Made by a program: the position numbers and the translations under genes
Shown here: in pieces, positions 1 to 50,104 of the stretch
How positions within the stretch are numbered: the first letter of the stretch is position 1
Layout: every line of letters begins with the position of its first letter
Source: a virus
Length of the DNA: 50,104 nucleotides
Strand: one strand, 5' to 3'
IMG/VR virus record: IMGVR_UViG_3300030045_000003
Span: 1 to 50,104 of that record
Notes under the pieces: model-generated
What the model saw: the letters and a program-made list of their open reading frames with translations, nothing else
Told to the model about the DNA's origin: nothing
The model's database searches: none

Positions 1-127
1 GGGCGGGCGCGCAGGGAACGGCAGCGCCGGCAGGCCTGGAATCTCGAAGGACTGGCTTGAGTCCCGGAAGATGATCGACGTGGTGAAGTAGCCCAGCGTC
101 AGGCTCAGGTTGTACGTGTCCGGAGAT
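1..127. repeat. Left copy of the 127-bp terminal duplication (circular closure)
   Basis: Identical base for base to 49978-50104. A duplication of exactly 127 bp at the two ends is the usual k-mer overlap left when an assembler closes a circle. It lies inside one open reading frame that continues across the join, so it is not a packaging-end repeat with its own content. The unit genome is 49,977 bp. Confidence 0.95.
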
Positions 128-306
128 GCCGTCACCGGCACCATCAGCTGCAGCGTTTGCGTCAGGTCATAGATCGACAGGTAGTAACGCTGACCGTAGG
201 GATTGAACGTGCAAATGCAGTTGTACTGCGCGCCGTCAAGCGTGGCCTGGAACGAGAAATTCGAGGTCGCCGAAGGAGTGAAGGGGATGACGATCTGTGC
301 GGCCAT
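1..306 (-). CDS. Baseplate plug / C-terminal carbohydrate-binding fusion, 5' part (gene continues at 49977 and ends at 49108)
   Basis: This is the N-terminal part of a gene cut by the linear map. Translation starts at ATG 306 and runs through base 1 into 49977; the whole gene has 391 codons. The first ~95 residues begin MAAQIVIPF and include the segment NPYGQRYYLSIYD. They resemble the small beta-rich plug domain of minimal contractile-tail baseplates (Pam3 gp18-like, DUF6983). A proline run and a LamG-like domain follow across the join. The start lies 3 nt after the preceding gene's stop, in the middle of the baseplate operon. The frame across the circular junction was checked codon by codon. 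The domain name is by resemblance; the open frame is seen directly. Confidence 0.8.
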   Translation of the reverse strand, partial: MAAQIVIPFTPSATSNFSFQATLDGAQYNCICTFNPYGQRYYLSIYDLTQTLQLMVPVTASPDTYNLSLTLGYFTTSIIFRDSSQSFEIPGLPALPFPARPP

Positions 307-309
307 GGG

Positions 310-930
310 TCAGCTTCCGATGGTGTTGGCGACAGAGCTGTTGGTCGGCGGGTTCGGCACGGGCAGGCCCGCATTCAGCTTGGCGTACAGGCCATTGAAC
401 GCCTGCGTGGCGTCCTGCGCCGTCACGAGCGGCTGAACGAAGTCCCATTGGAACTTTTGCTGCACCTTGATGTCGCCCGCACTGGTGGTGTCGCGGAGCA
501 CTTTCAGCAGGCAGTTTTGATAGATGAAGCCGGGCGTTCCCACCGTGAAGCTGCCGCCCTGCTGGATGTGCGCCTGCAAGCGCTGCTGGATGAACGTGAT
601 CGTCTGTTGGATGCTCGGGTAGCTCAGTCGCCCATTGCGAACCGGGCAGACCATTTCCACGGAGAACGCGAGCGCCTGCTGAAGCATCGCGTTTGCGGCC
701 ATGCTCATCGACGCGAAGGGGTATTCGGCCGGCGAGAAGTCGATCAGCGTGCCGCCCGGCAGGAGCTTGAAGTTCGCGAAGTAGTCATTGGGGTCGGCGT
801 AGTTCGGGGATTCCGTGCCTTCGGTCAGCGAAAGGACGGTCATCGACCCGGCCGGCTTGCCTGCGGCGATGCCGTCGATCAGCGCGATGGGCGCGATCTG
901 GTAGTCGCGGATGAATTGCGGCTTGTCCAT
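310..930 (-). CDS. Baseplate/tail protein between tape measure and plug
   Basis: A 206-residue protein with no membrane segment or signal peptide. It starts one base after the tape-measure stop and ends 3 nt before the plug gene, so it belongs to the tail operon. In contractile-tail phages with this gene order, the protein directly after the tape measure is part of the baseplate hub or joins the tape measure to the hub; that role is inferred from position. No catalytic motif is visible. Some other small baseplate component is equally possible. Confidence 0.7.
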   Translation of the reverse strand: MDKPQFIRDYQIAPIALIDGIAAGKPAGSMTVLSLTEGTESPNYADPNDYFANFKLLPGGTLIDFSPAEYPFASMSMAANAMLQQALAFSVEMVCPVRNGRLSYPSIQQTITFIQQRLQAHIQQGGSFTVGTPGFIYQNCLLKVLRDTTSAGDIKVQQKFQWDFVQPLVTAQDATQAFNGLYAKLNAGLPVPNPPTNSSVANTIGS

Positions 931-931
931 G

Positions 932-2632
932 TCAGTTCATCGCTGCGACGGTGGCTTGCGCGCTGCCGCCGGTCTGGTTTTGGATCACCACCCGCACACC
1001 GTTCTCCGTGAAATTGCTGGCGCCGTTCTCCTGCTTCGTGATCGCCACCACCAGCTTCACAAGCTGATCCATGGACTGCGGATCGAGCTTCTGATCGGGA
1101 CCGAATCCGGTTCGCTTCGAGGCGTTTGCGATGAGCGCCGCCGTGTCGTTTTCGCTGCCCGGCGAATACTTGTTCAGGATGCTCCTGATCGTCGTGAGGT
1201 GGTCGCGCTGTTCGTACAGTTGAAGCTGACGCGCGAGCGCCGCGATCCCCTGGTCATCATTCTGGAACGTCTGGAACCCCGTCGTGGAACCCGGAATGCG
1301 CAAATTGCCCGGATTGTGGTTGCGCACCGATAGCGGGGTGTTTCCGGTCAGGTGATCCCAGATAGCCCCGTAGACGCCGCCAGCGGCCCGCAGGCCATCC
1401 ATGAAGCCATGCTTCTTGGCCTCGCCCGCGGCAGGCATGGACGATACGGTTCCCTGCGCCGTCTCCTGGGCTACTTGGGACTTCGGGAACAGCTTTGCCA
1501 GGTAGGTCGCCATCGTGTGTATGGCGCCCATGAACGATTCCACGTCGGACGCAAACTCTTTGCTTCCGAGATAGCTCCCGAGTTTTTCGAGCGCGCCGCC
1601 GACTGCCTCGATCCACTTCTGAAGCCCGCCATTCGACGCGAACGATTCGACCGCCGCTGCGATCCCATCCGCGAACTTTTCCAGGAACGGCGTCAGCGTC
1701 TCCAGGCTCTTGATCAGCGACACCTCGATGCCCTCGCCGGCTCGCTTCATGGAGACGATGAAGTCCTGCCACGCGCGGCCGGTTTCATCGTCCACGTTCA
1801 GTTTCTCGCGGTCGGCCTTGTAGGCGTCGATGGTCTTTGTCAGTTCCTCGGACGTGAGGGCGGACAGGCGGCGCAGGTCTTCCATGCTCACAAGCTGGTC
1901 GAGCCCGCGCGCCTGCGCGCCCTGGAGCGTGCTGCCGCCCGCCTTGAACGCCTGCACGAGCTTGGGCAGGATTTCCGGGAGAATCTGGCCGGCGCTCTTG
2001 CCCTGCGTGTTCTCGCCGAGCGCGTTGAAAATCCACTGCTTCGAACGGTCGGACTGCGCGCTTGCAATGCTGCCGAGCGCAGCTTCCGGGTCGATGTACT
2101 TGCCGAAATTGACGTTGGCCGCGCGAAGCTCGCCCGTGTTGATGCCCAGCCCCAGCGACTGCCGGCGCGCGTTGGACGCCGAGCCCGCCAAGCCACCCAG
2201 GCCGAAGCCGGACGCGATGGCGCTGAACGCCGCCCACTTGGCCGCGCTGAACGCCGTACTGGCGACATTGCGCGCCACGTCGCCCGTCCACTTGACGGCA
2301 TCGCGCAAGTGCTGGATGTCCTCGGCGCGCTGCTTTTTCTTGCGCGCGCCTTCCTTTTCTTCGTCGGCGATTCGCTTTTTGCGCGCGTCGGTCTCGGCCT
2401 TGTCCTTCTTGGCCTTGTCGTCGCGCTCCGTCTTGGCCTTCTTGATCGCTTCGGCGTCGGCCTTGTCCGTCTTGCGGCGCTCGGCAGCGAGCTTGCCTTC
2501 CTGCTGGACGGCCTCTTTCGTCGCCTCAAGCTGTTCTTCGGTGTTGACCTTGAACTTGGCAAATTCGGCGGCGAACTTCTTCCAGTCCGCATCATCGATG
2601 CCGATCTTTACGACGGAGACTTTTTCGCTCAT
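932..2632 (-). CDS. Tail tape measure protein with C-terminal peptidoglycan-hydrolase-like domain
   Basis: 566 residues. Residues about 20-115 form a long charged coiled coil rich in K, E and A. A hydrophobic Ala/Gly-rich stretch follows (about 120-155) and then a helical middle. From about residue 435 the sequence VRNHNPGNLR, with a following GFQTF and RTGFGPDQ, matches the lysozyme/transglycosylase-like fold of PRD1 P5-type structural muramidases. Tape measures set tail length and enter the periplasm during DNA injection; a terminal hydrolase would help pierce peptidoglycan. It lies directly downstream of the frameshifted chaperone, the standard order. At 566 residues it predicts a fairly short tail. 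The tape-measure role is secure from size and position; the hydrolase activity is an inference from motif. Confidence 0.88.
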   Translation of the reverse strand: MSEKVSVVKIGIDDADWKKFAAEFAKFKVNTEEQLEATKEAVQQEGKLAAERRKTDKADAEAIKKAKTERDDKAKKDKAETDARKKRIADEEKEGARKKKQRAEDIQHLRDAVKWTGDVARNVASTAFSAAKWAAFSAIASGFGLGGLAGSASNARRQSLGLGINTGELRAANVNFGKYIDPEAALGSIASAQSDRSKQWIFNALGENTQGKSAGQILPEILPKLVQAFKAGGSTLQGAQARGLDQLVSMEDLRRLSALTSEELTKTIDAYKADREKLNVDDETGRAWQDFIVSMKRAGEGIEVSLIKSLETLTPFLEKFADGIAAAVESFASNGGLQKWIEAVGGALEKLGSYLGSKEFASDVESFMGAIHTMATYLAKLFPKSQVAQETAQGTVSSMPAAGEAKKHGFMDGLRAAGGVYGAIWDHLTGNTPLSVRNHNPGNLRIPGSTTGFQTFQNDDQGIAALARQLQLYEQRDHLTTIRSILNKYSPGSENDTAALIANASKRTGFGPDQKLDPQSMDQLVKLVVAITKQENGASNFTENGVRVVIQNQTGGSAQATVAAMN

Positions 2633-2644
2633 GGCCTCATTGTC

Positions 2645-3351
2645 TCAGGGGATTGACCGCCGGGCCAGCGCCCGAATCAAGTGCCGCTGTCGGTACTGCT
2701 GCGCGTCCAGGAAGCCGGCCGAACTGGTTTCGGTCAAGTCCTTGAACCATGGCCCGGCCAGCAGGGTCAGACAGTGACCGATACAGTGGGTTTCGTCGTA
2801 GGTTCGGCAGGCGTCAATGTCGGCAAGGAAGCGATGAACTCCGTATTGCTCCAGGAGCCAAAGCCCCAGCCGCGCGATTCCCCCACCATCGGAAGCAGAC
2901 GCTCCGAGAGCGCCTTCGGTGCGGCCCTGACACTCGACGTAAAAAAAGTGATGCTGTTGAGCACCTCCGAGTAAGCGTCGTCATCGACGATGCCGTGCGC
3001 GTGCGCGGTGGCGAGCGTGGTCTCTTTCCAGCCGCCGCCGGCCGGGTCAGCGTAGACCACCGTCGTCAGGCGAATGAACTCGTTCACGAGGCCCAGGCGC
3101 ACGCCCGAAGGGGTATCCCAGGTGCCAAGCCCCTTGGCTGCGGACATGAGCGCCGGATAGGCGATTTGCGGCCCGACCAGCGCCAAGTGCTGGGCATCGC
3201 TTTCCCCGTAGCACTTGGAGAAAACCGCGCCCAGTTCGGCATAGAACTGTTCGAATGTGACTTGCGCGATGGGCAGGCAGTGGACGTGAACCACGCCGTA
3301 CTTCTCGGACTCGACCTGGAAAGTCAGGTGCAGCTTGGAGTTGATCTTCAT
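2645..3351 (-). CDS. Tail assembly chaperone, -1 frameshift product (gpG-T-like)
   Basis: The short product is read in one frame from 3351 to 2767 (194 residues). A run of seven T on the coding strand (2947-2941, codons ACT TTT TTT ACG) is a classical slippery heptamer. A -1 slip opens a second frame for 98 more codons, ending at TGA 2645, 12 nt before the tape-measure start. The fused product would be 235 residues. Paired chaperones made by frameshift, placed directly before the tape measure, are near-universal in long-tailed phages. Without the second frame there would be an unexplained 134-nt gap. The N-terminal part is an ordinary soluble protein that would bind tube and tape measure. The frameshift is predicted, not shown. 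Confidence 0.8.
2941..2947 (-). promoter_or_regulatory. Predicted -1 ribosomal frameshift site (T7 slippery run)
   Basis: Seven consecutive T on the minus strand, in register T TTT TTT with the zero frame, followed by ACG. It sits just where the zero-frame and -1-frame chaperone reading frames can be joined. See the chaperone entry. Confidence 0.72.
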
Positions 3352-3363
3352 GTGCGTCCAGAA

Positions 3364-3391
3364 TGAGAAAAGCCCCGCAGGGCAGGGCTTT
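3364..3391 (-). terminator. Intrinsic terminator/attenuator after the tail tube gene
   Basis: On the minus strand an AAAGCCC/GGGCTTT stem (3391-3385 with 3375-3369) closes a 9-nt loop and is followed by TTTTCTC. It lies between the tube gene and the tail assembly chaperone. A hairpin here would make tube mRNA more abundant than the downstream chaperone and tape-measure mRNA, which fits the stoichiometry. Confidence 0.65.
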
Positions 3392-3414
3392 CATTGTCGC
3401 GCGAAATGCCGGGC

Positions 3415-3855
3415 TCAGGCGGCAGTCCAGAGTTCGGAATTGACGTTGTAGATGCCGCGCAGTCGCAGGGTATACGTCGGGTCATTCCCGTCGAACGTCA
3501 TGTTGGGAACGTTCTCGATGATGCAGCCCTCGATCTGGTACAGCGGCAGGAGCGCGCTGTCCGAAATCACATTGATCGATCCAACAGAGGTGTTCGTCTC
3601 GACCTGGGACTTGAACGCCGCGGCCAGTGCTTGCGTGCGCAGAATGTGGACTTCCACCACGGCCATGACGTAGGGCTCGGGCGAATCGACCGCGCCCGTC
3701 ATCGTCGCGATCTTCTTGGACGCCACGCCTTCGAAGCCGACCGAAATGCCGCCCTTGGCGAGGAACGGCGAGGTGATCGACAGCGCGGGGTAGTCGGCGA
3801 AGATCACCGCACTGCGTAAAAGATTTAGCACACCCTGATTCAGAGGCACGGCCAT
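3415..3855 (-). CDS. Tail tube protein
   Basis: 146 residues, a typical length for a contractile-tail inner tube protein (DUF3277-like by resemblance). It has a beta-rich pattern with no signal or membrane segment. It is placed after the sheath and before the chaperone and tape measure, the standard order, although a homing endonuclease gene now separates it from the sheath. It polymerises into hexameric rings that line the sheath and carry the DNA. A terminator follows at 3364-3391, in line with high tube expression. Its start overlaps the endonuclease stop by one base. Confidence rests mainly on position, size and composition. Confidence 0.82.
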   Translation of the reverse strand: MAVPLNQGVLNLLRSAVIFADYPALSITSPFLAKGGISVGFEGVASKKIATMTGAVDSPEPYVMAVVEVHILRTQALAAAFKSQVETNTSVGSINVISDSALLPLYQIEGCIIENVPNMTFDGNDPTYTLRLRGIYNVNSELWTAA

Positions 3856-4607
3856 TATTCGACTCCTTCTTTCGTGTGTTCCGACACCGATGCAATCAGC
3901 GCCTTAGTTTCCCGCTCGGCTGCGCGTCTTGCTTGTTGCGCGGCCTTCATGCTTGCCTTGGCCTCATCGCTGTATTTTCGACCAAGCGCAGATTGTCTGC
4001 GCTTCTCAATCTCTTCGGGGGACTGCTTTCTGCCGACGTGAATCGCAAGCAGTTTCGCCTGATGCTCCGGTGTCATCGGGATTGGCTTGCGCTTCAATCC
4101 AGCGACTCGACACTTCTCTCTTGACTCAGCCGTATGGCCCCTAAGGTCAGTCCGGGCTTTCTGTGCGGCAGACATATTGGCCCGAGCCTCATCAGTCCAC
4201 ACCCTCGGCTTGCGCGTTTTTGCGGCAGCGCTCATGCGCGCCTTCTGTTCATCGGTCATCAGCTTGCCACGTCGAGCCGCGCCGATCTTCTTGCGCACCT
4301 CATCGCATCCGCTGACGCCATCTCCGCCCGCCGTCAGGTTATATCCGTGCGGTGCCATTGATCCAGCCTGGGCAATCAGGGTTCGCTCCAGTTCAGCCAG
4401 TTCAGCGCGATCCTTGATGATCGGGGCCGCGATTTCCTCGATCACGAAGTTCTCGATCCCGTGCTTCCGCATGGCGGCGTGAAGGGCGAATCCACCACCA
4501 TGCCGGAATTTCGCCACATGGATTGCCCATCGCTCAGCGAGCGTCATTGTGGTCAGGCCAATGTAGACCTTACCCGTGATGACATTCGTGACCTGATAGC
4601 ACAACAT
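3855..4607 (-). CDS. GIY-YIG homing endonuclease with NUMOD-type repeats
   Basis: 250 residues. The N-terminal nuclease starts with LCYQVTN and GKVYIGLT, the two halves of the GIY-YIG motif, and continues with a conserved E in AELERTLIAQ and YNLTAGGDG. From about residue 100 there are repeated short helical units of the type DEQKARMSAAAK, SDEAKASMKAA and PEEIEKRRQSAL. These are the NUMOD/nuclease-associated DNA-binding modules of free-standing homing enzymes. The gene separates sheath and tube genes, which are normally adjacent. This is the classic position of a selfish endonuclease that inserts beside a conserved structural gene and converts rivals that lack it. Confidence 0.9.
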   Translation of the reverse strand: MLCYQVTNVITGKVYIGLTTMTLAERWAIHVAKFRHGGGFALHAAMRKHGIENFVIEEIAAPIIKDRAELAELERTLIAQAGSMAPHGYNLTAGGDGVSGCDEVRKKIGAARRGKLMTDEQKARMSAAAKTRKPRVWTDEARANMSAAQKARTDLRGHTAESREKCRVAGLKRKPIPMTPEHQAKLLAIHVGRKQSPEEIEKRRQSALGRKYSDEAKASMKAAQQARRAAERETKALIASVSEHTKEGVE

Positions 4608-4610
4608 GCG

Positions 4611-5924
4611 TCAGCCGTTCGCGATGTTGGAGACGGTCAGGTTGACCACGATCTGGTCGAACCCGCGCGCCGGGGTGAACGTCAGCGCCAGGCCGGCGTA
4701 CTTTCCGATGGCGTAATCGCCCGGTTCCTGCACCACGTAGGTGGAGAACGGAATCGCGGTGACGGTCGGCGGCGGCGAGTTCAGCACCATGCCGAAGGCG
4801 ATGCCGTTGTTGACCACCTGTTGCGAGACCTTCTGCAACTGGTTGATGCCGGCCTGGTTGTAGTACAGCGGATTCGTCGGGCTGTTCGACCCGTTGATGA
4901 CCGCGGCCGACAGCGCCATGTCCTGGTTGATGATCATCCAGTCCACGGAGTACCAGAAGTTCCACGGGTTCAGGTCGCCGTACACGCCGTTGACAATCAG
5001 CGTGTTCGAGATGCCGCCCTCGGCGCCCGTGCCCACCCAGTTCAGGCCAGCGGCCTTGTAGGTGGTCGCGTTGGAAGGCGACAGCGTGTAGGGCGTGACG
5101 CCGAACAGGTAGCGGTATTCCAGCGGCGCCACGAGGTTGACCGGGCCGGGATCGGCCGACAACTGGGCGTAGAGCATCGCCGCGGCGCTGAACTCCGTGG
5201 TCGGCGCGCTCGGGGACTGGAGCACGAGGTACGCGGCCTTCGTCGGGATCGTCGCCCAGGCCGAATAGGTCGCCGCCGTCGTCGTGACCAGGAAGTAGGT
5301 CGCCGAGGTCGGCGAATCGTACTGGCGGAACAGCGTCGGCGCCGTGGTCTCCGTGTCCCACGTCATCGGCACGAGGTAGGCGTAGAACTGCTTGGCCGGG
5401 TTCGTCAGGTACGTCGAGAGCGCCGTGACGCCAGCCGCCGGGGTGCCGGCGCCCAGTTCCAGGACGTAGACCGCCTGCGTGTTGCCCTGCGCGAAGAACG
5501 TGTCGCCCATCGCGGTGAGTTCGCTCACCGAGTCAAGCTGGAACGTGCCGAGCGTGGTTTCCGAGCCGGGGTTCGACGCGAGCGGGTAGGTGAACGTGGT
5601 GGCGTTCACTTCCGTGCAGGCAAACGTGCCGTTGTAGCCACTCGGGACGACGCCGGAGATTTGCCCCTGAACGGCGCCGCCGGCCGGGATGCCGTGCGCC
5701 GCTGCGGTCACGACGGTGACGACGCTGGACGTCCAGGAGATGGACGAAATGGCAATCGGCGCCTTCAGCAGAGCGGTCAGGTCGGCATTCTGCGTCAGCA
5801 GCGCCGAAGTGCCCGCCGCCAGCGTCGTGCCGCCCTGCGAGATCAGCGCGCCAGTGCGCTGGAGTTGGCTGGGTGCCGAAGCCACAGCCTCACTCACGTT
5901 GACGATGACGATGGACGTGCTCAT
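4611..5924 (-). CDS. Tail sheath protein with an inserted beta-sandwich domain
   Basis: 437 residues. The C-terminal part (about 330-437, including WNFWYSVDWMIINQDMA and the final segment with GDYAIGKYAGL) fits a contractile sheath of the DUF3383 type, whose terminal strands link neighbouring subunits. Residues about 55-125 form an inserted module with SSVVTVVTAAAHGIPAG, GYNGTF and TTFTYPL. This is a small repeated Ig-like fold seen in many phage surface proteins and probably decorates the outside of the sheath. The sheath contracts and drives the tube through the envelope. It lies between the 126-residue structural gene and the GIY-YIG gene. Assignment as sheath is strong; the role of the insertion is inferred. 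Confidence 0.87.
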   Translation of the reverse strand: MSTSIVIVNVSEAVASAPSQLQRTGALISQGGTTLAAGTSALLTQNADLTALLKAPIAISSISWTSSVVTVVTAAAHGIPAGGAVQGQISGVVPSGYNGTFACTEVNATTFTYPLASNPGSETTLGTFQLDSVSELTAMGDTFFAQGNTQAVYVLELGAGTPAAGVTALSTYLTNPAKQFYAYLVPMTWDTETTAPTLFRQYDSPTSATYFLVTTTAATYSAWATIPTKAAYLVLQSPSAPTTEFSAAAMLYAQLSADPGPVNLVAPLEYRYLFGVTPYTLSPSNATTYKAAGLNWVGTGAEGGISNTLIVNGVYGDLNPWNFWYSVDWMIINQDMALSAAVINGSNSPTNPLYYNQAGINQLQKVSQQVVNNGIAFGMVLNSPPPTVTAIPFSTYVVQEPGDYAIGKYAGLALTFTPARGFDQIVVNLTVSNIANG

Positions 5925-5939
5925 GGGCTAGGCCCTCGC

Positions 5940-6320
5940 TTACTGGTAGCTCAGGGAAATCACGCCCGCCGTGCCGACAAGCAGGCACAGGCCATTCGTG
6001 AGCGGGAAATCGACGTCGTAGATGCCGGCCGTCTGCGGGATGGAGAACACGAGGTTCGAGGCCGCGGCGGCGCCCGAGGTGGCCGAATCGTAGATCGCGC
6101 TGGTCGCGCTCGCGGCGGTGTTGACGATCACCTTGTTGATCCGGCGGGCCGTGGCCGATACCAGCTTGACCGCCGCCGCCGTGTTGTTCAGCGATGACTT
6201 GTTGCCCTGGCCGATCAGCAGCGCGCCGACGGTATCGGTCACCAGCGGGGCTTGGATGTTGCCGGTGTTGCTCGCATTGGGCTTGACCGCTGCGGATACG
6301 AGAAGGGCGTTTTGACCCAT
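5940..6320 (-). CDS. Small structural protein upstream of the tail sheath
   Basis: 126 residues, rich in A, S and T, with alternating hydrophobic residues that suggest an all-beta fold. No signal peptide or membrane helix. It lies 15 nt before the sheath gene in the head-tail region. The composition resembles small decoration or neck-whisker proteins, and a similar style of protein (85 residues) occurs in the fibre region at 43726-43983. No family is recognised, so the structural role is inferred from context only. Confidence 0.6.
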   Translation of the reverse strand: MGQNALLVSAAVKPNASNTGNIQAPLVTDTVGALLIGQGNKSSLNNTAAAVKLVSATARRINKVIVNTAASATSAIYDSATSGAAAASNLVFSIPQTAGIYDVDFPLTNGLCLLVGTAGVISLSYQ

Positions 6321-6375
6321 GATTCGGTTCCTTCAATGAGGTGGTTACGCTGCGTTTCCGCGCGACAGGGCCATT

Positions 6376-7359
6376 CTACGGGCCACCGGCCTGCACCACA
6401 ATGCTGCCGGTAATTTGGCTCTGCGTGGTCAGCGTGATGAACGCCGAGGCGATGAGTTCGCGAGCGATGGCGCGCGAGCGCTGCTGAAGGTAGTTCACGT
6501 CCACGGTCATCGTCTTTTGCTGCGCGATGACGGCCAATTCAGGCTGCGTTTTCTTCTGATCGACAGGCACGATGGACGTCATCGTTCCATAGGGCGCGTC
6601 ATCGGGCATGGAGTTGTCCAGGATCGCCTTCTGGAAGTCCAGCGCCTGGTCGCTGCGGCAACCCCAGAGCGTGAACGTCACCGTCTCTTTGCAGAGCTGC
6701 GCCTGGGATGAATTCGATTGCACCAGCGGCGCCATCGTCATCGCCTGCGTGCCGGTGATGTCCGCCGTGACGTAGGGCGGCACCAGGTTCATGGGCGACA
6801 GGTCGGCCGGGTAGACCGGCAGGCCGCTCGTGCTCATCGCCATCCAAATGGGCAGCGAGTTCGATACGATGGGCAGCGTGCCCACAATCGACGGGTCGCT
6901 GATGACCTGCGTGGCCTCGTAGGGCAGCACGGCAACGCCGACATAGTGCCAAATGTCGGCCGCCTCGTAGCGGTTGGTCTGTGACGAGAACGCGGCCAGC
7001 GAGCCATTGGGCAGCGTCAGCATGAACAGCGAATCCGCCGCCATGTCCGAGAACTCAAGAATCTGCGTCTCGGACGTGAACACCACGGTCTGCCGCGCGA
7101 TGGTGCTGTCAGGGTTTTGCTCTACGCGCTGGGCGACGTGCAGGCTTCCGTTGGCCTGAAACGTCATGTTGTTGTCGATCACGTCCGGATTGATCGCGCT
7201 GCCCAGGCACCAAAACACATAGCCATCGACCGGCAGGATCAGGCGTTGGTAGAGCGTGAACGTGTAAAGCTGCGCCCGCGAAAGCTGATCGACGCCAGCT
7301 TGCAGGACAGCGCCCATGCCAGCGCCCGCGGCGGTTGCGGCTTCGGCGAGCGTGCTCAT
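6376..7359 (-). CDS. Neck/tail-completion region protein, unknown
   Basis: 327 residues, acidic, without membrane segments. It begins with an Ala-rich helix (LAEAATAAGAGMGAVL) and otherwise has a mixed alpha/beta pattern. It overlaps the upstream 139-residue gene by four bases, so the two are probably translated together. The position between head-tail joining genes and the sheath suggests a tail terminator or neck component. I recognise no named family. Confidence 0.65.
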   Translation of the reverse strand: MSTLAEAATAAGAGMGAVLQAGVDQLSRAQLYTFTLYQRLILPVDGYVFWCLGSAINPDVIDNNMTFQANGSLHVAQRVEQNPDSTIARQTVVFTSETQILEFSDMAADSLFMLTLPNGSLAAFSSQTNRYEAADIWHYVGVAVLPYEATQVISDPSIVGTLPIVSNSLPIWMAMSTSGLPVYPADLSPMNLVPPYVTADITGTQAMTMAPLVQSNSSQAQLCKETVTFTLWGCRSDQALDFQKAILDNSMPDDAPYGTMTSIVPVDQKKTQPELAVIAQQKTMTVDVNYLQQRSRAIARELIASAFITLTTQSQITGSIVVQAGGP

Positions 7360-7775
7360 TTTTCCATCCAGGCCAGCAGCGAGTTACGCAGCATCATCGT
7401 GTCCTCGAAAGACGGCCGGCGCGCGCCCTTCTGGAACGCGCTCTTGCGGTGGTTGATGCCCTTGAGCGCAGCTTGCGTGGGCACGCCGATCATGCCGATT
7501 TTCTCCGCGGCGCCCGTGTCCAGGAAGCTCTTGAACAGCGCCGCGATTTCCTCGCAGCCATCGGCATACGGATTCTCCGGGGCGTGGCCGGTGTTGAGCA
7601 GGTCGCTCATCGCCGAGTCGATGCTCCGCGCCAGGATGTCCGCAATCTGGTCGGCATTCGATTCGTAGAACCCGCGAAACAGGTCGTATTTCGATTCCAG
7701 GATTTGCGCAAGGTCGCCCGTCGTGATGCGGCTGTCCAGGTGAGGGGCGTCGATGACGCCGAGGTTGAGTTCCAC
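7356..7775 (-). CDS. Head-tail joining region protein, unknown
   Basis: 139 residues, mainly helical. A late segment (HRKSAFQKGARRPSF) is strongly basic and resembles the tails of HK97 gp10-like or minor neck proteins. Its stop overlaps the next gene's start (ATGA). It is flanked by other small neck genes, so a connector or tail-completion role is likely from position only. Confidence 0.62.
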   Translation of the reverse strand: MELNLGVIDAPHLDSRITTGDLAQILESKYDLFRGFYESNADQIADILARSIDSAMSDLLNTGHAPENPYADGCEEIAALFKSFLDTGAAEKIGMIGVPTQAALKGINHRKSAFQKGARRPSFEDTMMLRNSLLAWMEK

Positions 7776-8228
7776 CTATGACAAGCCCCACGAGGACGGA
7801 CCAAGCTCGCCCATGATCGCAATTGCGCGCCGGCCGAATGGGTCGGCCATCGTCTGCAGGTCAAACAGACTCAGGTTCGCCAGTTGCGTGCCCACCGTCA
7901 GCCCCGTGGACGTGCCGTTGTCGCTCGTGTTGGTCACGACACCCGGGACAAGGTTGTTCACCTTGTACGTCGAGCGCAGAGTGGTGAAGAACGTTTGCCC
8001 ATCCTGATCCGGCTGGTAGTTGACCAGCATCGACACGCCCAGGTTGTAGACGCAGGCCGTGTACAGCAGGCCGCTCATGCACTGCATCGACAGCGGCACC
8101 CACTCCAGCGAATAGGTCAGCGCGTCCTGGAACCCAGGATCGCCATCGGGCATCGCGTCCGTGGTGATGCCCGCGACGTTGCGGCAAAACGTCGTGAAGC
8201 CGGACAAGCTGGGTGTCGTGTCGGGCAT
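7776..8228 (-). CDS. Head-tail connector candidate
   Basis: 150 residues with no signal or membrane segment. Part of the run of four small genes between capsid and sheath that normally encode head-closure, connector and tail-terminator proteins. The N-terminal half is helical with several aromatic residues (LEWVPLSMQCMSGLLYTA). Which of the joining proteins this is cannot be decided from the sequence. Confidence 0.6.
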   Translation of the reverse strand: MPDTTPSLSGFTTFCRNVAGITTDAMPDGDPGFQDALTYSLEWVPLSMQCMSGLLYTACVYNLGVSMLVNYQPDQDGQTFFTTLRSTYKVNNLVPGVVTNTSDNGTSTGLTVGTQLANLSLFDLQTMADPFGRRAIAIMGELGPSSWGLS

Positions 8229-8230
8229 GC

Positions 8231-8734
8231 TCAGTTCCGGCGAGCGTTCTTGCGCGGCTTCATGCCTTCGCGGTTGACCTGGATCGTGTTCTTTTGCAGG
8301 TCATCGGCATCGACGCCGGGCCGCGGCTGCTCGATCACGGACACCTCGAAGTTCGAGGCGCTGGCGCCGGCCGCTTGCGCCTCCTTGGCCGCGACGGCAT
8401 CGCCGCCAATGGCCGCAGCCGTGCGGTGTTCGAGCGCGCGGGCGATGGCGTTGGAGTCAATCTCCGACAGGCCGGCGCGGATGTCCTCCAGCGGGATGAC
8501 CTTCTCGGAGTAGATCAGCCCGGAGAAATGGCGGTCGCCATGCACCTTGGCCGGCTTGACGGCGCCGTAGGCAACCAGCTGCTTGATGACGGCCGTCTCC
8601 TGCTCCGGGGCCTCGTGCGGAATCTTGTATTGCGTGCCGGCCGGGATGATGCGGTCATAGACCCGTTCATCGCCCGGCAGGCGATAGTTCAGGTGGTGCG
8701 GGCGCGGCGTGGCGTTGCAGACGTACAGGCTCAT
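8231..8734 (-). CDS. Conserved small head-region protein, unknown
   Basis: 167 residues. It starts MSLYVCNAT and has an early beta-rich domain with PHHLNYRLPG, then an Ala-rich helical stretch and a basic tail (KPRKNARRN). It lies directly after the capsid terminator and ends 2 nt before the connector candidate. Proteins of this type follow the major capsid gene in several phages with a DUF2184 capsid. Its function is unknown. Confidence 0.58.
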   Translation of the reverse strand: MSLYVCNATPRPHHLNYRLPGDERVYDRIIPAGTQYKIPHEAPEQETAVIKQLVAYGAVKPAKVHGDRHFSGLIYSEKVIPLEDIRAGLSEIDSNAIARALEHRTAAAIGGDAVAAKEAQAAGASASNFEVSVIEQPRPGVDADDLQKNTIQVNREGMKPRKNARRN

Positions 8735-8788
8735 GGCGTTGTCTCACTCATGGGTTTCGGGGCCTCAATCGTACAGCAGAGCGGATGT

Positions 8789-8817
8789 AAAAACGCCCCC
8801 GGTTTTGGCCGGGGGCG
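8789..8817 (-). terminator. Strong intrinsic terminator after the major capsid gene
   Basis: On the minus strand a 9-bp GC-only stem CGCCCCCGG/CCGGGGGCG with a 6-nt loop, followed directly by TTTTT. It lies 36 nt past the capsid stop. It would raise capsid mRNA relative to the downstream neck and tail genes; full late transcription must read through it. Confidence 0.88.
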
Positions 8818-8852
8818 CGAACCCGTCATGCAACTGACGAGGGAGACAACGA

Positions 8853-9875
8853 TCAGAACGCGGCCGAGAGAATCGTGCAGGTTTCGGGGCGGATCACCCA
8901 GCCCGGGGTGACGCGCATTTCCGAGAGGACGTCCACGGCGCCGCCCGGCAGCGGCACGGTGATTTCCTTGGGGGCCACCATGTCGCACAGCTGCACCGTC
9001 GCGGCGGTCATGCCCGGCGACAGGTCGGCGAACACGTTCGTGTTGATGCGCGAGCGCACGGCCGGCTTCTTCAGCTCAGGCATGTTGATGATGATCGCGT
9101 CGGTATTGCCGCCGCTGCCCGCGTTGATCAGCGTGTCGTCCACCGTGAACGTGATCTGGTCGCCGTTGCGCTCCAGGATGTTCTCGATGACGCCGGCCGT
9201 GGTTTCGACGCCCGCGCCGTTGCGCTGGAACTGCGTCAGCTGCACGATGCCCTGGTATTCCCAGGTCGCCACGGCGCGTTGCGGCGCCATGATGTTGATG
9301 CGCACCGGCTGGCCGATCTGGTTCGTGCGCACCTTCAGCGCCGAAATCAGCGAGATGAGGTACAGCGCCATCTGGCCGTTGTCGTAGGTCGAGACCGACG
9401 TGTTGCCGAACGAGTCGGCCGGCAGGTTGGCGGTGGTCGCCCCCACGGTGTTCAGGATGCCCTCGCCCGAACCACCCATGCCGAACAGCGCCGCCGTGCG
9501 GACTTGCTGGAAGATGGCTTGGCGCATCGCCAGGCGTTGCGCGTCGGCCAGCGAGACGCCCCAGACGCCCGCTTGCTGGATGTCGTGGTGGTCGTACTCG
9601 GCGCGGGCGCGCATGAGGTAGGTCGGCGTCGAGCGCATCGACGCAGCCACGGTCTGGCTGGGCAGCATGTTGTAGGCCGTCTGACCTGCCGCGATCTGCG
9701 TGAGGACTTCGAGGCCCTTGACGTAGACCTGCAGGTCGCCCTGCCCCAGGCGCGGCATGATGTCGCCACCAGCCAGGGATTCCGTGAAGCCCGAGACCTG
9801 CTGGTACTGGAGCACCAGTTCAGGCATCGTGAACGAGGGATGAGCCTGGATGTAGGCCGGGAAGATGCTTGCCAT
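8853..9875 (-). CDS. Major capsid protein (DUF2184-type, HK97 fold)
   Basis: 340 residues. The sequence has the features of DUF2184 capsid proteins, including FTMPELVLQYQQVSGFTESL near the N-terminus and VTPGWVIRPETC near the end. No protease or signal motif is present. It forms the icosahedral shell; in this family the protease/scaffold fusion at 10503-12233 acts first. It follows the small decoration-like gene and is followed by a strong terminator. Size, position and sequence all agree. Confidence 0.88.
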   Translation of the reverse strand: MASIFPAYIQAHPSFTMPELVLQYQQVSGFTESLAGGDIMPRLGQGDLQVYVKGLEVLTQIAAGQTAYNMLPSQTVAASMRSTPTYLMRARAEYDHHDIQQAGVWGVSLADAQRLAMRQAIFQQVRTAALFGMGGSGEGILNTVGATTANLPADSFGNTSVSTYDNGQMALYLISLISALKVRTNQIGQPVRINIMAPQRAVATWEYQGIVQLTQFQRNGAGVETTAGVIENILERNGDQITFTVDDTLINAGSGGNTDAIIINMPELKKPAVRSRINTNVFADLSPGMTAATVQLCDMVAPKEITVPLPGGAVDVLSEMRVTPGWVIRPETCTILSAAF

Positions 9876-9887
9876 GGTGGCTGTTCC

Positions 9888-10502
9888 TTACAGTTGAACG
9901 ACGGCGCAGGCGTTGCCGGAATTGACCCAGGTCGCGACACCCGTGGTGGAGTTGTACGACACCGTCTTGCAGCCCGAGGTCTGCACCGACAGGATGCGGA
10001 TCGGCAGGGCAGCGACCGAGTCATAGGCCACGATCTTCTGGTTCGTGTAGTCCCAGGAGACTTGCTGCGTGATCAGGCCACCATCCAGCGAAATCAGCGT
10101 CGGGTCGATGGCGAGCACGATCCGCGCGCCGGCCGAACCGTTCAGGCGGTAGAAGTTGACCTGCCCGCCCAGCAGCGTCACCGGAACCGGCGACTGCGGC
10201 GAACTGATCGCGGCGCCATTCTGGTCGAACACCGTGAAGCCCGTCAGGTTGGCCTGCGCCGTGGCGCGCCCGACCGGGTTGCCGCGCACGTCCAGGCCAC
10301 CCGTAGCGATGTTCTCGCTGATGCCGACGCCGCCGAACATGGCGAGCGTTTCGGTCGATGCCAGCGTGCCGCCCGCCAGGCGGTAGCGGCCCACCGGATC
10401 ATCGAAGGCCACGCCCTGGATGAGGCCGGTGGCCGTGACATCGAACAGGCCCGCGAAATTGGTCGTCGCTGCGGGGGTGAAGGCGACTGCGGTGGCGGTC
10501 AT
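9888..10502 (-). CDS. Head decoration / capsid-stabilising protein candidate
   Basis: 204 residues, strongly beta and rich in A, V, T and G. It lies between protease-scaffold and major capsid, where many phages encode the cement protein that binds the expanded shell. It begins one base after the upstream stop. A repeated pattern of short beta strands with GG and NG turns is visible, but I do not recognise a named family. The role is inferred from position. Confidence 0.65.
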   Translation of the reverse strand: MTATAVAFTPAATTNFAGLFDVTATGLIQGVAFDDPVGRYRLAGGTLASTETLAMFGGVGISENIATGGLDVRGNPVGRATAQANLTGFTVFDQNGAAISSPQSPVPVTLLGGQVNFYRLNGSAGARIVLAIDPTLISLDGGLITQQVSWDYTNQKIVAYDSVAALPIRILSVQTSGCKTVSYNSTTGVATWVNSGNACAVVQL

Positions 10503-12233
10503 TTAGATGCTTTCCTTTTGCTTGCGGTGGAAACCGCCCTTGGCGAGTTGGGCCGGGGCCTTGAACTCCTCGTACCACGCGCCGGGACGGCCGGCGTAGG
10601 TGGTCACGTTGTGGCCGGTGTCCGGGTCGATGCGGCGGATCGCGCGCAGACCGTCGCCGGAAGGCTGGCCGATCAGGTTCGAGGCCGCGGCAGCGTCGGC
10701 GTAGATTGCGGCTTCGGCCATGTCGAAGGCCACGGAATCCTTGATCGCCGACAGGTCGGACTTCGCCCAGGTCTTGGAGTGCGGCTGCATCTTGCGCAGC
10801 AGGCGCACGCGGTAGGCCATCGGCGTCTCGCCGTCCATCGGACGCGGCGCCGAGACCGAGTGCATCTGGTACACGCTGTCGGCCTTGGCTTGCGCATCGG
10901 CCATCACTTCGGGGTCGGCATCGCACTTCATCGCGGCGTCCTTCTTGGCTTGTTCTTCCTTCTCGAAAGCATCCTTCTTCGCTTCCGCCTCGGCCTTCTC
11001 GTCGGCGTCCTTCTTGGCGTCGAGCTTGGCCTTTTCTTCCTTTTCCTCGGCGTCTTTCTTCGCCTCGGCTTCCTTCTCGTCGGCATCCTTCTTCGAATCG
11101 CCGGCCAACGTTGCGGCGGGCATGTTCTTTTCGAAGGCGTCGAAGCGGGAGGTCACGCTGTCCAGGCGGGCCGCGAAGCCGCTGCTCATGGCCGCAATGG
11201 CCTCCATGACGGTGGAGAGCGAAGCGCCGGCCGGGTCATTCCCGGAGGCTGCGGTCGCGACTTGATCGGGCATGCTTTGTACCTCTTTCAGTTGAACGCC
11301 CATCGGCGGGCCACCTTTGTCCCACACGCCCAATTCGCATACCGCGAGGTGGTCTAGTAGAACCGGATTGCCCTCTATCAGTAGGGGCGCGTCATCGTTG
11401 AGCGGGACTTTAACATTCCCGCTGGATTTCACAAATACGAATCCGGGAGACGTGCTCAATTGCAGCTCCGTCATTTCCCGGGCTGCGTCCATATCGAGGA
11501 TTCGGGCGATGCCCCAGGCGTCCGCGCCGTTGATGTACGGCATGACGATGGTGCCGACGTTGGACTCCCGATAGGACTTGGTGTCCAGCATGCTTTTCTC
11601 GGGGTGCAGCCACACCACCGGCAGGCCGTTGCAGCGCTCCAGGAACTCGGGCGTCAGCACCAGGGATTCATCGCGCCAAGCGTATTCGGCCTCGATCTTC
11701 TCGCCGTTCTCGTCCTCGCGTTCCTTGCGGTAGGCGATGCCCGTGCCGGTGATGCGCAGGGCGAAGTAGACCGAATTCCCGAACGCCTGCGGGCTGGGCA
11801 GGTCGCCGTCGCGGATCAGCTTTGCGAGGTCGGTTTCAGTGTGGGCGGCGGCGATTCGGAAAGCTCGGTCGATTCCGGGATGGAGCGGGGCCGGCGCTTC
11901 TTCGGGGCGGCACCAGGCGTATCCGGTGCTTTCGTCGCACAGCGTGACCTCGAACTTTGCCACTCCTTTGGCAACGAACGTAACAAATCCCTCAGCCTCA
12001 TGAAGGCGTTCCAGCCCGCCCTCGAAGGCTATTCCTGTTTCTTCAAAAAGCTCGCGGATAGCGGCTTCTTGAGGGGATTCTCCGACTTCAATTTTTCCGG
12101 CGGGGAATGCCCACGCCCCGGGGAAGTCTCCGCCATCACCCCTCCTTAGGAGTAGAGTCTCGCCATCGTCCGAGACGAGCATGATCCCGGCCGCATGAGC
12201 GCCAGTTTGATTTGGGTTACCTTGCTCATCCAT
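10503..12233 (-). CDS. NUDIX hydrolase fused to prohead protease/scaffold (DUF2213-type)
   Basis: 576 residues with three parts. Residues about 14-110 are a complete NUDIX domain: the box Gx5Ex7REUxEExGU is met exactly (G46, E52, R60, E61, E64, E65, G67). Residues about 125-330 resemble DUF2213 prohead proteases, with VYFALRITGTGIAYRKE, the segment LPVVWLHPEK with its histidine, and LSTSPGFVF. Residues about 370-450 are a very charged K/E/A coiled coil typical of scaffolds, followed by a C-terminal tail. The protein would template capsid assembly and then be cleaved away. What the NUDIX domain hydrolyses is unknown; a nucleotide or capped-RNA product is possible. The gene starts next to a homing endonuclease gene. 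Confidence 0.85.
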   Translation of the reverse strand: MDEQGNPNQTGAHAAGIMLVSDDGETLLLRRGDGGDFPGAWAFPAGKIEVGESPQEAAIRELFEETGIAFEGGLERLHEAEGFVTFVAKGVAKFEVTLCDESTGYAWCRPEEAPAPLHPGIDRAFRIAAAHTETDLAKLIRDGDLPSPQAFGNSVYFALRITGTGIAYRKEREDENGEKIEAEYAWRDESLVLTPEFLERCNGLPVVWLHPEKSMLDTKSYRESNVGTIVMPYINGADAWGIARILDMDAAREMTELQLSTSPGFVFVKSSGNVKVPLNDDAPLLIEGNPVLLDHLAVCELGVWDKGGPPMGVQLKEVQSMPDQVATAASGNDPAGASLSTVMEAIAAMSSGFAARLDSVTSRFDAFEKNMPAATLAGDSKKDADEKEAEAKKDAEEKEEKAKLDAKKDADEKAEAEAKKDAFEKEEQAKKDAAMKCDADPEVMADAQAKADSVYQMHSVSAPRPMDGETPMAYRVRLLRKMQPHSKTWAKSDLSAIKDSVAFDMAEAAIYADAAAASNLIGQPSGDGLRAIRRIDPDTGHNVTTYAGRPGAWYEEFKAPAQLAKGGFHRKQKESI

Positions 12234-12749
12234 TTACGGAAGTGTAGGCGATTGCCTTCGAACTTCCCAGTGCGCCCGAATCGACTCTGATATTTTGGCC
12301 CTCGTCTCGTCGGAGACGGCACGCCTGGCTAGAGCCGCCTTCTGCATTTTGGATTTTGTTTCCTGGGTGTTCTTTCTACCCCGATGTGTCGCCGAAGCTC
12401 TTTCTATTGCCTCTGGGGTTCTTCGCTTTCCCCTGTTCTTTTCGGCAATCCTCTTGAGGGTCTCAGGGGCCAACCTAACCGCACCGTCACCACCATCGGT
12501 TAGGTTTACCAATGGCCCATCCCCCAGGTCTCTCCGGCCATAGAGCGCGATCAATTCGCACTCAAGTTCACAGGCATACCATTCCTGAACGTCGGACACC
12601 ACAATTTCCACGAAGTATCCGTGCTTATCGACCACAGAGCGCCACCAGTCGCTTCTGTTATGCCTTGATCGGGCGCGCTTTCCCTTGCCCTTCCCGACAT
12701 AGAAGGGCTCGCCATCCGTGGCGCGTCGATGCAGATACACGTAGTGCAT
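12234..12749 (-). CDS. GIY-YIG homing endonuclease (second copy type)
   Basis: About 171 residues. It opens with HYVYLHRR and FYVGKGKGKRA, the GIY-YIG variant of free-standing phage enzymes, followed by a conserved E in ACELECELIALYG and VNLTDGGDG. The second half has NUMOD3-like repeats (APETLKRIAEKNRGK, TPEAIERASATHRG, SDETRAKISESIR). ATG 12749 was chosen; an in-frame GTG lies one codon upstream. It is wedged between the MuF-like and protease genes with overlapping ends, typical of selfish insertion. It is only distantly similar to the enzyme at 3855-4607, so it was probably acquired separately. Confidence 0.9.
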   Translation of the reverse strand: MHYVYLHRRATDGEPFYVGKGKGKRARSRHNRSDWWRSVVDKHGYFVEIVVSDVQEWYACELECELIALYGRRDLGDGPLVNLTDGGDGAVRLAPETLKRIAEKNRGKRRTPEAIERASATHRGRKNTQETKSKMQKAALARRAVSDETRAKISESIRAHWEVRRQSPTLP

Positions 12750-13570
12750 CACGCCATTCTAGTCGGCGTGGCGTACATGCCCTTCTGGGTCAGCATGTCG
12801 GGCGGCAGCTTGCTCAGGGTGAACAGGTATTGCGCGTGGCAGGAACAAAACGGTTCCTCGCCGACAGACGTGACGGTGTCGTAGTAGCCGTTCGGGCCGG
12901 GCTTCATGTAGCCTTCTTCGATGGCCCAGGTGCCGCGAATGGCATAGACCTTTTCATCGCGCGCCTTGTGGTCTGGGCGGAAATCGTAGCCGGGCCGGCG
13001 CCACGGGGAATGCCACACCAGCGCGATGGCGCCACCCTCCACCGCCGTGATGTCGCGGATCGCAGCCACCAGCTTGGCCGACTGATCGATGATCACGCGC
13101 CGCTCGACAAACGGCATCTTGGCAATGGACTTGCGGATGTCGTCTTTCTCTGCCTTCACGTCCACGGCGCGCGAGCCGCCCGGGTTGATCGACGTCGCCC
13201 AGCCCTGGAACCGGCGTAGGGTCGAACTCACGGCCTCCTGACGGTTCAGGCTGATCAGGTTCGCGCTCGCCATGATCCGCCGATCCAGTTCCTTGCGCAG
13301 CTTCGGCTTGATCTTCGCCAGCGTGAAGCGCGACACCTCGGGCATCGAGTTCAGCACCTGCCCCTTCGTGACCAGGTGCTTGTAGCGGTCACCCAGGACG
13401 CGCTTAAGTTCGCGCTCCGTTTCCTCGGGCGTCTTCAGTTGCTTGAGCGCAGCCACGCGAATGCGCGACACCCAGCGGTCAAGATCGGCCTGCGACGTGA
13501 AGCCGAACTCCTGGAAGTGCTGGATTGCAGCGGTGACTTCCTGAAAGAAGGTCGGCGCCTTAGTCGCCAT
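12749..13570 (-). CDS. Minor head protein, MuF-like
   Basis: 273 residues from ATG 13570; an upstream in-frame extension would run deep into the portal gene and was rejected. The N-terminal half is helical. The C-terminal half contains WHSPWRRPGYDFRPDHKARD and, near the end, SCHAQYLFTLSKLP. These are the conserved histidine- and cysteine-containing features of the phage Mu gpF / SPP1 gp7 head morphogenesis domain. Such proteins are carried in a few copies at the portal and may be injected with the DNA. It overlaps the portal gene's 3' end by 11 nt, the usual order. Confidence 0.82.
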   Translation of the reverse strand: MATKAPTFFQEVTAAIQHFQEFGFTSQADLDRWVSRIRVAALKQLKTPEETERELKRVLGDRYKHLVTKGQVLNSMPEVSRFTLAKIKPKLRKELDRRIMASANLISLNRQEAVSSTLRRFQGWATSINPGGSRAVDVKAEKDDIRKSIAKMPFVERRVIIDQSAKLVAAIRDITAVEGGAIALVWHSPWRRPGYDFRPDHKARDEKVYAIRGTWAIEEGYMKPGPNGYYDTVTSVGEEPFCSCHAQYLFTLSKLPPDMLTQKGMYATPTRMA

Positions 13571-14996
13571 CCTTGCCGCCCTTGTCGTCGCCGCCGCCGA
13601 ATCCGCCAGCCTCGGTCTGCGGGGGCTCATAGGCCGCGAGCGCGTCCTGATCGATGATCAGCATTGCCGAGAACAGCTCGGGCATGTCGTTGATGACTTC
13701 AGTTCCCCACGCGATCAGCGATGCCTTGTTGGTCGGATCGAGCATCGGCGCCACGGTCGCCAGGAGCTTCTGAACCGCGTCCAGCTTCTTGGCGTTGCGC
13801 TCCGTCTTGACCGATTCTTCTTCCTTGATCAAGTCGGGCCACTTCGCCTCGAACAGCGCGCACGTCTCGAAGAACCACGTTTTGTAGTCCTTCCCGGCCA
13901 GCGCTTCCGGGTAGGTCGTCTGCAGCGCCGCGTAAAAGTCGGCATTCCAGGCCCGGTGCATCGTGATCTTGTCGAAGAACTCGTACAGCGGGTTCGTCTG
14001 CGTGCGGATGGCGCTGATCGTCTGCACCACGGCCATCATGTCTTGGTCACCGCTCGCCAGCCCCTTGGCGAAGCTCTCGTCTTTGATCAGGATGGCCGGC
14101 ACGTCCGTCGCCGCGGCGATGTCGCTGATGATGTTGTCGCGCGCCATGGTCAGCGCGCCGTCGATGTTTTGAAGGTTCAGCGACTCGATGCTGTCGTTTT
14201 GGCCGATGCTCAGGACGTTGCCGTTGCCGCCCTCCTTCAGCAGATTGCGCTTGCGGCCGGTGGCGAAGTCCATGAGGTTGGACACGATGCTGCCGTTTTG
14301 CTGCACCTTCTCGATCAGCAGGCCCGCCTTCGCCGCCACCATGTCGTTTTGGATCATGGTGTTGATGAACGACTTCATTGGGTACAGCGCGCGCAGAAAG
14401 ATCGACCGGCCCGAGAAGCTGAAACTCGACGACTGATAGTCCAGGTAGACCGGCGTCCCGTGGAACACCGTGCGCGTGCGGCTGGCGTGATAGGGCTGAC
14501 CCGCAGCCGTGATTTCCTGGGCGTGCTTCTGGAAGTCGGGCGCGTTCGGATTCTGGTTCGTGATGATCGACCCGGACAGGTTCAGCGGGTCGTAGACGTT
14601 GAAATACAGGTCGGGCCGACTCGCCTGCGCGAACAGGTCGATTGGCACGTCTGTCGGCACGTCGGGCAAACCCACGGCCACGGCGCCGGCACCGTAGGCG
14701 CGCGACAGGTGCATCACGTCGCGGACATGGTTGTCCACGCCCATCGCCTCATGCTCGTCGGTGAACGCCTTCACCAGCACTTCTTCCAGCGCACCGGGGA
14801 CGTTGATCTTGCGCGGCTCGCCGATGGCGAGTGCCACGGGCTTCTCGACGATCTTTCCACCCAGGACGTGACACGTCCAAAGCAACTTGCAGGTGGAGTA
14901 GCCTGGGATCGAACCCGGCACGATTTCGTCGGCGCAGAGGATGTCCATCAACCCGGAGGTCAGGCCGGCCGACGTGGAGAGGGTGATCATGCTCAT
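13560..14996 (-). CDS. Portal protein (DUF1073-type)
   Basis: 478 residues. It has the family features: an N-terminal segment with IPGYSTCKLLW, RDVMHLSRAYGAGAVAVG (about 92-109), the stem-like NVYDPLNLSGS, a helical region with FATGRKRNLLKEGG, and PAILIKDESFAKGLASGDQD around residue 300. The C-terminus is Gly/Asp-rich. It forms the dodecameric ring through which DNA enters and leaves the head. It lies after terminase and before the MuF-like gene. Confidence 0.88.
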   Translation of the reverse strand: MSMITLSTSAGLTSGLMDILCADEIVPGSIPGYSTCKLLWTCHVLGGKIVEKPVALAIGEPRKINVPGALEEVLVKAFTDEHEAMGVDNHVRDVMHLSRAYGAGAVAVGLPDVPTDVPIDLFAQASRPDLYFNVYDPLNLSGSIITNQNPNAPDFQKHAQEITAAGQPYHASRTRTVFHGTPVYLDYQSSSFSFSGRSIFLRALYPMKSFINTMIQNDMVAAKAGLLIEKVQQNGSIVSNLMDFATGRKRNLLKEGGNGNVLSIGQNDSIESLNLQNIDGALTMARDNIISDIAAATDVPAILIKDESFAKGLASGDQDMMAVVQTISAIRTQTNPLYEFFDKITMHRAWNADFYAALQTTYPEALAGKDYKTWFFETCALFEAKWPDLIKEEESVKTERNAKKLDAVQKLLATVAPMLDPTNKASLIAWGTEVINDMPELFSAMLIIDQDALAAYEPPQTEAGGFGGGDDKGGKDGD

Positions 14997-15011
14997 GCGT
15001 GGATTCTCGCA

Positions 15012-16325
15012 CTAGTGGCCCGCACCGTCACCCAGACCCAGCGAGACGCCGTAAACGTAGGTGTCGTACAGGTCGTCAGGGCGCTTGGCGGAGTCCGGGT
15101 CGCCGATGCGGTAGCCCATGACCTGGGACACCAGGTGATTCTTCGTGACGCCCTTGTAGCGCACCGTCTTGTCGTAGGCGTAGGCGCTGATCCCGATTTC
15201 GCCCCGGAAGTGCGGCCCCGAGGCCATGAAGCCGCGACCATCCTTGCCCGCGCTCACAAGGTCTGTATCGATCGGCACGGCGCGCCAGCCGCGCCTATGC
15301 GCCTGCTGAAGCAGGATCGTGCCTGATGCCTTGTCCTCGATGAATGGCGGCATGGCACCTTGCCGCGCCCCGGTGGCCTCGCCCAGTTCCTTCAGCCGGG
15401 CGTACACGGTCGGAAGCCATTCCTCCAGGATCGCGCCCTTGATCTGAATGATGTCCCAGTCCAGGATCGTCAGCTTGCGCTGGCCCGGCGGCGGGTGACG
15501 CTGCAGCGCGTAGAAGGTCACCGCCGTGCCGTCATGCTCCAGGCCGTCCTTGACCGCCGAATCGATGACCGCAAACACGGTGTCGCATTTCTTCGGGTAC
15601 GGGAAGGCTTGGCCTTTCTCGTCAAGCCACTTGTCCAGCGCGAAGAACGCTTTGCCGCGCCAGTCGATGAACACAGCCTCGTATTCCTGGGCGTGGACGT
15701 CGGGATCGGTCTTGTCGCGCAGGTCAGCCAGCGCCTCGGCGTTCAGGTGCGGGTTCAGGTGCGTGGGGATGTGGAACTCGGTGAACCCCTGGCTTGGATC
15801 GGTGCAAATCAGGTAGAACCACGATTCCTCGCTTGCCCCCTTGGGGGTGCCAGCCACGTAGCACGATCCACCCGTGTCCAGCAAAGTCGGCTCAATGGCC
15901 TGCTGGAAAATCTCTTTCAGGCCCTTGAGGACTAGGCCGGCCTCGTCGATGATGACCCGGTGATAGTGGCGCGAGCGGCCGGCGTCCGGGTTGTTCAGCG
16001 TCCAGAATTCAATCGACCCGCCGCCCTCAAGCTCAATGATGCCGTCCGTTCGACTGGCGCTGATCACGAGGTCTTTGACCCGCTTCAGGATTCGCTTGTA
16101 GGACGGAAGCAGCAGCTTGTAATCCGGGGCGAACCATCCGACAAGCTCGCCCTTGATGGCCCAGTTCGCGGCCATCTCCTCAAGCATAGTGGTTTTCCCG
16201 TAGCGCCGCCCCGCCCGCAGGACGATCCGCGCTCGCTTCTGCCCCTTGATCGCCCGATAGATCCTCGCCTGGTCTGCGTGGAACTTGATGAACTGGACGC
16301 GCGTTTCAGCAGCCATCCGGGCCAT
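15012..16325 (-). CDS. terL: Terminase large subunit
   Basis: 437 residues. ATPase: Walker A RAGRRYGKTT (37-46), Walker B VIIDEA with D127/E128, coupling motif AGTPKG (158-163). Nuclease: VIDSAVKDG with D255, FIEDKASG with E330/D331, and a C-terminal acidic cluster (RPDDLYDTYVYG) that supplies the third metal ligand of the RNase H fold. All key residues are present, so packaging and headful or cos cutting should be functional. It overlaps the small-subunit gene by 20 nt. The packaging type cannot be told from this sequence alone; no cos site or terminal repeat with its own content was seen. Confidence 0.93.
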   Translation of the reverse strand: MARMAAETRVQFIKFHADQARIYRAIKGQKRARIVLRAGRRYGKTTMLEEMAANWAIKGELVGWFAPDYKLLLPSYKRILKRVKDLVISASRTDGIIELEGGGSIEFWTLNNPDAGRSRHYHRVIIDEAGLVLKGLKEIFQQAIEPTLLDTGGSCYVAGTPKGASEESWFYLICTDPSQGFTEFHIPTHLNPHLNAEALADLRDKTDPDVHAQEYEAVFIDWRGKAFFALDKWLDEKGQAFPYPKKCDTVFAVIDSAVKDGLEHDGTAVTFYALQRHPPPGQRKLTILDWDIIQIKGAILEEWLPTVYARLKELGEATGARQGAMPPFIEDKASGTILLQQAHRRGWRAVPIDTDLVSAGKDGRGFMASGPHFRGEIGISAYAYDKTVRYKGVTKNHLVSQVMGYRIGDPDSAKRPDDLYDTYVYGVSLGLGDGAGH

Positions 16326-16845
16326 CGATCACGATCACTTTGCGCTCCGGGGCGGCGTTGGCAGCCTCGGCGGCCATGCGGTCTTGGCTGGCCTTCAGCA
16401 GCGTGGAAGGGATCACCATCGCGTCATTACCCGCCTGCGTCATCGCCCTGAAAGCGCGGACGGCATCCTTTGATCGCTCGTCCTTGAACGGGTTCGCATC
16501 ATCAATGAACTGCTTCTGCTCCGATGCAAGGTTATGCATGTGCATCGAGTTCCTGGCGGCGATGTCGGCCGTCTGGAGGTAAATATCCTCCAGAACCGAT
16601 AACCGATCCCTGACGGAAATAACGTGCACCCTGTCGGAAACCGGGATCGCCTTGAAAGCTCGCTCCGAGCTAACCATTTGATTTGCAACGTCTTTTACAG
16701 CGGCCACCCGGGCACTGATCTTTTCCGACATGGCCGCTCTGCTCACCTGGAACTCGGCTGACAGCTTATTGATGCTCTCGCCCGCGAGGTGCCTGCGGAT
16801 CACCTCGTCCCACTGCTTGTCGGATAGTTTGCTTGGTCGGCCCAT
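16306..16845 (-). CDS. terS: Terminase small subunit
   Basis: 179 residues. It begins MGRPSKLSDKQWDEVIRRHL and continues with an HTH of the resolvase/terS kind (GESINKLSAEFQVSRAAMSEKIS, about 23-45), then a helical oligomerisation domain and a short acidic tail. It recognises the packaging site and recruits the large subunit. Directly upstream of terL with overlap; upstream of it lies a tRNA-like non-coding stretch. Confidence 0.85.
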   Translation of the reverse strand: MGRPSKLSDKQWDEVIRRHLAGESINKLSAEFQVSRAAMSEKISARVAAVKDVANQMVSSERAFKAIPVSDRVHVISVRDRLSVLEDIYLQTADIAARNSMHMHNLASEQKQFIDDANPFKDERSKDAVRAFRAMTQAGNDAMVIPSTLLKASQDRMAAEAANAAPERKVIVIDGPDGC

Positions 16846-16932
16846 GAGGGGATTCTATGGCCGAGCGGCGGCATGCGCCATGATCTTGACCTCCCCGATC
16901 CTGCGGGGGAAACGCTTCCGGCTTTCGCCTCG

Positions 16933-17069
16933 GACTGGATTCGAACCAGTCTCTCGCCCACCAGGGTCTCGGTCAACGAGCGGGAATCGAACCCGCATGC
17001 TCAGTTGGCGTCAGATTCGACACCGGAATGATCCACTCCCAGCGATCCAGGCAGACAATCCCTCGTCGA
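16933..17069 (-). ncRNA. tRNA-like segments (two T-arm hairpins, one with an acceptor-like stem)
   Basis: On the minus strand two perfect T-arm-like hairpins with TTCGATT and TTCGAAT loops lie at 16996-16980 and 16950-16934. The first is enclosed by a 7-bp acceptor-like pairing TCGACGA (17069-17063) with TCGTTGA (16979-16973), 97 nt end to end. The middle does not give a canonical anticodon arm (the best loop lacks U33). These look like tRNA-derived or tRNA-mimicking structures rather than working tRNA genes. The stretch 16846-16972 holds nothing else I can recognise. Confidence 0.35.
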
Positions 17070-17215
17070 GCGTGAGGTGCCGTCCCGCCGATGAAGCACC
17101 ACGTAAGCACTGGGTGATATTCATGGCGACGATGATGCCAGCGGCTCCGGCTTGCGCGGATTGCTCGCGCGGCCATCCCGGCCGCGGCCCGGCGCTTGTG
17201 CTGGCGGAGGTTCAT
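16973..17215 (-). CDS. Possible small basic protein, unknown
   Basis: 80 residues, very basic at the N-terminus (MNLRQHKRRAAAG). Its ATG overlaps the DUF2591 stop (ATGA), which favours translation by coupling. Against this, the last third runs through the tRNA-like stem-loop and ends in GSIPAR, the typical shadow translation of a T-arm. It may be a real short protein with a chance end, or not a gene. Confidence 0.3.
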   Translation of the reverse strand: MNLRQHKRRAAAGMAARAIRASRSRWHHRRHEYHPVLTWCFIGGTAPHARRGIVCLDRWEWIIPVSNLTPTEHAGSIPAR

Positions 17216-17685
17216 GGCAACTCGATGGTTTCGCCAAACCGGCTGGCGACGTAGGCGCGCATGGCGGCGATGAGGGGCGTCTGGCCGGTAACTATGGGCT
17301 TTGATTTCTCACACGGGATAAGCCCCTCCCATTCCGTTTCGGCATCAACGCCGGAAAACCATTCCACGGTTGTGCGAATCCATCGCCCATCGATCCGCTC
17401 CGCCGGGGCGCCCTGGTGAAGCGCAATCCACTCCCGCTCGATGATTGGCCCACCAATGGCCCAAACAGTCGATGGCGAGTAGTACTGCGGGTCTTGGCGC
17501 ATCGGGTTGTTCGGGCGCAGCATGCAGTAAGACTTGCCGTCATCCTCCCTCAGAAACCACCCCGAAAACGTCGGGTCGAGCGTCAGCGTGGGGTAGTGCT
17601 CGTGCGCGGTCTTCCACTCGCCGCATTCAGCGACGGCGGCGTCCAGCAGGGCGCCGGTCAGGTCTGCTACTCGGTAGGTTGTCAT
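17212..17685 (-). CDS. DUF2591-like phage protein
   Basis: 157 residues from ATG 17685, preceded by GAGAGAGACAACG, the same ribosome-binding leader as the ParB-like gene. An in-frame extension upstream would read through the structured RNA leader and was rejected. The opening MTTYRVADLTGALLDAAVA and later features (LREDDGKSYCMLRPNNPMRQD, PIIERE) match small phage proteins of DUF2591, whose function is unknown. It is the first gene after the late-type promoter and its long structured leader, so it heads the leftward transcript that goes on to terminase. Confidence 0.72.
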   Translation of the reverse strand: MTTYRVADLTGALLDAAVAECGEWKTAHEHYPTLTLDPTFSGWFLREDDGKSYCMLRPNNPMRQDPQYYSPSTVWAIGGPIIEREWIALHQGAPAERIDGRWIRTTVEWFSGVDAETEWEGLIPCEKSKPIVTGQTPLIAAMRAYVASRFGETIELP

Positions 17686-17689
17686 CGTT

Positions 17690-18003
17690 GTCTCTCTCGT
17701 TTGAAGGGGGTGAGTCCTGGTGGAGTCGAACCACCCGCGCCATTCAGCTTTCGCTGGTGCCCGGCGTCCCACGTCCGGAAGACTCACCCTCAAGTCTGGA
17801 ACCCATCCCGATAGGGGATTTCGTCTCGCTGCTGGCTGCTCAGCACTTAGGCGCCTACGTTGGGTGCTTAGCAGCGTTCGCCGTCTAGAGCCCCAGACTT
17901 GAAGGCCCCGTCTCTCCGGGGTGTCACTGACGCTAGTTAGGTCGGCGAGTTCTCTGCTGGCCTATCTCGCTTTTCAGTCCAGCAGCCCCTTCGCGCTCAG
18001 TGA
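17690..18003 (-). ncRNA. Structured leader RNA of the leftward late transcript (three domains)
   Basis: Between the promoter at 18008-18036 and the first start codon at 17685 the RNA folds into three domains by direct inspection. Domain A: TCACTGA/TCAGTGA (18003-17997 with 17930-17924) enclosing a 7-bp CTGCTGG/CCAGCAG hairpin (17985-17954), plus CCCCG/CGGGG (17921-17906). Domain B: a 10-bp closing stem TCAAGTCTGG/CCAGACTTGA (17902-17893 with 17799-17790) around an 11-bp hairpin at 17875-17835. Domain C: an 11-bp stem GGGTGAGTCTT/AGGACTCACCC closing a tRNA-like cloverleaf (17789-17708) with a perfect T-arm (17735-17719) and a CAGC-GAAA-GCTG tetraloop hairpin where the anticodon arm should be. 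No open frame with coding character occupies it. Antitermination or another cis role is inferred. Confidence 0.6.
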
Positions 18004-18007
18004 TTGC

Positions 18008-18036
18008 AGTATCGGTGATCCGATAGTACAGGTCAA
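18008..18036 (-). promoter_or_regulatory. Leftward promoter P6 with internal operator (late/packaging unit)
   Basis: TTGACC (18036-18031), 17-nt spacer, GATACT (18013-18008). The perfect dyad TATCGG-TGAT-CCGATA occupies 18010-18025, overlapping the -10 by four bases, in the same register as the operators of the early promoters. Predicted start of transcription is near 18001, giving the long structured leader. It overlaps the last codons of the DUF1364 gene region only upstream (stop 18044). Confidence 0.8.
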
Positions 18037-18043
18037 GCGGTCT

Positions 18044-18523
18044 TTACAAAATGCCGTCGCGCTGAAGGATTCCCAGGCTGCGCAGGTGGCCCAGCATCCA
18101 ATCGATGTCCAGTTCATCGCGCGTCATGCCGCCCACCCCGGTCATCTGGTCGAAGGCGGCATCGCAGGAGGTACAGGCATAGGCCCCCATCAGGTCATCG
18201 GCCTTGGTGCCCATGCCGCGGCCACCTTCGCCCAGGCGCGCGCCCCAGCGAGCGTGCGACCAGATGGTCTTGGTGGGATCGTGCGAGCAAATGCCGACGT
18301 AGCGCACCTGACAGGGCTTGCCGCGCGCGCTCTCGCGAATGCGCCGGCCGCGCGCCTCTACCGCGTGCAGCGATGCCGGAACTCGTGCACTCGGCGATGC
18401 GCGGAATGCGTCCGGGTGATGCGCGATGGCTTCGGCCAGGCCGATGGACGGCGCTGGCGTGCGCGGCGTAATGGCGCCCTCCATGACCTTCTGCGGCCGG
18501 CGCTCGGCTTTGTTCCAGGTCAT
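18044..18523 (-). CDS. DUF1364 / YbcO-like endonuclease
   Basis: 159 residues from ATG 18523, which overlaps the stop of the 50-residue upstream gene. The core is a zinc/HNH-like fold: ARGKPCQVRYVGICSHDP with two cysteines, SHARWG with a histidine, and DLMGAYACTSCDAAFDQMTG with C-x2-C and the following acidic residues. YbcO-type proteins sit in lambdoid nin regions beside NinB and are thought to cut DNA or branched intermediates during recombination. Here it also follows NinB. A longer in-frame start at 18604 would run through the small upstream gene and is less likely. Confidence 0.78.
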   Translation of the reverse strand: MTWNKAERRPQKVMEGAITPRTPAPSIGLAEAIAHHPDAFRASPSARVPASLHAVEARGRRIRESARGKPCQVRYVGICSHDPTKTIWSHARWGARLGEGGRGMGTKADDLMGAYACTSCDAAFDQMTGVGGMTRDELDIDWMLGHLRSLGILQRDGIL

Positions 18524-18675
18524 CCGATTTCCCGAGCGCGCATCTCGCGGGCAATCGCCTGCGCGCGCCGGATCAGCTTGCGGCGCCGAAAGAACGCCCA
18601 CCACGGCAGGATGTCATGCGCGCGCAGGAGGGCGACAGCCACGCGAGCGTTCTCGAAGTCTCGGACGGTCATCAT
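18520..18675 (-). CDS. Small coupled gene between NinB and the DUF1364 nuclease
   Basis: 51 residues (or 50, starting at the second of two adjacent ATG codons). The start overlaps the NinB stop (ATGATGA arrangement) and its TGA overlaps the next ATG, so it is coupled on both sides. It contains ILPWWAFFRRRKLIRRAQ, an amphipathic and strongly basic helix, and has no zinc motif. This coupling is the main evidence that it is translated. Function unknown. Confidence 0.6.
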   Translation of the reverse strand: MMTVRDFENARVAVALLRAHDILPWWAFFRRRKLIRRAQAIAREMRAREIG

Positions 18676-19076
18676 TGCGCCACCTCACTGGATTCGATGC
18701 TATTCATCGCCATGAAGGCGAGCGTGTATTCGATCAGGCTGGCTGTGCGCCGAACGCTCATGAGCGCGGTCGATTCGCGCAGGTTCACTAACTCGCCTTC
18801 CAGGCCCGGAACGATGTCGTGTTCTTCCTTGGTTGCGAAGGCGTGTCCCGACACCAGCAAATTCTTCCACTGCAGCAGTGTGCGCGGCTTGCCGGCCCAG
18901 TGCAATCCGCTCTTTGCGATGTCGCCGCAGCAGGCGTGAAACTTTGCGTTCGCCAATTGCGTTCGAGACGGCGCGCTAATCGTCACTGCGTACCCGTCTG
19001 GTGCAGACCTGACGGCCTCGGATGCGCGCTGGCGCGCAACAGCGTGCGCCAGCACAAATATTTTTCTATCTGACAC
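18672..19076 (-). CDS. ninB: NinB-type recombination mediator
   Basis: 134 residues, the usual length of NinB (lambda Orf). Typical features are the N-terminal KIFVLAHAVARQRASEAVRSAPDGY, the segment SRTQLANAKFHACCGDIAK and WKNLLVSGHAFATK. In lambda, NinB/Orf is a dimer that binds single-stranded DNA and can replace host RecFOR in loading recombinase. Here it could help the phage's RecT or host RecA. It is followed by the coupled 50-residue gene and a DUF1364 nuclease, a nin-like cluster; its start overlaps the upstream HNH gene by 11 nt. Confidence 0.85.
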   Translation of the reverse strand: MSDRKIFVLAHAVARQRASEAVRSAPDGYAVTISAPSRTQLANAKFHACCGDIAKSGLHWAGKPRTLLQWKNLLVSGHAFATKEEHDIVPGLEGELVNLRESTALMSVRRTASLIEYTLAFMAMNSIESSEVAQ

Positions 19077-19698
19077 GCGGCTCGATCCCTAGCGCCTGAA
19101 GAAGACTCCAGCCGCGGTACATGAGAATGCTGACGGTTCCCGGCTTCAGCCCGAATTTTCTTGCCCAGTCGGTGAGAATCAAAGACTCGCCGTCGATTTC
19201 GAATCGAATAGTGTTTCTTTTGTTTCTAGCCTGCTCGGATCGCGTGGCCAAGCGACAGTTGCCCGGCTCATAGTTTCCGTCTGAATCAATGCGATCTATC
19301 GAATGACCAACCGGTCGTTCCCCCATGTCCGCCAGGAACAATCCGAAGTCTGACCACCTCTCGCAAACCGTGATTCCACGCCCTCCGTACCTCAGATACC
19401 CGTTTGCGTTTGGGTCGGAGCATCGAGACCTCATCTGAGCCCACGAACTGTACGCCCCGCCATGCTTCGCGCGCCAATATGCAGCCGACTTTTGACGATC
19501 CCTCTGCATGTCCGAGAAGGCACACCCGCAAGACGTTGTGCGCCCGTTACAGACTGACTGCGCGAGGATTACCTTCTTGGTGCCGCAGTCACAAACGCAT
19601 TTGACAAGCCTGTAGCGCTTCCCGCACGGCTGGATATAAAAACCGGCGTCACCACAAATCGTCAGTCGACCAAATTTCTTGCCGTCAAGACTTTTCAT
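19066..19698 (-). CDS. HNH-type homing endonuclease
   Basis: 210 residues from ATG 19698. The N-terminal DGKKFGRLTICG and VCDCGTKK with CGCAF form a zinc-binding region often found before phage HNH domains. The nuclease core carries SWAQMRSRCSDPNANGYL, YGGRGITVCERW, DMGERPVGHSIDRID and GNCRLATRSEQARNKR, the conserved signature of this large free-standing family. A C-terminal HTH-like segment (LTDWARKFGLKPGTVSILMY) would bind DNA. It interrupts a run of small replication-region genes, overlapping both neighbours by a few bases, as expected for a selfish element. Confidence 0.88.
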   Translation of the reverse strand: MKSLDGKKFGRLTICGDAGFYIQPCGKRYRLVKCVCDCGTKKVILAQSVCNGRTTSCGCAFSDMQRDRQKSAAYWRAKHGGAYSSWAQMRSRCSDPNANGYLRYGGRGITVCERWSDFGLFLADMGERPVGHSIDRIDSDGNYEPGNCRLATRSEQARNKRNTIRFEIDGESLILTDWARKFGLKPGTVSILMYRGWSLLQALGIEPRVR

Positions 19699-19963
19699 TT
19701 TGAGACCCCATGCGCTTGCGCTCTGCCTCCCATACGCGCGCCACGGCCTCGCGCAAGCGCTTCTCTGCTTCCGCGCCCTCAAGCTGCCCGACGCTCACGT
19801 AGTACGCTTCACGCCGGCCGCGGTTCGCCTTGCCAAGCATGCCCATCACGCGCTTGACGTGCTCATTGCGCGCCATGCATTCCAGCTTCCAGCCTTCCGA
19901 CCAGGTGTCGGTGACGGTGCCGTCCAGCAGCACCACGCGAGGCCGAACGCCGTCGTATTTCAT
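19685..19963 (-). CDS. Small early protein, unknown (helical C-terminus)
   Basis: 92 residues. The N-terminal half is mixed (MKYDGVRPRVVLLDGT, WKLECMARNEHVKRVMGM) and the C-terminal half is a charged helix (GAEAEKRLREAVARVWEAERKRM). The start overlaps the upstream HTH gene by four bases (ATGA) and its end overlaps the HNH gene by 14 nt. Part of the leftward replication/recombination operon; no function recognised. Confidence 0.62.
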   Translation of the reverse strand: MKYDGVRPRVVLLDGTVTDTWSEGWKLECMARNEHVKRVMGMLGKANRGRREAYYVSVGQLEGAEAEKRLREAVARVWEAERKRMGSQNEKS

Positions 19964-20190
19964 GGCTCCATGTCCTCAAGCTCAAACGGGTATCGCTGCC
20001 ATTCGTATTCCATCGACCCAGCCCCGGAAGTGCCCGGCGGCGGCATGCGCAAGCCCTTCTTGCGGATCACGCCAGCCTCGTGCAGCACGATCATCCAGGC
20101 GCGCAATGTCGGCTCGCTCATTTCGATCATGCCCAAGATGTCCGACTTCGTGCGCGGGGCTTTCATGAGGCATGCCACCAGCTCCGCCAC
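19960..20190 (-). CDS. Winged-helix DNA-binding protein
   Basis: 76 residues starting at GTG 20190, the only start in frame after an upstream stop. Residues 1-45 (VACLMKAPRTKSDILGMIEMSEPTLRAW and the following EAGVIRKKG) fit a small winged helix that reads as an HTH plus wing. It is followed by a short acidic tail. Likely a transcription or replication accessory in the leftward early unit. The spacing of the start from a good ribosome-binding site is poor; a GAGGAAAGG lies over 20 nt upstream, so coupling to the previous gene is likely. Confidence 0.6.
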   Translation of the reverse strand: MAELVACLMKAPRTKSDILGMIEMSEPTLRAWMIVLHEAGVIRKKGLRMPPPGTSGAGSMEYEWQRYPFELEDMEP

Positions 20191-20223
20191 AGCAGGTTTC
20201 TTGCGGTCGCATTTTGCCTTTCC

Positions 20224-20418
20224 TCAGTCCTTTTCGGTATCGCTCCACGGCTTGGCCGGGGCGGTTGTTGGTGCCTTCAGAGGCGCAGGGCGCGCGCCAG
20301 GCGCGTGGCGCATGCAGACCGGCCCTATCGCGCTGAAGCTGGTGACCCAGCGGGCCGTGCAACCAGGGTATCGGCACCGGGACAGGTGCTCGCGTTCGGC
20401 GGCGGTAAGGCGCGGCAT
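20224..20418 (-). CDS. Small zinc-finger-like protein
   Basis: 64 residues from ATG 20418, two bases after the stop of the replication-P-like gene. A longer frame upstream overlaps that gene and was rejected. CRYPGC and VCMRH form a C-x4-C...C-x2-H metal site; the rest is Pro/Ala-rich. Such single-finger proteins are common in phage replication regions. Function unknown. Confidence 0.6.
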   Translation of the reverse strand: MPRLTAAEREHLSRCRYPGCTARWVTSFSAIGPVCMRHAPGARPAPLKAPTTAPAKPWSDTEKD

Positions 20419-20420
20419 GG

Positions 20421-20879
20421 TCAGACGCTCGCGGGCTGATCTTCGCTCAGGGCTCCGCGCCACATTTCTCGCTGCTCCAGCGTCAGGCGCTCGCCGCTTT
20501 CCTCCCGAGCCTTGAGCGCGTGCGCCCAGTCCTTGTTCCCAGTGTTCCGCACCGGCTTGAAGCTGGCGCGCGTAGCCGCGATGACTTCGGGGCTCACGAC
20601 GTCGGTCTTTGGCGGCGCGAGCATCAGTTCGTTCGCCCGCGGTGCCTGCCGGCACAGATCGCGGAATTGCAGGACGGTCGGCGCGCGGTCGGCCGGCAGG
20701 TATTGCAGCGCGTAGCCGATGGCTTCGGGCATCTTCTCGAAGCCGCCGAGTTCGTGTGCCCAGTTGCTTTTGACGTCAGTGGCCGGCATGGAACCATAGC
20801 GGCGCATGAACTCGTCCCCGTAGGTGAGCGTGAGCTTCGTGAAAATCTTATCGATCCAGGCGGCGGGGAGTGACATCAA
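20421..20879 (-). CDS. Replication protein, P-like (helicase-loader candidate)
   Basis: 152 residues. The N-terminal half (PAAWIDKIFTKLTLTYGD, WAHELGGFEKMPEAIGYALQ and LQFRDLCRQAP) resembles proteobacterial phage proteins encoded next to an O-like initiator. In lambdoid phages the second gene of this pair brings the host replicative helicase to the origin. No Walker motif is present, as in lambda P. It overlaps the initiator gene's end by 32 nt. The helicase-loader role is inferred from position and resemblance. Confidence 0.65.
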   Translation of the reverse strand: MMSLPAAWIDKIFTKLTLTYGDEFMRRYGSMPATDVKSNWAHELGGFEKMPEAIGYALQYLPADRAPTVLQFRDLCRQAPRANELMLAPPKTDVVSPEVIAATRASFKPVRNTGNKDWAHALKAREESGERLTLEQREMWRGALSEDQPASV

Positions 20880-21705
20880 AAATCTCCTGTGTGGGTTGGT
20901 TCGTCTTTGCGGCGGGCGCGCGGCCCAGGTTGCCGCCTGTCATTTCGTAAACCCGTTCAGCGGCTAGGCGGTCGTCGCGCTCGCGGAACGATTCAGAAGG
21001 CGCCGATCTGCCCCGAGAGGGGCGAACAGACTCATTGCGAACCCAGGTTCGCCACGTCGCCTGCCAATCGACCTTGCGCGCGGCAGCGCCGGCCTTGGCC
21101 TTCCAGAAGTCGGCGAAGCTGCACGCGACCTCATTCGCATCAAGATCAGGGCGCTTTGATCGGCAGTAGTCGAGCCATTCACTTGGGCAAACCCAGTCGG
21201 CAGGAAGGCGAGAGCCAGCAGGCGAACGCTCTCTCTTCTCTTTCTTTTCCTCTGCCTTTGCTTCTACCTCTGTATCTGTATCTGTATGGTTTGAAAGCGT
21301 TGAATTCTGTTGAGATTCAACATTCTCAACATTTTTCAACTTTCTTACGGTGTGGTAGTAGCTCCTGTGGTACTGGCGGCGCTCATCTTCGGATTTGATG
21401 TCGCGATACTTGAGGTAGTTCACGATCCTCCACCCCCACGGGCGGTGGTCGTCCAAAGGAACGATGCGGCGCCCGTCTTCGCCTGGAGTCCGACTGTAGG
21501 GATCGGGCTTCATGAGCGCGTCGATCCCCTTCTCAATGATCGGAAGGGGAATTGTCGTGCGGCGCGCAAGGGCTGGGATCGTCAAGTCAACCTCGCCATT
21601 TTTGTCGGCCAAGACGATCATTTGCTGGAACGTGACGATCGCCTCCCAGGGGCCGGCCGTCCCGAGCGTGCCGTCGTACATCTGCTGAAAAACCTTCCCG
21701 AACAT
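20848..21705 (-). CDS. Replication initiator, O-like
   Basis: 285 residues. The N-terminal DNA-binding domain (about 1-110) begins MFGKVFQQMYDGTL and includes WEAIVTFQQMIVLADKNGEVD, with winged-helix character, and GWRIVNYLKYR. The middle (115-150) is low-complexity and Asn/Ser/Glu/Lys-rich, and its DNA is AT-rich with repeated TTCAAC/GTTGA words, like the lambda origin inside gene O. The C-terminal part (about 160-285) has SRLPADWVCPSEWLDYC and WQATWRTWVRNE, typical of phage initiator C-domains that contact the P-like protein. The ATG at 21705 lies within a large palindrome; an internal ATG at 21681 has a better ribosome-binding site. Confidence 0.78.
   Translation of the reverse strand: MFGKVFQQMYDGTLGTAGPWEAIVTFQQMIVLADKNGEVDLTIPALARRTTIPLPIIEKGIDALMKPDPYSRTPGEDGRRIVPLDDHRPWGWRIVNYLKYRDIKSEDERRQYHRSYYHTVRKLKNVENVESQQNSTLSNHTDTDTEVEAKAEEKKEKRERSPAGSRLPADWVCPSEWLDYCRSKRPDLDANEVACSFADFWKAKAGAAARKVDWQATWRTWVRNESVRPSRGRSAPSESFRERDDRLAAERVYEMTGGNLGRAPAAKTNQPTQEIFDVTPRRLDR
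21270..21340. other. AT-rich iteron-like segment inside the initiator gene (origin candidate)
   Basis: In a high-GC genome this stretch is conspicuously AT-rich. It holds TGTATC repeated three times (about 21270-21287), then GTTGAATTCTGTTGAG (21299-21314) followed by TTCAACATTCTCAAC and TTTTTCAAC. The same words form the palindrome upstream of the gene. This parallels iterons plus AT-rich unwinding region inside lambda gene O. Origin function is inferred. Confidence 0.5.
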
Positions 21706-21744
21706 TCAACACTTTCAACATTGCAATGTTTGAATTGTGTTGAA
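21705..21744. promoter_or_regulatory. 40-bp dyad over the initiator gene start (operator/origin element)
   Basis: Arms TTCAACAC (21705-21712) and GTGTTGAA (21737-21744), with inner arms TTCAACATTG and CAATGTTTGAA meeting at about 21723. It covers the -10 box, the predicted transcription start and the first ATG of the initiator gene, so a bound protein, probably the initiator itself, would block its own expression. The half-site TTCAACA recurs inside the gene. Confidence 0.6.
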
Positions 21745-21762
21745 CGATACCGGGCACGTCAA
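21734..21762 (-). promoter_or_regulatory. Leftward promoter of the replication genes
   Basis: TTGACG (21762-21757), 17-nt spacer, CACAAT (21739-21734). Lies after a strong terminator and just upstream of the O-like gene. It lacks the TMTCGG/CCGATA operator of the other promoters and carries the TTCAACA dyad instead. Confidence 0.55.
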
Positions 21763-21850
21763 CCCCTGACCAGCAGAAACGTCCAGAATCTTTTGCATTG
21801 GATGAGTGGGGTTTTCCGTTCGGCGGCACACATAGACACCCGGCAGGCAG

Positions 21851-21882
21851 GAAAAAGCCCGCTGGCGCGAACGCGAGCGGGC
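21851..21882 (-). terminator. Intrinsic terminator between the HNH gene and the replication genes
   Basis: On the minus strand GCCCGCT (21882-21876), 12-nt loop, AGCGGGC (21863-21857), then TTTTTCC. It separates the regulator/ParB/HNH unit from the O/P unit. The rest of the 206-bp gap 21706-21911 holds the replication promoter and dyad. Confidence 0.85.
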
Positions 21883-21911
21883 GAACCGGCGTGAGGCCGG
21901 GAGGGAGGAAG

Positions 21912-22406
21912 TCAGAATTCGATCTCGGACGGGTCGGGTTCGTAGTTTTCGACGGGTGCGCGCGTCAGGCTGCGCTGGTAGGAACGCTCTTTGCTTGCGC
22001 GGATGTTCTCGGATTGCGTCAGCAGTTCCAAGTGACCCGGGCGACGGCAACCCGTGGACTCGCACCGATGCTCGACCTGTAGGCCGCTGGCGCGAAGCTC
22101 CAGGTAGGCCAGATACAGGTCGTCGCGCTCCATCGGCCCCAGGTGGTCCAGCAGGAAGGCCAGAATGTGGGCGCTCAGGCGCTTCTGCTTGCCTCCCAGG
22201 CCGGCAATGCGCAGATCAATCCGCGAGTAGCCAAAGCGGCAGCGCGGGCCGCTCGTGGCGCACCAGCACTCGCCCAGGGCATCGTCGGCACCGTACCATT
22301 GCCATGCGGGCTCAGTGCCGGCCCGCAGCGACTCGGCGGTGACCGGAATCGGCTTCGTCACGGAGTTTAGGCGGGGCTCTCGTCGAACAGCGAGCCGTCC
22401 TGTCAT
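21912..22406 (-). CDS. HNH-fold nuclease-like protein
   Basis: 164 residues if started at ATG 22406; a GTG at 22361 would remove most of the 95-nt overlap with the ParB-like gene and gives 149. The core GECWCATSGPRCRFGYSRI, then SAHILAFLLDHLG, LQVEHRCESTGCRRPGHLEL and TQSENIR, matches the HNH family common in proteobacterial phages, with histidine, two cysteines and the final N. Such proteins may be free-standing homing enzymes or packaging-linked nickases. The gene is followed by a strong terminator. Confidence 0.78.
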   Translation of the reverse strand: MTGRLAVRREPRLNSVTKPIPVTAESLRAGTEPAWQWYGADDALGECWCATSGPRCRFGYSRIDLRIAGLGGKQKRLSAHILAFLLDHLGPMERDDLYLAYLELRASGLQVEHRCESTGCRRPGHLELLTQSENIRASKERSYQRSLTRAPVENYEPDPSEIEF

Positions 22407-23235
22407 CGACCTGCGGCTGGTCAGGCGCGCCGCCTAGCACCCAGGCAAGCGCCGCAAGGTAGCCGTCGCGATAGCCCGTTTCCTTGGCGCTCGACTGAAG
22501 CACATAGTCGGACTCGATTTCCTTGCGGGTCTTGAGCCGCGGGCGCGCGTCAGCCTGCACAATGGCTCGCTTGGCCTTCGCTTTGGCGTGCCCGGTCTTG
22601 CCGGCCGTCGCCTCGATCAGTTCGCGCACCTTGGCAGACTGTTCGGTCGGCTTCAGCTTGGACAGCACGCGAGCTTCGGTGACGCCGATTTGGCCGCTCT
22701 CGACGGCATCACGGACAGCCTTGGAGCACTCCAGCAGCGCCAGCGTATTCTGGACGGTCAGCTTGTTGACGCCGAACGCGAGCGCGACCTGTTCGTCATC
22801 GCGGCCCAGGTTCTTGAGCCGCTGCATCTTGGCGGCACGCACCATCGGCGGATCGGCCTGGCGGACTTCGTTGGTTGCCACCATGATGCCCATGAGCGTG
22901 GCCGAATCGTCGCCCTTGCGCGTGCTGGCGGGCACCAGCAGCGTAGGCAGACCGGCCCTCTCCAGGCGCTCATTTGCCACCAAGGCGTGACGGACGCGCT
23001 GCCGACCATCGACCACCAGGACATCGCCCGTCTCCAGGTCGCGCGTGACGATGACAGGTTCCAGTACGCCGAACGCCTGGATGTTGCGCACCATCATTTC
23101 GTCAATGGGCAGGTTGATCCGCTCATCGAAAAGCGGGTGCGCGGGATCGGTGACGATCTTGAGCTTTTCGGGCGCGAACGACAGCAGGTTCGTGCTGCCA
23201 TCAGCATCCCACACGTCTTTAGACGATCTTCCCAT
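22312..23235 (-). CDS. ParB/Spo0J-like DNA-binding protein
   Basis: 307 residues. The ParB N-domain has INLPIDEMMVRNIQAFGVLE, VVDGRQRVRHALVANERL (the arginine-containing box around residue 80) and ATNEVRQADPPMVRAAKMQRL. It is followed by an HTH (DDEQVALAFGVNKLTVQNTL, about 147-166) and a C-terminal region with basic residues. No ParA partner is encoded anywhere in the window. Stand-alone phage ParB-like proteins are thought to act as CTP/ATP-dependent nucleases, regulators or segregation factors. The start has the leader GAGAGAGACAAC, also used by the DUF2591 gene. Confidence 0.85.
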   Translation of the reverse strand: MGRSSKDVWDADGSTNLLSFAPEKLKIVTDPAHPLFDERINLPIDEMMVRNIQAFGVLEPVIVTRDLETGDVLVVDGRQRVRHALVANERLERAGLPTLLVPASTRKGDDSATLMGIMVATNEVRQADPPMVRAAKMQRLKNLGRDDEQVALAFGVNKLTVQNTLALLECSKAVRDAVESGQIGVTEARVLSKLKPTEQSAKVRELIEATAGKTGHAKAKAKRAIVQADARPRLKTRKEIESDYVLQSSAKETGYRDGYLAALAWVLGGAPDQPQVDDRTARCSTRAPPKLRDEADSGHRRVAAGRH

Positions 23236-23245
23236 GTTGTCTCTC

Positions 23246-23443
23246 TCAGTGAACCGCGAGTTCGCGGATGGGTTGCACGGTCACGCACTCGAATGCGTCG
23301 GCCGCCGTGATGATGTTCAAGCGAAAACCAAGCGCCCGTGCTGCCACCCTGAGCGATTCGGCCTGCCCGCGGATTTCGCTCGCGAACTGTTCGGCCGCAA
23401 TCTCCGCGATTTGCGCTTCAGTGAGGAATTGCATCGGGTGCAT
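23246..23443 (-). CDS. Small early protein, unknown
   Basis: 65 residues, mostly helical (TEAQIAEIAAEQFASEIRGQ, ESLRVAARALGF), then a short beta segment. It ends ten bases before the ParB-like start and lies in the leftward early operon. No recognised family. Confidence 0.55.
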   Translation of the reverse strand: MHPMQFLTEAQIAEIAAEQFASEIRGQAESLRVAARALGFRLNIITAADAFECVTVQPIRELAVH

Positions 23444-23462
23444 GGTGCTTCTCCGTCAAGGG

Positions 23463-23708
23463 CTAGACGCCTATGAAGTGCACATAGTCGCGATCTTTTT
23501 GCGAGTGGTGCACGGTATCGATGTTGACACCGCCGAAATCGGTTACAGCGCTGAGCGAGCGCACGAGTCCAAGAATCGCGAGGTCGGCCTGTTCCAGTGC
23601 GCGCCGAATGATTGCGACCCGTTCGGCGTCGGCTGCGTTTGCCGCATCGTCCAGGTCAGGCGACGGGCTTTCCAGGTACTTCAGGGCTGCGATGACTTCC
23701 GGCTTCAT
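23463..23708 (-). CDS. Small early protein, unknown
   Basis: 81 residues, two helical segments rich in Asp/Ala (LDDAANAADAERVAIIRRAL) and a His-rich end (VHHSQKDRDYVHF). Its start overlaps the regulator gene's stop (ATGA), so the two are co-translated. No recognised family. Confidence 0.58.
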   Translation of the reverse strand: MKPEVIAALKYLESPSPDLDDAANAADAERVAIIRRALEQADLAILGLVRSLSAVTDFGGVNIDTVHHSQKDRDYVHFIGV

Positions 23709-23968
23709 TCGAGACTTTCTTTAGCCCGGATGGGCATGGGCTTGTGACGGCCATTCATGAAGCGTTCCGTCATGAAGCGAGGCTCGGCGGGGCTCCACGC
23801 CTCATCGTCGGCGCGAAGCTCGCCACCCGTGATGGATTCGAGCTTGACCTGTTGAGGGTGCGGAATGCCGAGCGTTTTCCATTCTGAGACGGTGTTCTCG
23901 CGCATGTTCAAAGCCCGCGCGAGCGCCCGTACCGTCATGTACTTTGTGAGTGCTTGATCCATGTTCAT
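23705..23968 (-). CDS. HTH transcriptional regulator (Cro/YdaS-like), candidate phage repressor
   Basis: 87 residues. The HTH spans about residues 10-40: MTVRALARALNMRENTVSEW, then GIPHPQQVKLESITGG, the pattern of YdaS/Cro-type regulators that ends in a GIP...E..TGG wing. The ATG at 23968 coincides with the start of transcription predicted from its own promoter (-10 at 23980-23975), so the mRNA would be leaderless, as with lambda cI from PRM. It faces the rightward early promoter across three operators. This is the only candidate in the window for the protein that binds the shared TMTCGG-N4-CCGATA sites. No CI-like cleavage domain is present. Confidence 0.75.
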   Translation of the reverse strand: MNMDQALTKYMTVRALARALNMRENTVSEWKTLGIPHPQQVKLESITGGELRADDEAWSPAEPRFMTERFMNGRHKPMPIRAKESLE

Positions 23969-23974
23969 GCCACG

Positions 23975-24009
23975 AGTGTCGCACGTCCGACACTATCGGT
24001 CAACCGAAG
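23975..24009 (-). promoter_or_regulatory. Leftward early promoter P1 with operators O1 and O2
   Basis: TTGACC (24003-23998), 17-nt spacer, GACACT (23980-23975). O1 (23977-23992, TGTCGCACGTCCGACA) overlaps the -10 and O2 (23994-24009, TATCGGTCAACCGAAG) covers the -35. The predicted start falls on the regulator's ATG. Confidence 0.75.
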
Positions 24010-24036
24010 TATTGCGTGTTTTCGCCGCAATTCCTG

Positions 24037-24065
24037 TTGACAATGTGTATCGGGTGTCCGGTACT
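24037..24065 (+). promoter_or_regulatory. Rightward early promoter P2 with operator O3
   Basis: TTGACA (24037-24042), 17-nt spacer, GGTACT (24060-24065). O3 is TATCGGGTGTCCGGTA at 24048-24063. It drives the gene at 24089 and faces P1 across the 120-bp divergent control region. Confidence 0.75.
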
Positions 24066-24088
24066 TGGGCACCAACGGAAAGGACACC

Positions 24089-24352
24089 ATGACCGCAACC
24101 ACCGCACTGGGCCGCGTCTCACTCCAGCTTCGCGCCGCCCAGGACGCCAGCGACAAGCTCAACGCCTTTTTGGCAAAGCGCGCGGACGCAGGCCACTACA
24201 TCACCCAAATCGCACGCGACCTGGAAACCGCGCTGGCGCTGGCAGAGGCTTCGCTGCTGGCCGCACAACCGCCGCTGCATGACCAGGTCATCATCGGCGA
24301 GCGACCGGCGGTTGCCGCTTTTTTCGTCCTCGACCTCGGAGTCAACAAATGA
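24089..24352 (+). CDS. First rightward early gene, unknown
   Basis: 87 residues, helical, alanine-rich (RVSLQLRAAQDASDKLNAFL, DLETALALAEASLLAA). Ribosome-binding site GGAAAGGA 5 nt before the ATG. Its TGA overlaps the next start by four bases. As the first gene from the divergent control region it may counter the host or regulate; no family is recognised. Confidence 0.68.
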   Translation: MTATTALGRVSLQLRAAQDASDKLNAFLAKRADAGHYITQIARDLETALALAEASLLAAQPPLHDQVIIGERPAVAAFFVLDLGVNK

Positions 24353-24603
24353 ACACTCAACCCCTGATCGAGCGCCGCGGTGAGAACTTCTGGCGCAACA
24401 GCGACACGGGCCAGCCCTTGCCGTTCCCGGATGACGTGGAGGCCGCGAACGCCATCCCGCCCGACCACTCGCGCACCTTCCGCCCGGTCTACATGGCTCA
24501 CCCCGTGAGCCTGTGGCCGGTCATCCTGTCGGCAGTCAGCGCCATCATCTGCGCCGCAGTGCTGGTCTGGTTCGCCGTCGATTCAGTGAGGCACCACGCA
24601 TGA
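24349..24603 (+). CDS. Small early single-span membrane protein
   Basis: 84 residues. A soluble N-terminal half with ERRGENFWRNSDTGQPLPFP precedes one clear transmembrane helix (WPVILSAVSAIICAAVLVWF, about 57-76) and a short basic tail, so the N-terminus is probably periplasmic or the protein is a C-tail anchor. It overlaps both neighbours by ATGA. Early membrane proteins often block superinfection or modify the envelope; this is only a possibility. Confidence 0.68.
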   Translation: MNTQPLIERRGENFWRNSDTGQPLPFPDDVEAANAIPPDHSRTFRPVYMAHPVSLWPVILSAVSAIICAAVLVWFAVDSVRHHA

Positions 24604-24749
24604 TCGATCACAACTATCGCAACCGATCTTCAGCCTTCACCGGGCGCGCCCCGCGCACGCTCTCCGAGCGCTGGCCTGACATGCCCGTGAGCCGCATGGG
24701 CTGGCCGGGCTTCTGGCATCGGCTTGTCGTTTTCCTTGTCGGGCACTGA
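24600..24749 (+). CDS. Small early protein, unknown
   Basis: 49 residues, basic, with several Trp and Pro (RWPDMPVSRMGWPGFWHRL) and a weakly hydrophobic end (LVVFLVGH) that may touch the membrane. Translation probably coupled by its ATGA overlap with the membrane protein gene. No family recognised. Confidence 0.55.
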   Translation: MIDHNYRNRSSAFTGRAPRTLSERWPDMPVSRMGWPGFWHRLVVFLVGH

Positions 24750-24755
24750 TTTCGC

Positions 24756-24784
24756 TTGACGGGCAGTCTCGGGTGTCCGATACT
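24756..24784 (+). promoter_or_regulatory. Rightward promoter P3 with operator O4 (recombination genes)
   Basis: TTGACG (24756-24761), 17-nt spacer, GATACT (24779-24784). Operator TCTCGGGTGTCCGATA at 24767-24782. The following leader can form a CTTC/GAAG hairpin and ends in the ribosome-binding site ACCGGAGAAC. The promoter, operator and leader are near-identical to those at 33434-33498. Confidence 0.82.
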
Positions 24785-24819
24785 TCGTTCACTGAAGCAG
24801 TAAGCAACCGGAGAACATC

Positions 24820-25011
24820 ATGCTGACTATCCACATCAAGACCGACGCCGACTTCACGCCTTCTGGTGCGCGCTCTTTTCGCATTGTCACTCACACGCGC
24901 GGAGTTCGGAAACTTTGGCTCTACGTGTCTGGACGGCGGTATCGCGACCTCGCGCCGACCCCGGAAAATCTCGCCATGGCGCGCGAGTGGATCGCGGCCC
25001 GCACAGCCTGA
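24820..25011 (+). CDS. Small early protein, unknown
   Basis: 63 residues, basic, with alternating hydrophobic residues that suggest a small beta sheet (MLTIHIKTDADF, SFRIVTHTRGVRKLWLYVSG) and a C-terminal helix. First gene after P3 and upstream of RecT. The similar-size first gene after P5 (33499) also has a beta-type pattern but no clear sequence match. Confidence 0.6.
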   Translation: MLTIHIKTDADFTPSGARSFRIVTHTRGVRKLWLYVSGRRYRDLAPTPENLAMAREWIAARTA

Positions 25012-25064
25012 AGAAACAGCCCCTCGCAGGGCTTGCATCAACAACACAACGAGGGCGACAACCC

Positions 25065-26072
25065 ATGAACGACATTCAGCTTATCGAGAAGTCGATTCTC
25101 GACCTGGAGCCGGCTTTCGAGCGGATCAACACGGACAAAAGCATCGTGTTTGCGCGCGAGGCTGAGTTCGCCATTCAGATCATCACGAACAGCAACTACT
25201 GCCTCAAGATCGCGAAGGAAAATCCGCAGAGCGTCCGCGATGCCGTCACCAACATCGCGGCCATGGGGGTGAGCCTGAACCCGGCGCGCAAACAGGCATA
25301 CCTTGTGCCACGCAAGGGCGGCATTACGCTGGTCATCAGCTACATGGGCCTGCTGGACATCGCGATTCAGTCGGGCTCGATCCTCTGGGGGCAGGCGGAA
25401 ATCGTCTATGCCGCCGACCTTGTGGCGCCGTTCGAGTTCACCATAAACGGGTACGACCAGCCGCCGACCCACAAACGCAACCCATTCGCCAAGGATCGCG
25501 GCGAAATTGTCGGCGTGTACGTCGTGGTCAAAACCCGCGATGGCGATTACCTCACCACGACGATGACGGCCAGCGAGGTATGGGACATTCGCGAACGCTC
25601 CGATGCATGGCAGGGCTACATGAAGGACAAGAGCAAGAAATGCCCGTGGGTGACCGACGAAACCGAGATGGTCAAGAAGACGGTCATCAAGAGGGCCTAC
25701 AAGACCTGGCCCAAGACTGAGCGCCTGGACAATGCCGTCCATCACCTCAACACCGCGGCCGGCGAGGGCATCACCTTCGCCGCGTCCGAAACGCCGCCGC
25801 AAGCGACCGCCGGCCTCATCGAGGGCGCGACCAAGGAAATCCCGCGCGAGCAGGTCATCCACAACGCGGCCATGGCTTGCATTGCCAAGTTCGAGACCGG
25901 CGACGAAATGGGGGCGTTCGAGGAAGTCGAATGGGTCACCGACAGCGACGAAATGATGCTGCTGTGGGGCATCCTTGGCAAGCAGCGCGCCAAGCTCCGA
26001 AACACCCTCAAGCGACTGGCCGCTGAAGCGCGCGCCAAGCAAGAAAACATCGACAAGGGCACGACGAAATGA
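25065..26072 (+). CDS. recT: RecT-family single-strand annealing protein
   Basis: 335 residues from ATG 25065 with the leader GAGGGCGACAACCC. Signature features are VTNIAAMGVSLNPARKQAYL, LVPRKGGITLVISYMGLLDI and a basic C-terminal half with KCPWVTDETEMVKKTVIKRA. RecT/Redbeta proteins coat 3' single strands and anneal them, making phage genomes concatemeric and recombinogenic. The gene overlaps the coiled-coil gene by four bases. No RecE, lambda-exo or YqaJ-type exonuclease was found, which is unusual for a RecT operon. Confidence 0.92.
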   Translation: MNDIQLIEKSILDLEPAFERINTDKSIVFAREAEFAIQIITNSNYCLKIAKENPQSVRDAVTNIAAMGVSLNPARKQAYLVPRKGGITLVISYMGLLDIAIQSGSILWGQAEIVYAADLVAPFEFTINGYDQPPTHKRNPFAKDRGEIVGVYVVVKTRDGDYLTTTMTASEVWDIRERSDAWQGYMKDKSKKCPWVTDETEMVKKTVIKRAYKTWPKTERLDNAVHHLNTAAGEGITFAASETPPQATAGLIEGATKEIPREQVIHNAAMACIAKFETGDEMGAFEEVEWVTDSDEMMLLWGILGKQRAKLRNTLKRLAAEARAKQENIDKGTTK

Positions 26073-27265
26073 CCGAAACAATCGACCGCACCCCGAGCGC
26101 CACGGCGCTTGCCATCCGCGCCAGCCTGGATCAACTGGACGGCGCGCTGGCCGAGTTCGAGAAGATCGAGGCCGGCTTCGCGGAATTGGAGAAGGCTCAC
26201 CCTGCCAATCTCGCGTGCGACGTGACGACGCCGGCCGGCATGCGCGAGGCCATCGCGGGCCGGGCCGCATGGCGCGATCCCCGCATCGCCACGGAGAAGG
26301 CGCGCAAGGCCGGCAAAGCCCCCGTGCTGGCGCTCGGAAAGGACATCGACGCCCGCGCCGCTGCGATCACGCTTCGCCTGGAAGCCGGAGAGGCGAACTA
26401 CGATGACCAGATCAAGGTCGAGGAAAAGCGCAAGGCGGCAGAAGCCGAGGAAAAGCGCCTGGCCGAACTCGCCCGACGCGAGCGCAATTCGGCCATCCTG
26501 ACGGCCATCCGCCAGCGCGCGTTCGACATGCAGGGCAAGCCGGCGAGCGTCATCAGTGGGGCCATCGTCCAACTGCATGTCGATGGCGCGGCCGGCTTCG
26601 GGCTGGACAAGGACTACAAGGCGCTGGAATCCGCGGCCGTTGACGACACGCGCGAGAAGCTGCGCGACATGCACCAAGCGGCAATCGAGCGCGAGGCCGA
26701 AGACGCCGCCCGCAAGGCGGAAGCGCTGGCGCTGGCGGCGGAACGGGCCGAGCTGCAGAAGCTGCGCGATGAACAGGCTGCGCGCGAACGGGCGGCACGC
26801 GAAGAAATCGAGGCCCAGCGGCGCGAGGCTGACGCGATCCGCGCGAAGGCCGACGCCGAGGCGCGCGCCCTTCGCGACGCCGAGGAAGCTCGCCTGCGCG
26901 CCGAGCGCGCGGAACAACAGGCCAGGATCGACGCCGAACGGGCGGAACTGCGCAAGGCCCAGGACGAGGCCGACAAGGCCCGGCGCGCCCGCGAAGAAGC
27001 CGAGGCGCGCGAGCGGATCGCGGTGCAGCAGGCGGCGGCTGAAACCGAGCGCCGCAAGCAGGATGAGGCAGCGCGGGAAGAACGCGCCCGCGCCGAGGCG
27101 GAACTGAAGCGGATGCAGGAGAGTCATGCGGCCGATGCGCGCGGTCGCGATGCGTGGGCTGACCTTGCGCACGTCTGCGAGATGGTCATGGCCGGCGAGA
27201 AGATCGCCGCCATTCGAGCCGCTGCCGCCGCCGCCTTGGAAAAGGCTGGACGCTCCAAGGTCTGA
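26069..27265 (+). CDS. Large coiled-coil protein coupled to RecT
   Basis: 398 residues. Residues about 1-110 are a globular-helical head (LDQLDGALAEFEKIEAGFAE, KDIDARAAAITLRLEAGEAN). From about 110 to 360 the chain is an almost unbroken Ala/Glu/Arg coiled coil (for example EKRLAELARRE, RAEQQARIDAERAELRKAQD). The end is a short helical domain with GEKIAAIRAAAAAALEKAG. It sits where a RecT-partner exonuclease would be expected, and related coiled-coil proteins accompany RecT in other phages, possibly as an assembly scaffold. No nuclease motif is visible. Confidence 0.72.
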   Translation: MTETIDRTPSATALAIRASLDQLDGALAEFEKIEAGFAELEKAHPANLACDVTTPAGMREAIAGRAAWRDPRIATEKARKAGKAPVLALGKDIDARAAAITLRLEAGEANYDDQIKVEEKRKAAEAEEKRLAELARRERNSAILTAIRQRAFDMQGKPASVISGAIVQLHVDGAAGFGLDKDYKALESAAVDDTREKLRDMHQAAIEREAEDAARKAEALALAAERAELQKLRDEQAARERAAREEIEAQRREADAIRAKADAEARALRDAEEARLRAERAEQQARIDAERAELRKAQDEADKARRAREEAEARERIAVQQAAAETERRKQDEAAREERARAEAELKRMQESHAADARGRDAWADLAHVCEMVMAGEKIAAIRAAAAAALEKAGRSKV

Positions 27266-27266
27266 A

Positions 27267-27929
27267 ATGGAGAAAGCTCTCATTGAAAGGCGCGAGCGCC
27301 TCATCCGAGGCATTCGCGGCTACGCTTCGATCCTGCGAGTGCTCATGACCAGCAACGCGACCACGGCGCAACTATCGGCCGTGATGAGCTTTGGTGGTTC
27401 GGAGAAGACGAACCGCATCGCCATCAATCGCCTGCTTCGGCGGCTCGCGCCGGACGTCGTTCACATCGCCGGATGGGCTCGCGAAATCGGATGCCCGCCA
27501 TGCGAGATTTGGGCCTTTGGCCCAGGCGAGAACGCCCCTGCGCCACCAAGGCTGGATGGCAGCAAGCGCACGCGCATCAACGCGGCCCCGCGCCGCCATC
27601 GAATCGAGACGATGACCTTCGCCAGCATCATCATTGCCCTGCGCGACGGTCATTCGGTCATCGACCTGGCAGAACTGTCTGGTAGCGCCCTGACGGCTCT
27701 CTATCCGTTCATGAGGCACGCGCATTCCATCGGCCTTGTGCACATCGCGGAGTGGCACCGCCAGGCGTGCAGCAACCCGCGCCCGGTATTCGTGCTTGGT
27801 GCCGGCCGGGATGCGCCCAGGCCGAAGCCGCTGCCGAAGATCGTGACCGACCGACGATATAACGCCGCCCGGAAGTCGCGCAGGGTCGCCACATCTATTT
27901 GCAGAATGATGGCATCGCCGCTTGCATAA
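27267..27929 (+). CDS. Protein with two repeated winged-helix-like halves
   Basis: 220 residues from ATG 27267, chosen because it follows the coiled-coil stop by one base. The two halves are related: VVHIAGWAREIGCPPCEIWA, then FGPGENAPAPP, matches LVHIAEWHRQACSNPRPVFV, then LGAGRDAPRPKP. Each is preceded by a helical HTH-like segment. Such doubled winged-helix proteins with an ending GxGxDAPRP occur in phages of proteobacteria and probably bind DNA. Role unknown; last gene before promoter P4. Confidence 0.65.
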   Translation: MEKALIERRERLIRGIRGYASILRVLMTSNATTAQLSAVMSFGGSEKTNRIAINRLLRRLAPDVVHIAGWAREIGCPPCEIWAFGPGENAPAPPRLDGSKRTRINAAPRRHRIETMTFASIIIALRDGHSVIDLAELSGSALTALYPFMRHAHSIGLVHIAEWHRQACSNPRPVFVLGAGRDAPRPKPLPKIVTDRRYNAARKSRRVATSICRMMASPLA

Positions 27930-27950
27930 GTCTCGGAAGTCCGATATAGT
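27922..27950 (+). promoter_or_regulatory. Rightward promoter P4 with operator O5
   Basis: TTGCAT (27922-27927), 17-nt spacer, TATAGT (27945-27950). Operator TCTCGGAAGTCCGATA at 27931-27946. The following leader, ending in ACCGGAGACACCCG, resembles those of P3 and P5. It should drive the 12-gene set up to 33426, including the TnpB-like gene and the CRISPR mini-array. Confidence 0.75.
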
Positions 27951-27985
27951 CGAGTCTTCGATCAGCAAACAACCGGAGACACCCG

Positions 27986-28138
27986 ATGATCTATCCGCGC
28001 TATGCCGTCAAGGCCGCATACGACACCGCGATGACGCTCTACCGCACGTACCAGGAAGCCATCGAGGCCGTCGCCCGCGAACTCTGCATTCCGGTCGAAC
28101 AGGTCGAGGAAGCGCTGGCGCCGGAGTCTGTGCAATGA
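27986..28138 (+). CDS. Small helical early protein, unknown
   Basis: 50 residues (MIYPRYAVKAAYDTAMTLYR; later EAVARELCIPVEQVEEAL, which is HTH-like). It has a good ribosome-binding site CCGGAGACA and is the first gene after P4. Its stop overlaps the next start (ATGA). It may be a tiny DNA-binding protein; function unknown. Confidence 0.62.
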   Translation: MIYPRYAVKAAYDTAMTLYRTYQEAIEAVARELCIPVEQVEEALAPESVQ

Positions 28139-28311
28139 CGCGCGGCTTTGAACCCTGCATGTGCGGCGCGACGGACTGCCCCTCGTGCGGCCCGGCGCAG
28201 GGCTATGCCGTTCGGCGCGTCTGGGTGCATGGGCGAGGCTATCGCTACATCAACCCGGACGAGGAAGCAACCGAAGATGAGTCGGCCGATCAAATCGACG
28301 GCGCCGACTGA
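28135..28311 (+). CDS. Small zinc-ribbon protein
   Basis: 58 residues. The start MTRGFEPCMCGATDCPSCGP carries C-x-C...C-x2-C, a compact metal site, followed by a basic middle (RRVWVHGRGYRY) and an acidic tail. Its start overlaps the previous stop by four bases. Similar cysteine-rich mini-proteins are frequent in this operon; role unknown. Confidence 0.62.
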   Translation: MTRGFEPCMCGATDCPSCGPAQGYAVRRVWVHGRGYRYINPDEEATEDESADQIDGAD

Positions 28312-28342
28312 CATCACCCGAATAGACCAAGGAAGGAAGAAG

Positions 28343-28726
28343 ATGAGCAACGACATCAAGGAGTTCGAAGACCTGAACGGCCACACGCTGGCGCAGTGCT
28401 TCAAGACCAGCGACGACGGCGAATTGCATTTCGTCTTGGCGGATGGACGGCAGTTCAAGCTGCACCATAACCAGGACTGCTGCGAATCCGTCTACATCGA
28501 GAGCATCGTTGGCGATCTAGCCGACCTCGTTGGATCGCCGCTGACGATGACCGAGGAAGTCAGTAGCTCGGAACTCACGCCAGAACAGATCGAACACCAA
28601 AGCGGATGCGACTCGTTTACTTGGACGTTCTACAAGCTGGCCACGATCAAGGGCTACGTGGACGTTCGCTGGTTCGGTAGCTCGAATGGCTACTACAGCG
28701 AATCCGTCAGCTTCGATCAAATCTGA
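28343..28726 (+). CDS. Conserved phage protein (DUF7448-like)
   Basis: 127 residues from ATG 28343 with AAGGAAGGAAGAAG upstream. It ends in YVDVRWFGSSNGYYSESV, the conserved signature of a small phage/bacterial family. The middle has HNQDCCESVYIESIVGDL. All-beta pattern; no catalytic motif. Function unknown. Confidence 0.68.
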   Translation: MSNDIKEFEDLNGHTLAQCFKTSDDGELHFVLADGRQFKLHHNQDCCESVYIESIVGDLADLVGSPLTMTEEVSSSELTPEQIEHQSGCDSFTWTFYKLATIKGYVDVRWFGSSNGYYSESVSFDQI

Positions 28727-28746
28727 CCGCGCTACCGGAGCCTGAC

Positions 28747-29154
28747 ATGGACAACGCCATCGCTTGCCCGTACTGCCATGCGCCTGCCCGGCTGGTGTCG
28801 GGTGAGGCGATCTATCCGCATCGGGTCGATCTCTATGACCTGAAGTTTTGGCAGTGCCAACCTTGCGATGCCTACGTGGGTTGCCACAAGGCGGGTGCGA
28901 TGACCGACACGGGCCGCAGCGATGGAACATTCCCGCTCGGGCGCTTGGCGAATGCGGAACTTCGTCGGGCGAAGTCTGCCGCTCATGCCGCGTTCGATCC
29001 GCTGTGGAAGTCGAAGCGCATGAAGCGCCGCGACGCTTACGGCTGGCTCGCACGCGAACTCGGAATCAGTCGCGACAACTGCCACATCGGCATGTTTGAC
29101 GTTGACGCGTGCAGAGCTGTTGTGGCCGCTGCATCGAACTTCAGGAAGGACTGA
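28747..29154 (+). CDS. DUF3268-like zinc-finger protein
   Basis: 135 residues. CPYCHAPARL with C-x2-C, then WQCQPCDAYVGCHK with C-x2-C, form a zinc ribbon typical of DUF3268 phage proteins. The C-terminal half is helical and basic (WKSKRMKRRDAYGWLAREL). Probably binds nucleic acid; function unknown. Its stop lies 1 nt before the next ATG. Confidence 0.75.
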   Translation: MDNAIACPYCHAPARLVSGEAIYPHRVDLYDLKFWQCQPCDAYVGCHKAGAMTDTGRSDGTFPLGRLANAELRRAKSAAHAAFDPLWKSKRMKRRDAYGWLARELGISRDNCHIGMFDVDACRAVVAAASNFRKD

Positions 29155-29155
29155 C

Positions 29156-29551
29156 ATGGACAACGACAAGGGGCTGGGAAGCATGACCAATAGCGCCAGT
29201 GCGGTGGAACGTCTGCGGGCTTCGCTTTTGACATGGGCGGGCCGAGAAGGCTCCATCGTCAATCAAAACGACATCCACGCCGTCCTGGACACCCTCGCCG
29301 AAAAGGAGTCCGAGCTGAAGGGCGCCTACGAGTTGCTGCACGCCACCGAGGACAAGGCTGTCGCCAAGGAGTCCGAAGTGCAGGCTTTGCGGGAGGTCAT
29401 CGACCACACCGTCAAGACCATCGAGAGGCAACTCGACCTGATCGGCGAACGCGCTCCCGGGAAGTTCCTCGACAAGACGCCGGTCATGCGCAGCTTGCAG
29501 GCGCACGTCAAGAGACTGAGCGCCGCCCTCAACCCGAAGGAAGACCAATGA
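29156..29551 (+). CDS. Coiled-coil early protein; gene carries the protospacer-like match to spacer 2
   Basis: 131 residues from ATG 29156, preceded by GGAAGGACTGAC. A second in-frame ATG at 29183 (MTNSASAVERL) also has a purine-rich leader. The protein is mainly helical, with a coiled coil over residues 45-90 (LAEKESELKGAYELLHATED, AKESEVQALREVIDHTVKTI). Bases 29179-29210, over the second ATG, match spacer 2 of the phage's own mini-array in 30 of 32 positions on the opposite strand. Homologues of this gene in related phages are therefore the probable target. Function of the protein is unknown. Confidence 0.7.
   Translation: MDNDKGLGSMTNSASAVERLRASLLTWAGREGSIVNQNDIHAVLDTLAEKESELKGAYELLHATEDKAVAKESEVQALREVIDHTVKTIERQLDLIGERAPGKFLDKTPVMRSLQAHVKRLSAALNPKEDQ
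29179..29210 (-). other. Protospacer-like match to spacer 2 of the phage mini-array
   Basis: The minus strand here equals spacer 2 (31577-31608) except at spacer positions 22 (C in spacer, T here) and 32 (G in spacer, T here). The PAM-proximal seed is perfect. The two bases 5' of it on the minus strand are AC, not the CC preferred by type I-F. One mismatch changes Asn to Asp in the encoded protein, as expected between homologous alleles. Confidence 0.88.
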
Positions 29552-29763
29552 CCATCTACAAATTCAACGCGCAAGTCACCATAAGCGTCTACACCGAAGT
29601 CGAGGCCGATAGCGCGTCAGAAGCTTTGGAGATCGCCAAGGAACGAGAAGTCGGGCAGCTGTGCCACAACGCCGTCTACCCTGACTGTGACGAGGCATGG
29701 TTCACCGATGAACTGGATGGCCAGCCCGAAAAGATCACGCTGAACGAGGTTTCCGATGAATGA
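29548..29763 (+). CDS. Small early protein, unknown
   Basis: 71 residues. A beta-rich start (MTIYKFNAQVTISVYTEVEA) is followed by a helix SASEALEIAKEREV and an acidic end. The pattern resembles small DpnD/PcfM-like phage domains. Its start overlaps the previous stop by ATGA and its stop overlaps the next gene by 8 nt. Function unknown. Confidence 0.65.
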   Translation: MTIYKFNAQVTISVYTEVEADSASEALEIAKEREVGQLCHNAVYPDCDEAWFTDELDGQPEKITLNEVSDE

Positions 29764-30247
29764 CACCCCCGCCCCTGGCGAGCCGATCAGCTTGCCTGAG
29801 CCATCTCCCATCGTCGGCGAAGCCGGCCGTAACAGCGTTCGCTGGGGTCTCGGCTACACCGCCGCTCAAGTCCGCAACATCGTTGCAGCCGACCGCGCCC
29901 ATGGTGCTGCGAGCCCTGACGTGACAAAGATGTTGGAGGCGTTGAAACTCGCTCGTCGCACGCTGTCAATGATGAAGCCTTGGGATGCCTACGACGCGGA
30001 GTTGCTTCAGAAGGCAGTCGCCGCCATCGACGCTCTCGGTGCTGCCGCAACCCAGGCGAGGGCTGCTGTGGGGACAGAGCATGGGCGCCGGCTAGTGCGC
30101 GCCCTGGTTCGTGCGGCATGTCTGCAAGAGAGAGAGCCCAGCGAAAAGAACCAAAACGCATACCACTCGGCGCGCGAGACGGTCGAAGCCGCACTCTCTG
30201 CGCAGACCCCTGGCGAGGGGTGGACGGCAAAGGACTCCGAAAAATGA
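29756..30247 (+). CDS. Early protein upstream of the TnpB-like gene, unknown
   Basis: 163 residues. A Pro-rich start is followed by helices (YTAAQVRNIVAADRAHG, VTKMLEALKLARRTLSMM, QKAVAAIDALGAAATQ). No catalytic motif. Its last codons overlap the TnpB-like start (ATGA at 30244-30247), so the TnpB-like protein is translated by coupling to this gene. This argues that TnpB is now part of the phage operon rather than an independent transposon. Confidence 0.62.
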   Translation: MNDTPAPGEPISLPEPSPIVGEAGRNSVRWGLGYTAAQVRNIVAADRAHGAASPDVTKMLEALKLARRTLSMMKPWDAYDAELLQKAVAAIDALGAAATQARAAVGTEHGRRLVRALVRAACLQEREPSEKNQNAYHSARETVEAALSAQTPGEGWTAKDSEK

Positions 30248-31344
30248 TCAAGACCCTCCAAGTTCGGGTCAAGGACAAGCATGCGTCCTTGCTGGCAGCG
30301 ATGGCGAGAAACGTCAACACCTGTTGGAACTACTGCAACGAGACCAGCCAGAAGGCGATCCGGGATCGCCGGCAGTTCCTGAGCGGCTATGACCTGCAGA
30401 AGCTCACCGCTGGGTTCACCGCTTGCGATGGTGTTGAGATCGGCGCCGGTACGGTAAATCTGGTGTGCGTCGAGTACGCAAACCGTCGCCGTCAATTCAA
30501 GCGCCAACGGCTCAACTGGCGCGTTTCGAACAAGAACTCTTCCCGCTACTCGCTTGGATGGGTTCCCATGAAAAGCACGGAGATCAGGTATCGGTCGGGC
30601 CAGATCGTCTATGCAGGAGTGGCGTTCAGCCTGTGGGATAGCTACGGTCTGGGCGACTACGCGCTCCGCGCCGGTTCCTTCTCTGAAGACGCACGCGGCC
30701 GGTGGTATTTCAACGTCGCTGTCGAGGTAGCAGCCACCAAGAGCGAGGGCACCAAGGCCGTCGGCATCGACCTAGGTCTGAAGACCGCCGTCACCTGTTC
30801 GGACGGCCAGACTTTCACGGGCCGGCTGTACCGCGCCAGCGAGGCAAAGCTCGCCAAGGCCCAACGCGCTGGCAAGAAGCGCCTAGCGCGGACGGTGCAC
30901 GCCAAGATCAGGAACCAACGCAAGGACGGACTGCACAAGTTCAGCACTGCGCTGGTGCAGGAAAACGCCGCCATCTTCGTGGGCGACGTGAGCAGCAAGA
31001 AGATGCTCAAGACCAAGATGGCCAAGTCCACGCAGGACGCGGGCTGGGCCATGTTCAAGACCATGCTGGAGAACAAGTGCCGTCAGGCAGGCGTGGTGTT
31101 CGAAGTTGTCAACGAGGCATACACAACCCAAACCTGTTCTCAGTGCGGAAGCATTGAGGGGCCGAGAGGTGTCGCAGGTCTTGGAATAAGACGATGGCGA
31201 TGTTCATGCGGGGTCGAACATGACCGCGACGTGAACTCGGCGCAAAACATCGTCCGAATCGGGCTTGATTCGCTAGCTGTAGGAGCCGCCTTGAGCGGAG
31301 AAGCCAATGTCGATGCGGTGTCGGGCCGCTGCATGGGAGCCTGA
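30244..31344 (+). CDS. TnpB-family RNA-guided nuclease homologue with rearranged RuvC-II site
   Basis: 366 residues. RuvC-I: GIDLGLKTAV with D176. The region 193-240 (SEAKLAKAQRAGKKRLARTV and the following HAKIRNQRKDGLHKFST) is the typical bridge. RuvC-II: where most TnpB have I-x-E-D/N-L, this protein has FVGDVSSKKM with Gly247, so the usual glutamate is missing. A Glu (E291) stands in VVNEAYTTQTCSQCG, where most relatives have Pro. Zinc ribbon: C298, C301, C320, C322. RuvC-III: HDRDVNSAQN with D327/D329. It matches the known TnpB lineages with a rearranged catalytic site, so it may be active; a dead, regulatory form is the alternative. No TnpA or transposon ends are seen. The start overlaps the upstream gene, and a CRISPR mini-array begins 144 nt after the stop. 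Confidence 0.9.
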   Translation: MIKTLQVRVKDKHASLLAAMARNVNTCWNYCNETSQKAIRDRRQFLSGYDLQKLTAGFTACDGVEIGAGTVNLVCVEYANRRRQFKRQRLNWRVSNKNSSRYSLGWVPMKSTEIRYRSGQIVYAGVAFSLWDSYGLGDYALRAGSFSEDARGRWYFNVAVEVAATKSEGTKAVGIDLGLKTAVTCSDGQTFTGRLYRASEAKLAKAQRAGKKRLARTVHAKIRNQRKDGLHKFSTALVQENAAIFVGDVSSKKMLKTKMAKSTQDAGWAMFKTMLENKCRQAGVVFEVVNEAYTTQTCSQCGSIEGPRGVAGLGIRRWRCSCGVEHDRDVNSAQNIVRIGLDSLAVGAALSGEANVDAVSGRCMGA

Positions 31345-31345
31345 A

Positions 31346-31840
31346 ATGGACTACCAAACTCTTGAAGACGAGTTGCGCGCTGTCTGCGTCGCGGCCGATG
31401 CCGGCGCTGGCGGGTGGGTGCGCACGTCGCGCATCCTGGAAGCCATTGCCGCCCCTACGGCACCCCAGGCAGTGGGAGAGCCGGTGGCGTTCACTGCCGC
31501 ACAGGCAGCTCAGAAACTTGGGAAGACCCAAGACGACCCCGAGGATAAGTTTACTGCCGCACAGGCAGCTCAGAAAGTTCCACCGCACTGGCGCTATCGG
31601 TCATGCTGGTTCACTGCCGCACAGGCAGCTCAGAAAACTGCACCAGCAGCGACCGCAGAGCCGAGCGCCGTGGCGGGGGCAAGGGAGCCTCTGACGGATG
31701 AGCAGATTGATGAGGAATACCTCAACGGCGATCTCCAACCTCAACTTTACGACAGGCAAGGCATGTTTCAGGCCGGCGCCCGCTTCGCTGAGCGCTACCA
31801 CGGCATCGCTTCTCCTGCTGGTGATGGGGGAGCGAAGTGA
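31346..31840 (+). CDS. Early protein whose gene contains the CRISPR mini-array in frame
   Basis: 164 residues. The start (MDYQTLEDELRAVCVAADAG) lies one base after the TnpB-like stop. Residues about 1-48 and 98-164 look like ordinary phage protein (for example EPLTDEQIDEEYLNG and GMFQAGARFAERYHG). Residues about 49-97 are the translation of three CRISPR repeats, each giving FTAAQAAQK, and two spacers. Because repeat plus spacer is 60 nt, adding units keeps the frame. The TGA overlaps the next gene's GTG. Whether the full protein is made, or the transcript serves mainly as crRNA precursor, is open. In a host with Cas6f the mRNA would be cut three times here. Confidence 0.7.
   Translation: MDYQTLEDELRAVCVAADAGAGGWVRTSRILEAIAAPTAPQAVGEPVAFTAAQAAQKLGKTQDDPEDKFTAAQAAQKVPPHWRYRSCWFTAAQAAQKTAPAATAEPSAVAGAREPLTDEQIDEEYLNGDLQPQLYDRQGMFQAGARFAERYHGIASPAGDGGAK
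31489..31636 (+). CRISPR. Mini-CRISPR array, type I-F geometry (3 repeats, 2 spacers), no cas genes
   Basis: Repeats at 31489-31516, 31549-31576 and 31609-31636, each 28 bp; spacers at 31517-31548 and 31577-31608, each 32 bp. Repeats 1 and 3 are identical; repeat 2 has one change (C4 to T). Each carries the Cas6f/Csy4 hairpin CTGCCGCACAGGCAG (5-bp stem, 5-nt loop with the G11/A15 pair) at positions 6-20 and the 8-nt handle CTCAGAAA, the layout of classical I-F repeats. No AT-rich leader and no cas genes exist in the genome, so any function needs the host's I-F machinery. Spacer 2 matches the phage's own 29156-29551 gene in 30/32. Spacer 1 has no match I could find here. Transcription would come from operon promoter P4. 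Confidence 0.92.
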
Positions 31841-32475
31841 TCGCAGCGCTCTACGTCGAAACTGACGGCGCGTACTTCGGCCTGCCTGGCGTAGACCCGT
31901 GGGATGAGCCGCGTGATGCGCGGAAGTACGCCGGCCCGCATCCTGTCGTCGCCCATCCGCCGTGCCAGCGCTGGGGGCGCTTCTGGCATGGAAGCACATT
32001 GAAGCCGCATCAGTTCGAGTTGGGCACGGACGGCGGCTGCTTTGCTGCCGCGTTCAGCGCTGTTCGCACGTTCGGCGGCGTCCTTGAACACCCCGCTGAC
32101 TCGCAAGCATGGCCTGCGTTCCACATTGCCAAGCCGCCTCGGACTGGCGGCTGGATTCGTGCGGACACCATCGGCGCGGACGACACCGCATGGACATGCT
32201 GCGTCTACCAAGGTCACTACGGCCACATTGCGGGCAAGGCAACCTGGCTCCTGGCCTGCGGCCTCAAGCGCGAACAGCTTCCCGAGCTGCGCTGGGGCAA
32301 GACAGAACAGCGCATCCACCCGCGCGCCCTGGAGCTGCACGGCTACGAGAAGGCTAGGCGGATCGGAATGATGGCGATGGTCGGCGGAAAGGACAAGACA
32401 CGCATCCGCAACGCCACGCCGCCCGAGTTCCGGCAGGTGCTCATCGACATCGCCAACCTGGCACGGAAGGACTGA
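31837..32475 (+). CDS. Conserved phage protein with a PPCQ motif
   Basis: 212 residues from GTG 31837, overlapping the previous stop (GTGA). It has VVAHPPCQRWGRFWHG near residue 40 and VLEHPADSQAWPAF near 85, recalling the PC and E-N-P-like motifs of cytosine methyltransferases, but no SAM-binding FxGxG motif. Later it has WGKTEQRIHPRALE. The family is common in proteobacterial phage early regions and often annotated as methyltransferase-like; I would not claim activity. The final segment NATPPEFRQVLIDIA is the typical family end. Confidence 0.65.
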   Translation: MIAALYVETDGAYFGLPGVDPWDEPRDARKYAGPHPVVAHPPCQRWGRFWHGSTLKPHQFELGTDGGCFAAAFSAVRTFGGVLEHPADSQAWPAFHIAKPPRTGGWIRADTIGADDTAWTCCVYQGHYGHIAGKATWLLACGLKREQLPELRWGKTEQRIHPRALELHGYEKARRIGMMAMVGGKDKTRIRNATPPEFRQVLIDIANLARKD

Positions 32476-32476
32476 C

Positions 32477-32794
32477 ATGACCCCCGAATCATCCCGGCTC
32501 GCGGAAGAAGCGAAGCAACACTACCGGCACGCGATCGCTGACTGCATGTACGGCAAGCAACGCAGCGTGGCAATCCACGGCCAGGCACTCTTTTCGATGA
32601 TCGACCGACTTGCAGCTCTGGCATCCAGCCAGGCAAGCGAGCCGGTGGAGGCGCGAGATGGCTTCTACGTGATGCCGCACAAGGCCACGCCGGAGCATCG
32701 GCTTCACCTACAGATCGGCGGAACCATCTGGCGCTACGTGCTTGAGGACGCCGCCCCTCAGTCCAACACGCAGAGCAAGGGAGAAGGCGAGTGA
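32477..32794 (+). CDS. Early protein, unknown
   Basis: 105 residues, helical N-terminal half (SSRLAEEAKQHYRHAIADC, HGQALFSMIDRLAALASSQ), then a short beta part (FYVMPHKATPEHRLHLQIGG). Ribosome-binding site GGAAGGACTGAC as for the 29156 gene. Overlaps the next gene's GTG. No family recognised. Confidence 0.6.
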   Translation: MTPESSRLAEEAKQHYRHAIADCMYGKQRSVAIHGQALFSMIDRLAALASSQASEPVEARDGFYVMPHKATPEHRLHLQIGGTIWRYVLEDAAPQSNTQSKGEGE

Positions 32795-33426
32795 CCGCAC
32801 CGAACTGCCGCAAATGCGGTTCCCCCATGGCTCCTGGAATCGCCCTCGCCAACACCATGACCGGAACAGGCGACTTCGGCCGCGATGACGTGGTGACCAT
32901 GAGCCCTGGTGGCCCTGGCAAGCTCATCGACTGCGACAAGTGTACAGCCTGTGGGTGGAGTGTCAGCCCCAAGACGCCGAGCCTGCCGGTGGTCGTCGTC
33001 TCTGCCCCTGAGCGCATCTTCCTGGTCATCGGCGAGGACTGCCCTCCTGAGGCCCGCTGGGATCAACTGGCCGAAGTCACCTGGTGCGAGGACAACATCG
33101 ACGGCAACGGCATTGCCTACCAGCGACAAGACCTCGCCGCATCAGCTATCGAAAGCCTCCAGGCCGAAGTCGAGCGGCTGACGAATGAGTGCACCGCACT
33201 GAGAATCAGAGCCAACGCTCAGCCAGTCCGGATGGATCAGTGCGAGACGTATTGCGCGACAGCAAAGCGCCTCACCGCCGAAAGGGATGCAGCCCTGCGA
33301 AAGTACAGCGAATGGCACATCGAGGCCCTGAGCCGTGCGGCCAAGGACAAGGCCGAACCCGAGAACCCGGCCGCAATCGCGGAGCGCTTCTGGCGCGGAA
33401 CCCTATCAGACCGCAACAAACCGTAA
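32791..33426 (+). CDS. Zinc-ribbon plus coiled-coil early protein
   Basis: 211 residues from GTG 32791 (GTGA overlap). An N-terminal Lar-like zinc ribbon (CRKCGSPM and CDKCTACGWS) is followed by a beta segment and then a coiled coil (ASAIESLQAEVERLTNECTA). Restriction-alleviation (Lar) proteins have this kind of ribbon, but only the metal site supports it. Last gene before promoter P5. Confidence 0.62.
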   Translation: MTAPNCRKCGSPMAPGIALANTMTGTGDFGRDDVVTMSPGGPGKLIDCDKCTACGWSVSPKTPSLPVVVVSAPERIFLVIGEDCPPEARWDQLAEVTWCEDNIDGNGIAYQRQDLAASAIESLQAEVERLTNECTALRIRANAQPVRMDQCETYCATAKRLTAERDAALRKYSEWHIEALSRAAKDKAEPENPAAIAERFWRGTLSDRNKP

Positions 33427-33433
33427 TTGGTGC

Positions 33434-33462
33434 TTGACAGGTAGTCTCGGGTGTCCGATACT
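33434..33462 (+). promoter_or_regulatory. Rightward promoter P5 with operator O6
   Basis: TTGACA (33434-33439), 17-nt spacer, GATACT (33457-33462). Operator TCTCGGGTGTCCGATA at 33445-33460, identical to O4. Promoter and leader repeat those of P3 almost base for base. Confidence 0.82.
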
Positions 33463-33498
33463 TCGTTTACCGAAGCAGCAAACCAACCGGAGAACGAC

Positions 33499-33699
33499 AT
33501 GACCAACGAAATTATGACCAAGATCGCCGAGCACTTCAAGAACCCGGCCGCTCGCATCGTCGTTGCTGCGCCTGGCGCACGTACCAACATGATTCTGTCG
33601 CCTGCGAACTTCTCCGAAATGAAAGTCGATGGCTCTGGCGTGCGATTTCGCAAACTGTACCTGTTCGCCTCGCAACTGCGCTTCGCGCGGGTGGCGTAA
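33499..33699 (+). CDS. Small early protein, unknown
   Basis: 66 residues from ATG 33499 with ribosome-binding site CCGGAGAAC. Basic, with a helix (IMTKIAEHFKNPAARIVVAA) and a beta-type end (GVRFRKLYLFASQLRF). First gene after P5; its TAA overlaps the next ATG by one base. Confidence 0.6.
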   Translation: MTNEIMTKIAEHFKNPAARIVVAAPGARTNMILSPANFSEMKVDGSGVRFRKLYLFASQLRFARVA

Positions 33700-33935
33700 T
33701 GGCTGACCTGCCGAAATCCTTCATGGGTCTTGGTGCCTTTGATGGCGCGCGTGGAGAGCCGCCCTATACCGTGACAGACCTTGACGAAACCGAGCGCAAC
33801 GAACGCGAACGATGCGCCGTCATCGCGGAGACAACCGAGGTTCTTATCGACCTGCGTGACTGGACTTGTTTAACGCGCAAGGCACTTACTGCGCTCGTCG
33901 CAAAAGGCATTGCCGACGCCATCCGAAACCAATGA
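33699..33935 (+). CDS. Small early protein, unknown
   Basis: 78 residues. Acidic N-terminal half and a helical C-terminal half (KALTALVAKGIADAIRNQ). Overlaps both neighbours at start and stop codons. No family recognised. Confidence 0.58.
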   Translation: MADLPKSFMGLGAFDGARGEPPYTVTDLDETERNERERCAVIAETTEVLIDLRDWTCLTRKALTALVAKGIADAIRNQ

Positions 33936-34075
33936 ATCCAGAGCCTGCCATGACGATGATCTTCACCCACATGGACGAGGCCCTTGACTGCGCGGTCGCG
34001 CTGAGCAACGCGGGCCGCACGTACCGCTACACGCGCAACGCCAAGGGCGAGCACGAGATCACCACGAGGGATTGA
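33932..34075 (+). CDS. Very small early protein, unknown
   Basis: 47 residues (MNPEPAMTMIFTHMDEALDC; ends with basic and polar residues). ATGA overlap at its start and TGATG at its end support translation by coupling. No family recognised. Confidence 0.52.
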   Translation: MNPEPAMTMIFTHMDEALDCAVALSNAGRTYRYTRNAKGEHEITTRD

Positions 34076-34503
34076 TGATGAACACCAACGAAGAAACTAT
34101 CGATGTGATTGAAGAACAAATCAAGAAGCGGGCCTTGATTGCCGCGTTCAGCGCCATGAGGCCGCTATTTGATGATTCTGAAACGATAGAGGACAGGGCG
34201 GCAATCAGGACGGTCTTGAATGCCGCCGCCGCCGTCTCTGAGTCGGCGAAAGGGGCGCCGGCAGGGGTCTACATCGATTCCACTTCAATCTTAGCGTCCG
34301 CATTCGCCGCTCACACAATGGGGGTTGGCGCCGAAGACTGCGCGCCCTATTCGGTTGTTGGTTGGCGAGTCGAATGTTTCGTGCAGGCCCTTCGCGGAAT
34401 GGACATGCTCGAATGCGCTTCTGCGTGCCTTCTCGACGGGGTCGATTACTCCGCGAACTCGCGTTCTTTTAAGGACGCCATGGAAATTCAAGATCGCAAT
34501 TAG
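34075..34503 (+). CDS. Last rightward early gene, unknown
   Basis: 142 residues from ATG 34075 (another ATG follows at 34078). Helical, alanine-rich, with cysteines near the end (DMLECASACLLDG). Its stop lies 8 nt from the stop of the convergent late unit; I see no terminator between the two, so the transcripts may overlap head-on. Confidence 0.6.
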   Translation: MMNTNEETIDVIEEQIKKRALIAAFSAMRPLFDDSETIEDRAAIRTVLNAAAAVSESAKGAPAGVYIDSTSILASAFAAHTMGVGAEDCAPYSVVGWRVECFVQALRGMDMLECASACLLDGVDYSANSRSFKDAMEIQDRN

Positions 34504-34511
34504 GCCGATGG

Positions 34512-34841
34512 TCACCGGTATGCAATCTTGAAGTAAAGCGTCCGGTCGTCAGTGCGCCCCTGAGCCGTCACGAACTGGCACGTACCAGCGACGGTCTGCC
34601 CGACCAGCGAGAGGTCGCTGATCGACAGCCAGCCCCACACGGTGTTGTCCACAATGGGGCCGGGCACGATGTCCGCCCCTGTCGTCGGCGTTGTTCCTGG
34701 GTTGCCGATGCAGATGTGCCAGGTCGCCGAGACAACGGAGTCCGTGGGGTCGATCAGCGCGGCCACGTCCCACCCGTAATCGAGGATGGCTTCCGGGTCA
34801 TGCGTGATGGTGGGCTTGCCCGTGGTGACGTTAAAGGCCAT
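34512..34841 (-). CDS. Last late gene; small beta-rich virion-type protein
   Basis: 109 residues from ATG 34841, overlapping the fibre stop by 11 nt; an upstream extension would cross the fibre gene in another frame and was rejected. The sequence (MAFNVTTGKPTITHDPEAIL, WDVAALIDPTDSVVSATW) has the all-beta pattern of small phage structural proteins that follow fibre genes. Function inferred from place only. Confidence 0.62.
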   Translation of the reverse strand: MAFNVTTGKPTITHDPEAILDYGWDVAALIDPTDSVVSATWHICIGNPGTTPTTGADIVPGPIVDNTVWGWLSISDLSLVGQTVAGTCQFVTAQGRTDDRTLYFKIAYR

Positions 34842-37104
34842 CGGTCGTCTCCGTGAATGCGTAGGTGCGGGTTTCCGCAGGGAAAACAAAGTTGCGAGAT
34901 TCCGGGCCGAACGCATAGACGCGCGACTCGGGCGGGAACACGAACACCCGCGATTCAGGCGGGTAGATGAACATCCGAAGCAGGGTGAAGGCAATCTCGA
35001 CCCAGTTCACCGTGTCCTGCGCCGATCCGGCCTCGGAAATCGTGACGCCCTGCCCGGTCGAATTGTCCACGGTATCGGCAGCGGAAGCCACTTCGGCCAG
35101 TGCCGCCCCGAGCGCGCCAGCAGCGTCCTCCACGTCCTGTGCCGCCCCGAACTCCAACGCCTGGGCAACCAGCAGCGCGGACGCTCCGGTCGAATCGGTC
35201 GCGGCCAGCGCCTCGGCAATCAGTTCGGCGATTGCCAGGAGCGCCGATGGCGCGTCCGACGCGGCGCCGGACTCAGAAATCGCTGCCGGCGTGACGCGCT
35301 GATCGCTGACCGTATCCAGCGCCGCCAGGCCATCGGCGAGCGCCGCCCCCAGGATTGCCGCCACGGACACGGCATCTGCGGCCGCGCCAGCCTCAGCAAT
35401 GGCCGACAGCAGGACTGCCGTCGCCGAAGGTGAATCCGCTGCAGAGAGCGCTTCGCTGACCACCTGTCCGTTGAAGACGGTCGCAGTCGGCGTGTCCGCT
35501 GCAGTACCCGATTCGGAGATGGCACCGCCAGTGATTGCAGTCGTCGAGACGGTATCCGCCGCCGAACCGGCTTCCGAAATGCTTGCCGTCCCGGTGTTGG
35601 TCGCCGATGGGCTGTCGCTGGCGGCGCCCGATTCGGCCACTGCGACGGTCGTGGCACCCGAATAGCTGACCGTATCGGCCGCGGCGCCGGCTTCGCTGAT
35701 GGATTGCGTCGTGACCAGCGCCGCCGATGGGGAATCCGCCGCGCTTCCCGCTTCGGAAATGGCCTGCGTTGTCGTGTTTGTGGCACTGACAGCATCCGAT
35801 GCCGCACCGGACTCGGCGACCGCCGATCCAAATACCGCCGTCGCGGCCACCGAATCGGCCGCAGAGCCACTTTCGGAGATGGCCTGGGGGGTGGATAGCG
35901 TGGCGGACGGGGAATCGCTTGCGGAGCCCGTTTCGCTGATCGCGCTGGTCGTCGAGTTACCGGCGCTCACGGCATCGCTGGCGCTGCCGGATTCCGCGAT
36001 GGCCTGCGTCGTCACGATAACTGCAGACGGCGCGTCGCTCGCCGAACCGCTCTCCGCGATGGCTTGGCCCGTCGTGAATACCGCCGATGGCGCGTCCGAT
36101 GCCGATCCGGACTCGGAAATGCTCACGTTGTAGGTGTTCCCGCCGCCCGAGAACGTTCCTTGCATGAACGTGCCGAACGCGCCCGCGCCGAACGGCATGC
36201 CGAAGGTCGTCGTGACGCGCTCGCCAGTCCCGGCTAGGTTGAACGCCACCAGCAGCGCCGCCACGGCCGAAGTGACCGATCCGTTGCTGTCGGTGACGAT
36301 GCACTGATACTGCCGCCCCTGGATGGAGTAGGTCGCGGTTGGCGTCGTGAAGGTCGAACTCGTGGCGCCCGTGATGTTGGCAAACGATCCGGTCGAATTG
36401 TCTTGCCATTGATAGGACAGCGACCCGGCGCTGGCCGTGGCCGTGACAGAGAACGTCGCCGTGGCGCCAGCGTTTGCCGTCTGATTCGTCGGCTGCGCGG
36501 TGATCGTCGGGCCGGTCAGCAGCGGGCGAAGCGCAATGCTCCGCGCCACCCAGTCCCCGCCACCCGTCGATGTGACGCCGGACACGGTGCCGGCGGTCGT
36601 GATGATCGCGTCGGCAGCAACGCACCAATCAGCACTTGCCGCGCGTTGCGTGTACCCGGTTGGCTGCGATGCGATGGCATTGAAGTTCGTCGAGATGACG
36701 ACATTCAAGGCGTTCGCGCTGACCGTCGTAATCGACGGATAGCTGATCGTCCCGCTTGTGCCCGTTGCCGGCGTTGGCGGCGTGACGTCCAGCGGCGTCG
36801 TGGTGTTGACGCCTCGATATGCGCCGAGCGCGCCTTCGATTGTCGAACCGCCCACCGGGGTAAACGTGAAGTTCCCGGACTCCGACCCCGTGGCCGTGTA
36901 GATCAGGACGGTAGTCGGAAACCCATTCGACGGGGTGTTGACCGTCGAGCCGACAGCAGTCCAGGACGTGGCCGTGACGCCCGTACCGGAGTCTTGCAGG
37001 AACTCCGCAAGAAGGATGTCCCCCGCCGCCAGGCCAGAAGGGACGGCGATGTTGACCGTGCCGGTGCCTGATCCAGAGTTCCCGCCGACGTAGGTGATTG
37101 CCAT
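34831..37104 (-). CDS. Large repeat-containing tail fibre / adhesin-like protein
   Basis: 757 residues in four parts. Residues 1-200: lectin-like beta domain (TYVGGNSGSGTGTVNI, WVARSIALRPLL). About 200-285: an Ig-like domain (ITAQPTNQTANAGATATFSV, QWQDNS, YQCIVTDSNG). 329-708: nineteen tandem 20-residue units of the form ISESGSASDAPSAVxxTxxA. The last ~45 residues: four PESR-type units (PPESRVFVF, PPESRVYAF, GPESRNFVF, PAETRTYAF). This looks like a long, rod-like fibre with a binding tip. It lies at the end of the late unit after a fibre-assembly gene. Confidence 0.8.
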   Translation of the reverse strand: MAITYVGGNSGSGTGTVNIAVPSGLAAGDILLAEFLQDSGTGVTATSWTAVGSTVNTPSNGFPTTVLIYTATGSESGNFTFTPVGGSTIEGALGAYRGVNTTTPLDVTPPTPATGTSGTISYPSITTVSANALNVVISTNFNAIASQPTGYTQRAASADWCVAADAIITTAGTVSGVTSTGGGDWVARSIALRPLLTGPTITAQPTNQTANAGATATFSVTATASAGSLSYQWQDNSTGSFANITGATSSTFTTPTATYSIQGRQYQCIVTDSNGSVTSAVAALLVAFNLAGTGERVTTTFGMPFGAGAFGTFMQGTFSGGGNTYNVSISESGSASDAPSAVFTTGQAIAESGSASDAPSAVIVTTQAIAESGSASDAVSAGNSTTSAISETGSASDSPSATLSTPQAISESGSAADSVAATAVFGSAVAESGAASDAVSATNTTTQAISEAGSAADSPSAALVTTQSISEAGAAADTVSYSGATTVAVAESGAASDSPSATNTGTASISEAGSAADTVSTTAITGGAISESGTAADTPTATVFNGQVVSEALSAADSPSATAVLLSAIAEAGAAADAVSVAAILGAALADGLAALDTVSDQRVTPAAISESGAASDAPSALLAIAELIAEALAATDSTGASALLVAQALEFGAAQDVEDAAGALGAALAEVASAADTVDNSTGQGVTISEAGSAQDTVNWVEIAFTLLRMFIYPPESRVFVFPPESRVYAFGPESRNFVFPAETRTYAFTETTDGL
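34981..36120 (-). repeat. Nineteen tandem 60-bp repeats coding 20-residue fibre units
   Basis: Nineteen in-frame units of 60 bp, most conserved in the I-S/A-E-x-G-S/A-A-S/A-D part and variable in the second half. Codons differ between copies, so selection is on the protein, not the DNA. Copies at the end (14-19) are more diverged. Number changes by recombination would alter fibre length. Confidence 0.9.
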
Positions 37105-37126
37105 CGCTTAGGGCCGGCGATGGAAG

Positions 37127-37546
37127 TCAGGCCGCGAGCTGCGGCAACCCTGCGATCAACGCGTCCACCGTGGGCGCCGGTACCGTGCCGGCCTGCACCT
37201 GGGCGAGCACCCCATAGCAGTAGGCCCAGCAGGCATCGCGCCAAGGCTTCAGGCGCGCCGCGTCGGCCGCGAACTGGGCAACGGTGCTGCCAAAGTAGGT
37301 CACGGCCGACAGCATGGAGTCATAGCCGAGCGCCTGCGCCTGCGCGTCCAGGACGGCCTGCACAGCATCGCCGTACTCGCCCTCAGTGGGTTCCGGCGCG
37401 CTGATTTGGGTTGGCGCATTGCCCGCCTGCACCCATGCGGTATAGGCCGCAAACAGCGGGTCGGTAACGGACTGAGTCGGCGCGCATACCGCCCCGTCCG
37501 AATCGCGAGTGACCACGCCCGTGGCCGAATTGAACGTGTAGGTCAT
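37127..37546 (-). CDS. Tail fibre assembly chaperone-like protein
   Basis: 139 residues. The opening TYTFNSATGVVTRDSDGAVC and the helical end (LKPWRDACWAYCYGVLAQVQ) match the style of tail-fibre assembly proteins, which lie next to the fibre gene they fold. It sits between two fibre-type genes. The chaperone role is inferred from this. Confidence 0.68.
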   Translation of the reverse strand: MTYTFNSATGVVTRDSDGAVCAPTQSVTDPLFAAYTAWVQAGNAPTQISAPEPTEGEYGDAVQAVLDAQAQALGYDSMLSAVTYFGSTVAQFAADAARLKPWRDACWAYCYGVLAQVQAGTVPAPTVDALIAGLPQLAA

Positions 37547-37547
37547 G

Positions 37548-38759
37548 TCAGCACTCCGGGCTCAGGTAGAGGCCGGCATTGTCGTAGGCGCAAGCCAGCG
37601 CGGTCGCATTGTTTGTGCGCCAGATTCTCGGCGCGAGCAGCGTGCCCGCTTGCGGAACCACGCTCGATGAACCCGACAGCGTGTTCGTATAGACCGCACC
37701 CGTGTTCAAGTTCGTCACCTGGACGTAATACGTACTGGCGGTCGCCGATGGCGAGAAAATCGCCAGTTCGAACAATACGGACGTCGAATTGCCCGGGAAG
37801 TTTGTCGAGCCCAGCGCGATAGTGGTTTGCGCCGAGCTTCCGCCGTACACCAGATAAAGCTGCGTCGAGTCGGTGGACAGTTGCGCCACGCCAATCTGGT
37901 TCGTCAGCGTGCTCGGGTCAACGTTGGTTGGTGCCGAGACGTTGGAGCCGATGCCCGCATAGAAGCGAACGCCGCTCACCGTGGCGGCATCGGATGGCCC
38001 GAAGCGCTGGACGTACAGGAAGCCGCTGCCGTCGCCCTTGGTGCCACTGCCAGGCCCGACCATGACCGCGGCATTGTACTGGTAGGCCAGTGAGCCGGCC
38101 GTGGCCGCCGAAACGTAGGCCAGCCGGCGTGCGAACGTCAGACGGTTGGTCGCCGCAACCGCGCGTGCGGTGGCCGTGCCGGTTGTGGTTGGCGCGACCA
38201 TGCCGAAGACGCCGGGGACGGTCGTGCTGCTGGAACCCGGCGGGCACCAGACCGCAGGCATGGCTTTGCCGAAATGCGATTGCATGAACTGCGGCACGCC
38301 ATCGGCGCCGAGTGCAGCAAGGAACGATCGGCCAGCCCACGCCTCGGGCACAAGCTCCATGACACCCGAGCCCGGCGTGGTAAGCGTCGAGCCTGCGGAC
38401 AGCACCGGGACAGGCGCAACCCCGTTCACGTCCAGCGTCAGCACCTTCGATCCGAGTGCGGCGATGGTCACATAGGTCGTGCCGGCCGCGAGCGAGACAA
38501 GCGCGTTGCTGTTGCTGGAAATCAGCACCGCCGTGCGCGCGACGGTGTTCGTCCCGGAGTAGGTGCCGAGACCTTCTTCATAGGCCCCGGTGGCGTTGCC
38601 GTTGCTGTCCACCTGCCAGAGCGCATACCAGAAGGTGTCCCCGGTGGAACAGACGGAACCGAATGCGCGAAAGCCCGTCAGCGCGCCTGCCGTTGTCAGT
38701 GAGCCCGTCCCGGTGGTGGTCGAGCTTTCCGCTACGCGGTCAGTTGAAACATGCGCCAT
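37548..38759 (-). CDS. Tail fibre / receptor-binding-type protein
   Basis: 403 residues, all-beta, rich in S, T, A and G. The N-terminal part (VAESSTTTGTGSLTTAGALT, YALWQVDSNGNATGAYEEG) is a common phage surface module. The second half includes FLYVQRFGPSD and a jelly-roll-like pattern that ends with a cysteine. It lies 2 nt before the assembly-chaperone gene. It probably recognises host surface sugars or proteins. Confidence 0.75.
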   Translation of the reverse strand: MAHVSTDRVAESSTTTGTGSLTTAGALTGFRAFGSVCSTGDTFWYALWQVDSNGNATGAYEEGLGTYSGTNTVARTAVLISSNSNALVSLAAGTTYVTIAALGSKVLTLDVNGVAPVPVLSAGSTLTTPGSGVMELVPEAWAGRSFLAALGADGVPQFMQSHFGKAMPAVWCPPGSSSTTVPGVFGMVAPTTTGTATARAVAATNRLTFARRLAYVSAATAGSLAYQYNAAVMVGPGSGTKGDGSGFLYVQRFGPSDAATVSGVRFYAGIGSNVSAPTNVDPSTLTNQIGVAQLSTDSTQLYLVYGGSSAQTTIALGSTNFPGNSTSVLFELAIFSPSATASTYYVQVTNLNTGAVYTNTLSGSSSVVPQAGTLLAPRIWRTNNATALACAYDNAGLYLSPEC

Positions 38760-38813
38760 GCATCCGGCTCCAGGCTATGAGACGTGGTGCCCCACAGCGT
38801 GGAGCGGGTGCCG

Positions 38814-38999
38814 TCAGGCCGACGCGGCGACGATCTGGTCTTCCGTGAACGAGCGTTCGTGTTTCTCGCCATCCGAGCCGGTGTAGGCAACGAAGAACTC
38901 GACGCTGTCGCCGTCCACGATGTGGGCGCGAGTCACGACGCCCTCGATGGGCTTGGCGTTTTGCTTGACGGCATCGCCGACTTTGAATTTCAGGGCCAT
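38814..38999 (-). CDS. Small SH3-like protein
   Basis: 61 residues (MALKFKVGDAVKQNAKPIEG, VEFFVAYTGSDGEKHERSFT). The pattern is a five-strand SH3-like barrel, as in small phage proteins of the late region. It lies 9 nt before the next gene. No known partner; may be a fibre or virion accessory. Confidence 0.65.
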   Translation of the reverse strand: MALKFKVGDAVKQNAKPIEGVVTRAHIVDGDSVEFFVAYTGSDGEKHERSFTEDQIVAASA

Positions 39000-39008
39000 G
39001 ATGGTTCC

Positions 39009-39644
39009 TCAGACGGACAGGGTATACGAAACATTTAATGTGTCCCCCGAACTCACCGCTTTCGCGCCGCCCGTGAAGACGCCGGCCGAAAACAGCGTCC
39101 CGGTGGTGCCGTCCTTCGTCGCCACCGTGGTCAGGAAAGCGCCCTCCACCGAGTTGCCGGAAGACGTGATCGAAAACGTCAAGGCCGCAGACAGCGAAAT
39201 CGAGCCCGAGCTGGCCGCGCTCCATGCTGTCGTCGGGCGCGCGCTCTGCGAGTAGGTCGGCGCATTCGCACCGCCAGCCTCCAGCCACCCGGCATGGGAC
39301 GACATGGTGTCGCTGGCGCTGATCGCGCTGTAGGACACGCTGGAAATCAGACCCATGTAGAACGCCGCCGTGTAGGACGAACCGTTCATGTACTTATTCA
39401 GGAGGTCGTTTTTGCCCACCGTCACGACGGTATTCGGGCCGGGCGTTGACCACTTCAGGTTGCCGGCCGCATCGAAGCACTGGGCGTGATAGCAGCCCTT
39501 GAGCAGCAGCAGTTCCCCGATCAGCAGCCCGAACGCTTGCGATGCAAACGCCTTCATGCGCGAAACGAGCGTTTCGCCAGCGTGCGATTCTCCGCGCAGC
39601 ATGGCGACCGCCAGGGCGATGATGGACTTGATACGGTTGGTCAT
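39009..39644 (-). CDS. Structural protein of the fibre region, unknown
   Basis: 211 residues from ATG 39644, just downstream of a terminator; an upstream in-frame extension runs through the terminator and was rejected. The start has a helical, partly hydrophobic stretch (IALAVAMLRGESHAGETL, FASQAFGLLIGELLLLKG). The rest is beta-rich with SSYTAAFYMGLISS and SGSISLSAALTFS, as in phage capsid- or tail-surface proteins. Confidence 0.65.
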   Translation of the reverse strand: MTNRIKSIIALAVAMLRGESHAGETLVSRMKAFASQAFGLLIGELLLLKGCYHAQCFDAAGNLKWSTPGPNTVVTVGKNDLLNKYMNGSSYTAAFYMGLISSVSYSAISASDTMSSHAGWLEAGGANAPTYSQSARPTTAWSAASSGSISLSAALTFSITSSGNSVEGAFLTTVATKDGTTGTLFSAGVFTGGAKAVSSGDTLNVSYTLSV

Positions 39645-39696
39645 TCGCTGCGCTCCAGCAGGTTGAAAATGTCCTCGGCAGTATAGTCGCCAGCCC

Positions 39697-39729
39697 ACAA
39701 AGAACAAAGGCCCGCACATGGCGGGCCTT
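39697..39729 (-). terminator. Intrinsic terminator after the lysis cassette
   Basis: On the minus strand a perfect 9-bp stem AAGGCCCGC/GCGGGCCTT with a 5-nt loop, then TGTTCTTTG. It separates lysis genes from the last fibre genes. Confidence 0.82.
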
Positions 39730-39745
39730 GTCGGGGCGCGGCGGC

Positions 39746-40102
39746 TTAGGTGGTCGGCGCGGCCGGGTCGGCAGCGGCCGGCGCAGGCGCGGCGGCGGGC
39801 GGCGCGAGCGCGGCATCGACCTTGGCCGACTCGGCGTCGGCCTCGGCACCGATGGCCGTGATCGCGTCGATTTCGGCCTGCGTCACGGGCGACTGGCTCG
39901 CCACGGAAGCGGCGAGCGCGGCCAGGGCGGCATCGACCTTGGCGGAAAGGGTTGCGACCTTGGCGGCGGTGGCGGCGGTGGCGTCGTCGAGTGCGGACAT
40001 GATTTCTTCCTTGATCTGGTGGATGGATCGCAGGATCACGCCCTGCGAAATCAGAATCATACGCTCGATGCGCTGCAATTCTGTGTCCGTTTGCTGGCTC
40101 AT
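39746..40102 (-). CDS. Small coiled-coil protein after the spanin genes
   Basis: 118 residues. A helical start (QQTDTELQRIERMILISQGV, HQIKEEIMSAL) is followed by an Ala-rich coiled coil (AKVATLSAKVDAALAALAAS) and an Ala/Pro tail. It overlaps the Rz stop. Such proteins are common virion or fibre accessories; no function is recognised. Confidence 0.62.
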   Translation of the reverse strand: MSQQTDTELQRIERMILISQGVILRSIHQIKEEIMSALDDATAATAAKVATLSAKVDAALAALAASVASQSPVTQAEIDAITAIGAEADAESAKVDAALAPPAAAPAPAAADPAAPTT

Positions 40103-40632
40103 GGCTTCACCAAGCTGTCGTAGTCACGGGCGCAGAGGTTGCCGCTGGCGCGGAGGCCGGCGGCGTAGGCGGCGAGGTCTGAAGCGTCCGATTCCGCGTC
40201 TGCGCGCGCTCCGAGAGCGCTCGCGTACAGTCCCCATGACACCATGTCGGTTCCGGGGTCGATTCCGGGCGCGCCTGGGGCGGAAGCGGCGGCATGGGCG
40301 CCGGCGGTTGCGCGACGAAGTGCGTCGTCTCGCAGGCGGTAAGCATCAGCGACAGCGCCGCGAGCAGACCGCAAATCAGCGGCTTGTGCCGCGATGGTGG
40401 ATTGCGCATCGGTGAGGTTCCCTGCCTGCTCCGCGATGACGCGGGCGGCTTTAGCGGTGGCGGCGGCACTGGCGGCATCGGCCGCGGCCTGCACTTGCGA
40501 CAGGATGGGCGCGGTCGCCTCGCGCTTGATCGCGGCATCATGGAATCCGAGCCACATCAGCACCGCGGCCACGATGATCAGGACGCCGACTATCTCGAAC
40601 TCCAGCCGCGACGGCAGCGCGAGCGCGCCCAT
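40099..40632 (-). CDS. Rz: Inner-membrane spanin (Rz-like)
   Basis: 177 residues. One N-terminal transmembrane helix (IVGVLIIVAAVLMWLGF, about 14-30) is followed by a long periplasmic Ala-rich coiled coil (EATAPILSQVQAAADAASAA) and a C-terminal stretch with one Cys (GNLCARDYDS). It anchors the inner membrane side of the spanin complex that fuses the two membranes in the last step of lysis. The Rz1-like lipoprotein is encoded fully inside it in another frame. Position after holin and endolysin supports the call. Confidence 0.82.
   Translation of the reverse strand: MGALALPSRLEFEIVGVLIIVAAVLMWLGFHDAAIKREATAPILSQVQAAADAASAAATAKAARVIAEQAGNLTDAQSTIAAQAADLRSARGAVADAYRLRDDALRRATAGAHAAASAPGAPGIDPGTDMVSWGLYASALGARADAESDASDLAAYAAGLRASGNLCARDYDSLVKP
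40107..40409 (-). CDS. Rz1: Outer-membrane spanin lipoprotein (Rz1-like), nested in Rz
   Basis: 100 residues from ATG 40409, wholly inside the Rz gene in a different frame. Signal peptide KPLICGLLAALSLMLTAC with lipobox LTAC (Cys26), then a Pro-rich mature chain (FVAQPPAPMPPLPPQARPE), exactly the layout of Rz1. The mature protein would be fixed in the outer membrane by lipid and bind Rz across the periplasm. Upstream in-frame codons are not needed. Confidence 0.85.
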   Translation of the reverse strand: MRNPPSRHKPLICGLLAALSLMLTACETTHFVAQPPAPMPPLPPQARPESTPEPTWCHGDCTRALSERAQTRNRTLQTSPPTPPASAPAATSAPVTTTAW

Positions 40633-40633
40633 G

Positions 40634-40960
40634 TCACGCGGTCTTCACGCTCGCCGACGATGCGGCGGCTTGCACGCGGGCCAGCAGCGCAGCCTTGCGG
40701 GCGATGGTGGCGTCAGCATCGGCCTTGGCCTGTAGTTCGGCCGAGGTGTCCGACAGCCGCGCCACGAGCGAGCCGGTCAGCTTGACGATTTCGGAGTCCG
40801 TGTAGTCCTCCACGCGCTTTTCGACGGTGACGGCTTCGGCCTTGGCGCTTGCCACGAGCGCGGACACTTTTTTGCCGGCCTGGTAGTGCGCGAACGCACA
40901 CACCAGGACGCCGACAACGATGCACAGGGCGACGACTTGAAGACTGGAAAGTGCTTCCAT
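40634..40960 (-). CDS. Membrane protein of the lysis cassette (second holin/antiholin candidate)
   Basis: 108 residues. An N-terminal transmembrane helix (LQVVALCIVVGVLVCAFAHY, about 7-26) is followed by a soluble, Ala-rich coiled coil (GKKVSALVASAKAEAVTVEK). This is the topology of small lysis-region membrane proteins and of Rz-like spanins. It lies between the holin and Rz with 1-nt spacing to Rz. It may be an antiholin or a second i-spanin-like protein. Confidence 0.65.
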   Translation of the reverse strand: MEALSSLQVVALCIVVGVLVCAFAHYQAGKKVSALVASAKAEAVTVEKRVEDYTDSEIVKLTGSLVARLSDTSAELQAKADADATIARKAALLARVQAAASSASVKTA

Positions 40961-40970
40961 GGGGATTCCT

Positions 40971-41213
40971 TTAGGCTTGCGGGGGTTGATCGGGGGCGGC
41001 GGTGACGCTGCCTTGGTCGATCATACTGCCGAGAATGCCTAGTGCGGACACCGTCAGGACGATGTAAGCCACGACGTGCGGAGCCGAGGACGGCAGCGCC
41101 GCCTTCAGGTCGCCCGGAATCGCTTCCCATGCGCCGATGACGAGCCCGTTCAGTCCCAGCGCTTGCGCGCTGTACTTGCGATGCGTCCTCGTCCAGTTCG
41201 GCAGCAGGCGCAT
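40971..41213 (-). CDS. Holin candidate
   Basis: 80 residues. Two hydrophobic stretches (AQALGLNGLVIGAWEAI, about 16-32, and HVVAYIVLTVSALGILGSMI, about 46-65) with a basic N-terminus (MRLLPNWTRTHRKYS) and an acidic/polar tail. This fits phage holins of the two-segment type. Directly follows the endolysin (1-nt gap) and precedes another membrane protein. It would form holes that release the cytoplasmic lysozyme. Confidence 0.75.
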   Translation of the reverse strand: MRLLPNWTRTHRKYSAQALGLNGLVIGAWEAIPGDLKAALPSSAPHVVAYIVLTVSALGILGSMIDQGSVTAAPDQPPQA

Positions 41214-41214
41214 T

Positions 41215-41670
41215 TCACACCACGTCGTCAGGCGTCTCGAACTCGCCCGCCTCGGCCGAGCGTCGAGCCGCGAGCCCGGCCAGATGCGCGCCGCCCGCCA
41301 TGTCCCAGCGCGCGAACTGGCCCTCGGCGCCGGCCGAATCGCCCGCGTTGATCATGCGCAGCATCGTGGACGATGCGAAGTTGCCCTCGCCCGCATTGAA
41401 CGTGAAGTCCACGAGCGCATCGAACTCGTGCTGCGTGAGCGGCACCGTGACCAGCCGATTGACGGCTGCGACGGCGGTGGCGATGTCCTCAAGAAGCCAC
41501 GCCTCTGCCTGCGCCTGGGTGCAGGTATCGCCCGGCTGAACACCAGCCGTGTGGCCGTAGCCAATCGTCCACGGCGCGCCACCCGTGCCAGGGTCAGCGT
41601 AGGCGACCAGGCGCAAGCCTTCTTCGCCTTCCGTCAGGTGTAGGCCGTCGGAGCTGTATTGCATGTTCAT
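41215..41670 (-). CDS. Endolysin, GH24 T4-type lysozyme
   Basis: 151 residues from ATG 41670. Catalytic features EEGLRLVAYADPGTGG and PWTIGYGHT give E17, D26 and T35, the E-D-T triad of T4/P22-type lysozymes. Further typical segments are LTQHEFDALVDFTFNAGEG and the final RRSAEAGEF. There is no signal peptide or SAR segment, so export depends on the holin. The start overlaps the stop of a Pro-rich mini-gene (ATGA). Confidence 0.92.
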   Translation of the reverse strand: MNMQYSSDGLHLTEGEEGLRLVAYADPGTGGAPWTIGYGHTAGVQPGDTCTQAQAEAWLLEDIATAVAAVNRLVTVPLTQHEFDALVDFTFNAGEGNFASSTMLRMINAGDSAGAEGQFARWDMAGGAHLAGLAARRSAEAGEFETPDDVV

Positions 41671-41831
41671 GCCGGTGGTTCCTTGGTGGTGCGAATCTTG
41701 CCGTCCGGGCCGGTCACGATCCCGTATGGCCCCTGCGGCTTCGGTTCGGGTGCGGGCGGGGCCGGCGCGCGCGGGACAGCGGGGCCGAGCGGCCTCCACT
41801 TGTCAGGCATCGGATCATCCGTTGTCCGCAT
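41667..41831 (-). CDS. Small proline-rich protein of the lysis region
   Basis: 54 residues from ATG 41831 (MRTTDDPMPDKWRPLGPAVP, then APAPPAPEPKP). No membrane segment. Coupled to the lysozyme gene by an ATGA overlap. May only help endolysin translation; function unknown. Confidence 0.52.
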   Translation of the reverse strand: MRTTDDPMPDKWRPLGPAVPRAPAPPAPEPKPQGPYGIVTGPDGKIRTTKEPPA

Positions 41832-41842
41832 CGCAGCCCTCC

Positions 41843-42019
41843 CTATGAGTGCTTCCACCCGCTACTGACCAGCGCGAGCCACACGATGCCGGCCAGAAGT
41901 GCCGCAATCGCCGCTCGGAGCGTCCACTTTCCGAACTCAGCGAACTGATCGTCCAACCATTCCCGCAAGCCCTCTTTCAGGGCGTCCTTCATCGCTTCGT
42001 TTTGGGGCTCGACTGGCAT
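41843..42019 (-). CDS. Small single-span membrane protein ahead of the endolysin
   Basis: 58 residues from ATG 42019. A charged amphipathic N-terminal half (NEAMKDALKEGLREWLDDQF) is followed by one transmembrane helix (LRAAIAALLAGIVWLALVSS) and the end GWKHS. Encoded at the start of the lysis block, so a holin, antiholin or lysis regulator is likely. Size and topology resemble small phage membrane proteins that follow tail fibres. Confidence 0.65.
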   Translation of the reverse strand: MPVEPQNEAMKDALKEGLREWLDDQFAEFGKWTLRAAIAALLAGIVWLALVSSGWKHS

Positions 42020-42064
42020 TTCGGTTCATCGCGTTGAGTTACGGGATGATACTTGAGCCCTGGA

Positions 42065-42784
42065 TCAAGTGAAAGGCGGGATGCTGGCCGGGTTGAACTC
42101 CGTGGTCTGCACGGTGTAGTTCGCGGTGAACAGGCAGTCCGTCGAAATCAGAAGCTCATCGACCCCATTGATCGGATCAGGGGTCGCCAGGGCATACAGG
42201 CCGATGTACAAATCGACGCCGCTCGCCTGAGTGTAGTTGTTCGTCGTCGTGCCCGTCACCGAACTGACCACGCCATTCACGGCGCAACGAACGACATTCG
42301 AGGAATCTCGGCTCAATGCAATCGCGTAGGTCTCTCCGGCCGCGAAACTGAAGTCCGTGAAGTCGATGTGCGAGATGCCAAAGCCATACTGCCCGGTGTA
42401 CCAAGATATGACGCCGCCAACGATGTAGAAGATGATCGGGAACGTTCCCGTATCTCCAATCGCCGTCACGAACCGATAGACCTTCGATGAATCAAAGCCT
42501 GAAGGGCATATCCACCGGAAAACTATCGTGAACTTTCCGGCCATCGATAGGCCGGAAGGGAACGGCGTGTATATCCCGTCCCCCGAGGTGGCCGCGAGCA
42601 GCCCGGCGTTTCCAAGGACTGCCGTGGTGGCACTGATGACCGTCGTGCCCTGTGTCGGCGTCCACGTATTGGGAACGGGCGCCGAGTCGGTGAATGTCTG
42701 CGTCCCGCTTGTCCCGTCGAAGTGCAGCAAGACCTTTGTCGGACTTGCGGGGGCGCCGCGGTAACGAGTCGCGGCCGGGATCAA
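42065..42784 (-). CDS. LamG/concanavalin-like fibre-region protein
   Basis: 239 residues if started at TTG 42784, which overlaps the upstream stop (TTGA); no ATG is available that avoids deep overlap. It has TKVLLHFDGTSGTQTFTDSA near the start and GKFTIVFRWICPSG and ISHIDFTDFSFAAGETYAIA later, the beta-sandwich pattern of LamG-like domains found on phage fibres. It probably binds carbohydrate. Neighbour of two fibre-type genes and the lysis block. Confidence 0.68.
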   Translation of the reverse strand: MIPAATRYRGAPASPTKVLLHFDGTSGTQTFTDSAPVPNTWTPTQGTTVISATTAVLGNAGLLAATSGDGIYTPFPSGLSMAGKFTIVFRWICPSGFDSSKVYRFVTAIGDTGTFPIIFYIVGGVISWYTGQYGFGISHIDFTDFSFAAGETYAIALSRDSSNVVRCAVNGVVSSVTGTTTNNYTQASGVDLYIGLYALATPDPINGVDELLISTDCLFTANYTVQTTEFNPASIPPFT

Positions 42785-43713
42785 GTGTTGTCCCCGGACA
42801 AGACCCACACGTCGCTGCCCAGGTATGTCAGCAGCAGCGTGGAATTCTGCGCGCGCGCCGTCAGGGACGAGGCATTGAGCACCGTAACCCCCGCGCCCGG
42901 CGTGATGGTCGTTTGGCCGGCGCCCAGCTGGATGACCTGGATCATCGTCTGACCGACCCACGCCACCGACGAATGCGGGGGCACCGTCACGGCGTTTGCC
43001 GAGGCGTTGTTCATCGAGACGATGCCCTGGCTTGATGATGCCGCAGGGGCGTCCGTCAGCGCCAGCGTGTAGGCCGTTCCTGTCTGCGGATTGTAGGCGG
43101 GCGGGTTCCCGCTCGCAGCCGCAGGCGCGGCCCACTTCACGCCGTCCGTTTGTGTGCTATCAGCAGTCAGGACGTAGGTGTCCGTGCCAACGCCCAAACG
43201 GGCAGGCGCGCCAGACGTTCCACCAACGATCAGGTCGCCCTTGGTGGTCATGGGGCTGACGAAGGATGCCGCCCACGCGGGCGCCCCGGAGACGACGGTG
43301 AGCACGAACCCGCCCGTACCGATCCCCAGGCGTTGCGCCGCACCGGACGCGCCGCCCGTGATGATGTCGCCAAGCGTGGTCATCGGGTTGGCGAAGGACG
43401 CGCCCTGCGAGAACTGCGACGCCTGGCCGGCCGTAAACCGATTGTTGGCGAAATCGCCCGTCGTCCAGTTCAGTGCGGTCGTGCCTTCTTGCGCGCGCAC
43501 CACGGTGCACACATCGCCCGACCTGGCGGTGCAGTGCGTGATTTCGTTGACGTCGCCCGTGGCTGCGTCCGTCAGCGACAGGACGAAGTAGTCGCCCCCG
43601 CTCGGGCTCGGGAACAGCGCGCCCTGCCCGGTGGCAAGCGTCAGCGACGTGGCCGACGTGGTGATCGGAGACGCCAGCGATGAATTGGCGTTGTTGGCGA
43701 AAAGGATCGTCAT
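42781..43713 (-). CDS. Tail fibre protein, paralogue of the 44003-45121 fibre at its N-terminus
   Basis: 310 residues. Residues 1-95 (MTILFANNANSSLASPITTS, then LTLATGQGALFPSPSGGDYF and VCTVVRAQEGTTALNWTTGD) are clearly related to the first 95 residues of the 372-residue fibre. The middle has two short repeats, NPMTTLGDIITGGASGAAQR and SPMTTKGDLIVGGTSGAPAR, each followed by L-G-I/V-G-T, the collar-type repeat of phage fibres. The end is a beta domain with GVTVLNASSLTARAQN. Likely a base-anchored fibre. Confidence 0.78.
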   Translation of the reverse strand: MTILFANNANSSLASPITTSATSLTLATGQGALFPSPSGGDYFVLSLTDAATGDVNEITHCTARSGDVCTVVRAQEGTTALNWTTGDFANNRFTAGQASQFSQGASFANPMTTLGDIITGGASGAAQRLGIGTGGFVLTVVSGAPAWAASFVSPMTTKGDLIVGGTSGAPARLGVGTDTYVLTADSTQTDGVKWAAPAAASGNPPAYNPQTGTAYTLALTDAPAASSSQGIVSMNNASANAVTVPPHSSVAWVGQTMIQVIQLGAGQTTITPGAGVTVLNASSLTARAQNSTLLLTYLGSDVWVLSGDNT

Positions 43714-43725
43714 GTTCGAGGCGGC

Positions 43726-43983
43726 TTAGAAGCCGATCCAGGCCAGCTTGTCCGACGTATTGGCGCCGATCAGGTAGAGCTGGTTCAGGTTCGCGAGCGG
43801 CAGGCTGATCACGTCGCCCGGATCGAGGATGTAGCCGGTGGCCGTCGTTTCACCGGCCGCGCCAATCTCGATGACCGCCGCGTTGGACTTGGGCGCCTTC
43901 AGAAGCACCGGGCCGAACGAAAACGCGACGCTCGGGAGGACGGCTGCGGTGGTGGTGGTGGCCTGCTGGCCGGTCTTTGCCAT
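43726..43983 (-). CDS. Small structural protein between fibre genes
   Basis: 85 residues, all-beta (SVAFSFGPVLLKAPKSNAAV, ETTATGYILDPGDVISLPLA, LYLIGANTSDKLAWIGF). Cupin-like short strands; proteins of this sort are small virion or fibre-base components. No catalytic residues. Placed between two related fibre genes. Confidence 0.65.
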   Translation of the reverse strand: MAKTGQQATTTTAAVLPSVAFSFGPVLLKAPKSNAAVIEIGAAGETTATGYILDPGDVISLPLANLNQLYLIGANTSDKLAWIGF

Positions 43984-44002
43984 GGTGATTCCTCGGGGTT
44001 GG

Positions 44003-45121
44003 TCAGTAGCCCATCGCCTGCCAGGTGATGCTGTTTGCGTTCACGTCCACGACGAAGCCGGACGTGGTCAGGCTATCGACCCGGATGGCGGATGATTGGT
44101 TGTTGCAGGAGACGACGACAGAGACGCAGGCGGTCGGAAAAATCTTCGGGAAGCTGATCCCGGTTGCGACGTTGTTCGGCACGGCGATTTGACCGCCCTG
44201 GAGGATGGCGCCATTTGGCAGCACCATGAACATCGGCTGCGCCAGGTGGATATTCGATCCGCTGAATGCCGTCGTCGCCACGGCACCCACTTGCGCCGCC
44301 GTGTAGTCGCCTGTCGTTGGCACCACAGCACCGGAGCGGCCATTGAAGCTTGTGACGGCCGCGGCCAGCCACGCGAGCGCGGAGCCCGTCCAGGCCAGCA
44401 CGGTGCCGGCAATGGTCGGCGCGGCCACGAATCCCGTCGTGCCGGGCGCAGTCTGGACGACGAGCTCATTGGCTGCGCCGCCCGCGATGCTGCCGGCCGT
44501 GCCGGTGGCCGGGTTCGTCAGGATGTAGGCACCGATCACGGGCGACCAGACAAGCTCCATCGGGAAGCCGGCCGCAGGGATGTCGCCCGCGTTGAGCGCC
44601 GATCCGCCGAACTTCTGCACCGGGTACGCGGACAGCACGGTAGACCCGAGGGTCAGCGTAAGCGTCACAGCGCCCGTGTTCGCCCCCGCGGCTTGGAGCG
44701 TGAAGGACAGGAAGGCCGGAAGCGACGTCAGGCCAGAGGGCAGCGTGGCGGTCAGGCTGTTCGTGCCCGACGCAATGCAAGAGCCCCAGGTGTTTTCTTG
44801 CAGGACATCCGGTTGCAGCATCGCCGCAGCATCGCCGGCCGTCACCAGTTGCGCCGCGATATCGCCCGCGTTCCAGGTCAGCGCCGTGGTGTTTTGCTGG
44901 GCGCGCACCACCGTGCACACGTCGCTGGAACGCGCCGTCACAAGCACGACTTCCACGATCTGCTGCGTCGATGCGTCCTTGAGCGTCAGGTAGAACGCCT
45001 CACCGGCCGCGGGCTCAGGAAACTCCGTGCCCGTGCCCGTCGCCAGCGTCAGCGTCGTCGCCGATGCGTTGATGCCGCTTTGCAGCGTCGTCGCGGCGAG
45101 ATTGTTGAACAGGAGGATCAT
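44003..45121 (-). CDS. Tail fibre protein with gp53-like C-terminus
   Basis: 372 residues. The N-terminal 95 residues are paralogous to the 42781-43713 protein. The middle has TSFNGRSGAVVPTTGDYTAA, the common fibre module before a C-terminal domain. The end (FPKIFPTACVSVVVSCNN, SLTTSGFVVDVNANSITW) matches gp53-like tail-fibre tips. It overlaps the upstream baseplate gene by four bases. It probably attaches to the baseplate by the shared N-domain and binds the host by its end. Confidence 0.8.
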   Translation of the reverse strand: MILLFNNLAATTLQSGINASATTLTLATGTGTEFPEPAAGEAFYLTLKDASTQQIVEVVLVTARSSDVCTVVRAQQNTTALTWNAGDIAAQLVTAGDAAAMLQPDVLQENTWGSCIASGTNSLTATLPSGLTSLPAFLSFTLQAAGANTGAVTLTLTLGSTVLSAYPVQKFGGSALNAGDIPAAGFPMELVWSPVIGAYILTNPATGTAGSIAGGAANELVVQTAPGTTGFVAAPTIAGTVLAWTGSALAWLAAAVTSFNGRSGAVVPTTGDYTAAQVGAVATTAFSGSNIHLAQPMFMVLPNGAILQGGQIAVPNNVATGISFPKIFPTACVSVVVSCNNQSSAIRVDSLTTSGFVVDVNANSITWQAMGY

Positions 45122-45810
45122 ATTTGCACCGCAAAGGTGTATTGGAACGGCAGCAGCAGCACGCCTGAGTTTACTGCCGCCTTGAGGGCGCTGGCGAGCG
45201 CGGTCGGCGAATGGACGCTCGGGCTGGTCACCATTTCGTTGAAACCCGAGCCGCTTCCGTTGAACGAAAAGCCATCGAAAGACGCGCCGCCAGTCTGCTT
45301 TCGGTTGGTCTCGGACACGGTGATCAGCACGTCCGATGCGCTGGTGAATCGCACGCTGACTTCGTAGGTCTGATCCGGGAAAATCTCGCCTCGCAGGAAC
45401 CGTTCTACCCGGCGCTTGAGCCAGCGAATCGAGAACGCATACCCGTCACCCTTGAACGTGTTCCACTGGATGATGCGCTGATAGGTCAGGTCATCGGCGG
45501 TGTAGTTCGACGAACTGTTGATGAACGACAGCGGGTCGAACGTATCGGCGTTGAACTCAAAGGTGTTCCATGGCCCGATGGCGCGCGGGCCACCCGAGGA
45601 CAGGCTGGGGCGAAACACGCCGTAGATGCTCGATGCGGCCCACGACAGCAGCGCGCCGGTCTGGTTCAGGTAGATCGGCAACTGGTAGCCGTTGATGGCG
45701 TCCAGGTTCGCCTGACTCAGCGCGTTGAGCGACCCGAAGAATGCCCCGACGTTATCGTCCCCTTGATACTGGGTATACAGGTACGACGGCAGTGTCGTGG
45801 TGATGTTCAC
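45118..45810 (-). CDS. Baseplate protein next to gpJ (gpI/DUF2612-like)
   Basis: 230 residues. Start (LPSYLYTQYQGDDNVGAFFG, NLDAINGYQLPIYLNQTGAL) and the part around LTYQRIIQWNTFKGDG resemble the protein that follows baseplate J in contractile tails and links wedge to fibre. The end is beta-rich. It lies 3 nt downstream of the J-like gene and overlaps the fibre gene. Assigned by order and resemblance. Confidence 0.72.
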   Translation of the reverse strand: MNITTTLPSYLYTQYQGDDNVGAFFGSLNALSQANLDAINGYQLPIYLNQTGALLSWAASSIYGVFRPSLSSGGPRAIGPWNTFEFNADTFDPLSFINSSSNYTADDLTYQRIIQWNTFKGDGYAFSIRWLKRRVERFLRGEIFPDQTYEVSVRFTSASDVLITVSETNRKQTGGASFDGFSFNGSGSGFNEMVTSPSVHSPTALASALKAAVNSGVLLLPFQYTFAVQI

Positions 45811-45813
45811 GGA

Positions 45814-47010
45814 TCAGCCCTGCACCACGGAAATATTTGACGTGGCCGCAAAGAAGAACGCTTCCGGGTCGCCAGAAATCAGAACGCCGCCGCTTGGCGG
45901 TGCCACGACGGTGCTGTTGATCGTGACGACGAATTGCAGCTTGGAGAGCGAGCCTTCCGGGATCACGCCCGAAACCGCATTGATGAATGCGTCCTGCAGC
46001 GCCAGCAGGCTCATGGGCTGGCCCACGTAGATCGAATTGATGTAGCTCACCATGGCCGGCTGCACCAGCGCCACGACCACGGCCTGAGAGACGAAGTTCG
46101 CCGATGACGCCGTGTTCCATGTGATGGTCAGCCCCACGACGTCCTGCGCCGGCACCACAAAGACAATCTCGTAGGTGTCGGGGAAATCGTTGATCGCGAT
46201 GGTTTCGGTCGTTCCCACCGTTGCGGCCGGCTGCAGGTCGAGGAAGTTGAACAGCGACTGAAACAGCGCGTTCGCCACCTGGTACGGGTCGCCACCGCCG
46301 ACGATGGCCTGCCATCCGCCGCCCGTCTGCCGGAACGAGATCAGGCGCGCCTGCACGCCGTTGACCTGCTCAAGCGCCGTGCGAACCAGCTTGGAGATAC
46401 CTGTCCCGACCGCCTGCCCGGCCTGGATGACCTGCGCCTGATACTCGGCGAGCGTCTGTTCGGCGCCGCCCGGCACGCCCGTCGCCGGGTTCGTCACCGT
46501 GCAAGTGATGGTGCTCGGGACACTCGTGATCAGTTCCGTGACCGATGCGGGCGGCACCGCCCAGCTTCCCGAGTCGATGGCAAGGCAGAAGACAGCCGAA
46601 CTCATGCCCACCGGGCCGGGGCCGGAAATTATCGTCGGGTCTTGCGTGACGTATTGGTGCGTACCGTCGCCGACGATGAAGCCGGCATTGATGACGAAGC
46701 CAGGCGAGCCGCTGAAGACCACATAGACGGACGTGTTCGACCCGATGCCGCGCTGCACCCCGTAGACCATGCCGAGCTGGTACAGGATGAACTCGTTTGC
46801 GGTCAGCGGCGAGATGGAATTGATCAGGTCAACCGCCGCCGCGTCCTGGACGATCAGCGCGCCCGTTCCCGTGCTGCTCAAGTCCTCGATCAGCGAGCCC
46901 GGTAGGGTTGTCGTCAGGCCCGGCGCGAGCGCGACAGCGCCGGCCACCAATTGGGCGTTCAGGTTGGCGATGCTGGTCGGAACCGCCCCGGCGGAAGTGA
47001 TGAGCGGCAT
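45814..47010 (-). CDS. Baseplate wedge protein, gpJ-like
   Basis: 398 residues. N-terminal LPGSLIEDLSSTGTGALIVQ and the part with NEFILYQLGMVYGVQRGIGS, central GGAEQTLAEYQAQVIQAGQA and VRTALEQVNGVQARLISFRQ, and the C-terminal YINSIYVGQPMSLLALQDAF are typical of the baseplate J family. In P2- and T4-like tails these proteins form the ring around the hub and change shape at contraction. It follows the gp25-like gene. Confidence 0.85.
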   Translation of the reverse strand: MPLITSAGAVPTSIANLNAQLVAGAVALAPGLTTTLPGSLIEDLSSTGTGALIVQDAAAVDLINSISPLTANEFILYQLGMVYGVQRGIGSNTSVYVVFSGSPGFVINAGFIVGDGTHQYVTQDPTIISGPGPVGMSSAVFCLAIDSGSWAVPPASVTELITSVPSTITCTVTNPATGVPGGAEQTLAEYQAQVIQAGQAVGTGISKLVRTALEQVNGVQARLISFRQTGGGWQAIVGGGDPYQVANALFQSLFNFLDLQPAATVGTTETIAINDFPDTYEIVFVVPAQDVVGLTITWNTASSANFVSQAVVVALVQPAMVSYINSIYVGQPMSLLALQDAFINAVSGVIPEGSLSKLQFVVTINSTVVAPPSGGVLISGDPEAFFFAATSNISVVQG

Positions 47011-47013
47011 GGG

Positions 47014-47334
47014 CTAGGTGTAGATCGGTTCAGTGATGGGATCACCGTTCAGCGCCGTCGCATTCACGGCGTAGGTCGGCTGCTGGGCCGTAGTGTCGGC
47101 GGAAACCACGACCGAGGCAAAGTAGGGCGCGTACTGCGCCTGCGTGCGCGCCACCGCGGCATCAGGGGCAATCTGGGTGTTCACGGACTGGCGCGCGGGC
47201 AGGCCATAGTTGCCGTACAGCGGGCTTTCGTTTTGTTCCAGGCGCAGGGTTTGAACGAGCGTTGCCAGCCACACGCGCGACGTGTCGGTGATTTCATACC
47301 ATACCCCCGCGGCATCGCGGCCCCAAGTCCTCAT
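47014..47334 (-). CDS. Baseplate wedge, gp25/W-like position
   Basis: 106 residues from ATG 47334 (MRTWGRDAAGVWYEITDTSR, then LVQTLRLEQNESPLYGNYGL). It overlaps the spike gene's end and precedes gpJ by 3 nt. That place and size are those of the gp25/gpW-type sheath-initiating wedge or its functional equivalent in minimal baseplates. The upstream longer frame lies in the spike gene and was rejected. Confidence 0.72.
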   Translation of the reverse strand: MRTWGRDAAGVWYEITDTSRVWLATLVQTLRLEQNESPLYGNYGLPARQSVNTQIAPDAAVARTQAQYAPYFASVVVSADTTAQQPTYAVNATALNGDPITEPIYT

Positions 47335-48140
47335 GCTGGTGCTCCAGAATTTCCGGTGACGTTGCCCGACCCGATGTGATACGTTCCCGGCAAGTGTTCG
47401 TGAGACAGGAAGCTCTTTCCGCCCACCGTCAGCGTTGCAAACGAGCCGGCGCCGCTGCACGTCATTGTCGCGCACGACACGGCACCAGTCACGGCCACGT
47501 CAGCCAGGAACGTCGCCCCGCCGGTCACCGCGATGGTTCCGCCGACAGTCAGGTTGCCGCTGATCGCAACGTTCCCGTTGAATGCGCTGTTCGGGCAGTT
47601 CACCGTGACGTTGCTTGGTGCATCAACAGTGACGTTGCCGCCCGAAATCGTCACCGTCGTCGATCCCTGGATGACCTTCACCTGGGATGTGTCCACGATG
47701 ATTTCCGCCGTGCCGTCGTCGGTCAGAATCTTGGCCCCGTTCGGGGCTTGGATGACGACGGCATTCGCGTCAACGGTCGGCCATGCCGTGTTGCCCAGCG
47801 GCACATACACCAGCGCGCCCAGGTTCGATGGGGCCACCAAGGGCGCCAGGCCCGCGCCAAGGCCCGTCACGCCGCCCAGGCGGGCCGTTGCCGCCACCAC
47901 CATGCCTTTGTCGCCCACTTGCACCGGCAGACGCACGTAGCGCGATTCCGCGATGGGGCATGTCACCTGGGGTAGCGTGAAGTCGCTCGCCACCTCGAAC
48001 ACGACCGTAACGATCGCGCCATCAACCGACACGACGCTGACGGGCCAGGACTGGCCGGCAAGCTGATCACCGTCTGCCATGCTGCTGGCGATCAGGCGCG
48101 ACAGCGTCAGCGCGAGCGGCTTTTTCGTGGAAATGCTCAT
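47331..48140 (-). CDS. Baseplate spike (gpV/Gp138-like) with an apical HxH tip
   Basis: 269 residues from ATG 48140. The OB-fold-like N-domain (SRLIASSMADGDQLAGQSWP, VEFEV-type strands) fits Gp138/gpV N-domains. The middle is a run of short repeats (SNVTVNCPNSAFNGNVAISG, GTIAVTGGATFLADVAVTGA), a triple beta-helix. The end SFLSHEHLPGTYHIGSGNVT carries HEH and a later His, the iron-binding tip of membrane-piercing spikes. Overlaps the hub gene by 4 nt. Confidence 0.85.
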   Translation of the reverse strand: MSISTKKPLALTLSRLIASSMADGDQLAGQSWPVSVVSVDGAIVTVVFEVASDFTLPQVTCPIAESRYVRLPVQVGDKGMVVAATARLGGVTGLGAGLAPLVAPSNLGALVYVPLGNTAWPTVDANAVVIQAPNGAKILTDDGTAEIIVDTSQVKVIQGSTTVTISGGNVTVDAPSNVTVNCPNSAFNGNVAISGNLTVGGTIAVTGGATFLADVAVTGAVSCATMTCSGAGSFATLTVGGKSFLSHEHLPGTYHIGSGNVTGNSGAPA

Positions 48141-49105
48141 GTCGGCGTTCCCACGTAGGTGTCGAACACGCTGATCCAGGCTTCGGCGGAGTTTTGCCGG
48201 CTGTCGCCCAAGTGCCGGATGTTGCGAATGGTGAACTCGCCATTGAAGGACGTCACGAACTTGTCTTTGGTCAGCGCGTTGACCGCAGCGCCGGACGTGA
48301 CGTTGATCAGGGACTTCTGGGGCATCTGCACCACGTCGCCGCCGTTCAGGTCGGCGCGCAGCACGGTGCGAAACTGCATCGTCCCCGGATCGACCCACGT
48401 CGGCTGGCCGATGAGGTCGAGGAAGCTGATCGGCTTGGCGGTCGGCTTGACTGTGCCGTCCGTCAGAAAGAAGCCGGCGCCCTGCTGCCAAAGGCTGGCG
48501 CCCGGATAGGTGCTAGCCGGGATGATGGCGCGGCTGGTCTTGAGGACGTAGGCCGCAAGCTGCGGCAGGGTCTTGTAGACCCATGGCTGATCCTGTGGGT
48601 AGACCAGCGATGACGACAGGCTACCCGTGATCGGGGCGCCCGGATACGCGATCTGAAGAACCTGCTTGACCGCATCGCCGAGCGGCGTGCCGGCGCGCCA
48701 GGTGTAGGAGATGTTCGCCGGGTCGGCGTTCGTGCCGGCCTGCGCGTAGGCAATCAGTTCGAGCGAGACTTCGCGCCCCTGCCAGTTGCCATAGGCTTGG
48801 AAAATCTGGCCCTTCAGCAGAATCCCAGCCTGCGCGGGATTTGCCAGTGGCAGACCCTTTGCCATGCCGCCGTACACCTCGATATTCATGTCGTTGAGGT
48901 TGCGCGCCGCCACGATGTCCGAGAAATTGACCCCGGAGATTTTCACGCGCGCACCGCCCACCGGATCGCCGTAGGCGTAGACCGGGATGTCGAACTCGAC
49001 TTTCAAGGCCGCGCCGTTCGTTGTCCCGTCCGGATTGAACGAGGTATAGAAGGCGAGCACGTCCCCGCTTTTGGGTTCAGTGATGCGGACGTAGTAGGCG
49101 CGCAT
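48137..49105 (-). CDS. Baseplate hub protein (gpD/gp44-like)
   Basis: 322 residues from ATG 49105, three bases past the stop of the plug/fusion gene. Mixed alpha/beta with several hub-type segments (RAYYVRITEPKSGDVLAFYT, NFSDIVAARNLNDMNIEVYG, ISFLDLIGQPTWVDPGTMQF, SLINVTSGAAVNALTKDKFV). The order plug, hub, spike, wedge, J is that of minimal contractile baseplates. It would form the trimeric ring that holds the spike. Confidence 0.78.
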   Translation of the reverse strand: MRAYYVRITEPKSGDVLAFYTSFNPDGTTNGAALKVEFDIPVYAYGDPVGGARVKISGVNFSDIVAARNLNDMNIEVYGGMAKGLPLANPAQAGILLKGQIFQAYGNWQGREVSLELIAYAQAGTNADPANISYTWRAGTPLGDAVKQVLQIAYPGAPITGSLSSSLVYPQDQPWVYKTLPQLAAYVLKTSRAIIPASTYPGASLWQQGAGFFLTDGTVKPTAKPISFLDLIGQPTWVDPGTMQFRTVLRADLNGGDVVQMPQKSLINVTSGAAVNALTKDKFVTSFNGEFTIRNIRHLGDSRQNSAEAWISVFDTYVGTPT

Positions 49106-49107
49106 GG

Positions 49108-50104
49108 CTATAGGTACTGAGTTTCCCACGCCGCCAGAATCGTTCGGTCGGAGTCGCTGACGATGGCGTCCCAGACGATGGTTTCGCAGGTGTAGAACGA
49201 TCCCGGGCCGGGCGCTTCGGCCGAGCCTATTTCGGCTGTCAGCGCATCGGAGCGCGGGCCGGTGTCGAGGGTTCCCGAGCCATTGACCAGCGCCGAATCG
49301 ACGTACAGCGCGACTGCGCCACTGGTTCCGTTGCGAGTGCTGATTCCGAAGTGCGGCGCACCATCGTTGATGGTTGCGGTGGATCGCACGGTCGTGCTGT
49401 CATCAGGCCCTAGGCCAATGGTCAGCTTGCCGCCGAGACATCCCACGCCGAAATCGTTAGCTGGGCCTGGCGCGTCGTGATACACGAATCCGGCCATGTA
49501 GAACCAGCGCGCGCTGTCCACCGTGGTGGTAGCCGTGAACACGGATGCCGTTGTCCAGTCATTTTGCGCGGCATCGCTGTTGTCGAAGTAGAGAGCGCCG
49601 CCGCCGATGTAGCCGTACAGGTTGCCGGCGATGATGTTGAACGTGCCATCGTTCCAAATCAGAGGGGTTCCGACGCCAACCTCTCCGACTGCATTCTTGC
49701 CATTTCCGCTCTGGTCGTACCAGGTGTCGACGTAGACCGATCCTCCGGTTGATCCGCCTATCAGCGCGAGCACCGCCGACAGGTCGATGTAGCCATTCAC
49801 GAAACCGATGTCCGCTTGCGGGTTGGTTGTTCCGTTGTAGTAGGTCACATGCACGCAAGGGCCGGTGTACGCGGAATAGAGCTTCCGGAACGAGTAGGCA
49901 CGCTTGGCCTTCAGGGCCATGCCGTCGAGCCCCACGGGCGGCGGGGGCGGCGGGGGCGGCGGCGGGGGCGGCGGGCCGGGCGGGCGCGCAGGGAACGGCA
50001 GCGCCGGCAGGCCTGGAATCTCGAAGGACTGGCTTGAGTCCCGGAAGATGATCGACGTGGTGAAGTAGCCCAGCGTCAGGCTCAGGTTGTACGTGTCCGG
50101 AGAT
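49108..50104 (-). CDS. Baseplate plug / C-terminal carbohydrate-binding fusion, 3' part
   Basis: Continuation of the gene starting at 306; bases 49978-50104 repeat 1-127. After the plug domain comes a Pro run of about 15 residues (coded by GC-only DNA at 49936-49974). About 270 residues follow, starting ALKAKRAYSFRKLYSAYTGP and including YVDTWYDQSGNGKNAV, LYFDNSDAAQNDW and FYTCETIVWDAIVSDSDR. This matches the beta-sandwich fold of the AbfB catalytic-type/LamG family found on phage tails; the YDQSGNG loop is its hallmark. The domain probably binds or trims surface glycans. Fusing it through a proline hinge to a baseplate plug is unusual. Confidence 0.78.
   Translation of the reverse strand, partial: SPDTYNLSLTLGYFTTSIIFRDSSQSFEIPGLPALPFPARPPGPPPPPPPPPPPPPVGLDGMALKAKRAYSFRKLYSAYTGPCVHVTYYNGTTNPQADIGFVNGYIDLSAVLALIGGSTGGSVYVDTWYDQSGNGKNAVGEVGVGTPLIWNDGTFNIIAGNLYGYIGGGALYFDNSDAAQNDWTTASVFTATTTVDSARWFYMAGFVYHDAPGPANDFGVGCLGGKLTIGLGPDDSTTVRSTATINDGAPHFGISTRNGTSGAVALYVDSALVNGSGTLDTGPRSDALTAEIGSAEAPGPGSFYTCETIVWDAIVSDSDRTILAAWETQYL
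49978..50104. repeat. Right copy of the 127-bp terminal duplication (circular closure)
   Basis: Identical to 1-127. The coding frame on the minus strand runs through it without interruption into the left copy. Confidence 0.95.

What the first reader, a model, noticed from the sequence alone, without database searches (positions are those of the whole stretch)
29179..29210. Spacer 2 matches the phage's own early gene at 30 of 32 bases, with a non-canonical PAM
The match was found by direct reading. Minus strand 29210-29179 equals spacer 2 except at positions 22 and 32. The seed is perfect, but the PAM bases are AC instead of CC. The position-22 change is AAT to GAT (Asn to Asp), the kind of difference seen between homologous genes of related phages. 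So the spacer probably came from, or is aimed at, a rival phage carrying the sister allele, while the phage's own copy escapes through PAM loss and mismatches. This is strong evidence that the repeats are a real CRISPR array.
Basis: partly seen in the sequence, partly recalled or inferred. Interest (0 to 1): 0.95.

Follow-up and report, generated by a model that had tools for sequence, protein, structure and literature searches.

The report
Phage CRISPR mini-array near-matching its carrier
This phage carries a tiny borrowed CRISPR memory, two spacers between three type I-F repeats, and one spacer is a near copy of a gene in the phage itself; similar arrangements recur in other phages, in one of which the spacer fits a sister phage better than its carrier, so it is probably a weapon against close relatives.

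Summary
Spacer 2 (31577-31608) matches minus-strand 29210-29179 at 30 of 32 bases, differing at positions 22 and 32, with AC where I-F expects CC. Chance expectation is about 2e-11. The three repeats are genuine type I-F repeats (Rfam CRISPR-DR4), identical to cellular arrays in 68 genome stretches. The phage has no I-F cas genes. The array lies in frame inside an operon gene (31346-31840).

The sister allele that would prove rival targeting was not found in IMG/VR, GTDB genomes or phage records. 'Escape by PAM loss' is not safe either: one I-F1 system accepts any NC motif as PAM, AC included (PMC7296934).

Other phages support the model. Among short I-F arrays in IMG/VR, seven spacers, this one included, near-match their own contig (25-31 of 32). 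All seven sites lie 0.15-2.3 kb from the array; six lack CC, the seventh has five seed mismatches. One of those arrays hits a sister phage at 29/32 with CC and an intact seed. Verdict: new member of the known mini-array kind, unusually placed in frame.

The parts
31489..31516 (+). CRISPR repeat 1, type I-F, GTTCACTGCCGCACAGGCAGCTCAGAAA
   Evidence: Rfam RF01317 CRISPR-DR4, 47.5 bits, E 4e-8; identical repeat in cellular arrays; 5-bp hairpin
31517..31548 (+). spacer 1, 32 nt, target unknown; contains a perfect 6-bp hairpin CTTGGG-AAGA-CCCAAG
   Evidence: no window match above 20/32; no convincing hit in phages or plasmids; fold
31549..31576 (+). CRISPR repeat 2, one change C4T (TTC to TTT, synonymous in the surrounding ORF)
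   Evidence: Rfam RF01317, 44.2 bits
31577..31608 (+). spacer 2, 32 nt, near-match to the phage's own gene
   Evidence: 30/32 to minus 29210-29179
31609..31636 (+). CRISPR repeat 3
   Evidence: Rfam RF01317, 47.5 bits
29179..29210 (-). self near-protospacer; crRNA 2 would pair with the + (coding) strand; PAM position AC (minus strand 29212-29211)
29156..29551 (+). target gene, 131 aa hypothetical protein, no PHROG; starts directly after the DUF3268 gene 28747-29154
   Evidence: codon score like neighbouring genes
31346..31840 (+). 164-aa operon gene that contains the whole array in frame (repeat reads FTAAQAAQK); starts 2 nt after the tnpB stop and its stop overlaps the next gene by GTGA
   Evidence: flanks score as coding in this frame, the array does not
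30244..31344 (+). TnpB-like gene between target gene and array (neighbour, not shown to be part of the system)
   Evidence: Pfam OrfB_IS605 and Cas12f1-like_TNB

Best explanation
A cas-less type I-F mini-array riding in the early operon of a phage. Proposed working: the operon transcript is cut by the host's Cas6f into two crRNAs, which load the host's Csy complex. crRNA 2 then directs the host's Cas2/3 against a close relative carrying the sister allele of the gene at 29156-29551, excluding or damaging that rival. The carrier is spared, wholly or partly, because its own copy has AC instead of CC at the PAM and two PAM-distal mismatches. Shown: real I-F repeats, no cas genes, the near-match, the non-CC flank, proximity (2.3 kb), and the same anatomy in other phages with one spacer fitting a sister phage better than its carrier. 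Inferred: transcription, processing, a host with I-F, existence of the sister allele, protection of self.
For: Genuine I-F repeats; no I-F cas genes among 75 ORFs; 30/32 match far beyond chance; the differences look like allelic divergence of a coding sequence. Recurrence: in short I-F arrays on IMG/VR contigs seven self near-matches (31, 31, 30, 28, 28, 26, 25 of 32; this one included), other spacers staying near background (at most 22 of 32 in the held-stretch scan), all within 0.15-2.3 kb of the array; flanks CG, CA, AC, AC, CG, TA and CC, the CC site having seed mismatches at 1, 3, 4, 5 and 7. G423's array hits its 70-79% identical sister L126 at 29/32 with CC and a clean seed, own orthologous site 25/32. 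A second cross-contig pair (L111 spacer in L107) is 29/32 with CC, mismatches 4, 6, 10. Mini-arrays targeting related viruses with self loci mutated are established in archaeal viruses (PMC6858448) and reviewed for phages (PMC11656645).
Against: No sister allele for this spacer in any collection searched. Host unknown; I-F in the host not shown. No leader-like flank and no promoter-like site next to the array. AC may be a working PAM in some I-F hosts, and near-matches with a broken PAM can prime new spacers against the carrier (PMC4117759), so the arrangement could harm the phage. The array is held in one assembly only.
Confidence: 0.6

Rival explanations
1. Passive souvenir: the segment R-S1-R-S2-R was captured by recombination from a host array that already held a memory of this phage lineage; the phage is an escape mutant and the array does little or nothing.
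For: No leader; native-type repeats identical to cellular arrays; short phage arrays are thought to gain spacers by recombination with host arrays (PMC6858448).
Against: The reading frame and clean repeats are kept; self near-matches recur close to arrays in other phages, which a random souvenir would not predict; 2153 spacers of cellular arrays with this repeat include nothing like spacers 1 or 2.
Confidence: 0.22
2. RNA anti-CRISPR (Racr-like): the repeats act as decoys that soak up host Cas6f and Cas7f, and the spacer content is irrelevant.
For: Racrs are phage-borne I-F repeats that inhibit I-F (PMC10651486; PMC11656645); the repeat hairpin is intact.
Against: Racrs are solitary repeat units; here there are three repeats and two full 32-nt spacers giving complete crRNAs; a decoy would not need a spacer with a 30/32 match to a sister or self allele.
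Confidence: 0.13
3. Self-regulation: crRNA 2 binds the phage's own gene start without cutting and represses the gene.
For: The site covers codons 8-18, near the start of the gene; crRNA is antisense to the coding strand.
Against: Type I-F is a DNA-targeting system; binding with full Cas2/3 present would risk cutting or priming; other self near-sites lie at varied positions and on either strand of their genes.
Confidence: 0.04
4. Not CRISPR: a coding repeat (FTAAQAAQK) or an assembly artefact.
For: The array is in frame in an ORF; it is present in only one held assembly, the two matching contigs ending before it.
Against: All three repeats pass Rfam's gathering score, two with the unaltered 28-nt sequence of cellular arrays; unrelated 32-nt spacers at exact 60-nt period; array codons do not score as coding while both flanks do.
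Confidence: 0.01

Closest known systems
Virus-borne mini-CRISPR arrays of Sulfolobales viruses SPV1/SPV2 (Medvedeva et al. 2019, PMC6858448)
   Same: 1-2 spacers, no cas genes, spacers aimed at related virus genomes, carrier's own orthologous site altered, targets close to the array
   Different: SPV arrays have leaders and sit between genes; reciprocal targets are known at 100% identity. Here no leader, array inside an ORF, sister unknown
Leaderless phage mini-arrays (comparative survey cited as ref. 58 in PMC6858448; review PMC11656645)
   Same: short, leaderless, cas-less, spacers near-matching genes adjacent to the array
   Different: This one keeps a 30/32 near-match with an intact seed in its own genome and is in frame inside an operon gene; the survey itself was not held, so in-ORF cases there could not be checked
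RNA anti-CRISPRs, Racr (Camara-Wilpert et al. 2023, PMC10651486)
   Same: phage-encoded I-F repeats mimicking the host's
   Different: Racrs are solitary repeats without full spacers; this is a repeat-spacer array
ICP1 phage-encoded type I-F CRISPR-Cas (reviewed in PMC11656645)
   Same: phage-borne I-F array
   Different: ICP1 carries cas and adaptation genes and targets the PLE; this phage has no I-F cas genes

Membership tests
Virus-borne cas-less mini-CRISPR array | One or two spacers between genuine CRISPR repeats on a virus genome | tested here: met
   3 repeats, 2 spacers; circular phage contig with portal and terminase
Virus-borne cas-less mini-CRISPR array | Repeats identical to those of cellular CRISPR arrays | tested here: met
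   68 genome stretches with the exact repeat, many Burkholderiales and Lysobacter
Virus-borne cas-less mini-CRISPR array | No accompanying cas genes | tested here: met
   PADLOC on 75 ORFs: Cas12f-type hits to TnpB, homing endonucleases and one PDC-S07 hit, no I-F cas genes
Virus-borne cas-less mini-CRISPR array | Spacer matches a related virus | tested here: inconclusive
   Only the carrier itself matches; no sister allele found; met in parallel phage G423 against L126
Virus-borne cas-less mini-CRISPR array | Carrier's own site altered so that self is not targeted | tested here: inconclusive
   AC PAM and two mismatches, but AC is functional in one I-F1 system
Virus-borne cas-less mini-CRISPR array | Leader with promoter (SPV type only) | tested here: not met
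   No match to flanks of cellular arrays, no promoter-like site; phage mini-arrays are reported to lack leaders
RNA anti-CRISPR (Racr) | Solitary repeat unit | tested here: not met
   Three repeats in a 60-nt register
RNA anti-CRISPR (Racr) | Inhibits host I-F by binding Cas6f/Cas7f | not testable with these tools
   needs expression assay
Phage-encoded complete type I-F CRISPR-Cas (ICP1 type) | cas genes on the phage | tested here: not met

The most novel reading that the evidence does not exclude
Phage I-F mini-arrays are linked poison-antidote elements that behave like RNA-guided homing or marker-exclusion elements: the spacer cuts the sister allele of a gene next to the array's own locus, the carrier's copy of that gene is the altered antidote, and tight linkage (here 2.3 kb, elsewhere 0.15-1.3 kb) lets repair or recombination convert the rival to the array-bearing haplotype.
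Probability: 0.18. Interest if true: 0.8.

Novelty: new member of a known kind. Interest (0 to 1): 0.55.

Why it matters
It is a clean case in a circular phage genome of a borrowed CRISPR memory whose spacer almost matches its carrier. With the six parallel cases found here it gives a testable rule: phage I-F mini-arrays near-match a gene beside them, with a broken PAM or seed in the carrier, and should fit a sister phage better. If true, phages use their host's CRISPR against their closest relatives, and linkage of array and altered target would make it a natural gene-drive-like element. The in-frame placement in a gene shows that I-F units (60 nt, 20 codons; repeat free of stops in all three forward frames) can be carried without breaking an operon.

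Tried and rejected
Chance match: rejected. Search for the rival allele with a degenerate pattern covering synonymous codons and Asn/Asp (serine as AGY only) in GTDB genomes and IMG/VR: nothing. Protein relatives of the target gene and of the array ORF: none in IMG/VR; target gene none in phage records, ORF C-terminal part only E 0.3. Terminase relatives: two contigs are the same phage at 100% but end before the array; the long ones (G005, G006) lack target gene and array ORF. 80 loci with a homologue of the next gene 31837-32475: none carries the target gene, the array ORF or a spacer match above 23/32. Host by spacers: 2153 spacers from cellular arrays with the exact repeat, best 25/32 in the window against 24/32 for the reversed control, not convincing. 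Host by prophage terminase in 399 genomes of one order: best 48-49% identity, no close kin. Spacer 1 target: none. Sister phages of four of the parallel self-sites in phage records: none (the segments for L126 and L146 were not included). Anti-sense RNA regulation considered and set aside because I-F targets DNA.

Full report
What is there. The window is a circular phage contig (127-nt identical ends) with portal and large terminase genes, no near relative among deposited phages for its early region, and a terminase at most 53% identical to theirs. The same phage is present at 100% identity in two other IMG/VR contigs, which stop before the array. At 31489-31636 are three copies of a 28-nt repeat at an exact 60-nt period with two 32-nt spacers. 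All three repeats pass Rfam's score for CRISPR-DR4, and the identical sequence occurs in 68 genome stretches of Burkholderiales, Lysobacter, Iodobacter, Shewanella and others, mostly long arrays. Orientation is that of I-F: the 8-nt handle CTCAGAAA precedes each spacer.

The match. Spacer 2 equals minus 29210-29179 at 30 of 32 bases, with differences at 22 and 32 and AC in the PAM position. This is not chance: the expectation is 2.5e-11, and 2153 genuine spacers from cellular arrays with the same repeat reach at most 25/32 in this window. The site lies at codons 8-18 of a 131-aa gene of unknown function (29156-29551). In codons, the differences are GGA/GGC (both Gly) and AAT/GAT (Asn/Asp), and a CC PAM in a donor would need only CGT/CGG (both Arg). 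That is what an allele of the same gene in a sister phage would look like. The donor's PAM is inferred, not seen.

What could not be shown. No allele of this kind turned up in IMG/VR, in one genome per species of GTDB, or in deposited phages. The claim that self escapes by PAM loss also needs care. The P. aeruginosa Csy complex needs GG on the target strand for tight binding (PMC4344526), and in P. atrosepticum a changed -1 PAM base stopped interference but triggered priming (PMC4117759). In the Aggregatibacter I-F1 system, however, any NC dinucleotide works (PMC7296934), and AC is one of them. The two mismatches are PAM-distal and the seed is intact, so in some hosts the self site might be cut.

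The pattern is general. I collected IMG/VR stretches with I-F-type repeats (63), extracted their spacers, and fetched whole contigs for 15 of the records with short arrays. Self-matches are bimodal: in the held stretches five of 299 spacers reach 26-31 of 32 while the rest stay at 22 or below, the level of reversed controls (L139, whose array is duplicated, left out). With the window and a second array of G423 there are seven. All seven sites lie 0.15-2.3 kb from their array; with each contig's length taken into account the proximity has a combined p of about 8e-5 (rough, since contigs are fragments). Six have no CC PAM (CG, CA, AC, AC, CG, TA); the seventh has CC but five mismatches in the first seven bases. 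In G423 that spacer fits the orthologous site of a 70-79% identical sister contig, L126, at 29/32 with CC and a perfect seed. One more pair of records (L111 spacer, L107 target) shows 29/32 with CC, though with mismatches at 4, 6 and 10. The prediction of the interviral model, better match and intact PAM in the sister, broken in the carrier, is thus met in the parallel G423/L126 case, and the window shows the carrier half of it.

Placement. The array is in frame inside a 164-aa operon gene: the ATG is 2 nt after the tnpB stop, and the stop overlaps the next gene's GTG. Codon scores of the N- and C-terminal parts are like the neighbouring genes (0.32 and 0.29 per codon), those of the array are near zero and of spacer 2 negative. 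So an array has been put into a real gene without closing the frame; the 60-nt unit keeps the frame, and the I-F repeat has no stop in any forward frame. None of the parallel mini-arrays examined has a convincing gene around it. No leader-like flank or promoter-like site was found, so transcription must come from the operon (inferred).

Mechanism and standing. Best reading, 0.6: host Cas6f and Csy complex use the phage's crRNA 2 against sister phages, a form of superinfection exclusion reported for archaeal viruses (PMC6858448) and reviewed for phages (PMC11656645). Rivals: passive souvenir of a host array (0.22), Racr-like decoy (0.13), self-regulation (0.04), artefact (0.01). The most novel reading not excluded is a linked poison-antidote, homing-like element, suggested by the consistent closeness of array and target; Medvedeva et al. 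noted the closeness for SPV and left it unexplained. One literature search for that idea found no paper on mini-arrays as drives, but it covered open-licence papers only.

Noticed in passing
31346-31840: The whole CRISPR array is translated in frame inside an operon gene; the single difference among the repeats (C4T in repeat 2) is synonymous in that frame.
   Followed up: partly
30244-31344: A lone TnpB-like gene (OrfB_IS605, Cas12f1-like TNB domain) sits between the target gene and the array; no TnpA was looked for.
   Followed up: no
31517-31540: Spacer 1 begins with a perfect 6-bp hairpin (CTTGGG AAGA CCCAAG), odd for a crRNA seed; target unknown.
   Followed up: partly
24754-24803 and 33432-33481: Two 90% identical 50-nt copies containing TTGAC...GATACT, like a repeated early promoter.
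   Followed up: no
L112/G423 (IMGVR_UViG_3300045918_000450) 10763-10850 and 21973-22180 of the contig: A phage contig with two separate I-F mini-arrays, each with a spacer near-matching its own genome nearby; one spacer fits sister contig L126 better, with CC PAM.
   Followed up: yes
L146, L113/G424, L118/G427, L126: Further short I-F arrays with a spacer near-matching (26-31 of 32) a gene 0.2-1.3 kb away in the same contig, none with a CC PAM.
   Followed up: yes
L001 4580-4837: IMG/VR contig with a short I-F array followed by an inverted single repeat identical to the window's repeat.
   Followed up: no
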